Positions 1 to 39,165 of a stretch of 39,165 nucleotides of DNA are shown here, one piece after another. The translations under genes were made by a program, and so were the position numbers. The notes under the pieces were generated by a model that searched no databases, was not told the origin of the DNA, and worked only from the letters and a program-made list of their open reading frames with translations. The DNA lies in contig JAKVBT010000006.1 in the NCBI GenBank assembly GCA_022446905.1, positions 1-39,165 of the forward strand. Reading direction: 5' to 3'. Numbering within the stretch: the first letter of the stretch is position 1; every line of letters begins with the position of its first letter. The stretch is from Phycisphaerales bacterium. GTDB lineage: Bacteria; Planctomycetota; Phycisphaerae; Phycisphaerales; SM1A02.

Positions 1-1164
1 TCTGATAGTCGTTTCGGTGTCTCGGTGGCTATTGATGATGGACGCGCGATTGTCGGCTCCGGTGGGTATGAATCGCAGTCCTCAGAACCAGGTCGCATCT
101 TCGCCTATGAATATGAAAACGCTGATTGGATTGGCAGCGACACAGTGCAAGCGCCACAATTCCCGTGGCGTCAGGACTTCGGTTACGCAGTGGCGCTGGA
201 GGGGGATCGTGTGCTCGCCAGTGCCAGTGGAGATCCATTCTTTGCTCCGCGAGCTTTTGGATTCAGATTGAATTCCAAAGGGTCTTTGCAGCATGAAGCA
301 ACCCTGCAATCCAATGCGACGTCTGGATCTGAAGTCGGTATTGGTTTGTCTCCTTCGTGGGCGGCGGTTGGTAGCCCGCAGTCTGTTGGCATCTATGACG
401 CCAATTGGCTTGGGGTTGATTCCATTACTGCTTCTGGCGGCGAGTTTGGAGCGGCGCTTGCATTGTCTGATGATCTGTTGGCGGTCTCGAGGTACGACCA
501 AGATGGCACCAATGTCATGCAGATCATGCGCTTTGATGGATTCTGGTCTGATCTCACCGACATTGTGGTGGACGCCTTTGCTCGGGTGGCAGCAATCAGT
601 GGGTCCACCATGGCAGTAGGTTCTCCCGCAGCTGGTCAGGAAGGCTTGACCCGCATCTATCGCGAGGCAGACTGTGATCTCAACGGCATCATGGATGTCT
701 GCGAGATTGCAGAGGATCCAACTCTTGATTGCAACGAAGATGGTCTCTTGGATATCTGTGGCATTGAGGATGGTCTGCATGTGGACTGCAACGGCAATGG
801 CGTTCCTGATGAGTGCGATGTGGCAGATCCTGACATGGATCTGAATGGCAATGGCATTCCCGATGAGTGTGAATGTGTGGCGGACCTGTCAGGCGCGACG
901 ATATGCACTCCAGACGGAATCGTCGGCACGGATGACATCTTGGCCGTGATTGGGTTCTGGGACACAACGGCAGCATGTGGTGATGCCAACCTCGATGGCA
1001 TCGTGGGTACCGATGACATCCTCGCCATCATCTCGAATTGGGGTCCATGTGCTGGCTTCCGTGATGCTCCACCATCTGAACCCAGGCCTGCTGGCGTACC
1101 CACTTCACGTACGCCGCAAAAGCCAAGTGGGGGAAGTCCGGCTGCGATTGGTCGAACAAAGTGA
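1..1164 (+). CDS. Secreted FG-GAP/dockerin-like repeat protein (5' truncated)
   Basis: The reading frame is open from base 1, so the N-terminus lies outside the window; the GTG at 25 is internal. The N-terminal half has repeated FG-x-x-V/A-hydrophobic-GD segments (RFGVSVAIDDG, DFGYAVALEGD, EFGAALALSDD) typical of FG-GAP/beta-propeller repeats. From about base 669 there are four Asp/Asn-rich repeats of about 19 residues with the pattern DxNGNGxPDEC, a calcium-binding style like thrombospondin type 3. Two dockerin-like repeats (DGIVGTDDILA, twice) follow, ending in NWGPC. A Pro/Arg-rich tail of about 35 residues closes the protein. Such C-termini are common on exported proteins of Phycisphaerae; a surface or extracellular role is inferred. 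The specific function is unknown. The gene converges on proS with a 25-nt gap. Confidence 0.75.
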   Translation, partial: SDSRFGVSVAIDDGRAIVGSGGYESQSSEPGRIFAYEYENADWIGSDTVQAPQFPWRQDFGYAVALEGDRVLASASGDPFFAPRAFGFRLNSKGSLQHEATLQSNATSGSEVGIGLSPSWAAVGSPQSVGIYDANWLGVDSITASGGEFGAALALSDDLLAVSRYDQDGTNVMQIMRFDGFWSDLTDIVVDAFARVAAISGSTMAVGSPAAGQEGLTRIYREADCDLNGIMDVCEIAEDPTLDCNEDGLLDICGIEDGLHVDCNGNGVPDECDVADPDMDLNGNGIPDECECVADLSGATICTPDGIVGTDDILAVIGFWDTTAACGDANLDGIVGTDDILAIISNWGPCAGFRDAPPSEPRPAGVPTSRTPQKPSGGSPAAIGRTK

Positions 1165-1189
1165 TTTGAAGTCACGCTCAGCGTGTTGA

Positions 1190-2710
1190 TCAATAGGCTT
1201 TGGCCCAGACGACGCGTTTGTCGCTCGGTTTGCCCGTAAAGATGCAGGTGCCCGCCTCGCCATCTGCAAGCGGGATGCACCGTACAGTCACACCCAACTC
1301 ATCATTGATCCGCTGCTCGACGTCTTCATCGCCGCAGAAGTGTGACCATGCGAACCCACCGTGAACGGGTGTTGGTTCGCCCTGAGGAGCAGCAAAGAAT
1401 TCGCGGAACGCATCTTCAGAGTCAATCTCAACACTGTGGGCATCACGAAATGCCACTGCTCGATCAAACAAGCCCTGCTGAATCTCCTCCAGCAGATCGT
1501 GTACTCGAGAGATGAAGGCGGTGCGCTCCACCGACTCTTTCTCCTTTGGGCTCTTGTCGCGGCGCGCCATGAACACGCTATCGGCAGCCATATCTCGCTG
1601 GCCAACTTCCAATCGGATGGGCACGCCCCGCCGGACCCATTGCCAGTTTTTCTCGCCACCTCGGATGTCGCGATCATCGATTTCAACTTCGATCCGCCGC
1701 CCGTAATAGGGGATCCCACGCAGATCATCTGCCAGTTTGTGGCAGTAGTTACGCACCGCTTCTGGATCGTCGGCACGGCCGGTCATCGGGAGGATGACGA
1801 CGTGGGCTGGGGCGAGCCGTGGCGGTAAGCACAAGCCGTCGTCGTCTCCATGGGTCATCACCATCGCGCCCACGAGCCGTGTTGAGACGCCCCAAGAGGT
1901 GGTCCAGCAGTGCTCAAGTCTGCCTTGCTCACTCTGGTAGGTAATGTCCTGTGCTTTAGCGAAGTTCTGACCGAGAAAGTGTGTCGTGCCAGCCTGCAGG
2001 GCTTTGCGATCCTGCATCATCGATTCGATGCACAGCGTGCGAACGGCACCTGGAAAACGTTCACCCGCGGTCTTCTCGCCGGTCAGTACGGGCATGGCCA
2101 TCCAGTTTTCTGCAAAGTCAGCATAGACATCGAGCATGCGCTCAGTCTCATGCATCGCTTCTTCTGAAGTGGCGTGCGCTGTGTGACCTTCCTGCCAGAG
2201 GAACTCACTGGTGCGTAGAAACAGTCGTGTCCGCATCTCCCATCGCACCACATTGGCCCACTGGTTGATGAGCAGGGGAAGGTCGCGATAGGACTCAATC
2301 CAGCGACTAAATGCGTCACCAATAATGGTCTCACTGGTCGGCCGCACAATCAGCGGTTCTTCCAGTTCACCAGCAGGGACGAGTGTGCCGTCGGGCCCTG
2401 CCTCGAGGCGGTGGTGCGTGACGACAGCACACTCCTTGGCAAAGCCATCGACGTGTTCGGCTTCCTTTTCTAGAAATCGTTTTGGGATGAACAGTGGAAA
2501 GTAAGCGTTCTTGTGCCCAGTGGCCTTGAACATGCCATCAAGCACTCGCTGGAAGTTCTCCCACAGGGCGCAGCCCCAAGGTTTAATCACCATGCAGCCA
2601 CGAACAGGCGAGGTTTCCGCTAGGTCCGCCTTGCGGACGACCTGCTGGTACCACTCTGGGTAATTCTCATCGCGGGTTGGTGAGATTGCCGTCTTTGCCT
2701 GTTTGGCCAT
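1190..2710 (-). CDS. proS: Prolyl-tRNA synthetase, archaeal/eukaryotic type
   Basis: Class II aminoacyl-tRNA synthetase that charges tRNA-Pro in the cytoplasm. The 506-residue protein has the class II motif 2 region (NVVRWEMRTRLFLRTSEFLWQEGHTAHA) written here only as a landmark near residue 155, the motif 3 region GAMVMTHGDDDGLCLPPR, and the C-terminal extension ending in WAKAY. The terminal Tyr and lack of a large editing insertion between motifs 2 and 3 mark the archaeal/eukaryotic-type enzyme rather than the E. coli type. The frame stays open upstream to a GTG-region start at 2785, but ATG 2710 (MAKQAKTAISP) is preferred. A TATCCT hexamer ends 7 nt before it, there is no Shine-Dalgarno sequence, and the upstream residues (CCCTAARFDRP) look non-coding. 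Confidence 0.95.
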   Translation of the reverse strand: MAKQAKTAISPTRDENYPEWYQQVVRKADLAETSPVRGCMVIKPWGCALWENFQRVLDGMFKATGHKNAYFPLFIPKRFLEKEAEHVDGFAKECAVVTHHRLEAGPDGTLVPAGELEEPLIVRPTSETIIGDAFSRWIESYRDLPLLINQWANVVRWEMRTRLFLRTSEFLWQEGHTAHATSEEAMHETERMLDVYADFAENWMAMPVLTGEKTAGERFPGAVRTLCIESMMQDRKALQAGTTHFLGQNFAKAQDITYQSEQGRLEHCWTTSWGVSTRLVGAMVMTHGDDDGLCLPPRLAPAHVVILPMTGRADDPEAVRNYCHKLADDLRGIPYYGRRIEVEIDDRDIRGGEKNWQWVRRGVPIRLEVGQRDMAADSVFMARRDKSPKEKESVERTAFISRVHDLLEEIQQGLFDRAVAFRDAHSVEIDSEDAFREFFAAPQGEPTPVHGGFAWSHFCGDEDVEQRINDELGVTVRCIPLADGEAGTCIFTGKPSDKRVVWAKAY

Positions 2711-2717
2711 GTCGAGC

Positions 2718-2723
2718 AGGATA
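2718..2723 (-). promoter_or_regulatory. Candidate leaderless -10 element for proS
   Basis: On the minus strand TATCCT is followed by the 7-nt spacer GCTCGAC and then ATG. No purine-rich ribosome site is present. A -10 hexamer this close puts the predicted transcription start at or next to the start codon. No clear -35 box was seen at 16-18 nt. Confidence 0.5.
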
Positions 2724-2840
2724 GCGGTGGGGCGGTCAAATCGCGCAGCCGTACAACAGCAAAGCCCATTCGGGCAATCCTGCATGTCATGTGCAGTTGG
2801 GCATCACATGATTTGCTCGAGGAGAGATGCCATCGTACAT

Positions 2841-2855
2841 GATGCCGCTGGCATC
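2841..2855 (+). other. Small inverted repeat upstream of the 2894 gene
   Basis: GATGCC and GGCATC form a 6-bp stem around a GCT loop, 26 nt before the -10 hexamer of the prenyltransferase gene. It lies in the 183-nt divergent gap between proS and the prenyltransferase and could be an operator-like site. Nothing else in the gap was recognised beyond the two -10 hexamers. Confidence 0.25.
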
Positions 2856-2881
2856 CCGTTCAGGCATCCACAGGTCTGAAC

Positions 2882-2887
2882 TAGAAT
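2882..2887 (+). promoter_or_regulatory. Candidate leaderless -10 element for the 2894 prenyltransferase
   Basis: TAGAAT, then six bases (CGTGGC), then the GTG start codon at 2894. The spacing matches the other short-spacer promoters in the window and is the main reason to prefer GTG 2894 over ATG 2906. The -35 region (TTCAGG at 2859-2864, 17 nt away) is weak. Confidence 0.5.
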
Positions 2888-2893
2888 CGTGGC

Positions 2894-3832
2894 GTGGACT
2901 CGACTATGGCAACACCACGCAAGGCGACCCAAGCGATGCTGGCTGACATCAAGATCGCGCACAGCATCTTTGCGCTGCCATTTGCTCTGCTTGCGGCCGT
3001 CATGGCAGCTCGGCCAGCACCGTCAAGTGGCATCGAAGCAGTATCCGACCAGACCTTAGTGGTTGGACTCTTGCTGATCCTCGCAGCGATGGTGACCGCC
3101 CGCACCGCAGCGATGCTCAGCAACCGGATTCTGGATCAATCGATCGATGCCCGCAATCCACGAACGGCGAAGCGACCACTTGCTGCTGGGGTGGTCTCTC
3201 CCAAGCAGTACATCGTGGGTTGGCTGGTGATGAGTGCGCTATTTATTGCAGTGGCGGGGTGTTTTTGGATCTTCAATGCCAACCCATGGCCCATCATGTT
3301 GTCCGTGCCAGTGTTGGCTTGGATCTGTGTCTATGGACTTTTCAAACGCTTCACCGCTTGGTGTCATATCTGGTTGGGCGCTTCCCTGGCGTTGAGTGTC
3401 CCAGCTGCAGCAGTGGCTGTGAATCCTGCGGTCCTTGTTGGGCCAGAACTCTGGTTGCTTTCCGGCATGGTGTTGTGCTGGGTCGCGGGTTTTGATGTGA
3501 TCTACGCGCTCCAAGATGTGGACGTTGATCGTGATGAGGGCTTGCACTCCATCCCATCCCGACTTGGTGCCATCCGGGCACTCTGGATCAGTCGGAGCCT
3601 GCACGCAGTGTCCGTTGGCCTGCTCGTACTCATCTGGTGGCTGGACCCTCGATTTGGAATGGTCTTTTTTGCTGGGATCACATTAGTTGCAGCGCTGCTG
3701 GTGGTGGAGCATGCCACCGTGCGTCAATGGGGCACCACTCGGATGGCACTGACATTTGTGATGCTCAATGGCATTGTGTCTTGTGTGCTTGGCGTTGCTG
3801 GCATCTTGGATGTCTGTTGGTCAGCAACTTAG
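2894..3832 (+). CDS. ubiA: UbiA-family prenyltransferase (4-hydroxybenzoate polyprenyltransferase-like, MqnP candidate)
   Basis: Integral membrane enzyme that transfers an isoprenoid chain to an aromatic ring. Both Asp-rich Mg-diphosphate motifs are intact: N77-RIL-D81-QSI-D85 followed by ARNPRTAKRPL, and D201...QD208-V-D210-V-D212-R-D214-EG. The 312-residue length and about 8-9 hydrophobic segments fit the family. In planctomycetes such proteins usually act in quinone synthesis, often as MqnP of the futalosine menaquinone route, but nothing nearby confirms which aromatic substrate is used. Start GTG 2894 is chosen for its 6-nt distance from TAGAAT; ATG 2906 (MATPRKATQ) is the alternative. 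It converges on manA with only 17 nt between them. Confidence 0.88.
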   Translation: MDSTMATPRKATQAMLADIKIAHSIFALPFALLAAVMAARPAPSSGIEAVSDQTLVVGLLLILAAMVTARTAAMLSNRILDQSIDARNPRTAKRPLAAGVVSPKQYIVGWLVMSALFIAVAGCFWIFNANPWPIMLSVPVLAWICVYGLFKRFTAWCHIWLGASLALSVPAAAVAVNPAVLVGPELWLLSGMVLCWVAGFDVIYALQDVDVDRDEGLHSIPSRLGAIRALWISRSLHAVSVGLLVLIWWLDPRFGMVFFAGITLVAALLVVEHATVRQWGTTRMALTFVMLNGIVSCVLGVAGILDVCWSAT

Positions 3833-3849
3833 GGCTTGATGGCTTGTGC

Positions 3850-4836
3850 TCAGTTTTCAGCCGCATCGGTGCGCGGCTGAGCCAGCAGCACAGAGGTCAT
3901 CTCGCCAAGTTCAAGCGTGGCTTGGGCTAAGCAGGCCGGAATCAGCGCTGTGCGGCCGCGTGGCAGATGAACGGCGCCGCCTGGGCCTGTGACATGCGCA
4001 GCTCCCTGAAGACACATGGCAACCATCGGCGCCTGTTGTAGATCCTTCCGCCATGTTGTCGCATCACTGCTGTCAATGCGCCACATCTGAAACCAAGGTG
4101 TGTCAGCAAGCTCAGATTCTCTTAAGCCCTCTTGGTCCTGAGGCGCGGCGACTTCTGCTGGAGGTGATGAGGTGAAGTCAATGCAGGCAAGGGCTTGGTC
4201 AACGTGCATGGTGCGGCCATCGCGTCCCCAGTCCCAAAGTCGAAAGGTGGTATCACTCGTAGTCTGCACTTCGGCAACCAGCACACCCCGACCCAGTGCG
4301 TGGCAAGTTCCGCTTGGGAGTGTGTGGCAACTGCCGATGATTGCTGCTCGCCAATCCAAGCAATCGGTCAAGCGATCATCGTTCAAAGCTGACTTCATAG
4401 ATTCGGCGCTCGTTTCTGGAGCCACCCCAACCCAAATTCGGCTTTCTGGTTCTGTATCAAGCACGACCCAAGCTTCACTTTTGAGGTGCGCATCGGGATG
4501 GGCATTCGCCCATGCTTGGTCTGGATGCACTTGGACGGAAAGATTGTCGCAGGCATCGAGGAATTTGATCAGCAGTGGAAAGCGGCCTTGGCTGTCCATC
4601 GGCACTCGGCCAAGAATGTCCTCTTGGTAATCAACCAATAATTGTCTCAGCGACTGCCCAGCCAGCGGTCCGTCAGACACGACACTACAAGGGCCGTCTC
4701 CGGGCATGTCAGCAAGTTCCCAAGATTCGCCGATGGCCTGCCCGTCTGGAAGCGTCTTGCCAAAATCGGTCAGCCGACGACCGCCCCAAACCTTTGGGAC
4801 GAGGATGGGATCAAATGTCAGCGGTGCATCGAGCAT
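3850..4836 (-). CDS. manA: Mannose-6-phosphate isomerase, class I type
   Basis: Zinc-dependent cupin enzyme interconverting fructose-6-phosphate and mannose-6-phosphate, feeding GDP-mannose and surface polysaccharide synthesis. The 328-residue protein resembles the shorter Bacillus-type enzyme. Visible signatures are the N-terminal VWGGRRL, QVHPD (102-106), KSEAW (119-123) and GTCHALG with H179. EVQTTSDTTFRLWDWGRDG follows from residue 189. The His and Glu in the second, third and fourth of these are expected metal ligands. The C-terminal third is a second cupin-like half. The upstream minus-strand hexamer TATCCT (4875-4870) would give a leader of about 26 nt containing AAGAGA before the ATG, so this gene appears to have a conventional leader, unlike its divergent neighbour. 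Confidence 0.9.
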   Translation of the reverse strand: MLDAPLTFDPILVPKVWGGRRLTDFGKTLPDGQAIGESWELADMPGDGPCSVVSDGPLAGQSLRQLLVDYQEDILGRVPMDSQGRFPLLIKFLDACDNLSVQVHPDQAWANAHPDAHLKSEAWVVLDTEPESRIWVGVAPETSAESMKSALNDDRLTDCLDWRAAIIGSCHTLPSGTCHALGRGVLVAEVQTTSDTTFRLWDWGRDGRTMHVDQALACIDFTSSPPAEVAAPQDQEGLRESELADTPWFQMWRIDSSDATTWRKDLQQAPMVAMCLQGAAHVTGPGGAVHLPRGRTALIPACLAQATLELGEMTSVLLAQPRTDAAEN

Positions 4837-4868
4837 CTGGTTTCTCTTGCAGAAGACGCGTGATGCCG

Positions 4869-4875
4869 TAGGATA
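4869..4875. promoter_or_regulatory. Symmetric TAGGATA element between manA and the 4882 gene
   Basis: On the plus strand TAGGAT (4869-4874) lies 7 nt before ATG 4882, with TTGCAG (4847-4852) 16 nt upstream as a possible -35. On the minus strand the same bases read TATCCT and could serve manA. The site could therefore be a bidirectional -10. Confidence 0.45.
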
Positions 4876-4881
4876 AAGCCG

Positions 4882-5307
4882 ATGGCCCGATGGTTCACAA
4901 TCATCCCAGTTCTACTGCTCGCATCGATGGCGAGGGCCGACATCGTTATTGCTATGCCGCCACCCCCAACGGGTCCTGCGGCGAAGAGCCTTGCGCTGGC
5001 CCATTTTGCCCATCAGACGGCCGCTTGTGATCGTTCTGGTCAGCCCAAGCCATCGCCTCAAGAGGCTGATTCCTACAACGCTTCCGCCATCCTTGCTGGT
5101 GATGGTTGGAATTGGAGAAACGACGGAGGCTGGTATGGCGGGGCACCCTACTGGTGGTGGGGCTGGTGGCCATGCATCTATTGGAATGCGGGATGCCTGC
5201 CAGTGAACTGTTCTGGCAATGGAGTGGGCTATCTGAATGCCTCGGGGGTTGCCGTCCAATATCGCAGTTCATCATTGTCGTTTGGATGGGGTGCGGCGAT
5301 CCGTTGA
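4882..5307 (+). CDS. Small secreted Trp/Gly-rich hypothetical protein
   Basis: A 141-residue protein of unrecognised family. It starts with a clear signal peptide: MAR, a hydrophobic core WFTIIPVLLLASM, then ARADI as a likely cleavage region. The middle is exceptionally rich in Trp, Gly and Tyr (around residues 75-100, including WWWGWWPCIYW) with two nearby Cys residues, and the C-terminus is Ser/Gly-rich. This suggests an exported, possibly surface-associated or carbohydrate-contacting peptide; that is inference only. ATG 4882 lies 7 nt after TAGGAT and has no ribosome site, so it may be leaderless. It converges on the FabZ-like gene (15-nt gap). Codon use looks like its neighbours. Confidence 0.65.
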   Translation: MARWFTIIPVLLLASMARADIVIAMPPPPTGPAAKSLALAHFAHQTAACDRSGQPKPSPQEADSYNASAILAGDGWNWRNDGGWYGGAPYWWWGWWPCIYWNAGCLPVNCSGNGVGYLNASGVAVQYRSSSLSFGWGAAIR

Positions 5308-5322
5308 TTGTTCAGCCGTAGG

Positions 5323-5799
5323 CTAAATCCGCATCCCCGTGCACTCGACTTCAAAGACGACATTGCCGTCTACAAGGCCCTGTGCCCAGCATGAGAACCG
5401 ACGTCTTTGGAACTTCTGTTCCCGAGCAAGCAGAACGAGTTGCTGGCCTGGCACAACACTGCCGCGAAACACGCAGTTATTCACTCGGGTGAAGCCGAGA
5501 AAGCCAGCATTGCCATCTTGCATCTTCAGTTGGTACAGGACGCTGCTGATCTGGGCAGCGGCTTCAATCATGATTACGCCTGGCAGCAGTGGCCGCCCGG
5601 GAATGTGGCCAGGAACCCAGAACTCGTCCGCAGTGACATCCTTTACGCCAACGGCATTGGAATACACATCATCCACCCAAGGCACACGGTCAATCTGTCG
5701 CATGTCACCGGTCTGGGGCAACATGCGGTCAAGTTCATCGGGCTTGAGACAATGCGAGCTCAGGTCGATGTTTGAAATGTCGATGAGCGGATCTGTCAT
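5323..5799 (-). CDS. FabZ/FabA-like 3-hydroxyacyl-ACP dehydratase (hotdog fold)
   Basis: Hotdog-fold protein of 158 residues. The core GHIPGRPLLPGVIMIEAAAQ matches the FabZ active-site loop and central helix (HFPGxPxMPGVLxxEAxAQ), with the catalytic His kept. FabZ dehydrates 3-hydroxyacyl-ACP in fatty acid elongation. The N-terminus (about 35 residues before QIDRVPWVDD) and the rest are plausible for FabZ, but the F-to-I change after the His and the lack of other fab genes nearby leave open a specialised dehydratase or thioesterase-like member. A TATGCT hexamer lies 11 nt before the ATG, leaving a leader of only a few bases. Confidence 0.75.
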   Translation of the reverse strand: MTDPLIDISNIDLSSHCLKPDELDRMLPQTGDMRQIDRVPWVDDVYSNAVGVKDVTADEFWVPGHIPGRPLLPGVIMIEAAAQISSVLYQLKMQDGNAGFLGFTRVNNCVFRGSVVPGQQLVLLAREQKFQRRRFSCWAQGLVDGNVVFEVECTGMRI

Positions 5800-5860
5800 A
5801 AGGGAGTCTGAGCATAGTCGGGGCCAGCCACGCTCGGCAAGGCCATGGGCTTGATGGGCA

Positions 5861-5888
5861 GACGACCACCGCGCAAGCGGTGGTCGTC
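5861..5888 (-). terminator. Perfect 12-bp hairpin downstream of the Hc1-like gene
   Basis: GACGACCACCGC and GCGGTGGTCGTC form a perfect 12-bp stem closed by a four-base loop (GCAA on the plus strand). It lies 35 nt after the stop of the Hc1-like gene and before the FabZ-like start, where a terminator is expected. No T-run follows on either strand, so if it terminates it is not a classic U-tract type; RNA stabilisation is an alternative. Confidence 0.6.
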
Positions 5889-5923
5889 AGACAACACATA
5901 CATGTCCCCCCTTGGTGCCGCTG

Positions 5924-6100
5924 CTAATCGTCCCGCATGGTCAGCACTTCTTTGCGGACATCCTGGGCAGCATTCTTGATGTCCTGCATCGCTTTGCGGA
6001 CTCGGGTCCCGGCGGCCTTGTTGCCTCCGGCGCACTTGGCGACATCATCTGCGGCTGATTCAATGAGATTCTTGAGTTGTTCATAGGACTGCATTGACAT
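5924..6100 (-). CDS. Histone H1-like Hc1-family small DNA-binding protein
   Basis: A 58-residue protein matching the N-terminal domain of chlamydial Hc1/HctA. The hallmark is GNKAAGTRVRKAMQDIKNAA followed by QDVRKEV, against GNKAAAQRVRT...YRKES in HctA, after a helical LKNLIESAADDVAKCAG. It lacks the long Lys/Ala-rich tail of HctA, so only the helical domain is present. A role in nucleoid compaction or gene control is inferred from the family. Translation is assigned to ATG 6100 because GGAGG sits 5 nt upstream; the frame continues upstream to 6187 but that part is Pro/Arg-rich, overlaps a GC hairpin and is not convincing. The gene stands alone between hairpins at 5861-5888 and 6134-6164. Confidence 0.75.
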   Translation of the reverse strand: MSMQSYEQLKNLIESAADDVAKCAGGNKAAGTRVRKAMQDIKNAAQDVRKEVLTMRDD

Positions 6101-6133
6101 GGCGACCTCCACCTTGTCCTTGGGGCTATGCTG

Positions 6134-6164
6134 CCCCCGCGGTACGTCCCGCGGGGGTACCCCC
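6134..6164 (-). other. GC-rich hairpin and GGGGGTACCCCC palindrome in the Hc1 leader
   Basis: CCCCCGCGG (6134-6142) and CCGCGGGGG (6149-6157) are perfect 9-bp arms around a 6-nt loop. They overlap a second 12-bp palindrome at 6153-6164. The structure lies 34 nt upstream of the Hc1-like start. On the minus strand it also contains several runs of three to five G. It may be a 5' UTR control element for the Hc1-like gene, or a terminator for purB (stop at 6264). An AT-rich stretch at 6210-6260 precedes it and probably holds the promoter, though no clear hexamer pair was found. Confidence 0.5.
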
Positions 6165-6263
6165 AATACCCCGACCTTATCGGCCAAGAACGCTCATGCC
6201 CGCCGGTTTTCGCCCCTTAAAGGCTCTTTTTTCGCTCTATTTTCGGTATTTGGACGGGTATTT

Positions 6264-7697
6264 TTAGATCTGGAGGGCTGCGGGGCTGCCAATTTGGTCG
6301 TTCCAGCGGTCTGCAACCGCCTTCCCAACTGCCTCAACGAAGGTGTCGACCTGTTGGGGGCAGCGGCCAATGAACCGCTCTGGATCAAGTGCTGACTCGA
6401 GGTCGATGCCGGCAAAGAGGGGGTCATCAGCAAGTCGAGCAAGCAGGTCATTCTGCCCCCCAGACTTAACCACTTCGGCAGCTGCCATCGAATGGGTGCG
6501 GACGGCCTCATGGGCTTCCTGTCGGTCGGCACCTCGAGCGGCCGCAGCCATCATGAGATCTTCAGTCGCCATGAATGGAAGTTCGGCGCGTAGCCGTGCT
6601 TCGATGACGGCGGGTCGAACGATGAGGCCCTCAGCGACATTGCGAAGCACATCCAAGGCGCCGTCCAGTGCTAAAAATGCTTCAGGAAGCACCAGGCGGC
6701 GATTGGAGGAGTCATCAAGTGTGCGTTCCAGCCACTGCACTGATGCAGTTTGCAATGGGGCGGCAGCCAGCGTCATGACGTGCCGCGTCATGCCACAGAT
6801 GCGCTCACAACGCATCGGATTACGTTTGTAGGCCATCGCAGAGGAGCCGATTTGATTCTTTTCGAAGGGCTCCTCAAGTTCCCGGTGTCCAGCAAGCAAG
6901 CGAATGTCTGTGCAGCATTTATGCATGGCCGCAGCGATCACTCCGAGTGTGCCGACGATCTGGGCGTCAACGACGCGTGGATAGGTTTGTCCGGTGACGG
7001 GGAAGCGTTGCGTCGTGGCCCATCCCATTTTTTCTGTCACCATTCGATCAAGCGACTCGACGGCTGCGGCATCGTTGTTGAAGAGTGCCATGAAAGAGGC
7101 CTGTGAACCAGTAGCGCCACGCACGCCACGGAAGCGAAGGGTGTCGATGCGGTGTTCGAGATCTTCCAGGCCCAGCCAGAGATCCTGCGCCCAGGTGACC
7201 GCTCTGCGTCCGACCGTGACTGGTTGGGCAGGTTGGTAGTGCGTCGCGCCTAGGGTTGGCAGTGTCTTCCACTCCTGCGCGAACTTGCAGAGTGCCAAAA
7301 TAACTGCAGCGGATTTGGCCGCGATCAGTTGCATTGAGTCTCTGATGAGAATGAGTTCGGTGTTGCAGTTCACGAACTGACTGGTTGCGCCGAGGTGAAT
7401 AATGCCACGCGCCTCTGGGATGATGTCGCCCCACGCATGGACATGGGCCATCACGTCGTGGCGTAATGTGCGTTCATAGGACTTGGCGGCCTCGAAGTCG
7501 ATGTCATCCAAGTGCGAGCGCATCGCATCAAGTTGAGCATCGGTGATGTCCAATCCAAGGGCCTGCTCGGACTCGGCCAGTGCCAGCCACAGGCGACGCC
7601 AAATGCTGAAACGCTTCTGGTCCGACCAGATCGAGCGCATCTCAGTGGAGGCGTAGCGGGCCGACAGCGGCGATTGCCATGTGTCGAAGTCGAGCAT
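6264..7697 (-). CDS. purB: Adenylosuccinate lyase
   Basis: Fumarase/aspartase-superfamily lyase acting twice in purine synthesis: it splits SAICAR to AICAR and adenylosuccinate to AMP, releasing fumarate. The 477-residue protein carries the superfamily signature GSSAMAYKRNPMRCER (SSxMxxKxNxxxxE, with Met-Ala in place of Met-Pro) and the upstream LGATSQFVNCNTE and GATHYQPAQPVTVGRR blocks. Its length and IDLESALDPERFIGRCPQQV C-terminus fit the longer eukaryote-like PurB form. Start ATG 7697 (MLDFDTWQSPLSARY) is chosen because the similarity begins there and a minus-strand TATCAT lies 10 nt upstream; ATG 7709 is an alternative. It is divergent from the 7737 gene. Confidence 0.95.
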   Translation of the reverse strand: MLDFDTWQSPLSARYASTEMRSIWSDQKRFSIWRRLWLALAESEQALGLDITDAQLDAMRSHLDDIDFEAAKSYERTLRHDVMAHVHAWGDIIPEARGIIHLGATSQFVNCNTELILIRDSMQLIAAKSAAVILALCKFAQEWKTLPTLGATHYQPAQPVTVGRRAVTWAQDLWLGLEDLEHRIDTLRFRGVRGATGSQASFMALFNNDAAAVESLDRMVTEKMGWATTQRFPVTGQTYPRVVDAQIVGTLGVIAAAMHKCCTDIRLLAGHRELEEPFEKNQIGSSAMAYKRNPMRCERICGMTRHVMTLAAAPLQTASVQWLERTLDDSSNRRLVLPEAFLALDGALDVLRNVAEGLIVRPAVIEARLRAELPFMATEDLMMAAAARGADRQEAHEAVRTHSMAAAEVVKSGGQNDLLARLADDPLFAGIDLESALDPERFIGRCPQQVDTFVEAVGKAVADRWNDQIGSPAALQI

Positions 7698-7724
7698 CAA
7701 GTGTCCCATGATACCCGTGGGCTC

Positions 7725-7730
7725 TATCCT
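7725..7730 (+). promoter_or_regulatory. Candidate leaderless -10 element for the 7737 gene
   Basis: TATCCT, then six bases (CGCGTC), then ATG 7737. No ribosome site is present in the spacer. No convincing -35 was seen. Confidence 0.45.
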
Positions 7731-7736
7731 CGCGTC

Positions 7737-8615
7737 ATGACGGGACCGCATGTAGTACCTGTGCGCTTTCTGGAGGCCCTAGGGCATCTGGCAGTATGGG
7801 CTGGCTGCTATGCAGTGGGGTGTGTTCTCTTTGTCGCAGCGATTTGTGGTGAGCCCTTGCCCATGCGTGGGATGCTGGTGGCCTTTCTCGCGACCACAGG
7901 GACCTACCTACTGGACCGTGTCGGCATTGGCAGTGGATTGCCAGATCGAGCAGATGTTGCATCGCAACCACGCCGTGTGCATTTTTTGCGTCGGACGATT
8001 CCTGCAGTGCGTCCGATGGCATTGGGTCTGCTCGTAGCAGCGCTAGCCTTGATTGCTAGTGCCGGCTTGTTGGCGGCTTTGGTTGTGCCCGCGAGTCTGG
8101 TTGGCATGTTGTTGTATGGCCACACGCCCAGCCAACGTCGTCTTAAGGATGTGCTTCTCATCAAGAACCTCGCAGTCGCAGTGAGTTTGGCAGCCATGGC
8201 ACTGGTCTTGGGCACGCTTGATGCCAGTACGGTTTCAAAATCAGCCTTGGGAGTTGCAGGTGGGGCGTTGCTCTTGCACGTGATGGCTGCAGCCATGTTG
8301 TGTGACATAGATGATCAACATGCCGATGCCCGTTGTGGAACCAAGACAATTCCCAATCGATTTGGCCCAAAGGCGACTTGGTTCCTAGCAGATGTTTTTG
8401 CGATCATGGCTGGCGGACTGATTTGGTTTAGCGGGGACCTTGGCTGGACTCAAGGACGAGTTTGGCCGCTCGCCGTTGTGCCAACTGCAGCGGTGCTGCT
8501 CATGCACCTAGCAAAGCCGATGCGGGTGCGCCATTTGGTGGACATCAGTTTCCCTGTAGCCGTTGTTATCGCAGTGCTGCTCTCTGGCTCGCCTCCGGTC
8601 ACCAGCCTCACTTGA
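7737..8615 (+). CDS. UbiA-superfamily-like membrane protein with altered first Asp motif
   Basis: A 292-residue protein with about eight hydrophobic segments. The second UbiA motif is clear: LCD190-I-D192-D193-QHAD197-ARCGTKTIPNRFG. The same layout of an Asp cluster followed by K-T-I-P-x-RFG occurs in true prenyltransferases. The first NxxxDxxxD motif is replaced by YLLD60RVGIGSGLPD70RADV. The protein may thus be a divergent UbiA-type enzyme with an unusual substrate, or one that has lost activity. It is distinct from the canonical member at 2894. ATG 7737 is chosen over upstream in-frame starts because those lie inside the opposite-strand purB. Its 3' end overlaps the convergent plsY by 8 bases. 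Confidence 0.65.
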   Translation: MTGPHVVPVRFLEALGHLAVWAGCYAVGCVLFVAAICGEPLPMRGMLVAFLATTGTYLLDRVGIGSGLPDRADVASQPRRVHFLRRTIPAVRPMALGLLVAALALIASAGLLAALVVPASLVGMLLYGHTPSQRRLKDVLLIKNLAVAVSLAAMALVLGTLDASTVSKSALGVAGGALLLHVMAAAMLCDIDDQHADARCGTKTIPNRFGPKATWFLADVFAIMAGGLIWFSGDLGWTQGRVWPLAVVPTAAVLLMHLAKPMRVRHLVDISFPVAVVIAVLLSGSPPVTSLT

Positions 8616-9273
8616 ATCGGTGTTCGCCACCTTGCAGGAGTCGCTTGATATTGGCCCGATGCCGGACTAACACCAACAATGCCACCAGCACTGACACAAG
8701 CAGTGGTGGAGTCTGGCTTGAGGCCATGACCACCTGCCCATCGCTGTCTTGATTCCACATCATGAGTGCGAGGACCGCCAGAGGAAGTGAGATGGCGGCC
8801 AGCATGCTCGCCATAGAAACTACGCGCGTTGCAATCATGCACATGATCCACACCGTCAGTGCAATAAGGGCAGGGATGCCCAGTGTTGGCCAAATTGACA
8901 GCAGGGCGCCAAATGCGGTGGCAACCCCCTTCCCTCCCTGAAATCTGAGAAACACCGAGGCCATGTGGCCAAGAAGCGCTGCGCCAGCGACGGCCAGCCA
9001 CAGCCACATGTCCACGGGATGGATGTCGCTGGCGGGGTAGCCCAAGTCCTGATGCCACGCCCCGGCGACGAGGACTGGGACAGCCCCCTTGGCCATGTCC
9101 AGTGCAAAGCAGGTAAGTCCTAGTGGGCGGCCGAGGACGCGCCAAACGTTGGTGGCCCCAATATTGCCCGATCCGTGTTGTCGGATGTCAATGCCGCGTG
9201 TGCGGGCAAGCAGTACACCAAAGGGAATGGATCCCAAGACGTACGCGGCAACGATAAAAGGCAGCCAAGTCAT
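8608..9273 (-). CDS. plsY: Glycerol-3-phosphate acyltransferase PlsY
   Basis: Membrane enzyme that transfers an acyl group from acyl-phosphate to glycerol-3-phosphate, the first step of bacterial phospholipid synthesis. The 221-residue protein keeps the three PlsY motifs: LGSIPFG with the following loop, RQHGSGNIGATNVWRVLG (GSGNxGATNxxR), and FQGGKGVATAFG, plus RHRANIKRLLQG near the end. Start ATG 9273 overlaps the stop of the upstream O-antigen-ligase-like gene as ATGA, which suggests translational coupling and argues against the in-frame upstream start at 9312. Being last in a polysaccharide operon ties membrane lipid supply to envelope glycan export, but this may be incidental. Confidence 0.95.
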   Translation of the reverse strand: MTWLPFIVAAYVLGSIPFGVLLARTRGIDIRQHGSGNIGATNVWRVLGRPLGLTCFALDMAKGAVPVLVAGAWHQDLGYPASDIHPVDMWLWLAVAGAALLGHMASVFLRFQGGKGVATAFGALLSIWPTLGIPALIALTVWIMCMIATRVVSMASMLAAISLPLAVLALMMWNQDSDGQVVMASSQTPPLLVSVLVALLVLVRHRANIKRLLQGGEHRFK

Positions 9274-10673
9274 CTGGTTGATCCGCCAACTTGCCGAATG
9301 AGACCGCCGCATAGCGCCAGTGCCAGTGCTGCCTCAGTCACACCACTGATCAGCAGCGTGTCGAACACACTTGCAATGCACCACGCAAAAAGAATCCCGA
9401 ATGTCGCGAGAAAGGCTGGATCTTCTGCAACTCTGCGGACCTGTCCGATCAGGCCCAGAAGCACGGTGCTCATGAGGAGTGTGAACCCAGTCAGGCCGGT
9501 TGCGGCCATTGTCCACAGCCACGAGGAGTGTGGCTGGAATGGCTCAATTGGCCAGTTCTTTGGTGGGCGAGTTTCGCCGGGTGGAATGAGCAGCCCAGGG
9601 TAGTTGCCCAGTTGTGATGCAATGCCTCCAGCGCCAACGCCTCGCCAGGGATGCTCTGTGATGATGTCCTGCATCGCACGCCAAGAAACGAGGCGGGTGC
9701 CAATGCTTCGACCTCGAACAGGATTGTGGGTGGAGTAGGTTCCTTCGCCAGTCAATTCTTGCTTTGCTTGATTCCACCGGTTCTGGGCTGCATTGGTAAT
9801 GGCATTGTCCAGCAGGGCGTCATCGATGGTCCACGCAGTGGCAATGCCAAAGGTCATGGCTGCCATGATGAACAGGCAGACTTGCCGCGCATGAGGTCGA
9901 ACAGCCGCTGCGACGAGCAACATGATGGGAACTGTGATTACTACAGCCACGAGTCCGCCGCGATTCTGGCAGAGGATCAATCCAACTGCTGCAAGTGGAA
10001 TTCCAATGATGTGGAGAAACGCATGCCGATGTTTCCATCTCGCAGTCAGGATGGCGATGTGGCCGATGATCGCTGCCGCGCAGACAAAACCAAGCGGCAT
10101 CGGGCTGCACCATGCGGCTTGCCGTCCGGTCATCTTGGTCCAGAATCCGGGCAACTCGATGAGTTGTCCAATTTGGAGCAGGTTGATGATGGCCACGCCA
10201 AGCAAGAACCCGTTGATCAAGACGCGGAGTCGTCGAATCACCGGAAAGATGATCAGTGGGAGCGCAAGCATGCGCATGCCCTTGAGCTCTTCCAATCCCC
10301 AGGCTGGATGCGAAGACCATGTGACGCTGAGCGCGACCCATGCGAGTAGGCCAATCATGGTCCAGGCTAGTGGTGTTGTCAGTAGCGGTCGCCACGTCCC
10401 CATGATGCCGCCAAAGAGAAAGCGAATAACAGACCACGTGACAAGCAAGGCCAGGGCACCATCTTTGGCCCATGGGATCATTTCAAATGGCAGAAAGAAT
10501 GCCCAGAGCCATGCCAATGCCAACTGTACTTTGTGGCCAAAGGGGTCAGTTTCTTCGCCCCGATGCAGCGTCATCAGTACACGATCGGCGAGCGGAGGGG
10601 ACTCAAATCCAATCTGTTGAGACGATGGTGAAATAGTGATCTGCTCCGACAAAGTGCCAGAGTATATGCCCAT
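9270..10673 (-). CDS. O-antigen ligase/polymerase family membrane protein (copy 1)
   Basis: A 467-residue polytopic membrane protein with about 12 hydrophobic segments and a large hydrophilic loop after residue 280. That loop contains GTRLVSWRAMQDIITEHPWRGVGAGGI, then PFQPHSSWLWTMAATGLTG. The arrangement (R in the loop, HPxxGxG, H-S-x-W-L) is characteristic of the WaaL/Wzy O-antigen ligase superfamily, which attaches or polymerises undecaprenyl-linked glycans on the periplasmic face. The N-terminal block DPFGHKVQLALAW is shared with the next gene upstream, so the two are tandem paralogues. The gene ends in an ATGA overlap with plsY. Whether it is a ligase or a polymerase cannot be told from sequence alone. 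Confidence 0.8.
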   Translation of the reverse strand: MGIYSGTLSEQITISPSSQQIGFESPPLADRVLMTLHRGEETDPFGHKVQLALAWLWAFFLPFEMIPWAKDGALALLVTWSVIRFLFGGIMGTWRPLLTTPLAWTMIGLLAWVALSVTWSSHPAWGLEELKGMRMLALPLIIFPVIRRLRVLINGFLLGVAIINLLQIGQLIELPGFWTKMTGRQAAWCSPMPLGFVCAAAIIGHIAILTARWKHRHAFLHIIGIPLAAVGLILCQNRGGLVAVVITVPIMLLVAAAVRPHARQVCLFIMAAMTFGIATAWTIDDALLDNAITNAAQNRWNQAKQELTGEGTYSTHNPVRGRSIGTRLVSWRAMQDIITEHPWRGVGAGGIASQLGNYPGLLIPPGETRPPKNWPIEPFQPHSSWLWTMAATGLTGFTLLMSTVLLGLIGQVRRVAEDPAFLATFGILFAWCIASVFDTLLISGVTEAALALALCGGLIRQVGGSTR

Positions 10674-10718
10674 GAAAGATCAGATTGATCTTAAGTGACA
10701 CTATGCGCATTTGCCCGA

Positions 10719-12107
10719 TTAGCAAGGAGGCTGCTGTCGGATCCCCAAATCCGACCTTGTCGATGGTTCGCTGAATGCCCCGCACAGGATAAGCCCCAAC
10801 ATAGCTGCAGTCTGCCCTGTGAGCAGGAGTGAATCAAAGGTGTTTGCAATGCACCATGCTGTGAGGAGGCCAATGCTCGCCAACATGATTGGCTGCGCTG
10901 CTAGACGCTGCGCATATGCGATGGATGTGAGTACAAGCATTGCGAACAGCAGCAGACCTCCAATCAGCCCTGTTGATGCGAGAATCCAGCACCATGTTGA
11001 ATGTGGGTGAAAGTCACGTGGTATCGGCTTGCCGTGTTTATCAATCTCATTGAAATGTGTGAGATCGGGCCATACCTCTAGGTGCATTCCCATGCCTCCT
11101 GCGCCTAGGCCCACAATCGGGTGGGATTCCCATAGTTGCATCGAGGCAGCCCACATAGTTTTACGTATGCCAATAGAACTTTTGTATGCAGGCACATCAT
11201 CTGATTGCACTTCATGCATTGTCTGCTCGAATTGATGAGTCCAGGCAGCGATGCCTCTAGACTCAAAAAACGTTGCGTCAATTCCAATTAGAAGCACAAG
11301 TGAGCTGGCTCCTGACAAGACGACGAGAGGGACTCGTGCCCATGTGGTGTGTCTAATGGCCAGACCGACGATGGTGACAACGATGCAAGCAATTGAAGCT
11401 GCCAGAATGCCTCCTCGATTCTGCACAAGTACGATTCCTGAAAATGTAATTGCTGTCACAAATGACCAGATAAGTGCACCGGACTTGTGTTTGCTCGTGA
11501 GTGCAAAGGTGGTTGCGATCACGACACCACCACTGAGCAGCAAGCCAAGTGGGTTTGGAGAACCGCCCGCTGCAAACCGATATGAGTGCTTCTTGGTCGG
11601 TATCAAGTCAGCAACCTGCAAAATCTGTACGGCATTCACTATCAGCACTCCTCCTAGGAAGGAGATGATCAGCGGTGTGATGTGATGCAGTACTGGGTAC
11701 ACAACGAAAACGGCGACTAATCCACGCATGGCGCCGACTTCTTCAAGCCCCCAAATTGGTTGGTCTGACCAGATGCATGTGATAAGTGACCAGCACGGTA
11801 GGGCTAAGAGAATCCATAAGAGAGGACTCTTGTACAGACAGTGCCAGATATGACTGACGCCTCCAAACATCATTCGCAGAATCACCCATCCCGCCAAGCA
11901 TCCAAGCGTGATGTCCTTCAGCCCAGGCACCATTTCAATTGGAAGGCTCATGGCCCAGGCCATTGCCATGAACATGTGAACACGGTGGCCGAACGGATCA
12001 ACCTCTTGTCCCCACCGCATCAGCTCTTGTGGAGACATGCTGGCAACAGCGGACGCTGCCAGAGGGCCCCAGGGATTTTCCTGGTTGGGGGTCATCTCTA
12101 TTGTCAT
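10719..12107 (-). CDS. O-antigen ligase/polymerase family membrane protein (copy 2)
   Basis: A 462-residue polytopic protein, paralogous to the gene at 9270-10673, from which it is separated by 45 nt. Shared blocks include VDPFGHRVHMFMAMAW, PIEMVPGLKD, the IWGLEE segment, VLVQNRGGI and the loop signature LWESHPIVGLGAGGMG. FHPHSTWCWILASTGLIGG follows. The C-terminal segment AWCIANTFDSLLLTGQT also has a counterpart in copy 1 (AWCIASVFDTLLISGVT). It is presumably a second envelope glycan ligase or polymerase. The ATG at 12107 has no good ribosome site; ATG 12095 (MTPNQENPWG) is possible. The region before it contains two hairpins that may end the upstream transcript. Confidence 0.8.
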   Translation of the reverse strand: MTIEMTPNQENPWGPLAASAVASMSPQELMRWGQEVDPFGHRVHMFMAMAWAMSLPIEMVPGLKDITLGCLAGWVILRMMFGGVSHIWHCLYKSPLLWILLALPCWSLITCIWSDQPIWGLEEVGAMRGLVAVFVVYPVLHHITPLIISFLGGVLIVNAVQILQVADLIPTKKHSYRFAAGGSPNPLGLLLSGGVVIATTFALTSKHKSGALIWSFVTAITFSGIVLVQNRGGILAASIACIVVTIVGLAIRHTTWARVPLVVLSGASSLVLLIGIDATFFESRGIAAWTHQFEQTMHEVQSDDVPAYKSSIGIRKTMWAASMQLWESHPIVGLGAGGMGMHLEVWPDLTHFNEIDKHGKPIPRDFHPHSTWCWILASTGLIGGLLLFAMLVLTSIAYAQRLAAQPIMLASIGLLTAWCIANTFDSLLLTGQTAAMLGLILCGAFSEPSTRSDLGIRQQPPC

Positions 12108-12184
12108 ATGCGATACATGCTGGGATGGAGTGCATGATTGACACGCTCCATCTCTCTTTCCAGAGTTCCATATCGTCGATAGAT

Positions 12185-12211
12185 GGAGGCGGGCCTCCCA
12201 CTTTGTGTGGG
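12185..12211 (-). terminator. Paired hairpins between the GT9 and O-antigen-ligase-like genes
   Basis: Within the 117-nt gap, GGAGG/CCTCC (around 12185-12198) and CCCAC/GTGGG (12197-12201 with 12207-12211) form two adjoining short stems just after the GT9 stop on the minus strand. They may attenuate or end transcription between the heptose genes and the ligase genes. No T-run follows. Confidence 0.35.
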
Positions 12212-12224
12212 CATGGTGATCGTA

Positions 12225-13256
12225 TCAAGTGCCATCTTGGATATGAGCCTTCGTCTGAAACACTGCATCGAGCACATCGGTGATACGAATAGATTCCATG
12301 CAGCAGGAGGATTCTCTGGAGCGGAGCCCAGCGATTTCATGTTCACGGAGAAACGGATCCGCAAGTAATCGAACTTCGTGCACATTGGGAATGATGGTCC
12401 AACGGTGGTCAGTTGGTCCAAAGAGTGAAATTGTTGGCGTACCCACGCCAATGGCGACATGCCGTGGGCCGGTATCGATGCATATGGCCAGTTTAGCGCG
12501 TTGCATGATGGCCTTGAGTGCTCCGAGTGAAGAGCCGGCCTGTGCAAGATCGATGCTTGGACCGACACATCCAGATGCAATCTCGCCAGTGATGTCGGCA
12601 TCTTTGCTGGTGCCGACCACAATGGCGCCCCATCCATAGTTCTCATGCAATGCATTGGCAACAGCGATAAATCGTTCTGATGGCCAGCGCTTATGGGCTT
12701 TCATTGCTGCCGGCACAAGGGCAACCCAGGCTTGTGCCTTGTTGCCAAGCACTTGCTCCGCTTCAACAATGTCCTCAGGAAGTACAGCGAGCGTAGGGCA
12801 GACGGGTTGTTGTGTGGTTTTGGGATCGACCAACTCGTAATACCAGTTCACTTGTGGGTAGCCATTGGAGCGATCAGGAGCTTGCGCCGCTTCACTCAAC
12901 AGCCAGCCCCGGCCATCCCAGATCCAGCCGATACGGTGCTGGGCGCCACTGAGCCGTGCCGTCAATGCTGAACGGAAACTGTTTGGGAGCACAAGGATGG
13001 TGTCTGGGCCAAACTGTCGAATGCGCGCCGCGCCACGCCATGCCCCTAGCAGGCCGCGATAGTCAAGTGTCTCAATAGCATCCACACACTGGAGACCTTC
13101 CAGTAGCGGCTGATGTCCATGTCGAACCAGTGCCGTGATGGAACTGCCCTCTGCAAGAACCTCTCGTAATCGATGAAGTGTTGGTGTAGCCATTACAACA
13201 TCACCGATCCAAGTCGGCATGATGACCGCAACGTGTTTGGCCTCACTCCAATTCAT
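12225..13256 (-). CDS. Glycosyltransferase family 9 (heptosyltransferase II-like)
   Basis: GT9 enzymes add ADP-activated heptose to the lipopolysaccharide inner core at the cytoplasmic membrane. The 343-residue protein has the N-terminal VIMPTWIGDVVMATPTLHRLR, matching the family's P-x-x-x-GD-x-V-x-x-x-P motif. Other visible features are VLPNSFRSALTARLSGAQHRIGW, the donor-site VALVPAAMKAHKRWP, CIDTGPRHVAIGVGTPTISLFGPTD and a Cys pair (SSCCMESI) near the C-terminus, all in the order seen in WaaF. Its ATG overlaps the stop of gmhB as ATGA, which supports a heptose substrate because GmhB makes the heptose donor precursor. WaaF identity is likely but not proven. Confidence 0.88.
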   Translation of the reverse strand: MNWSEAKHVAVIMPTWIGDVVMATPTLHRLREVLAEGSSITALVRHGHQPLLEGLQCVDAIETLDYRGLLGAWRGAARIRQFGPDTILVLPNSFRSALTARLSGAQHRIGWIWDGRGWLLSEAAQAPDRSNGYPQVNWYYELVDPKTTQQPVCPTLAVLPEDIVEAEQVLGNKAQAWVALVPAAMKAHKRWPSERFIAVANALHENYGWGAIVVGTSKDADITGEIASGCVGPSIDLAQAGSSLGALKAIMQRAKLAICIDTGPRHVAIGVGTPTISLFGPTDHRWTIIPNVHEVRLLADPFLREHEIAGLRSRESSCCMESIRITDVLDAVFQTKAHIQDGT

Positions 13257-13795
13257 GGGTTGGCATGCATTTGCAAAATGTGTGAGACGGCTTCTGTGAG
13301 CGTTGATGCGATTGCGTCTGCTTCAACAAAATCATCGTTGGTACTCAGTAAGACACTTCTGCATCCCGCCGCCTTCGCTGCTTCAATGTCGCGCGGCTGA
13401 TCGCCGATCAGCCATGAGGTGCTGAGGTCTAGCGCATGTCGGGAAGCTGCTTCCAAAAGCATGCCAGGTTGGGGCTTTCGCCAAGGGTGTTCTCGCGTCC
13501 ACTCGGGCACTGTCCCTTGGGGATGCCACGGACACCACAGCCAGTCAAGGATGGGTATAGGCCCGAGAAGCTTTTGAATGCGTTCGTGGACGGCACGAAC
13601 ATCTTCTTGTCCATAGCAGCCACGTGCAACACCTCCCTGATTGGTGACCACAATGAGCGGCCAGCCAGCCTGATGCAATCTGCCAAGGGCGGCAAGCGCA
13701 TCATCGACAAGAACGACTGCCTGAGGATCACCCAAATCACCGTCGTTCTGAATGATTGTGTTGTCACGATCTAAAAAGATGGCGCTGCGTGACAT
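13253..13795 (-). CDS. gmhB: HAD-IIIA phosphatase, GmhB-like (heptose 1,7-bisphosphate 7-phosphatase)
   Basis: HAD-superfamily phosphatase that removes the 7-phosphate from D-glycero-D-manno-heptose 1,7-bisphosphate on the way to ADP-heptose. Visible motifs in the 180-residue protein are FLDRDNTI (D9 and D11), TNQ (51-53), RKPQPG (K107) and GDQPRD (131-136). The characteristic GmhB zinc loop is only half present: C88-P-W-H91 is kept, but the second Cys-x-Cys pair is replaced by R-E-H103-P-W before RKP. Either other residues ligate the metal or the site is lost. The related histidinol-phosphate phosphatases are the alternative, but the position next to a GT9 gene favours heptose. It overlaps the SDR gene by one base (TGATG) and GT9 by four. 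Confidence 0.85.
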   Translation of the reverse strand: MSRSAIFLDRDNTIIQNDGDLGDPQAVVLVDDALAALGRLHQAGWPLIVVTNQGGVARGCYGQEDVRAVHERIQKLLGPIPILDWLWCPWHPQGTVPEWTREHPWRKPQPGMLLEAASRHALDLSTSWLIGDQPRDIEAAKAAGCRSVLLSTNDDFVEADAIASTLTEAVSHILQMHANP

Positions 13796-14574
13796 CAGCG
13801 AGCCATCCCAACCGGTCGCAGCACGATGTCATTGATGTTGACATGTGGCGGGGCATCAACTGCAAACTGGACGGCGCTGGCCACATCGTCAGGCGAGAGC
13901 ACATGCGGCATCTTTTGGTAGTACGTTTCAACCCCAGCTCTAGTTTCGTCATCGCGGATGCTCGATGGCAGATCGGTGTCTACAGCGCCTGGGGCAATCG
14001 ATGTAACGCGAATGACTGGGCCCCCATGCGCAGCATCTACGGCGAGTTCGCTGCGAAGTGCTTCAGTCAAGGTATCTACTGCAGACTTGCTGGCCGAGTA
14101 CACCGCGGCGCTAGGGAATGCCTGTCGACCAGCAACTGAAGAAATGTTGATGATGTGTCCGCTGCCTCGTGTGCGCATTGCTGGCAACACTGCCGCAGTC
14201 ATGTTGAGCACTCCGTGGACGTTGACGTCGATTGTGTCAGCCCAATCCTCCAAGGCGGCACGATGCACTGGTGCGATAGGCATGATCGCAGCATTGTTGA
14301 CCAGTAGGCCTGGGCCTCCAAATGACTCGGTCATGGAGACAGCAGCCTGCACCTCTTCTCTGCTTCGAACATCGCCTGCGATCAGGGCTGCTTCACCAGG
14401 CATTGATTCGGCGGTGGACTCGAGGGCCTCCCGGCGACGGCCCATCAGCACAACCGGCCATCCCGCCTGTGACAGCGAGATCGCGATGGCGCGACCGATG
14501 CCACCACCACTTCCGGTGACCAAGGCCGCACCCCGTTCCGGCGTCTGAAATCTCGAAGCGGTCTCGGAGCACAT
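13795..14574 (-). CDS. Short-chain dehydrogenase/reductase (SDR)
   Basis: Classical SDR of 259 residues with a Rossmann fold. Visible are the cofactor motif TGSGGGIG (20-27), GRR after strand 2 (suggesting NADP preference), NNAA (93-96), the catalytic Ser in INISSVAG (near 145), Y159-SASK163, and PGAVDT after strand 6. Substrate is unknown. It is the first gene of a coupled set SDR-gmhB-GT9 (one-base and four-base overlaps), so a step in surface sugar or lipid metabolism is plausible but not shown. The start ATG at 14574 lies 9 nt after a minus-strand TACGAT in the lysS divergent promoter. Confidence 0.9.
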   Translation of the reverse strand: MCSETASRFQTPERGAALVTGSGGGIGRAIAISLSQAGWPVVLMGRRREALESTAESMPGEAALIAGDVRSREEVQAAVSMTESFGGPGLLVNNAAIMPIAPVHRAALEDWADTIDVNVHGVLNMTAAVLPAMRTRGSGHIINISSVAGRQAFPSAAVYSASKSAVDTLTEALRSELAVDAAHGGPVIRVTSIAPGAVDTDLPSSIRDDETRAGVETYYQKMPHVLSPDDVASAVQFAVDAPPHVNINDIVLRPVGMAR

Positions 14575-14582
14575 GGCGCGGG

Positions 14583-14589
14583 TATCGTA
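14583..14589. promoter_or_regulatory. Symmetric TATCGTA element between the SDR gene and lysS
   Basis: On the plus strand TATCGT (14583-14588) is followed by six bases and the lysS ATG at 14595. On the minus strand TACGAT (14589-14584) is 9 nt before the SDR ATG at 14574. Only 20 nt separate the two start codons, so both genes must start transcription from this spot or from inside each other. Confidence 0.5.
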
Positions 14590-14594
14590 CGGTC

Positions 14595-16127
14595 ATGAGC
14601 GCTACCGAATCACAACCTGCCGCCGAGTCCGATCTGATTGCTGCACGTCGGGCCAAACTGGACCGCTGGCAGAACGAGCTGGGGATCAATCCTTGGGGAA
14701 ATCGCGTTGATGGGCTTTCTACGCTCGCTGAGGCGCGTTCCATGTTTGTCCAAGCCGCATCCGACGCTATGGCTTCGGATGAACCACCAGCGGTTGACCC
14801 ACGTCCCACGGCCATGGTCGCAGGACGGGTCGTGCAGCATCGGGCCATGGGCAAGCTGACCTTCATGGTCCTCCGTGACGAGTCCGGGGATCTTCAGGTC
14901 TCCGTCTCCAAAGCCGATCTGCCGATTGAGGCATTCAAACTTGCGGCGAAGGTCGATTATGGAGATATCGTCGTTGCATCAGGGCCTGTTGGACAGACTC
15001 GCAAGGGAGAGATCTGTATTTGGGCCAATCGATTTGAAGTGCATTGCAAGTCGCTTGCTCCACCGCCAGAGAAATATCACGGCCTGACAGATGCTGAAGC
15101 ACGCTCGCGCAGGCGATATGTCGATATGTACGTCAATCCCGAAACCATGGAGAGGTTCCACGCACGGAGTCGGTTGGTTTCTTTGACAAGGCGATTCATG
15201 GAGGGGCGTCAGTTTCTCGAAGTTGAGACGCCGATGATGCAACCCGTTGCTGGTGGGGCTGCAGCAAGGCCATTTGCGACACATCACAATGCCCTTGATC
15301 TACCGCTGTTTATGCGAATTGCTCCAGAGCTGTATCTCAAGAGGCTGCTGGTTGGTGGCATGCGTCGTGTCTTTGAAATCAACCGCAATTTTCGTAATGA
15401 GGGTGTCAGTCGTCGACACAATCCAGAATTCACCATGATGGAGGTGTATGAGGCATTCGGTGATTGTGAGTCCATGCTTGAACTCACAGAGTCGTTGCTT
15501 CGGACGTTGGCCAACGAGGTGTGTGAAGACGGTGCAGTCGTCCATTTCGGCGAACATGCCATTGACTATGGCACTGCATTTGATCGTGTTTCGTATGGGG
15601 CGCTTTTCGAGCAAGCTCATGGCGTATCAATGCATGATGAATCTGCTGTGCGTGCGCTAGCACAATCCAAGGGATTGGAGGACGCCAAGACAAGAGATCA
15701 TTGGCTGCTAGTCGAGTCGCTTTTTGATGAGGCGGAAGACAGCATTGACCCAACTCGTCCCACTTTTGTCGTTGATTTTCCTGCCGTGATTTCTCCTCTG
15801 TCGCGTCCAAAGTCTGACCAGCCTGAACTGGCTTGGCGGAGTGAGCTCTTTATTGCTGGCATGGAGATAGCCAACGCCTATACCGAACTCAATGATCCAG
15901 ACCTGCAGCGTGCACGCTTTACCGAACAATTGTCTGGTTTGAAGGACGAGGATGCCTCCTTCCGGTCACTAGACGAGGACTTCCTTGATGCTTTGCAAGT
16001 AGGTATGCCGCCAGCCGGTGGGCTTGGTGTAGGTATTGACCGTGTCATCATGTTGATGACCGGGAGCGAGAGCATTCGTGATGTGATTCTGTTTCCCTTA
16101 CTGCGTCCAGAGGGTGGCAACGCATGA
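14595..16127 (+). CDS. lysS: Lysyl-tRNA synthetase, class II
   Basis: Charges tRNA-Lys in the cytoplasm. The 510-residue protein has an N-terminal OB-fold anticodon-binding domain (about residues 75-170, with AGRVVQHRAMGKLTFMVLRD). The class II catalytic core follows, with motif 1 around FLEVETPMMQPVAGGAAARPF, motif 2 in FEINRNFRNEGVSRRHNPEFT and motif 3 GLGVGIDRVIMLMTG. Length is normal. Its stop overlaps the next start as ATGA, so it leads an operon of a transglutaminase-like gene, nnrD and a YhaM-like gene. It appears leaderless (TATCGT 6 nt before ATG, no ribosome site). Confidence 0.97.
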   Translation: MSATESQPAAESDLIAARRAKLDRWQNELGINPWGNRVDGLSTLAEARSMFVQAASDAMASDEPPAVDPRPTAMVAGRVVQHRAMGKLTFMVLRDESGDLQVSVSKADLPIEAFKLAAKVDYGDIVVASGPVGQTRKGEICIWANRFEVHCKSLAPPPEKYHGLTDAEARSRRRYVDMYVNPETMERFHARSRLVSLTRRFMEGRQFLEVETPMMQPVAGGAAARPFATHHNALDLPLFMRIAPELYLKRLLVGGMRRVFEINRNFRNEGVSRRHNPEFTMMEVYEAFGDCESMLELTESLLRTLANEVCEDGAVVHFGEHAIDYGTAFDRVSYGALFEQAHGVSMHDESAVRALAQSKGLEDAKTRDHWLLVESLFDEAEDSIDPTRPTFVVDFPAVISPLSRPKSDQPELAWRSELFIAGMEIANAYTELNDPDLQRARFTEQLSGLKDEDASFRSLDEDFLDALQVGMPPAGGLGVGIDRVIMLMTGSESIRDVILFPLLRPEGGNA

Positions 16128-17569
16128 TTCGCATGTGGATCTTGATGGTGACAGTGCTGACTGCGACGACGACAGCTGTTGCAGATGTACAAGAGTGGTT
16201 TCAAATCACCCTGAACAGCACGCCAGCGGGCTGGCAGCATGTGGTGGAGTCCGCATCAGGCGATCTTCGCACTCATGCAAATGTCGAGGAGATGCGTCTG
16301 GCTCGCGCTGGAACGGAAGTCAAAATTCGTTCAAGCACCGTTTGGGTCGATCGTGCCAATGGCACACCGGTCTCCATGACTTGGAAGCAAGAACTTGGCG
16401 GCCAACCGGTGGAAACAACGTGGACCTTTGAAACGGATTCGGTCAATGTGCGGGTCCAACAAGGCACTCGTACATCAGTGAGTCAGCAGCCTGCACCAGA
16501 AGGCATTTGGTTGACGCCACTGGCCGCCCGAGATTTCCTCAAACAGCGATCAGAGGCGGGTGCCAATGAGATTGTCTATCGCACGATCATGCCCGATCTC
16601 GGATTGTTGCCAGTCATGCAGACGTGGAAGCGAGTCGGTCCTAGCGTTCTGAATATTCTTGGTCGGCCACGTCCAGTGACAGAATGGTCAGTGACTACCG
16701 CGGGACTGCCAGTAGAAATGTCAGTATGGATCTCCAAGGACTGGCGCAATGTGCGGACCACAATGAAGGCGGCATTTGGCAACATTTGCTCAACGATGAC
16801 TGATCAGACGACGGCACAGTCATTGCATGCCGGCCCTGTGCCAGAACTCTTTGTTTCACTCTTTGTTCAGCCAACGGGAACCATCAAGGATCTTGCAAAA
16901 GCTGATCGTGCGCAAATGAAGTTGACTACTGTTGATGGAGAGGCGCTTCGACTTCCAAGTGCCGGTGGCCAGAGCGTTGTGAACGAAGCCGATGGTCAGT
17001 TGACAATTGAGGTTGCTGCCGAGGGGTCTTCCGAGGCGACACCAGCCGAGTTGGAGGATCCGTCGTATCGGGCGGCCTCGGGGATGATCAACAGTGATGA
17101 TGAGGCTATTCAGAAGTTGCGTGATGTTGCACTGAAGCCGATGTCGGCTGATGCTACTGATGCGCTGAAAGCTGAAACACTCCGCCGATACGTCACCTCG
17201 TACATCACATCAAAGGGGTTGTCGACAGCGTTTGCCACCGCATCAGATGCAGCGCGAACACGAGCAGGTGATTGCAGCGAACACGGGGTGTTGTTGGCAG
17301 CGATGCTCCGCAGCGCTGGGATTCCATCTCGTGTTGCATCTGGGCTGGTCTATATGGATCAGATCAACGCGTTTGGCTGGCATATGTGGACACAGGGGCT
17401 TATCGATGGACGTTGGGTTGATCTCGACGCAACAATGCCCAGAGCATTTTCGCCAGGTCATGTGCTGGTGGCAACATCCGCTATGAGTGATGGCGACGGC
17501 CAGCGGGAGTTGGTTGGCCTGATTGGTTTGCTTGGAAATCTCAATATCGAGATTGTTCAGGTGGATTGA
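16124..17569 (+). CDS. Exported transglutaminase-like domain protein
   Basis: A 481-residue protein with a signal peptide (MIRMWILMVTVLTATTTAVADV), a long N-terminal beta-rich region without a recognised family, and a C-terminal transglutaminase-like domain. The papain-like triad is visible as C384 in RAGDCSEHGVLLAAMLR, H420 in GWHMW and D435 in WVDLDATMP. In bacteria such domains are usually cysteine proteases or amidases rather than cross-linking enzymes; the periplasmic substrate here is unknown. The ATG overlaps the lysS stop (ATGA) and the stop overlaps nnrD (TGATG), so it is translated within the lysS operon, though no functional link to lysS is evident. Confidence 0.85.
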   Translation: MIRMWILMVTVLTATTTAVADVQEWFQITLNSTPAGWQHVVESASGDLRTHANVEEMRLARAGTEVKIRSSTVWVDRANGTPVSMTWKQELGGQPVETTWTFETDSVNVRVQQGTRTSVSQQPAPEGIWLTPLAARDFLKQRSEAGANEIVYRTIMPDLGLLPVMQTWKRVGPSVLNILGRPRPVTEWSVTTAGLPVEMSVWISKDWRNVRTTMKAAFGNICSTMTDQTTAQSLHAGPVPELFVSLFVQPTGTIKDLAKADRAQMKLTTVDGEALRLPSAGGQSVVNEADGQLTIEVAAEGSSEATPAELEDPSYRAASGMINSDDEAIQKLRDVALKPMSADATDALKAETLRRYVTSYITSKGLSTAFATASDAARTRAGDCSEHGVLLAAMLRSAGIPSRVASGLVYMDQINAFGWHMWTQGLIDGRWVDLDATMPRAFSPGHVLVATSAMSDGDGQRELVGLIGLLGNLNIEIVQVD

Positions 17570-18459
17570 TGCAGCCTGCGCCGCTGCCTCCGAGACCGCA
17601 CGATGCACACAAGGGCGTGTTCGGCACTGTCGGCATCATCGGAGGTCGGTGGACTGAGACCGAAATCATGCTTGGGGCGCCCGCACTGGCAGCTCGCGCT
17701 GCATTCCGAAGTGGTTGTGGTCGCGTCATTGTGGTCGGCCCAGCTGCCGTGGTATCTCCATGTCTGCAGATGTGTTCATCTGCAACAGGAGTCGTTCTGC
17801 CACTGAATGACGAGGCTGAGATCGAGGCTGACCGGGCTCTTGGTCAGATCCGGCAATGGGACACATCGGTGCACGCATGGGCCATTGGACCTGGCTTAGG
17901 TGCGCCATCTTGGGGGTGTGCGATCGTTCGGGATCTTTTTATGCAGAGTGGCCCACCATTGGTGCTGGATGCGGATGGGCTTGGTTTTCTGACAACCATG
18001 GATCCACAAATGGTTGGCGAGTCGTGCCGTTCATGCATCCTGACGCCACACCCAGGTGAGTTTGATCGACTTGCGCAGGCATGGTCACTGCCCGTCTGTG
18101 GGACCAATCCAGGCAGTCGGATCGAAGCGGCGACTGCACTGGCTGTCGCATGCGGTTCGGTGGTTGTTCTCAAGGGCCACCGTACGGTGGTTGCAGATGG
18201 GCATGGCGACCACTGGGTATGTGATGCTGGTGGTCCGGAATTGGCCAGTGGTGGAACTGGTGATGTTTTGGCTGGTGTGATCGCAAGCCTCATTGCTCAA
18301 GGCGTTCCAGCAGAGTTGGCAGATACAGTCTGTCTTGGCGTTGATTTGCATGCGGCAGCGGGTGCATTCTGGCGATCGCAGCATGGGGATCGGGGGATTT
18401 TGGCCATGGAGTTGGCAGATGTAATGCCCGAAGTCATCCAGCAACGAAGTAGGCTGTAA
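17569..18459 (+). CDS. nnrD: ADP-dependent NAD(P)H-hydrate dehydratase
   Basis: Repairs damaged nicotinamide cofactors by dehydrating S-NAD(P)H hydrate at the expense of ADP. The 296-residue protein is the YjeF C-terminal (ribokinase-like) domain alone. Visible landmarks are KGVFGTVGIIGG, IGPGLG, VLDADGL, LTPHPGEF, VVLKGHRTVV and the catalytic anion-hole block ELASGGTGDVLAGV. No NnrE epimerase domain is fused, unlike the two-domain E. coli protein. ATG 17569 overlaps the preceding stop (TGATG), which fixes the start. Confidence 0.93.
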   Translation: MQPAPLPPRPHDAHKGVFGTVGIIGGRWTETEIMLGAPALAARAAFRSGCGRVIVVGPAAVVSPCLQMCSSATGVVLPLNDEAEIEADRALGQIRQWDTSVHAWAIGPGLGAPSWGCAIVRDLFMQSGPPLVLDADGLGFLTTMDPQMVGESCRSCILTPHPGEFDRLAQAWSLPVCGTNPGSRIEAATALAVACGSVVVLKGHRTVVADGHGDHWVCDAGGPELASGGTGDVLAGVIASLIAQGVPAELADTVCLGVDLHAAAGAFWRSQHGDRGILAMELADVMPEVIQQRSRL

Positions 18460-18461
18460 CT

Positions 18462-19343
18462 ATGTCAGAGGTTGTATTGCAAGCGGGGGACACGATTCGC
18501 AGCGAACTCTTTCTGCTGATTAATCCGCAGATGGGTACGAGTCGGGGTGGTGCGCCCTACTTGCGCTGTTTGCTTGGGAACCGAGCAGGCCGTGCAGCAG
18601 GCCGCTGCTGGTCCTTTGATGCTGCTCGAATGCAATTGCTTGAAGATGCGCCGGTGGTGCGTGTTGATGGTGAGGTGGTGGAGTGGCAAGGCAAGCCACA
18701 GATCAATATTGAGTCGGTTGAGGCTGTTGAAGCCGATGCAGAGACGCTGGCCTCACTGCTGCCGCAGACTTCAGGCAATGTGCCAACCATGTTTCGACAG
18801 GTGCGATCTCTGTTGGACACGATCACTGAGCCGACACTGAAGGCGCTGGCTGAAGCATTCTTGGATGATCAGCCACTGATGGATCGATTTTGCCAGTCCC
18901 CGGCCGGTGTCAGCATGCACCACGCCTGTATTGGAGGATTGCTCGAACACACGCTGTCGGTCATGCAACTGGCTGCAGCGACGGTTGAGCACTATCAGTC
19001 CAGTGACACGCCCTTACAAGGCGATCTTCTATTGATGGGTGCCTTTGTGCATGATTTGGGCAAGACCGACGAGCTCGATTGGTCCCGGGGCTTTACGTAC
19101 ACGACTGATGGCAAACTTGTTGGTCATATTGTGCGTGGCTCGATCATGATTGAAGACAAGGCAGGGGAGGTCGCCATGACTGGTGGCGAGATTGATGAGG
19201 ACATCGTTCGTCATTTACAGCATTTGGTGCTCAGCCATCATGAGCGGCCTGAATACGGCGCCGCCCGTGAGCCTTCAACTCCCGAGGCCCACACATTGGC
19301 CATGTTGGATCGGCTTGATGCGACCCTCCACCTGAACCGCTGA
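18462..19343 (+). CDS. YhaM-like OB-fold/HD-domain 3'-5' exoribonuclease
   Basis: A 293-residue protein with an N-terminal OB-fold-like region (about 1-95, including RCLLGNRAGRAAGRCW) and an HD metal-dependent phosphohydrolase domain. HD motif residues are visible in HHACIGGLLEHTLSV, GAFVHDLGKTDEL, GHIVRG and LVLSHHE. This arrangement is that of YhaM/CBF1, which trims RNA and single-stranded DNA from the 3' end. It follows nnrD after 2 nt. A hexamer TAGGCT (18450-18455) lies 6 nt before the ATG and could be an extra leaderless promoter, but it overlaps nnrD codons and may be chance. Confidence 0.85.
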   Translation: MSEVVLQAGDTIRSELFLLINPQMGTSRGGAPYLRCLLGNRAGRAAGRCWSFDAARMQLLEDAPVVRVDGEVVEWQGKPQINIESVEAVEADAETLASLLPQTSGNVPTMFRQVRSLLDTITEPTLKALAEAFLDDQPLMDRFCQSPAGVSMHHACIGGLLEHTLSVMQLAAATVEHYQSSDTPLQGDLLLMGAFVHDLGKTDELDWSRGFTYTTDGKLVGHIVRGSIMIEDKAGEVAMTGGEIDEDIVRHLQHLVLSHHERPEYGAAREPSTPEAHTLAMLDRLDATLHLNR

Positions 19344-19414
19344 TCGCGGCCACGGAGACAAGCCGAGCGAGTGATGCGTTGAGCTGAGATGTCACTCAAT
19401 TCTGTGTGAAGTCA

Positions 19415-19444
19415 TTGAGCCTTTGGCTCGGTCGACTCTAGAAT
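19415..19444 (+). promoter_or_regulatory. Promoter of the 19451 glycosyltransferase gene
   Basis: TTGAGC (19415-19420), an 18-nt spacer, and TAGAAT (19439-19444), followed by six bases and ATG 19451. This is the best -35/-10 pair among the short-leader promoters of the window and predicts transcription starting at the start codon. A GAGCC/GGCTC inverted repeat overlaps the -35. Confidence 0.6.
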
Positions 19445-19450
19445 GCGGCG

Positions 19451-20176
19451 ATGCGCGGTCCACGCACACTGCTCGGCATTCCCGTTTTCAATGAAGCAGC
19501 ATCTGTGGATGCTGTCTTGACTGAGGTTCTTGGATATACCAGCGAAGTGCTGGTTATTGATGATGGGTCGACCGATGCCACGCCAAGGCTACTGGCATCG
19601 CATCCAGTTGAGGTCATTCGTCATGCGAACAATCGTGGCTATGGCCGATCCATGCAGGACATGTTGCGGTGGGCGGCGGTCGATGGCTATGACTGGTTGA
19701 TCACAATGGATTGCGATCGTCAGCACGAGCCCGCGTCCATACCAGCATTCACGCGTGCGATTCTCGATGATGATGCGGACGTCATTTCTGGCAGTCGATA
19801 TCTCGCGGAGTGTGCCGATCAAGATGCGCCGCCGCCAGACCGTCGTGAAATCAATTCTGAATTGACCGCACTTCTGAACGAGCGTCTGAATCTTTGTATC
19901 ACGGATGCCTTTTGTGGGTTCAAGGCGTATCGCGTACAAAATTGTGCCGAACTGCGTTTGGATGTTGATGGTTATGACTTCCCCATGCAGTTTTGGGCGG
20001 AGGCCTATTGTGCGGGTCTACGTATTCGTGAGTTACCTGTGCGTTTGATCTACACAGATCAGTCACGCAGTTTTGGCGGTCCGTTAGATGATCCAGTGCA
20101 CCGCAGACAGGTTTATCACGCCACACTGGAGAAAGCGTTGCAACGCTGTCAGCCGGAAGCCCCGTGCTGTGGATGA
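19451..20176 (+). CDS. Glycosyltransferase family 2 (dolichyl-phosphate-mannose-synthase-like)
   Basis: A 241-residue GT-A fold enzyme. Landmarks are GIPVFNEAASV near the start, VIDDGSTD (35-42), the metal-binding D87-C-D89 in ITMDCDRQHEP, SGSRY (113-117) and the later DAFCGFKAYR and DFPMQFWAEA blocks. These are typical of DPM1/GT2 enzymes that transfer a sugar from a nucleotide donor to a polyprenyl phosphate or lipid. No C-terminal membrane anchor is visible. The donor is not determined; GDP-mannose is possible given manA in the window. The gene overlaps the next by 8 bases. Confidence 0.88.
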   Translation: MRGPRTLLGIPVFNEAASVDAVLTEVLGYTSEVLVIDDGSTDATPRLLASHPVEVIRHANNRGYGRSMQDMLRWAAVDGYDWLITMDCDRQHEPASIPAFTRAILDDDADVISGSRYLAECADQDAPPPDRREINSELTALLNERLNLCITDAFCGFKAYRVQNCAELRLDVDGYDFPMQFWAEAYCAGLRIRELPVRLIYTDQSRSFGGPLDDPVHRRQVYHATLEKALQRCQPEAPCCG

Positions 20177-21485
20177 ACTTTGCCTCGAACCAGATCTTTG
20201 GATACCACGAACATCGCCGCTGGATCCCATCATTCAGGACGCCAGGCGCTTCTATGGCTTGCCCGATGACAGTCCCGTAGTGGTTACTGGTCACCAACCT
20301 GTGCCACCTCATCCAGGGATACTGACCAAGTACATCGCAGCAGAGGCTTGGGCCCGCTTACACGATGCGTTGACAGTTCATTTGGTCATCGACACAGGAC
20401 TTGAGCCGGTGGCCTGCCTGGATATGCCCATCGGTGAACCGCCTGCTGGTATCGAGGTCTTCACGGACACCTTGGCGGATGAGTCCTCTGGACCCTTGAT
20501 GTGTCGTATGCCAGCGACACCTCGGTCCATTGCGCAGGTGTCATCACCTGCGTCAGTGGCAGCAGGTGTGTCGCGGCTCGTGCATGCTTGGCAACAGGCA
20601 CCCCGAGAGGATGCTGCGGCGCAAGCGTGGTCGGTCGTGCAGGATGTGATGTCGCCATGGGTAGCGAAGGCTCCGGTCATATTTGCATCCCAGTTGATCG
20701 AGAGTCCAGTTGGTGCCCTCTGGGTTGAAGCGATGCGATCTGATGCATGCGGATGTGTTGATGCATACAACAGGGCTGCCCGCGCCTTTCCAGAGGCCCG
20801 AATTGCGCCTCTAGCCCCTGGAGATGATCCCGAACTGCCACTCTGGGTTATTGATGGAGCGAACCGACGTCCAGCCTACGCCAGTGATCTGAGTCAGCGG
20901 CATCGATTGGTGCCGCGTGCATTGTTGACCACCGCCATCGTGCGTTCCATGGTGGATCTGTTCGTGCATGGGACCGGGGGTATGCGCTATGAACAAGTGA
21001 TGGAGGCGTGGCTGGCATTGTGGCGGCCCACGCCGCTGGCCCCGAAGGTACTGGCGACCGCTTCGTGTCGTTTGCCGCTTGGTGACGCGGCGGACTTTGC
21101 TGCAGCGCGACAACATGCACTCGCGGCCAATCGTCAAGCGCAACATGATCCGGATGCCCGTGGGCCTGGACTTTCCGCATCTAAGCAGCGCCTCTTGGAA
21201 GAGGTTGGTCGGCATGATCGTGGAACCCCAGGTCGCCGTGCTGCCTATGAAGCTTTGCAGGCCTATGTGCAGGATCGTCGCGAGGACCATGGAGGGAGCG
21301 CCATTGAACTTGCGGCTATTGACCGTTCAGCTGCGATTGCTGCTCGACGTGATTGGCCAGCCGTTTTTCATGACACGACCGCTATAGACCATCTTGCACA
21401 GGTGATCCGCGGCTGCTTTAGCGCAGTTTCAATCCCGCATCTGTCCAAATCCGTGCAACCGTCTCATCGTCCACAGTGTCAATGA
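20169..21485 (+). CDS. Unrecognised protein, possible distant BshC-like similarity
   Basis: A 438-residue cytoplasmic-looking protein. GTG 20169 is chosen as start because upstream in-frame sequence overlaps the GT2 gene, and GGAAG lies 9 nt upstream. The only suggestive block is VVVTGHQPVPPHPGILTKYIAAEA followed by TVHLVIDTG. This recalls the VVTGQQxGxxxGPxYTxxK segment of the bacillithiol ligase BshC, but the protein is about 100 residues shorter and I could not follow the rest of that family. Overlap with the GT2 gene suggests co-translation. The last 68 bases overlap the end of the opposite-strand gene. Function unknown. Confidence 0.6.
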   Translation: MDELCLEPDLWIPRTSPLDPIIQDARRFYGLPDDSPVVVTGHQPVPPHPGILTKYIAAEAWARLHDALTVHLVIDTGLEPVACLDMPIGEPPAGIEVFTDTLADESSGPLMCRMPATPRSIAQVSSPASVAAGVSRLVHAWQQAPREDAAAQAWSVVQDVMSPWVAKAPVIFASQLIESPVGALWVEAMRSDACGCVDAYNRAARAFPEARIAPLAPGDDPELPLWVIDGANRRPAYASDLSQRHRLVPRALLTTAIVRSMVDLFVHGTGGMRYEQVMEAWLALWRPTPLAPKVLATASCRLPLGDAADFAAARQHALAANRQAQHDPDARGPGLSASKQRLLEEVGRHDRGTPGRRAAYEALQAYVQDRREDHGGSAIELAAIDRSAAIAARRDWPAVFHDTTAIDHLAQVIRGCFSAVSIPHLSKSVQPSHRPQCQ

Positions 21486-22728
21486 GCGTTCCGTCCGGGC
21501 GGCTGGCCCGGACCAATTGGCCACGGCGATTACTCTTGAGCAAGGTGGGTAATCCATCGAGTCCACTCCACGAAAAGTGGACGCCATCGGCGATTTGATC
21601 CCGACGTGTGGTCATCCTTGGGATCAGGCTGCTGGTGTCCCAGGTCCGCCATGCAATCAGTTCGGTACCAAGTGGCCTCGTTGCTGGGACGAGCCAACGC
21701 AGCCCTCGTGGAAGCCATTCATCGGAGACCACATAGGTCCAGTCATCCCGAGCACCTGTTCGTTGGTCCGAGCGAATGACCAATAATTGGCCCTGGGGTT
21801 GCCCAAGGCCAGGGGCCGTTCTGAAGCCCAGTTCTGTGTTCGTCCATCGTTGGTCTCTTTTTCGCTCGGTGGCTTGGTCCGCCCAGATTTCCTCGCTGAG
21901 GTCCAAACTGACCCAACTCCGCTCCGCCCGATCGACGTAATGCTCCGCATCTGCATCCATGACAAAGCGGAGGTGAGTAGTGACAATCAGCCCCTGCTCA
22001 CGATCGGAGGACTGCCACGCTTCCGGTGGTCCTTGTGTCCCAGCGACCTCACCACGGGGTCCGATGTGGGCTTCAAGGGTGCCATAGGCGACTTCAGATG
22101 GATCAGGACCGGTGCGATGGACTCGGAGGACCTGCCGCGTTCCTCCAAGTGACCGAAGTGCTTGTTCATCAATGGCTTGCAGCCAGGCCACGCCACGTCT
22201 CAGGGCGGCTTGGGTTGGCCCTGTGCTGCTGGGATCATCGCGAAGCCGTATCGATGCAAAGGATTGATCAATAAGAGGTTGTATTGAATCAAGGGCATCA
22301 GGGGTGGTCACTGCTGAGCAGATGGCCACCCGTCCAAGGATTTGCGGAATCACCAGATAGCCCAAAGCGAGGGGTTGCCCATTGGGGCCTTCACGCAGCA
22401 GCCATAGCCGCTCAGCGGGCCGGCCATCCACCAGCGTAGGGCCTCGGTCGATCAGGCGATCGGTTGTCGTCATGCTTGCGCGGCGGTCCAGAATTGCTGC
22501 TGGATCAGCGTTTTCAGTCGCAAGAGACTCGATCCGAAGGCTCCAAGCCGGGCTGGCCTGTCCATCACGGATCAGAAAGTGCTCTCCACCATCGCCGGGG
22601 CGATGCACCATTTGAGCCCCGGCAGGCAGTGTGATATCCAGGCCGAGTTCATCACTTCGAAGCAGATTTTGAGGGCTGGCCCAAATGGCGAGCATCAACG
22701 TGAGCAGGGCGGTCATGAGCATCTCCAT
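21418..22728 (-). CDS. Secreted hypothetical protein
   Basis: A protein of about 436 residues with a hydrophobic N-terminus (MEMLMTALLTLMLAIWASPQ) that looks like a signal peptide, followed by a mixed alpha/beta hydrophilic body with many Trp and Arg residues and no recognised domain. Several starts are possible: GTG 22776, ATG 22728, and ATG 22716, the last having GGAG 6 nt upstream. 22728 is given as a middle choice. A minus-strand CTGTCA-N17-TATTCT (22784-22756) could drive it, back to back with the ribosomal promoter. Position next to the S10 operon probably carries no functional meaning. Confidence 0.65.
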   Translation of the reverse strand: MEMLMTALLTLMLAIWASPQNLLRSDELGLDITLPAGAQMVHRPGDGGEHFLIRDGQASPAWSLRIESLATENADPAAILDRRASMTTTDRLIDRGPTLVDGRPAERLWLLREGPNGQPLALGYLVIPQILGRVAICSAVTTPDALDSIQPLIDQSFASIRLRDDPSSTGPTQAALRRGVAWLQAIDEQALRSLGGTRQVLRVHRTGPDPSEVAYGTLEAHIGPRGEVAGTQGPPEAWQSSDREQGLIVTTHLRFVMDADAEHYVDRAERSWVSLDLSEEIWADQATERKRDQRWTNTELGFRTAPGLGQPQGQLLVIRSDQRTGARDDWTYVVSDEWLPRGLRWLVPATRPLGTELIAWRTWDTSSLIPRMTTRRDQIADGVHFSWSGLDGLPTLLKSNRRGQLVRASRPDGTLIDTVDDETVARIWTDAGLKLR

Positions 22729-22777
22729 CGAGCGGTCGAGACATTGAGAATTCGCAGAATACGCCCCTCTGGTCACC

Positions 22778-22805
22778 TTGACAGGGGCTCAGGGTGCTCT
22801 ATCAT
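22778..22805 (+). promoter_or_regulatory. Promoter of the S10-spc-alpha operon
   Basis: A perfect -35 TTGACA (22778-22783), a 16-nt spacer and -10 TATCAT (22800-22805). Transcription would start near 22812, giving a leader of about 100 nt before rpsJ. It is the strongest promoter match in the window, as expected for ribosomal protein genes. Confidence 0.7.
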
Positions 22806-22813
22806 CGTCGGTT

Positions 22814-22896
22814 CGCGCCCAGTTTCCGCCGTGAACGGGCGTGACTGTTGTTTCAGCACGGTGCTGAACCTGGTTTCTTGATGGGGCGTGTCGCCC
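22814..22896 (+). promoter_or_regulatory. Structured leader upstream of rpsJ
   Basis: Three possible stems are seen. CGCCC (22816-22820) pairs with GGGCG (22837-22841), extendable by a G-T and a C-G pair. TTCAGCAC (22852-22859) is complementary to GTGCTGAA (22861-22868). GGGCG (22884-22888) pairs with CGCCC (22892-22896) just before the ribosome site. This could be an autoregulatory leader of the S10 operon, where L4 acts in some bacteria; the ligand here is unknown. Confidence 0.45.
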
Positions 22897-22913
22897 TGTG
22901 AAGTGAGTTCTTC

Positions 22914-23213
22914 ATGAAGATTCGTATTCGCATGGAAGCCTATGACCATCAGGCACTCGATGCTTCGGCACGAGAGATTGTCGATCATGCCAAGCGCACC
23001 GGCGCTCGTGTGAGTGGTCCAGTTCCGCTGCCTACGCGTCGTGAGATCTACACCGTGAACCGTTCGACATTTGTCAACAAGAAATCGCGCGAGCAGTTCG
23101 AGATTCGCACGCATAAGCGGATCATCGACATTCTCGAGCCAAGTGCCCGAACGGTCGAAGCGTTGAATCGACTGGTTGTCCCCGCCGGTGTCTTTGTGAA
23201 GATTAAGGCCTGA
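22914..23213 (+). CDS. rpsJ: 30S ribosomal protein S10 (uS10)
   Basis: Small-subunit head protein, also the NusB partner in transcription antitermination. The 99-residue protein is full length, with [22 protein letters not shown] at the start and the conserved loop [14 protein letters not shown]. The rRNA-binding stretch [12 protein letters not shown] is followed by the C-terminal [11 protein letters not shown]. It is the first gene of the operon, with a weak AAGTGAG ribosome site 7 nt before ATG. L3 follows after 13 nt. Confidence 0.97.
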
Positions 23214-23226
23214 TCGACAGGAATTC

Positions 23227-23904
23227 ATGACTATGCCCCAGGCAATGATTGGAAAGAAAGTCGGTATGACTCGCTGGTTCATGGAGGACGGCACCAATGT
23301 CCCCGTGACTGTGATCGAAGCGCCCCCTTGTGTGGTGACGCAGGTCAAGAAGCAGGAGACCGATGGGTATGACGCCGTGCAGATCGGTGGTGATCAGGTC
23401 AAGCCTCGTCGCAGCACCATGCCAATGATCGGGCACGACCATCGTGCGGGAAGCGGGCCACTGCGAACGCACGCTGAACTGCGGGGTGAGGCTGATTGTG
23501 AGTTGGGCGACACTGTGGATGTAAGCGTCTTTGAAGACGTGGCGTTTGTTGATGTCGTCGGAACGAGCAAGGGCAAGGGTTTCCAAGGTGGCATGAAGCG
23601 TCATCACTTCCGCGGGCTTGAAGCTTCTCACGGTGTGAAACGCAGGCACCGTTCTCCGGGATCAATCAATGGACATGCGACCAACCTCGGTACCGGCCCG
23701 AAGATCAAAAAGGGCAAGCGGATGGCTGGTCACATGGGGCATACGCAGATCACGCAACGATCAATGCCCGTCGTGTCCATCAATGTGGATCAGAATCTCA
23801 TCGTGGTGAAGGGCACCGTGCCTGGACCGATCGGCGGATCGGTTTTTGTGCGGTCGGCCGTTCGATTAAATAGGAAGAAGGCGAAGATGGCCAAGGCCGG
23901 GTGA
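23227..23904 (+). CDS. rplC: 50S ribosomal protein L3 (uL3)
   Basis: Large-subunit assembly initiator whose long loop reaches the peptidyl transferase centre. The 225-residue protein has IGKKVGMTRWF near the N-terminus. The central loop region GKGFQGGMKRHHFRGLEASHGVKRRHRSPGSING carries many basic residues for 23S rRNA contact, and KGTVPGPIGGSVF lies near the end. AGGA 5 nt before ATG 23227 sets the start; ATG 23233 is a lesser alternative. It is followed by an unusually long 185-nt gap before rplD. Confidence 0.97.
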   Translation: MTMPQAMIGKKVGMTRWFMEDGTNVPVTVIEAPPCVVTQVKKQETDGYDAVQIGGDQVKPRRSTMPMIGHDHRAGSGPLRTHAELRGEADCELGDTVDVSVFEDVAFVDVVGTSKGKGFQGGMKRHHFRGLEASHGVKRRHRSPGSINGHATNLGTGPKIKKGKRMAGHMGHTQITQRSMPVVSINVDQNLIVVKGTVPGPIGGSVFVRSAVRLNRKKAKMAKAG

Positions 23905-24089
23905 CCGGCACCTCTGGGCGAACAGAGAGATCGCCCAGTACAACCACTCGCATACGCCGAGTCGCAGCATTGCCTCTCATCCCCCGAAGGCCTATAGACG
24001 GGAACCACGGGTGGGGCCGATCGAAAGGTCGATCCAACGCATGGGTGGAGTGCCAGGCGCAACAGGCCAGAAGGCCACAGGTGTGAACG
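23905..24089 (+). promoter_or_regulatory. Structured 185-nt gap between rplC and rplD
   Basis: Other gaps inside this operon are mostly 0-50 nt. This one holds a perfect 8-bp hairpin, CTGGGCGA (23914-23921) with TCGCCCAG (23931-23938). It also has a CCCG...CGGG stem near 23985-24002, GATCGA/TCGATC around an AAGG loop near 24018-24033, and GGCC-AGAA-GGCC near 24065-24076. A 61-codon frame across it has no family resemblance. Its position just before L4 suggests a cis-acting RNA or an internal processing site. Confidence 0.45.
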
Positions 24090-24737
24090 ATGATAGATCT
24101 CCCCGTACTAGATAAAGCGGGCAAGCAGATCGATACGCTTGCCATCGATGAAACGACCCTCGGAAGCGAGGTGCGTCCTGGTTTGCTCAAGCAGGCCTAT
24201 GTGATGTACCACGCGAACCGTCGTCAGGGCTCGGCCCGGACCAAGAGTCGTGGCATGGTGGAAGGCTCGACTCGAAAGTTGTATCGCCAGAAGGGCACGG
24301 GTAACGCTCGTGTTGGCAACGCACGCACGGTGATTCGTACCGGAGGTGGCGTGGCATTTGCCAAGAAGCGATCAGGCGACGACTTCCGCAAGAAGATGCC
24401 CCGAGGCATGCGTCGACTGGCAAATCGCAATGCTTTGCTGGCCAAACTGGTCGATGGCGAAGTGAAGTGCATTGACTCTTTGGCCTTCGATCAGCCACGG
24501 ACCCGAGACATGAAGGGCGTGCTTGATTCCATCGGCATCGACCGCACGTGTCTGTTGGCCTTGGATATGGAGAATCGTAATGCCGCGTTGTCCTCTCGCA
24601 ATCTTGCTGATGTCGACGTCATTCGGATTGACCAACTGAATGCCTTTGAACTGCTGAATCACCGCTACTTGGTGGTTGAGCGAGCGTCATTGGAAGCTTG
24701 GCTGGCTGCAGCCGGTGATGACAAGGAGGCTGCCTGA
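24090..24737 (+). CDS. rplD: 50S ribosomal protein L4 (uL4)
   Basis: Binds 23S rRNA domain I; its extended loop lines the exit tunnel, and in E. coli it also represses its own operon. The 215-residue protein has the tunnel-loop block SRGMVEGSTRKLYRQKGTGNARVGNARTVIRTGGG from about residue 53 to 87, including the constriction-site KGTGxAR. A Rossmann-like C-terminal half follows (VLDSIGIDRTCLLALD). The sequence YRQKGTGNAR departs slightly from the usual WRQKGTGRAR. The stop overlaps the rplW start by one base. Confidence 0.97.
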   Translation: MIDLPVLDKAGKQIDTLAIDETTLGSEVRPGLLKQAYVMYHANRRQGSARTKSRGMVEGSTRKLYRQKGTGNARVGNARTVIRTGGGVAFAKKRSGDDFRKKMPRGMRRLANRNALLAKLVDGEVKCIDSLAFDQPRTRDMKGVLDSIGIDRTCLLALDMENRNAALSSRNLADVDVIRIDQLNAFELLNHRYLVVERASLEAWLAAAGDDKEAA

Positions 24738-25015
24738 TGTTGTCGACTGAAGTCATCCGCCGCCCGCTCGTGACTGAAAAGTCCACTTGGGAGGCATCCA
24801 CCCATAATCGATACGCGTTTGAGGTTGATTCCCGCGCCACCAAGCCTGTGGTTCGGGCGGCGATCGAGGATCTCTATGACGTTCGTGTTGCGGATGTGGC
24901 CATTCAGAACCGCAAGGGACAGATGCGTCGCAATAAGTTCGGTCGCTGGCAGACCAGGTCGGTCAAGCGAGCCATCGTGAAACTGCACCCGGAGGATCGC
25001 ATCGAGCTCATTTGA
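24737..25015 (+). CDS. rplW: 50S ribosomal protein L23 (uL23)
   Basis: Sits at the polypeptide exit and docks trigger factor and SRP. The 92-residue protein shows [45 protein letters not shown] in its first half, with the family's VTEKS and K-x-x-I/V-x-x-A/V-I-E pattern, and [15 protein letters not shown] at the C-terminus. AAGGAGG lies 7 nt before the ATG, inside the last codons of rplD. Confidence 0.96.
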
Positions 25016-25034
25016 GCCTCGTGGGATAAACACC

Positions 25035-25889
25035 ATGCCGATTCGCAAGTACAAGCCGACAACTCCCGGGCGACGCAACGCCTCGGTCAACATGCATGCC
25101 GAGGTCACCAAGAAGACGCCTGAGAAGTCACTTCTGCGTCCGCTGAATAAAACCGGCGGTCGCAACAATCAGGGCAAGATCACGGTCCGAGGCCGAGGTG
25201 GTGGTCATAAGCGTCGGTATCGACTGATCGACTTCAAGCGTCTCAAGGACGGACTTGATGCAACGGTCATCGGAATCGAATACGACCCGAACCGTTCCTG
25301 CCACATTGCACTGCTGGAGTATGCCGACGGCGAGCGTCGCTACATCCTCGCACCAGTCGGCCTCAACGCCGGCGATACGGTGTGCAGCAGTGGCGAAGCG
25401 ATCGATCCAAACCCCGGCTGCTGCATGCCGCTGGAGTTCATTCCTACCGGCCTGACTGTTCATGCAGTTGAGTTCGAGCCGGGTAAGGGAGCCAAGATGT
25501 GCCGCTCAGCCGGCACCGGGGCGCGTCTGACCAATAAAGAGGGGCAATGGGCTACGCTCGTGCTTCCTTCTGGTGAGATGCGACAAGTGTCAATCAAGTG
25601 TCGCGCCACGCTTGGTCAGGTTGGAAATACAGATCACCAACTCGTGAAGTTGGGCAAGGCCGGACGCAACCGCTGGCTCGGTCGTCGGCCGAAAACACGT
25701 GGTATGGCGATGAGTCACCATGAACACCCGCTGGGTGGTGGTGAGGGACGAAGTAAGGGCGGCCGTGAGCCAGCCAGTGCTTCAGGAACGAAGTCAAAGG
25801 GTGGACGCACGCGGCGTCGGGGCAAAGCTTCCGATTCGCGCATCTTGCGTCGCCGCAAGAGCCGTCGTTACGGCCAGTTGAAGCTCTGA
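25035..25889 (+). CDS. rplB: 50S ribosomal protein L2 (uL2)
   Basis: Essential for subunit association and peptidyl transfer. The 284-residue protein has the N-terminal [14 protein letters not shown], the basic [23 protein letters not shown] block, and the C-terminal [21 protein letters not shown] motif with the conserved His close to the catalytic centre. It ends in the [23 protein letters not shown] tail. Length and composition are typical. Confidence 0.97.
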
Positions 25890-25902
25890 CGGAGATATCG
25901 AG

Positions 25903-26184
25903 ATGGGACGCTCACTCAAGAAGGGCCCGCACGTCGACGAGAAGTTGTACCGAAAGGTCATGGCGCAATCAGATGCTGGTAGCGCCAAACGACCAATCAA
26001 GACTTGGGCGCGATCATGCACAATTGTGCCCGAGTTCATTGGTCACACCTTCCAGGTGCACAATGGCCGGACGTTCAATGACGTCTTCGTGACCGAGGAC
26101 ATGGTCGGGCACAAGCTCGGTGAATTCTCGATCACCCGCATGTTCCGCGGCCATACCAATAAGAAGGAGGGCCTCAAGGCCTGA
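25903..26184 (+). CDS. rpsS: 30S ribosomal protein S19 (uS19)
   Basis: Head protein of the small subunit that works with S13 near the A site. The 93-residue protein begins [19 protein letters not shown] and contains [44 protein letters not shown], the family core. CGGAGA lies 7 nt before ATG. Confidence 0.97.
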
Positions 26185-26204
26185 TCGGCTGGAGGCTGTC
26201 TGCC

Positions 26205-26537
26205 ATGATGTACAAAGCCAGTCATCGATTTGCCAGAATCGCGCCCCGCAAAGCGCGGCTCGTGGCCGACTTGATTCGCGGCATGCGGATCGATATCGCC
26301 ATGAACGAACTCGACTTTTCCAAGAAGCGAGCGGCCTGGTACTTGAAGGCGGTCTTGAAGAGCGCGATTGCCAACGCCGAAGAGAAGGACGTAGATGTGT
26401 CCACGCTCGTGGTGTCCGAATCGCGTGTTGATGAGGGTCCGACGATCAAGCGTTTCCAGCCCAAGGATCGTGGGCGGGCGCATCCGATCCGGAAACGCAC
26501 AAGTCATTTGCACATTGTGCTTGAGGAAAGAGGCTGA
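26205..26537 (+). CDS. rplV: 50S ribosomal protein L22 (uL22)
   Basis: Contacts all 23S rRNA domains and forms part of the exit tunnel with its beta hairpin. The 110-residue protein has FARIAPRKARLVADLIRGM and AWYLKAVLKSAIANAEEK near the centre. The hairpin block GPTIKRFQPKDRGRAHPIRKRTSHLHIVL lies at the C-terminus. TGGAGG precedes ATG 26205; the second ATG at 26208 is also possible. Confidence 0.96.
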   Translation: MMYKASHRFARIAPRKARLVADLIRGMRIDIAMNELDFSKKRAAWYLKAVLKSAIANAEEKDVDVSTLVVSESRVDEGPTIKRFQPKDRGRAHPIRKRTSHLHIVLEERG

Positions 26538-26540
26538 TAG

Positions 26541-27245
26541 ATGGGACAGAAGGTTCACCCATTCGGATTCCGTGTTGGCATCACTGAGGCCCATAAGTCT
26601 CGTTGGTACGCACCGAAGGCACTCTTCAGCGAATTGCTCGTTGAGGACTTCCGCATTCGTGAGTTCGTTGATAAGCGACTCAATCGAACGCCACCGTTCG
26701 CTGCGGTGTCGGACATCTATCTAGAACGTACCCGTGAGGAGTTGACCGTCATTGTCAAGACGGCTCGTCCTGGGTTAGTCATCGGTCCCAAAGGTGCAGA
26801 AATCGACAAGCTCACAGGTGACCTGCAGTTGCTGACCGGCCGAAAAGTCGCCGTGAAGATTGTTGAGATTCGCAGCCCTGACCTTGATGCGATGCTCGTT
26901 GCAGAAGCCATTTGTGAGCAAATGAAGAAGCGTGCCAACTTCCGCCGGTTGCTTAAGCAGCGATGTGAGTCTGCTATGCAAGCTGGTGCCAAGGGTGTTC
27001 GTATTCAGGTTTCCGGCCGTCTTGGTGGTGCTGAAATGTCACGGAAATTCGTAACCCGTGAGGGCTCGATTCCACTGTCGACGCTGCAGGCCAATGTTGA
27101 CTATGCGTCTGCGACGAGTTTTACGACCTATGGAGCGATCGGCGTGAAGGTCTGGATCTACAAGGGAATGTTCACTGAGACTCAGGAAGATCAGACCGAG
27201 TCGAAGGCCGCAGGTGCACGAGCTCGTGCGAGAGGACGTCGCTGA
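26541..27245 (+). CDS. rpsC: 30S ribosomal protein S3 (uS3)
   Basis: Lines the mRNA entry tunnel. The 234-residue protein opens with MGQKVHPFGFRVGITEAHKS, has a type II KH domain with GLVIGPKGAEIDKL around residue 80, then GVRIQVSGRLGGAEMSRK and the C-terminal GVKVWIYKG. It carries a short Arg/Ala-rich tail (KAAGARARARGRR). The gene follows rplV after 3 nt. Confidence 0.97.
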   Translation: MGQKVHPFGFRVGITEAHKSRWYAPKALFSELLVEDFRIREFVDKRLNRTPPFAAVSDIYLERTREELTVIVKTARPGLVIGPKGAEIDKLTGDLQLLTGRKVAVKIVEIRSPDLDAMLVAEAICEQMKKRANFRRLLKQRCESAMQAGAKGVRIQVSGRLGGAEMSRKFVTREGSIPLSTLQANVDYASATSFTTYGAIGVKVWIYKGMFTETQEDQTESKAAGARARARGRR

Positions 27246-27276
27246 GCCTCGGCTCAGCGTGTAAGGAGCGCAACCG

Positions 27277-27696
27277 ATGCCACGGATGCCAAAGAGAGTC
27301 AAGTTCCGCAAGCAGATGCGAGGAAAGTTGCAGGAGAAAGCCTCCCGCGCCAACTACGTCGCCTTTGGCGACTATGGCTTGCAGGCCCTCGAGCCGCACT
27401 GGGTGTCGGCTCGTCAGATTGAAGCTGGACGTATTGCCGCGCAGCACTTCCTGCGCCGTGAAGGCAAGGTCACGATTCGCATCTTCCCGGACAAGCCCAT
27501 CTCCAAGAAGCCCTTGGAAACTCGAATGGGTAAGGGCAAGGCCGAAGTGGATTACTGGGCTGCTCGCGTTCGGGCAGGCACCATTCTGTACGAAATCTCC
27601 GGTGTCTCGGAGGACATGGCGCGTGCGGCGCTTGCTCGAATCGCCCGCAAGATGCCTATTCGTTGTCGATTCGTCGGGAAGCGACTGTCCGTCTGA
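27277..27696 (+). CDS. rplP: 50S ribosomal protein L16 (uL16)
   Basis: Positions the A-site tRNA on the large subunit. The 139-residue protein begins [18 protein letters not shown] and has [54 protein letters not shown] follows, with [12 protein letters not shown] near the end. AAGGAG lies 8 nt before ATG. Confidence 0.97.
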
Positions 27697-27722
27697 CGGA
27701 TCGTTCACGGAGAACTGCACTC

Positions 27723-27935
27723 ATGAAGCCACATGAAGTCAAGAAACTTGGAGATGACGAGATCGACATCGAGGTTGCCAGCCTCCGACGTCGGCTCTTC
27801 GATCTTCGTTGTCAGCTGGTGACCGAGAAGGTTCAGCACACCGCGCAGTTCATGCACATCAAACATGATGTCGCCAGGCTGCTCACAGAGAAACGAGCCC
27901 GCGAGATCGCGGCCAATAAGGAGGGGGCCAAATGA
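27723..27935 (+). CDS. rpmC: 50S ribosomal protein L29 (uL29)
   Basis: Two-helix protein near the exit tunnel. The 70-residue sequence MKPHEVKKLGDDEIDIEVA leads into LRRRLFDLRCQL, then HIKHDVARLLTEKRAREI with the family's R-x-x-I/L-A-R pattern. ATG 27723 is chosen because CGGAGA stands 9 nt upstream; the frame is open further upstream without family similarity. The stop overlaps rpsQ (ATGA). Confidence 0.95.
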   Translation: MKPHEVKKLGDDEIDIEVASLRRRLFDLRCQLVTEKVQHTAQFMHIKHDVARLLTEKRAREIAANKEGAK

Positions 27936-28216
27936 GTCACCTCAAGGACATCGCCGTATCGGACAACGCCCCGCGTCAGGCGGGAGTGGTCACATCCGCC
28001 GCGCGTGACAAGACTTGTCGCGTATCGATCGACTATCGCACGCGTCACCACAAGTACGGCAAGTACGTTCGTCGCCGCACAGTGCTTCATGTGCATGACG
28101 AACAGAATGCTGCCAAGGAAGGTGATCGCGTGGAGATCGCTGAGTGCCGTCCGATTTCGAAGACCAAGTCATGGGTTCTTCTTCGGGTCCTTGGCAAGGA
28201 GGACGCTGGAGCCTGA
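27932..28216 (+). CDS. rpsQ: 30S ribosomal protein S17 (uS17)
   Basis: OB-fold protein binding helix 11 of 16S rRNA, important early in assembly. The 94-residue protein shows RQAGVVTSAARDKTCRVSI, the loop HHKYGKYVRRRTVLHVHDEQN and EGDRVEIAECRPISKTKSW, all canonical. It is coupled to rpmC by a 4-base overlap with AAGGAGG upstream. Confidence 0.97.
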   Translation: MSHLKDIAVSDNAPRQAGVVTSAARDKTCRVSIDYRTRHHKYGKYVRRRTVLHVHDEQNAAKEGDRVEIAECRPISKTKSWVLLRVLGKEDAGA

Positions 28217-28241
28217 GGCTCCTTCGTGAGAGGTAACGGAC

Positions 28242-28625
28242 ATGATTCAGAAAGAATCCAGAATCGAAGTTGCAGATAACAGCGGCGCCCGCGTGGTCAG
28301 CGTGATCGGCGTGCTTGGTGGCAGCACTGCGCGTGGTCGGCATGCTCGGCGGACTGCTGGCATCGGCGACATGGTGGTCTGCTCGGTCAAGAAGGCGATG
28401 CCGAATTCTGCGGTCAAGCAGGGTGACATCGTGCGGGCGGTCATTGTTCGAACGAAGTACCCAACCCGTCGAAAAGACGGGTCCTATGTTCGCTTTGACT
28501 CAAACGCCTGTGTGCTGCTCAAGGAAGGCAACCCCACTGGGACACGCATCTTTGGCGCCGTTGCTCGTGAATTGCGAGAGCGGAACCATATGAAGATCGT
28601 CTCGCTCGCATCGGAGGTCATTTGA
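28242..28625 (+). CDS. rplN: 50S ribosomal protein L14 (uL14)
   Basis: Forms intersubunit bridges B5 and B8. The 127-residue protein starts [19 protein letters not shown] and keeps [41 protein letters not shown] and [27 protein letters not shown]. It is about five residues longer than usual, because of the extra GRHARR segment. Confidence 0.97.
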
Positions 28626-28627
28626 TC

Positions 28628-28963
28628 ATGGCACGGCACGTACGTAAGGGTGATTCGGTCATTGTGACCGCTGGAAACGATCGTGGCACGGTCGGCGAGG
28701 TGCTTCGGGTGATTCCCGATGAGAACCGCGTTGTCGTGGCCGGCGTCAATATTCGCACCAAACATCTCAAGCCCAGTCAGCAGAACCCCAAGGGCGGTCT
28801 GCTTCGCAAGGAGATGCCGATTCACATCAGCAATGTCAGTCCAGTCGTCGAGGGTAAGCCAAGCCGCGTGCGGTTCGAAAGCCGCAAGGATGGTTCCAAG
28901 GTGCGACTGGCTGCCAGAGATGGCAGTGAGTTGAGTGTGCTGAGAGGACCGCGCGAGGACTGA
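28628..28963 (+). CDS. rplX: 50S ribosomal protein L24 (uL24)
   Basis: Assembly initiator with a KOW domain. The 111-residue protein has HVRKGDSVIVTAGNDRGTVGEVLRV (the KOW motif), then the family block RVVVAGVNIRTKHLKPSQQNPKGGLLRKEMPIHISNV. ATG 28628 is chosen with GGAGGT 9 nt upstream; a TTG two codons earlier overlaps the rplN stop and is less likely. Confidence 0.95.
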   Translation: MARHVRKGDSVIVTAGNDRGTVGEVLRVIPDENRVVVAGVNIRTKHLKPSQQNPKGGLLRKEMPIHISNVSPVVEGKPSRVRFESRKDGSKVRLAARDGSELSVLRGPRED

Positions 28964-28988
28964 GTCCGAGCTACGGAGAATGACAGAG

Positions 28989-29570
28989 ATGACTGATCAG
29001 AACACCAACACGCCCCGGCTCAAGTCGAAGATGCAGAACGAAGTTCTGTCCAATGTCGCTGAGCAGTTCGGGCTGAAGAACCCCCATCAACTGCCGATGA
29101 TCACCAAGATGGTGGTTAATTCTGGCGTTGGGCGATTTCTGGAGAACCAGAAGCTCAAGCCGGAGATTCGAGACACCGTTACTGACACACTGCAGATCAT
29201 TACCGGTCAACGCCCCGTCATGGTGATGGCCAAGCGCAGTGTGGCGAACTTCAAAGTTCGTGAAGGTGCTCCATCTGCATTCATGGTGACACTTCGCGGC
29301 AATCGCATGTGGCACTTCTTAGATCGTCTGATGAATCTGGCAATGCCACGAATCAAAGACTTCCGTGGTGTCAAGGACACGGCGTTTGATGCCGCCGGGA
29401 ATTATTCAATGGGCCTGACGGAACAGGCGGTGTGGCCGGAAATCAACATGGCCAACGTTAGTTTCAACCACGGAATGAACATCAATATCTGTTTCGAGCG
29501 GTCGAACCCTGCGGTCAGCAAGTTTGTGTTGACGGAGTTGGGGATGCCCTTTATGAGAAAAGAAGACTGA
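28989..29570 (+). CDS. rplE: 50S ribosomal protein L5 (uL5)
   Basis: Central protuberance protein that binds 5S rRNA and contacts P-site tRNA. The 193-residue protein has NPHQLPMITKMVVNSGVG, ITGQRPVMVMAKRSVANFKVREG and RIKDFRGVKDTAFDAAGNYSMGL. ATG 28989 is chosen over ATG 28980: CGGAGA sits 9 nt before 28989, exactly the layout of rpmC, but would almost touch 28980. Confidence 0.95.
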   Translation: MTDQNTNTPRLKSKMQNEVLSNVAEQFGLKNPHQLPMITKMVVNSGVGRFLENQKLKPEIRDTVTDTLQIITGQRPVMVMAKRSVANFKVREGAPSAFMVTLRGNRMWHFLDRLMNLAMPRIKDFRGVKDTAFDAAGNYSMGLTEQAVWPEINMANVSFNHGMNINICFERSNPAVSKFVLTELGMPFMRKED

Positions 29571-29580
29571 GGATTGAACC

Positions 29581-29766
29581 ATGGCTAGCAAGCGTGTCTT
29601 CGCCAAGATGAACAAGGAACCGAAGTTCTCCACCCGGAAGCGCAATCGGTGTGCAATCACCGGACGTTCGCGTGGGGTGTACCGGAAGTTCGGAATCAGC
29701 CGGATCATGCTGCGTCAGTTGGCGCTTGAAGGCAAGATTCCTGGAATGCGGAAGGCCAGTTGGTGA
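29581..29766 (+). CDS. rpsN: 30S ribosomal protein S14 (uS14), short form without zinc ligands
   Basis: A 61-residue head protein, the size of the zinc-binding type Z form. The two CxxC pairs of that form are gone: [10 protein letters not shown] replaces xCxxCGRxRG (one Cys left), and [12 protein letters not shown] replaces FxLCRICFRELA. The rest ([36 protein letters not shown]) fits S14. It is therefore a short, zinc-independent S14. Confidence 0.93.
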
Positions 29767-29800
29767 GCAATCAGGGTGCAAACCCTTTCTGGAGCGAGAA

Positions 29801-30199
29801 ATGTCGCAACAAGATCTGACATCTGACATGTTGACCCGGATTCGCAATGCGATTCGGAACCGTTCGAAGGACGTAGTCTGTCTGGACAATCGTCTGAACC
29901 GAGGTGTGGCTCAGGTCCTTCAGGACGAGGGCTACATCGAAGGTTGGGATGTCGAACAGACCGGCGCTCGCAGTAGCCTGCGGGTCCGTCTGAAGTATGG
30001 CCCTCGTGGTGAACAGATCATCCACGAGATCAAGCGCGTATCGAAACCGGGTGGACGTGTCTATGCCGGTCATACGGACATTCCCCGTCCGTTGCAGGGC
30101 CTCGGCACGGCGATCATTTCGACGAGCAAAGGCATTATGAGCGGCCATTCGGCACGCTCGCAGAGAGTCGGTGGCGAAATCGTCGCCGTGGTGAACTGA
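29801..30199 (+). CDS. rpsH: 30S ribosomal protein S8 (uS8)
   Basis: Central-domain protein that binds 16S rRNA helix 21 and, in E. coli, represses the spc operon. The 132-residue protein has DMLTRIRNAIRNR, VLQDEGYIEGW, KRVSKPGGRVYAG, and the C-terminal GTAIISTSKGIMSGHSA. One small departure is VSKPGGRVYAGHTDIP. TGGAG lies upstream of ATG 29801; the frame remains open upstream across rpsN but without family similarity. Confidence 0.96.
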   Translation: MSQQDLTSDMLTRIRNAIRNRSKDVVCLDNRLNRGVAQVLQDEGYIEGWDVEQTGARSSLRVRLKYGPRGEQIIHEIKRVSKPGGRVYAGHTDIPRPLQGLGTAIISTSKGIMSGHSARSQRVGGEIVAVVN

Positions 30200-30210
30200 G
30201 GAAACGAGCG

Positions 30211-30771
30211 ATGTCACGTATCGGCAAGACTCCAATTTCGATTCCCGGTAGCGTCAAAGTCGACGTCAAGTCGGGTGACCATCAGATCGGTATCTCCGGT
30301 CCCAAGGGTGATCTCACCTACACCTGGCACGACGATTTGGACGTGGCCTGGAATGAAGATGACAAGACGGTCACCTGTGCTATTAAGGATGGGCGGCAAG
30401 GCGACCGTGGTGCTCGTGCTCAATGGGGCACGACACGAAGCCGGATTCAGAACATGGTGACTGGCGTAACGGAGGGGTATTCAAAGGTCCTCAACATTGT
30501 TGGTGTCGGTTGGAATGCCAAACCAATGGGCAAGAACATCCAACTCAACGTTGGCTACTGCCATCCCGTCGATCTCACGCCACCTATGGGGGTTGAGTTC
30601 GCGGTCGACAACGGGACAAAAATCACCATCACCGGTGCTGACAAGCATCTCGTTGGTCAGTTCGCTGCCAACATCCGTGATCAACGACGTCCAGAGCCGT
30701 ACAACGGCAAGGGCATCATCTACGAAGGCGAACAGATCATCCGTAAGCAGGGCAAGGTATTCGGCGCCTGA
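30211..30771 (+). CDS. rplF: 50S ribosomal protein L6 (uL6)
   Basis: Lies near the GTPase-associated centre. The 186-residue protein starts [19 protein letters not shown] and ends with the canonical [38 protein letters not shown] lies 9 nt before ATG. Two alpha/beta repeats of the usual size are implied by length. Confidence 0.97.
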
Positions 30772-30796
30772 TGGCTCCGAAACGCGAGTACACGAC

Positions 30797-31156
30797 ATGA
30801 ACCGATCCGATCATCGAATTCAAAGACGCCTTCGGCGCAAGAAGGGCATCCGCGCGGGCCTCATGGGCCATCCGGACCGTCCGCGTCTGAGCGTTTTCCG
30901 AAGTTCCAAGCACATCTACGCGCAGGTCATCGACGATCTCAGCGGCCGCACATTGGTGTCCGCTTCCACCGCGGAGAAGGACAGCTCGGGCTATGGAGGA
31001 AACAAGGATGCTGCGACCAATGTTGGTCAGCGTCTGGCTGCGCGTGCAAAGGAAGCTGGTGTACAGCGTGTGGTCTTCGACCGCAACGGTTATCAGTTTC
31101 ATGGAAGAGTGAAATGCCTCGCCGACGGTTGTCGCGAGGGTGGACTGGAGTTCTGA
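30797..31156 (+). CDS. rplR: 50S ribosomal protein L18 (uL18)
   Basis: Attaches 5S rRNA to the large subunit. The 119-residue protein has a basic N-terminus ([14 protein letters not shown]), [20 protein letters not shown], and the C-terminal [28 protein letters not shown], which matches the family's FDRGGYxYHGRVxALAxxAREGGL. The ribosome site is weak. Confidence 0.96.
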
Positions 31157-31183
31157 GCCGGACTCCGGCAAGAAGGCAGAAGC

Positions 31184-31795
31184 ATGGCTGAGTATCTCGA
31201 AGGATCAGGTGGAATTGAGTCGACAACCGTCGGCGTATTCCGAACAGCGGCGACCGTCAAGGGTGGTCGACGTTTCAGTTTCTCTTCGCTCGTCGTCGTC
31301 GGTGACCGTCACGGGCGGGTCGGCGCTGGCTATGGCAAGGCAAACCAAGTGCCGCCAGCCATTGAAAAGGCGCAGAAGATCGCGAAGCGGAACATGAATG
31401 CATACCCCATGACCGGGCACACTATTCCGCACCAAGTAGAGGGCCGATTTGGTGCCTGCCGGGTGCGTCTGATTCCAGCATCCCCTGGTACGGGTGTCAT
31501 TGCCGGTGCCCCGGTGCGTGCAGTGCTTGAGATGTTTGGTGTGCAGGATTGCCTGACCAAGTCTTTTGGTTCAAATAATCCCAAGAACGTGGTCAAGGCC
31601 GTGCTCGATGGCTTAGGCAAATTGCGCAGTCGTGAGGACACTGAGCGGCTTCGCGGAGTGGAGCTTGGGATGTCTGAGGTCGAGGAAATGGTCATCCGTG
31701 GCGGTGATCGCATCGGCGCGGCAGTTGAGGCAGATGGTGACCAGCAGGAAACAGCGGCGGCTGAAGAAGCCGGCGAGGAGACCCGATCCGAGTGA
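31184..31795 (+). CDS. rpsE: 30S ribosomal protein S5 (uS5)
   Basis: Contributes to decoding accuracy and the mRNA entry helicase site. The 203-residue protein has VVVGDRHGRVGAGYGKANQVPPAIEKA, the central fold RVRLIPASPGTGVIAGAPVRAVLEMFGVQDCLTKSFGSNNPKN, and an acidic Ala/Glu-rich tail of about 25 residues. Next in the usual order would be rpmD (L30), which is absent: only 34 nt lead to rplO. Confidence 0.97.
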   Translation: MAEYLEGSGGIESTTVGVFRTAATVKGGRRFSFSSLVVVGDRHGRVGAGYGKANQVPPAIEKAQKIAKRNMNAYPMTGHTIPHQVEGRFGACRVRLIPASPGTGVIAGAPVRAVLEMFGVQDCLTKSFGSNNPKNVVKAVLDGLGKLRSREDTERLRGVELGMSEVEEMVIRGGDRIGAAVEADGDQQETAAAEEAGEETRSE

Positions 31796-31829
31796 CCCTT
31801 CGGGGTACGACGGAAGGAGCAGACTCCCC

Positions 31830-32384
31830 ATGATGATTCACGAGATTACGTCCAAGGTCGGCCGATACAAAGGTCGCAAACGCATCGGGCGAGGCCCGGG
31901 TAGCGGCCATGGCAAGACCAGTGGTCGCGGCCACAAGGGTGCCGGATCGCGTTCCGGACATAAGCGTCGCGCCTACTTTGAAGGTGGCCAAATGACTTGG
32001 GCTCGACGAATGCCCAAGCGGGGGTTCACTAATGCCATATTCCGGACTGAGTACCACGTGGTCAACCTCAAGACGCTGGAGCAGCGGTGTGAGGATGGCG
32101 CGACGGTCAACTTGGAGACACTCTCTAAGGTTGGCATTATTCGAGACACTAAGAAGCCACTCAAGATTCTTGGTGAAGGCGAATTGACCAAGCGACTCGA
32201 TGTCACTGCAGCCAAGTTGTCCAAGTCGGCAATGGCGAAAATCACGGCCGCTGGTGGCAATGTGACTGAGGTGCCGCTGAAGAAGTGGACTCGACCAGCC
32301 AAAACAGTCAAGAAGGCTGCGGCCGCAGCAACTCCTGAACCGGCTGTTGAGACACCGGCATCTGAAGAAACGGCTCAGGACTGA
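31830..32384 (+). CDS. rplO: 50S ribosomal protein L15 (uL15)
   Basis: Late-assembly large-subunit protein. The 184-residue protein has the Gly/Arg-rich N-terminus RKRIGRGPGSGHGKTSGRGHKGAGSRSG, then FEGGQMTWARRMPKRGF and the C-terminal KLSKSAMAKITAAGGNVTEV. A Lys/Ala then Pro/Glu tail of about 35 residues extends beyond the usual end. AAGGAG lies 10 nt before ATG 31830; ATG 31833 is possible. Confidence 0.96.
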   Translation: MMIHEITSKVGRYKGRKRIGRGPGSGHGKTSGRGHKGAGSRSGHKRRAYFEGGQMTWARRMPKRGFTNAIFRTEYHVVNLKTLEQRCEDGATVNLETLSKVGIIRDTKKPLKILGEGELTKRLDVTAAKLSKSAMAKITAAGGNVTEVPLKKWTRPAKTVKKAAAAATPEPAVETPASEETAQD

Positions 32385-32426
32385 TCGGAACTAAGGATAT
32401 CAACGCTCAAAGGCGACTCACACGGC

Positions 32427-33848
32427 ATGCTCAACGCAGTCCTCAACATCTTCCGAATCCCTGAACTCCGCAATCGTGTTCTGTTCACGCTTGGGGTGAT
32501 TGCGATCTATCGCATTGGGTTCTGGATTCCACTGGTTGGAGTCGACCAGACTCAGCTTGAGGCCTTGGCTCAGGAATCATCGGAGTCAGCCAGCGGTTTC
32601 GGTAAGTTGCTGGAGTATGTTTCGGTCTTCTCCGGTGGATCATTCAGCCAATCGACGATCTTCGGATTGGGCATCATGCCGTACATCACCGCGGCGATCA
32701 TTTTCCAACTTCTTCAGTCCGCCGTCCCGCGGCTGCAGGAGTTGAAGAAGGAAGGTGCTGCTGGTCAACAGAAGATCACGGAATGGACTCGCTATGCGAC
32801 CATTGCCATGTGTCTGATTCAGGGCTTTATGTGGATGAAGTTCCTTCAGACCAATGGTCTGGTCCAGCCACAGTTTCGTGGTCAGGGCGGCATGCTCATC
32901 TTCTACTTCTCAGGTTTGACGGCGTTGACGGCCGGCAGCGTCTTCCTGATGTGGCTTGGTGAGCAGATCGACAAGTATGGCATCGGCAATGGTGTGTCCC
33001 TCATTCTGACAGCGGGCATTGTCAGTCAAATGCCAATGGCCATCGGCTGGCTCGTCAATAACGTCGACTTCTCGTTGCAGAGTGGCGACGGGAGTGTCGG
33101 TGTACTTGGCATCCTGTTCTTGATTGTGGCATTTGTCATCGTCGTGGCGGGGTCCATCCTGATTACGGTGGCGCAGCGCCGTATCCCCATTCAGCAAGCT
33201 CGACATACCCGGGGCCGTCGAACTTACGGTGGCCAGAAGCATTATCTGCCCTTGCGTGTCAATCATGCGGGCGTGATGCCCATCATCTTTGCGTCCTCGC
33301 TGCTGATCTTCCCGAGTTCATTCCTCGGTTATTTGGCGACGAGCATTTCGCAGGACTCACCCATGTGGTGGCAAAATGTCGTGTACTTCATGAACAGGAA
33401 TTTCCAGTTCGGGGAGTACCCATACATCATCTGCGAGATCATTCTGATCTACTTCTTTAGTTACTTCTGGACGACGGTGGTCTTCAGCCCTGAGGACATG
33501 TCGCAGCAGTTGCGGGAGAACGGAAGCTTTATTCCAGGTTTGCGCCCCGGACCACGAACCGCCGAGTATCTCGAAACGGTGGTGGAGCGGATTACCTATG
33601 TGGGCGCTGGATTCCTAGCCATCATTGCGGTCATCCCTTCGATGGTTGCCCGCTATATGGATATTCCATTCTTCGTCTCAAGCTTCCTCGGAGGAACGGG
33701 GTTGCTTATTGTGGTGAGCGTTGGACTTGATCTGATTCAAAGGATCGAAGCCAATCTGCTCATGCGGAATTACAGAGGATTTATCACGGGTGCCGACACC
33801 TCCCGCCGCAGTGGTGGCATGGGTGGTTCGACACCGCAGCGGTCTTGA
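32427..33848 (+). CDS. secY: Preprotein translocase subunit SecY
   Basis: Central pore of the Sec translocon in the cytoplasmic membrane. The 473-residue protein has ten hydrophobic segments. It starts with FRIPELRNRVLFTLGVIAIYRIGFWIPLVG, has GLGIMPYITAAIIFQLL (plug/TM2 region), QRRIPIQQARH, LRVNHAGVMPIIFASSL, and FFSYFWTTVVFSPEDMSQQLRENGSFIPGLRPG. Length is slightly above the usual 430-450. The gene is followed directly by infA, without adk or map. Confidence 0.97.
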   Translation: MLNAVLNIFRIPELRNRVLFTLGVIAIYRIGFWIPLVGVDQTQLEALAQESSESASGFGKLLEYVSVFSGGSFSQSTIFGLGIMPYITAAIIFQLLQSAVPRLQELKKEGAAGQQKITEWTRYATIAMCLIQGFMWMKFLQTNGLVQPQFRGQGGMLIFYFSGLTALTAGSVFLMWLGEQIDKYGIGNGVSLILTAGIVSQMPMAIGWLVNNVDFSLQSGDGSVGVLGILFLIVAFVIVVAGSILITVAQRRIPIQQARHTRGRRTYGGQKHYLPLRVNHAGVMPIIFASSLLIFPSSFLGYLATSISQDSPMWWQNVVYFMNRNFQFGEYPYIICEIILIYFFSYFWTTVVFSPEDMSQQLRENGSFIPGLRPGPRTAEYLETVVERITYVGAGFLAIIAVIPSMVARYMDIPFFVSSFLGGTGLLIVVSVGLDLIQRIEANLLMRNYRGFITGADTSRRSGGMGGSTPQRS

Positions 33849-33866
33849 GGAGGTTCTGAGCAGCAC

Positions 33867-34082
33867 ATGGCCAAGGAGGAAAAGATTGTCCTCGACGCAG
33901 TCGTCAAAGAAGCACTGCCCGACACCCGGTTCATGGTTGAACTGGAAAACGGCAAGCAGATTCTGGCGTATATCAGTGGTCGAATGCGAAAGTTCTACAT
34001 TCGCATTCTTCCGGGCGACAGTGTCAAGGTTGAGATTAGCCCCTACGACATGACCAAAGGCCGCATCGTCTACCGTCAGTAG
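33867..34082 (+). CDS. infA: Translation initiation factor IF-1
   Basis: OB-fold factor that occupies the A site during initiation. The 71-residue protein [22 protein letters not shown] continues with [47 protein letters not shown], the standard IF-1 core. GAGGAGG lies about 14 nt upstream, longer than usual. Confidence 0.97.
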
Positions 34083-34102
34083 GTGACATCAGGAAAGACA
34101 CT

Positions 34103-34219
34103 ATGAAAGTCAAAAGCAGCATTAAACGACGAACCAAGGACTGCCAGATCGTTATCCGCAAGGGACGACGGTACGTCATCAACAAGAAGAACCCCAGGCT
34201 CAAGGCCCGTCAGGGCTGA
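34103..34219 (+). CDS. rpmJ: 50S ribosomal protein L36 (bL36), zinc-free form
   Basis: A 38-residue gene translated from ATG 34103: [18 protein letters not shown], then [20 protein letters not shown]. It matches the C-minus form exemplified by E. coli YkgO ([26 protein letters not shown]), with just one Cys (C14) and no final Cys/His set for zinc. AGGA lies 8 nt before ATG. It is in the usual place between infA and rpsM. Confidence 0.95.
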
Positions 34220-34237
34220 GGAACACGGAGTCACGAT

Positions 34238-34615
34238 ATGCCACGTATTGCAGGCATCGACATTCCCGAGAAGAAGAAGATCCGTTATTCGCTGCGGTAC
34301 ATCCACGGCATTGGACCACGCTTCTCAGACGACATTCTCACCGCCGCTGGTGTCAGTCCAGACACCAAGGCCGGTGATCTCACTGAGGCGGAAGTAGTCG
34401 CGATCACAGGCGTCATCGAAGAGGGTTATCTCGTCGAGGGATCGTTGCGGCGACAGGTTCAACAGAATGTGCAGCGACTGCGCGACATTCGCAGCTATCG
34501 AGGCGATCGTCATCGCCGCGGACTGCCGACACGCGGTCAACGCACCAAGTGCAATGCTCGTACCCGCAAGGGCCGTAAGCGTACGGTGGCGGGCAAGAAG
34601 GGCGTTAAGGGCTGA
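34238..34615 (+). CDS. rpsM: 30S ribosomal protein S13 (uS13)
   Basis: Head protein contacting P-site tRNA and the large subunit. The 125-residue protein begins MPRIAGIDIPEKKKIRYSLRYIHGIG and has the C-terminal block IRSYRGDRHRRGLPTRGQRTKCNARTRKGRKRTVAGKK, all typical. CGGAG lies 7 nt before ATG. Confidence 0.97.
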   Translation: MPRIAGIDIPEKKKIRYSLRYIHGIGPRFSDDILTAAGVSPDTKAGDLTEAEVVAITGVIEEGYLVEGSLRRQVQQNVQRLRDIRSYRGDRHRRGLPTRGQRTKCNARTRKGRKRTVAGKKGVKG

Positions 34616-34667
34616 TTTGACCCTGAAGGAACATCAAGGTTCGATATCGGACCCGGAGTACTGAATC

Positions 34668-35039
34668 ATGGCCAAGAAGAAGATTCGAAAAAACATCACC
34701 AAGGCGATCGTCCACGTGAACGCATCGTTCAACAACACGATTGTCACGTTCACCGACCTTGGTGGCGAGACTTTGTGCTGGGACTCTGCCGGAACTGTTG
34801 GGTTCAAGGGTGCCAGAAAGGCGACCCCATTTGCTGCGACCAGGGCGGCCGAGCGTTCGGCTTCCAAGGCCAAGCGGATGGGAGTTGCTGAAGTTGAAGT
34901 TCGAGTGAAGGGTCCTGGAAGCGGTCGCGAAGCGGCAGTCACCGGACTTGATCATGCCGGTCTCATCATTACCGCAATCGAAGATCACACACCGGTACTC
35001 CACAACGGGTGCCGGCCGAAGAAGCAGCGTCGCTGCTGA
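34668..35039 (+). CDS. rpsK: 30S ribosomal protein S11 (uS11)
   Basis: Platform protein near the mRNA exit. The 123-residue protein has [78 protein letters not shown] at the end. CGGAG is 9 nt before ATG. rpsD (S4), often next, is absent; a 135-nt gap leads to rpoA. Confidence 0.97.
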
Positions 35040-35047
35040 GTTTGAGT

Positions 35048-35140
35048 GCGGGAGTGGATCTCCCGCCGAGTCGGGCGCAGAAGGGCTGCATCGCCAAGTA
35101 GCAGGGCGGATCAGTACCGAGCACCCCGGTTCGATTCCAG
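35048..35140 (+). other. Structured gap before rpoA with tRNA-like segments
   Basis: GCGGGAG (35048-35054) and CTCCCGC (35060-35066) form a perfect 7-bp hairpin just after rpsK. Further on, ATCGCC-AAGTAGCAG-GGC (35091-35107) resembles a tRNA D arm, CGG-ATCAGTA-CCG (35107-35119) a shortened anticodon arm, and GGTTCGATTCC (35128-35138) a T-loop. The T stem and acceptor do not pair, so it is not a functional tRNA as read. It could be a degraded tRNA copy or a regulatory mimic. Confidence 0.35.
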
Positions 35141-35174
35141 ATTTGGAAACACTGCTACACAAGAGGAGTTTGTC

Positions 35175-36200
35175 ATGCACGTTCGATGGAGAGGATTGGA
35201 ACTGCCCGCTGGCGTCGATGTCGATCCGAAGACTCGGACCGATTCATTTGGACGCTTCACGGTTGAGCCGCTGGAGCGTGGCTTTGGCACGACCATCGGC
35301 AACAGCCTTCGCCGAATTCTGCTGAGCAGCATCGAGGGTTCTGCTGTGACGACGATCACCGTCGGTGGTGTCGAGCACGAATTCACCTCGATTGCAGGCA
35401 TGCATGAGGATGTGACGGACCTGCTGCTTAACATCAAGGGTCTCGTTGTTTCCATCGATAGTGATGAGGATGGCGAGCGCACCATGAAGTTGCAGGCTGG
35501 TGGCCCAGGTGCGGTAACGGCCGACCTGATTGAAGCAGATCCCGCGATTCGAATTCTGAACCCCGACCATGTCATTGCCACCTTGACCGAGGATGTCAAT
35601 CTGGACATTGAGATGGCGGTCAATCGTGGTCGTGGATACTCACCTGCTAACGAGCGACACGTCCGTAGCAGCGACGACCAACTCATTGGAGAAATTCCAA
35701 TCGATGCTATCTACAGCCCCGTGTTGCGAGTGCGGTACCGCGTAGAAGATACGCGTGTGGGTCAGAAGACCAACTTCGACCGACTTGTCATGGATATCTG
35801 GACGGATGGGACCGTCACACCTGAAATGGCACTGACCGAGGCTGGCAAGATTCTCCGCAAGCACCTGAACCCCTTCGTGCAGGTGCAGGAGCCCGGTGAA
35901 GAGCGTATTTCTGACGAGGCAGCAGCAGCTGCAGCGGTCGATGACGCGCTCATCAACAAGCTGAACATGCCAATATTGGACCTCGATCTGACAGTGCGTT
36001 CCAACAACTGTCTCGAATCGGCCGCTGTGGAAACTGTAGCGGCTTTGGTGGTCAAGACTGAAGCGGAACTGCTGGGGGTCAGAAGTTTCGGGAAGACCTC
36101 ACTGCGTGAGATTGTCAAGAAACTTGAGGAAATGGGCCTGTCGCTGGGCATGCGGTTGCCTGAGGGCTACACGCCGCCCGAGGCAGCCTACGTCGGCTGA
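35175..36200 (+). CDS. rpoA: DNA-directed RNA polymerase subunit alpha
   Basis: Assembly scaffold and activator/UP-element contact of RNA polymerase. The 341-residue protein has the N-terminal dimerisation domain with FTVEPLERGFGTTIGNSLRRILLSSIEGSAV, GMHEDVTDLLLNIKGLV and RVRYRVEDTRVGQKTNFDRLVMDIWTDGT. A linker follows, then the C-terminal domain (LDLTVRSNNCLESAAVETVAALV, RSFGKTSLREIVKKLEEMGLSLGM). ATG 35175 is chosen over upstream frame because AAGAGGAG lies 6 nt before it and similarity begins there. Confidence 0.97.
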   Translation: MHVRWRGLELPAGVDVDPKTRTDSFGRFTVEPLERGFGTTIGNSLRRILLSSIEGSAVTTITVGGVEHEFTSIAGMHEDVTDLLLNIKGLVVSIDSDEDGERTMKLQAGGPGAVTADLIEADPAIRILNPDHVIATLTEDVNLDIEMAVNRGRGYSPANERHVRSSDDQLIGEIPIDAIYSPVLRVRYRVEDTRVGQKTNFDRLVMDIWTDGTVTPEMALTEAGKILRKHLNPFVQVQEPGEERISDEAAAAAAVDDALINKLNMPILDLDLTVRSNNCLESAAVETVAALVVKTEAELLGVRSFGKTSLREIVKKLEEMGLSLGMRLPEGYTPPEAAYVG

Positions 36201-36245
36201 TTAAGAACGCGTCACTGCAGTGCGGTGATGTCAAGGAGTAGAGCA

Positions 36246-36998
36246 ATGCGAAATCGCATTCAAGGCAAGCAACTCAATCGGGACAGTGAGCACCGCCGCG
36301 CTATGCTGCGCAACCTCGCTGCCGCTTTGTTTGAGCATGGACAGATCGAAACGACCATGCCGAAAGCGAAAGCGGTGCAGCCATTTATCGAGAAGATCAT
36401 CACAATTGCCAAGAAGGGCGGCTTAAACGCTCGGCGTCAGATTGAATCTCGTCTTAATGACCGCATGATCCACAGTTGGGTTGCAGATTCGAATGTCCCA
36501 GACGCGCGCAAGGAAAGCGCTTGGTTTGACCTTCCAGATCCATCATCAATTGAATTCAATCGATATGGCGAACTGCGCAAGGCTCCACGCCTGGTGCAAC
36601 ATGTGATGACGACTGTGGCTGATCAATACCGTGATCGCGATGGTGGATACACCCGTGTGGTACGGACCGGTCGGCATCGCCTCGGTGATGGTGGCGACAT
36701 CGTTGTTCTTCAACTGGTCGGACAAGAGGAGGGTCCACAGATCGGCGGTGGCACATCAGGTCGTCGCAAGCAAGCTGATCGACGGACCGCATTTGCAGCA
36801 TCTCTGCGTCAAGACACTGAGGCTCCTGCGGCTCACGAGGAAGAAACTCCTGTCGACGCAGAAACTGAAGTGACAGAAGATGCGACGGCTACAGAGGTGG
36901 CGGCGGAAGTTGTTGCCGATGATGCGGCTCCTGAAGCGGACACAGCTGATGCCGCTGAATCAGATGCGGATGATGCTGAAGCCTCCAAGGACGAGTAA
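36246..36998 (+). CDS. rplQ: 50S ribosomal protein L17 (bL17) with long acidic tail
   Basis: Lies near the tunnel exit. The N-terminus MRNRIQGKQLNRDSEHRRAMLRNLAAALFEHGQIETTMPKAKAVQPFIEKIITIAKKG is canonical. At 250 residues it is about twice the usual 120-130. It has an inserted segment before the GGYTRVVRTGRHRLGDGGDIVVLQLV core, and an Ala/Asp/Glu tail of about 65 residues at the C-terminus. AAGGAG 7 nt before ATG 36246 sets the start. It is the last gene of the ribosomal operon. Confidence 0.96.
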   Translation: MRNRIQGKQLNRDSEHRRAMLRNLAAALFEHGQIETTMPKAKAVQPFIEKIITIAKKGGLNARRQIESRLNDRMIHSWVADSNVPDARKESAWFDLPDPSSIEFNRYGELRKAPRLVQHVMTTVADQYRDRDGGYTRVVRTGRHRLGDGGDIVVLQLVGQEEGPQIGGGTSGRRKQADRRTAFAASLRQDTEAPAAHEEETPVDAETEVTEDATATEVAAEVVADDAAPEADTADAAESDADDAEASKDE

Positions 36999-37027
36999 GC
37001 CTCCTTCTCACAGCATGATGAGTATTC

Positions 37028-37061
37028 CATCGCCCCGGCCCAATCATGGGTCGGGGCGATG
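37028..37061 (+). terminator. 14-bp hairpin ending the ribosomal operon
   Basis: CATCGCCCCGGCCC (37028-37041) and GGGTCGGGGCGATG (37048-37061) pair over 14 positions with a single G-T wobble around a six-base AATCAT loop. It lies 30 nt after the rplQ stop. No T-run follows, so it resembles the hairpin at 5861-5888 in being GC-rich but U-poor. Confidence 0.7.
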
Positions 37062-37091
37062 TCATGAATGCGGCCCCCTCGATGCTTCGGA

Positions 37092-37097
37092 TATCCT
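37092..37097 (+). promoter_or_regulatory. Candidate -10 element for pheS
   Basis: TATCCT lies 11 nt before ATG 37109, predicting a leader of only about four bases. It overlaps the alternative upstream start ATG 37082. No clear -35 was seen. Confidence 0.35.
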
Positions 37098-37108
37098 CCG
37101 CCACGTCC

Positions 37109-38089
37109 ATGACCGTTGATATCGATGCAACCCGAACGGAGGCTTTGGAATCGCTGCATTCGGCGGATGATGCCAGTGGGCTTGAAGACTGGCGTATCAA
37201 CTGGCTGGGCACCAAAGGCCGGCTCAAATCGATGATGGGGGCGATGAAGGATCTGGACCCATCAGATCGTCCAGCCTTTGGTCAGGGTATGAATGCGCTC
37301 AAGGCCACTTTGGAAGAGTCATTTGCAGAGCGAAAATCAGCGATTGACTCAGTGCCACAAGGACCTGGGATTGATGTCACCGAGCCAGGTCTGCCGGTGG
37401 GACTGGGGCGACAGCACATCATTTCACGCACGGTTGCTGACATCCTTGATGTATTCGGTCGCATGGGTTTCACGCCGGTTACTGGCCCCGAGGTGGAAGA
37501 CGAGTGGCACAACTTCACAGCCCTCAATGTTCCAGAGGCGCATCCGGCTCGTGAACCAGTGGACAACTTCTATCTTGCCGCAGGTGGGATGTTGCGAAGC
37601 CAGACCTCCACGGTGCAGATCAGGGTGCTTGAAGAGACGCCGCCGCCAGTGCGCATCGTCGCCGCTGGGCGCGTCTATCGGCCTGATACCCACGATGCGA
37701 CTCACTTCAGCATGTTCCATCAGGTCGAAGGACTTTTGGTTGACCGTGATGTGACGATGGTGGATTTGAAGAGCTCACTGCTGGGATTCGCACATGCCTA
37801 CTTTGGTCCAGAAGCCGAGGTGCGTATGCGGCCCAGTTTCTTTCCATTCACAGAGCCGTCAGCTGAAGTGGATATGAAAATGAAAATCAAGGATTCGTGG
37901 CAGTGGGTTGAGCTCGGTGGATGTGGCATGGTGGATCCCAACGTTCTGACAGCAGTCGGCCTTGATCCAGAAGAGTGGACGGGATTCGCCTTTGGCTTGG
38001 GTGTTGAGCGCATTGCGATGCGAAAATACGGCATCGCTGATATTCGATGGCTCTATGAAAATGACGCCCGCTTTTTGCGACAGTTTTGA
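37109..38089 (+). CDS. pheS: Phenylalanyl-tRNA synthetase alpha subunit
   Basis: Catalytic subunit of the alpha2-beta2 enzyme charging tRNA-Phe. The 326-residue protein has a short N-terminal coiled-coil region (INWLGTKGRLKSMMGAMKDL) and the class II core: GFTPVTGPEVEDEWHNFTALNVPEAHPARE, motif 2 in RIVAAGRVYRPDTHDATHFSMFHQVEGLLVD, FFPFTEPSAEVDM, and motif 3 GFAFGLGVERIAMRKYGIADIR. ATG 37109 is preferred on promoter spacing; ATG 37082 is possible. pheT is not downstream in this window. Confidence 0.96.
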   Translation: MTVDIDATRTEALESLHSADDASGLEDWRINWLGTKGRLKSMMGAMKDLDPSDRPAFGQGMNALKATLEESFAERKSAIDSVPQGPGIDVTEPGLPVGLGRQHIISRTVADILDVFGRMGFTPVTGPEVEDEWHNFTALNVPEAHPAREPVDNFYLAAGGMLRSQTSTVQIRVLEETPPPVRIVAAGRVYRPDTHDATHFSMFHQVEGLLVDRDVTMVDLKSSLLGFAHAYFGPEAEVRMRPSFFPFTEPSAEVDMKMKIKDSWQWVELGGCGMVDPNVLTAVGLDPEEWTGFAFGLGVERIAMRKYGIADIRWLYENDARFLRQF

Positions 38090-38116
38090 GACGCCAGTCT
38101 AAAGAAGGGATCTGCG

Positions 38117-38731
38117 ATGACTGATGAGAAGCCTCCAGAAGCCAAGTTAAGTGATGTGCCAATGCCCTCTGAGACCTTTCTGCCTGGTGACAGCATTCAG
38201 GGAGATGAAGTGCCGCAGTGGGTGTCCATTGTCTGCATCGTGCTGGGCATTCTTGGGCTGCTTTGCTGGGGGGGGCAGGGGCTAATGATGATGGTGCCAG
38301 AAGGTTTGGCCTCAGAGATGCCGGAACCTTCGCCCGATTTTCGAAGCTGGATGTACGTTCAGTATTTCGCCGGGGTGGTACTTGGGATCTGGCTGATCGT
38401 TGCAGGCAGTGGGGGTTTGTCAGGGGCATCTTGGGCTCGGTCAGCAGTGCGTTGGTGGGCCTGGGTGCGATTGCTGCTTGCGCTCATCAGCATTCTCGTT
38501 GCATGGCAGTGGTTTGATGAGGTGGTGGATCAGAGCATGGTGTCCATGCGGGCTGAAATGGCCGGTGCGCCAGATCTTTCAAATGACAATGCCACAACAG
38601 CAGCCACTGATGTTTTGCCAAGAGAGAGCGTAGAGATCTTCACTGGGTTCGCGATGGCGTTGCAGACACTTGCCGTGTGTCTTTGGCCGGTGCTCGCATT
38701 GATTACGACCCGCCGTCGTGGGAGTGGGTGA
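38117..38731 (+). CDS. Hypothetical membrane protein with four predicted helices
   Basis: A 204-residue protein of unrecognised family. The first 30 residues are hydrophilic and Pro/Glu-rich (MTDEKPPEAKLSDVPMP), followed by four hydrophobic segments: near 34-60, 80-98, 106-125 and 178-196. A Ser/Asp/Thr-rich loop precedes the last helix and the C-terminus is basic (TTRRRGSG). AAGAAGGGA is 6-7 nt before ATG. It lies between pheS and tyrS, 6 nt from the latter, so the three are probably co-transcribed. Confidence 0.7.
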   Translation: MTDEKPPEAKLSDVPMPSETFLPGDSIQGDEVPQWVSIVCIVLGILGLLCWGGQGLMMMVPEGLASEMPEPSPDFRSWMYVQYFAGVVLGIWLIVAGSGGLSGASWARSAVRWWAWVRLLLALISILVAWQWFDEVVDQSMVSMRAEMAGAPDLSNDNATTAATDVLPRESVEIFTGFAMALQTLAVCLWPVLALITTRRRGSG

Positions 38732-38737
38732 TCGGTG

Positions 38738-39165
38738 ATGTCCTTCCTTGATGAACTGCGTTGGCGTGGATTGTTGCATCAGACGACGGCTGATGAAGAG
38801 TTAGCCAATCACCTCAGTGGTGGCATGCGGACGGCCTATTGTGGCTGGGATCCGACAAGCGACAGTCTGACGATCGGCAATCTCGTGCCGATTATGCTGA
38901 TGGCCCACTGGCAGCGCGCGGGACATCGCCCGGTGATTCTTTGTGGTGGCGGCACTGGGCTCATTGGTGACCCCTCTGGCAAAGACAGCGAGCGGACGCT
39001 TCAGACACGTGAGCAAGTCGAGCAGAATGTGGCATCGCAGCAGCAGATCTTTGCCAAAGTGATCGACTTTGACTCAGGCGCCGAAAACGATGCGCTGATG
39101 GTCAACAATTCGGACTGGCTTTGTGAATTGGGGTACCTGGATGTACTTCGAGATGTTGGCAAGCA
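38738..39165 (+). CDS. tyrS: Tyrosyl-tRNA synthetase (3' truncated by window end)
   Basis: Class I synthetase charging tRNA-Tyr; only the first 142 codons are in the window. The protein begins MSFLDELRWRGLLHQTT and shows AYCGWDPTSDSLTIGNLVPI with the class I HIGH-like signature (here L-T-I-G-N), then LCGGGTGLIGDPSGKDSERTL, which is the TyrRS GGATGxIGDPSGK block. The frame is open to base 39165. ATG 38738 follows the membrane-protein stop by 6 nt. Confidence 0.93.
   Translation, partial: MSFLDELRWRGLLHQTTADEELANHLSGGMRTAYCGWDPTSDSLTIGNLVPIMLMAHWQRAGHRPVILCGGGTGLIGDPSGKDSERTLQTREQVEQNVASQQQIFAKVIDFDSGAENDALMVNNSDWLCELGYLDVLRDVGK

Follow-up and report, generated by a model that had tools for sequence, protein, structure and literature searches.

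What does an Hc1 domain do when it stands alone? The question is raised by a small gene of a Phycisphaerales bacterium, hc1, which lies on the minus strand at 5924..6100 of the window, that is, of the whole stretch of 39,165 nucleotides analysed here (contig JAKVBT010000006.1). Its open reading frame (6100..5924) encodes 58 amino acids with the core GGNKAAGTRVRK, and 5 nt before the ATG there is a GGAGG on the same strand (6106..6110, read as CCTCC on the plus strand), which we regard as a candidate Shine-Dalgarno sequence. The family is named from Chlamydia, where Hc1 binds DNA according to the available portions of two reports (PMC2848022, PMC13317200); the first of these assigns dimerisation to the conserved N-terminus and DNA binding to the Lys-rich C-terminus.

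A tail-less Hc1 protein

The assignment to the Hc1 family, which had been proposed in a first-pass annotation of this DNA, is confirmed by the profile search. The 58-residue protein matches the Pfam Hc1 family (PF07432) with 80.1 bits and an E-value of 1.1e-22 against a gathering cut-off of 23.5, the match covers profile positions 1-55 of 57 so that no part of the profile is missing, and it is the sole Hc1 match in its own genome. The earlier description of a stand-alone protein without a Lys-rich tail also holds for the 58-residue frame, which stops two residues past R56 and has no Lys-rich C-terminal part. The net charge is +1 and the pI 7.9; among 81 relatives the net charge is mostly 0 to +3 and the median pI is 8.9. 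The product of hc1 is an ordinary member of the known Hc1 family.

It is not HctA itself, a candidate which was rejected: the NCBIfam model of HctA (NF051889) gives 26.4 bits against an equivalog cut-off of 100, and the Lys-rich C-terminal nucleic-acid-binding part that HctA possesses is missing. The likeness to the chlamydial protein consists of a weak match between window residues 6-52 and the N-terminal part of HctA. Since the window protein represents the N-terminal part alone, it cannot simply be called a compactor. The first-pass annotation had inferred an Hc1-like working from the common core, and this does not follow, because DNA binding in Chlamydia belongs to the very tail that is missing here, as far as the available portion of PMC2848022 describes it. 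In Chlamydia, moreover, knock-down of hctA together with hctB did not stop nucleoid condensation, according to the accessible part of PMC13317200.

An Hc1 match was obtained in 58 of the 61 genomes of the same family and in 162 of the 198 genomes of the class, with one per genome among the matches listed; 17 of the 20 Hc1-less genomes among the class misses listed belong to one family, f101, and 16 more misses lie beyond that list. In a sample of the whole phylum an Hc1 match was obtained in 38 of 294 genomes, distributed as 21/22 inside the class and 17/272 outside it, a split which assumes that none of the 236 unlisted misses is a member of the class; the order in which the rows are listed suggests as much. 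None of the 105 Hc1 proteins that were read out has a Lys-rich extension. Their lengths are 55-69 residues for 81 of them, with the exception of the protein of L032, which reads as 83 residues from a doubtful upstream start, and 57-72 residues for the other 24. The tail-less form is therefore the rule and not a loss peculiar to the window genome, and the bare Hc1 domain is the usual form in this bacterial class.

Members of PF07432 were found in Planctomycetota, Bacteroidota and phages, which contradicts for the Pfam domain the distribution given in a 2006 paper, where Hc1 is confined to Chlamydiales in the portion available (PMC1403754). Proteins named histone H1 in Aureibacter, on Bernardetia plasmids and in Synechococcus phage S-SRM01 belong to the same Pfam family with 41-49% identity to the query used; their annotated coordinates give 61-64 residues, so they stand alone by length. 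Unlike the window gene, they have no neighbour annotated as FabZ in the surroundings displayed. Genome G318 (locus L109) has a second, weaker Hc1 match of 44.5 bits, which falls in a 529-residue open frame at a distance of some 1.7 kb from the other match.

Structure prediction, a check which the first-pass annotation had suggested, yields a hairpin of two helices, at residues 4-24 and 28-57 (AlphaFold, mean pLDDT 94.9). The nucleosomal histone fold consists of three helices, and it is not found in this model, which has two only. An alignment of 78 of the 105 proteins shows G26, A30, R33, R35, K42 and R49 to be invariant. Positions 28, 35, 42, 49 and 56 of helix 2, which are exactly seven apart, are basic in all of the aligned proteins (78/78) and, by a recount covering the full set, in 105/105 bacterial Hc1 proteins. 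A 3-4 pattern of largely hydrophobic residues is formed by positions 34, 38, 41, 45, 48, 52 and 55 of helix 2 and positions 6, 9, 13, 16, 20 and 23 of helix 1. The basic stripe would be expected to lie exposed.

Comparisons of the fold were of little help. Sequence-based structure searches with the protein returned no match below E 0.05, and Foldseek searches with the model returned none at E <=0.001 in either PDB or BFVD. A viral protein of 75 residues with 46% identity comes first in BFVD (E 0.016), and the PDB E-values are all 0.8 or worse. Ribosome chains occur among the first Foldseek rows with E 1.2 or worse, the bacterial ones being about 57-69 residues long and presumably uL29. In VIA-align, unrelated helical hairpins scored as high as Z 8.4, and the comparison is uninformative. 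The model appears to be a common helical hairpin, for which the fold searches point to no function.

Neighbouring genes in bacteria and viruses

The next gene downstream of hc1 (5323..5799, minus strand) encodes a FabZ-like 3-hydroxyacyl dehydratase, with a match of 73.9 bits to PF07977. The NCBIfam fabZ model (TIGR01750) gives 83.5 bits against an equivalog cut-off of 155.15, and we therefore write FabZ-like and not FabZ. H65 and E79, which we take to be the catalytic His and Glu of FabZ, are kept in 78/78 proteins including that of the window. Its genome has four FabA/FabZ matches, of which this gene is one; it is distinct from a match in a 462-residue frame, which by its size may be an LpxC-FabZ fusion.

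The order is constant in the class. In a set of 80 loci a FabZ-like gene lies downstream of hc1 on the same strand in all 77 with enough DNA, the remaining three (L025, L028 and L031) ending within 273 nt of hc1, and the gap between the two reading frames ranges from 25 to 647 nt. The same order occurs in 14/14 loci of L084-L097, several of which are stretches already present in the set of 80, and in 7/7 loci of L098-L103 and L121. In family f101 the relation is one-sided: 12 of the 17 listed Hc1-less genomes were tested, and all 12 keep the FabZ-like gene (98-123 bits along almost its entire length, with a weaker second match of 53-65 bits in a frame of 438-592 residues), whereas the Hc1 profile finds no hc1 within 900 nt upstream of it. 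In the sole tested f101 genome that does have hc1 (G441), it lies upstream of the FabZ-like gene. G171 and G393, two Hc1-less genomes from outside f101, likewise retain the FabZ-like gene, and G374 (73% complete) has only weak FabZ-like matches. Linkage across the class, together with retention of the FabZ-like gene without hc1, indicates an old and tight pair that can come apart in one direction. A literature search, with most subscription journals outside its reach, found no paper that treats FabZ and a planctomycete histone-like protein together.

Of 17 hc1 loci outside the class, most of them with 3 kb per side, none gave a FabZ-like match near hc1, and no neighbour protein cluster is common to more than 6 of these 17. 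Two hc1 genes outside the class follow an EVE-domain gene (L104:3380-3859 and L106:2213-2707; two of the four cluster members were scanned). On the other side of hc1 in the window lies purB, encoding adenylosuccinate lyase (6264..7751, minus strand), which is directly upstream in 17 of 80 genome loci. Between the FabZ-like gene and manA there is, on the opposite strand (4882-5307, plus), a gene for a short Trp/Gly-rich protein with no Pfam or NCBIfam match; L005 and L006 have weak relatives (40 bits) in the corresponding position.

Phage-encoded PF07432 proteins have already been published as histone H1-like proteins of Moraphage in four genomes, with genome compaction as a suggested role, and the portion of that text available is silent on SSB or UvsX neighbours and on a basic stripe (PMC12619734). 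In IMG/VR, relatives of Hc1 are encoded by no fewer than 381 stretches from contigs of uncultivated viruses, and the best 80 (kept set L122-L201) comprise 59 distinct proteins and, by flanking sequence, 67 distinct loci, in which genes were called simply as the longest open reading frames. All of these best 80 are stand-alone and tail-less, with 50-66 residues counted from the start chosen for each. R33, R35, K42 and R49 are each present in 80/80 of them and position 56 is Lys or Arg in 80/80, with Lys at position 28 in only 66/80.

The viral neighbourhoods fall into several groups, one beside gp32-type SSB and UvsX and another beside ribonucleotide reductase. A gp32-type SSB gene directly adjoins hc1 in 15 of the 67 distinct loci, and within three genes there are UvsX in 17, ribonucleotide reductase in 7 and a 5'-3' exonuclease in 6. 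At least one of these four DNA-metabolism families is within three genes in 25/67 loci and none in 42/67; as raw counts, these make the setting supportive and not a proof. The largest group, of 18 loci, has a HAD hydrolase (18), a glycosyltransferase (17) and an aminotransferase (12) as neighbours, and in one phage group a neighbour of hc1 has weak RNA-ligase and cytidylyltransferase matches. No member of the FabA/FabZ family occurs among 28 different annotated phage neighbour proteins.

Inverted repeats and the leader of hc1

The three inverted repeats reported around hc1 in the first-pass annotation do exist. Downstream, 35 nt past the stop codon, there is a perfect 12-bp hairpin with a 4-nt loop (5861..5888, minus strand; stem 5861-5872/5877-5888), whose predicted RNA fold has a z-score of -3.0 and is equalled by 3 of 200 shuffles. 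In the leader there is a hairpin with a 9-bp stem, CCCCCGCGG/CCGCGGGGG, and a 6-nt loop (6134..6157, minus strand; arms 6134-6142/6149-6157, within an 11-of-12 repeat), with a leader fold of z -2.6 equalled by 1 of 200 shuffles. The third is a 12-bp palindrome, GGGGGTACCCCC (6153..6164), read by eye, which overlaps one arm of the leader hairpin; as both have the same GGGGG, the two leader elements are not independent.

That the hairpins are strong is thus true locally, both of them beating nearly all shuffles, but recurrence among the related loci is confined to the downstream hairpin. Over the first 160 nt of each hc1-fabZ gap, a hairpin unmatched by 30 shuffles was found in 17/18 loci of the order purB-hc1-fabZ against 6/60 of the others (78 gaps, grouped by purB upstream). 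Its stem letters differ among the relatives, which means that the place is kept and not the sequence. The element at 5861..5888 has the GC-rich stem-loop of an intrinsic terminator; no U-run follows the stem (tail TGCCCATCAA), and a terminator scan of 5700-6400 found none. From the sequence comparison it is probably the transcript end, and a lineage-specific one. The leader hairpin was rejected as a conserved element, since it stands out (at most 1/50 shuffles reaching it) in only 3 of 26 related leaders including that of the window. These 26 come from the 18 loci in which purB adjoins hc1 and from 8 of the 14 loci L084-L097 of the window's own family, where L084, L086, L089, L091 and L093 were left out as duplicate stretches by sight and L095 as close to L094.

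It had further been suggested that hc1 is under tight post-transcriptional control, and the hairpins could indeed be imagined as forming a leader with a regulatory function, such as a CsrA target or an RsmY-like RNA, given their strong local folding, two CsrA genes in the genome and an RsmY match, the only Rfam match (E up to 1) in 5700-6400. That match (5863-5977, minus strand) runs over the end of hc1 and the downstream hairpin. With 27.6 bits it falls far below the gathering score of 57, the window leader holds 3 GGA motifs against 2.4 expected, the leader hairpin is rare among relatives and the downstream one keeps its place without its letters. CsrA/RsmY control was therefore rejected, and we consider such a regulatory leader highly improbable.

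The leader comparison brought out another element. CCGATA, at 6178..6183 on the minus strand and 78-83 nt upstream of the ATG, is a candidate promoter or regulator site and occurs in 23/26 related leaders against 0.86 expected from shuffles, at 58-107 nt before the hc1 start (with a second copy at 124 in L054 and at 30 in L063); the whole window has 12 occurrences, and the element might be a promoter used more generally in this genome. By eye it is neither a clear sigma-70 nor a clear sigma-28 promoter, and it is possibly a regulator site. The sequence GCCGATAA upstream of hc1 resembles what we take to be the FliA -10 element; a sigma-28 promoter was rejected, as no TAAA was seen by eye at a matching distance in the aligned leaders.

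Possible partners of the basic stripe

To the question of what the bare domain does, we answer, with a probability of about 0.5, that it is an alpha-hairpin mini-protein predicted to bind nucleic acid with its basic stripe. Its two helices, with coiled-coil-like hydrophobic seams, would probably let the hairpin dimerise or oligomerise, and the Lys/Arg residues at 28, 35, 42, 49 and 56 would form a four-heptad basic stripe gripping the backbone of DNA (or RNA). That five basic positions are kept at heptad spacing despite the low net charge suggests a partner that requires positive charges in a row; the likeliest is nucleic acid, with which the SSB/UvsX setting of one phage group agrees. The Phycisphaerae protein might then be a modest nucleoid protein beside HU, and chlamydial HctA would be the same domain with a Lys-rich tail added, turned into a strong compactor. 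Against nucleic-acid binding stand the charge of only +1 and pI of 7.9 of the window protein, the viral loci that have none of the four DNA-metabolism families, and the lack of a solved structure or significant fold match indicating function, as well as the constant neighbour in the class, a lipid enzyme and not a DNA gene. The chlamydial reports, in the parts available, weigh on the same side, with the missing tail as the DNA-binding part (PMC2848022) and nucleoid condensation surviving the hctA/hctB knock-down (PMC13317200).

This neighbour leads to a different account, in which the domain is an oligomerisation or adaptor module that binds another protein; in Phycisphaerae this would be the FabZ-like dehydratase or the acyl carrier protein of that enzyme. 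Acyl carrier protein is acidic and would fit the basic stripe. The unbroken gene order (77/77, 14/14 and 7/7 loci), the putative catalytic His and Glu kept in 78/78 and the separateness of this gene from the 462-residue frame favour such a partner, as does the dimerising N-terminus of the chlamydial protein in the available part of PMC2848022. Yet the FabZ-like gene persists without hc1 in 12/12 tested f101 genomes, the stripe is kept outside the class where the FabZ-like match is absent at 17/17 loci, and the annotated phage neighbours include no FabA/FabZ, so that we hold a protein partner to be unlikely. The same low odds apply to an RNA- or ribosome-binding helical hairpin of uL29-like shape acting on translation or RNA and not on DNA. 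The many ribosome chains in the first Foldseek rows and the RNA-ligase and cytidylyltransferase matches beside one phage group speak for it, but the PDB E-values are poor, many unrelated helical hairpins are ranked higher by VIA-align, and phage copies lie by SSB (15) and UvsX (17) in the 67 loci. Rather improbable, in our view, is a functional pair in which Hc1, as a nucleoid protein, and the FabZ-like enzyme of Phycisphaerae, as a dedicated fatty-acyl dehydratase, couple chromosome state to membrane lipid supply, either one controlling the other; in such a pair the mini-protein could later be lost and the dehydratase remain, as is seen in family f101.

The protein that gave the Hc1 domain its name is credited with binding DNA through a different part. 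With the tail-less form as the norm in the class, and as the form of the viral copies examined, it becomes testable whether the bare domain binds nucleic acid through its heptad-spaced basic residues. If it does, chlamydial HctA may have arisen from an older mini-protein by gaining a tail. Beside the basic stripe, the constant fabZ-like neighbour is a second, unexpected lead, and of all leads the steady place of hc1 next to this fatty-acid enzyme gene among relatives most deserves a test.
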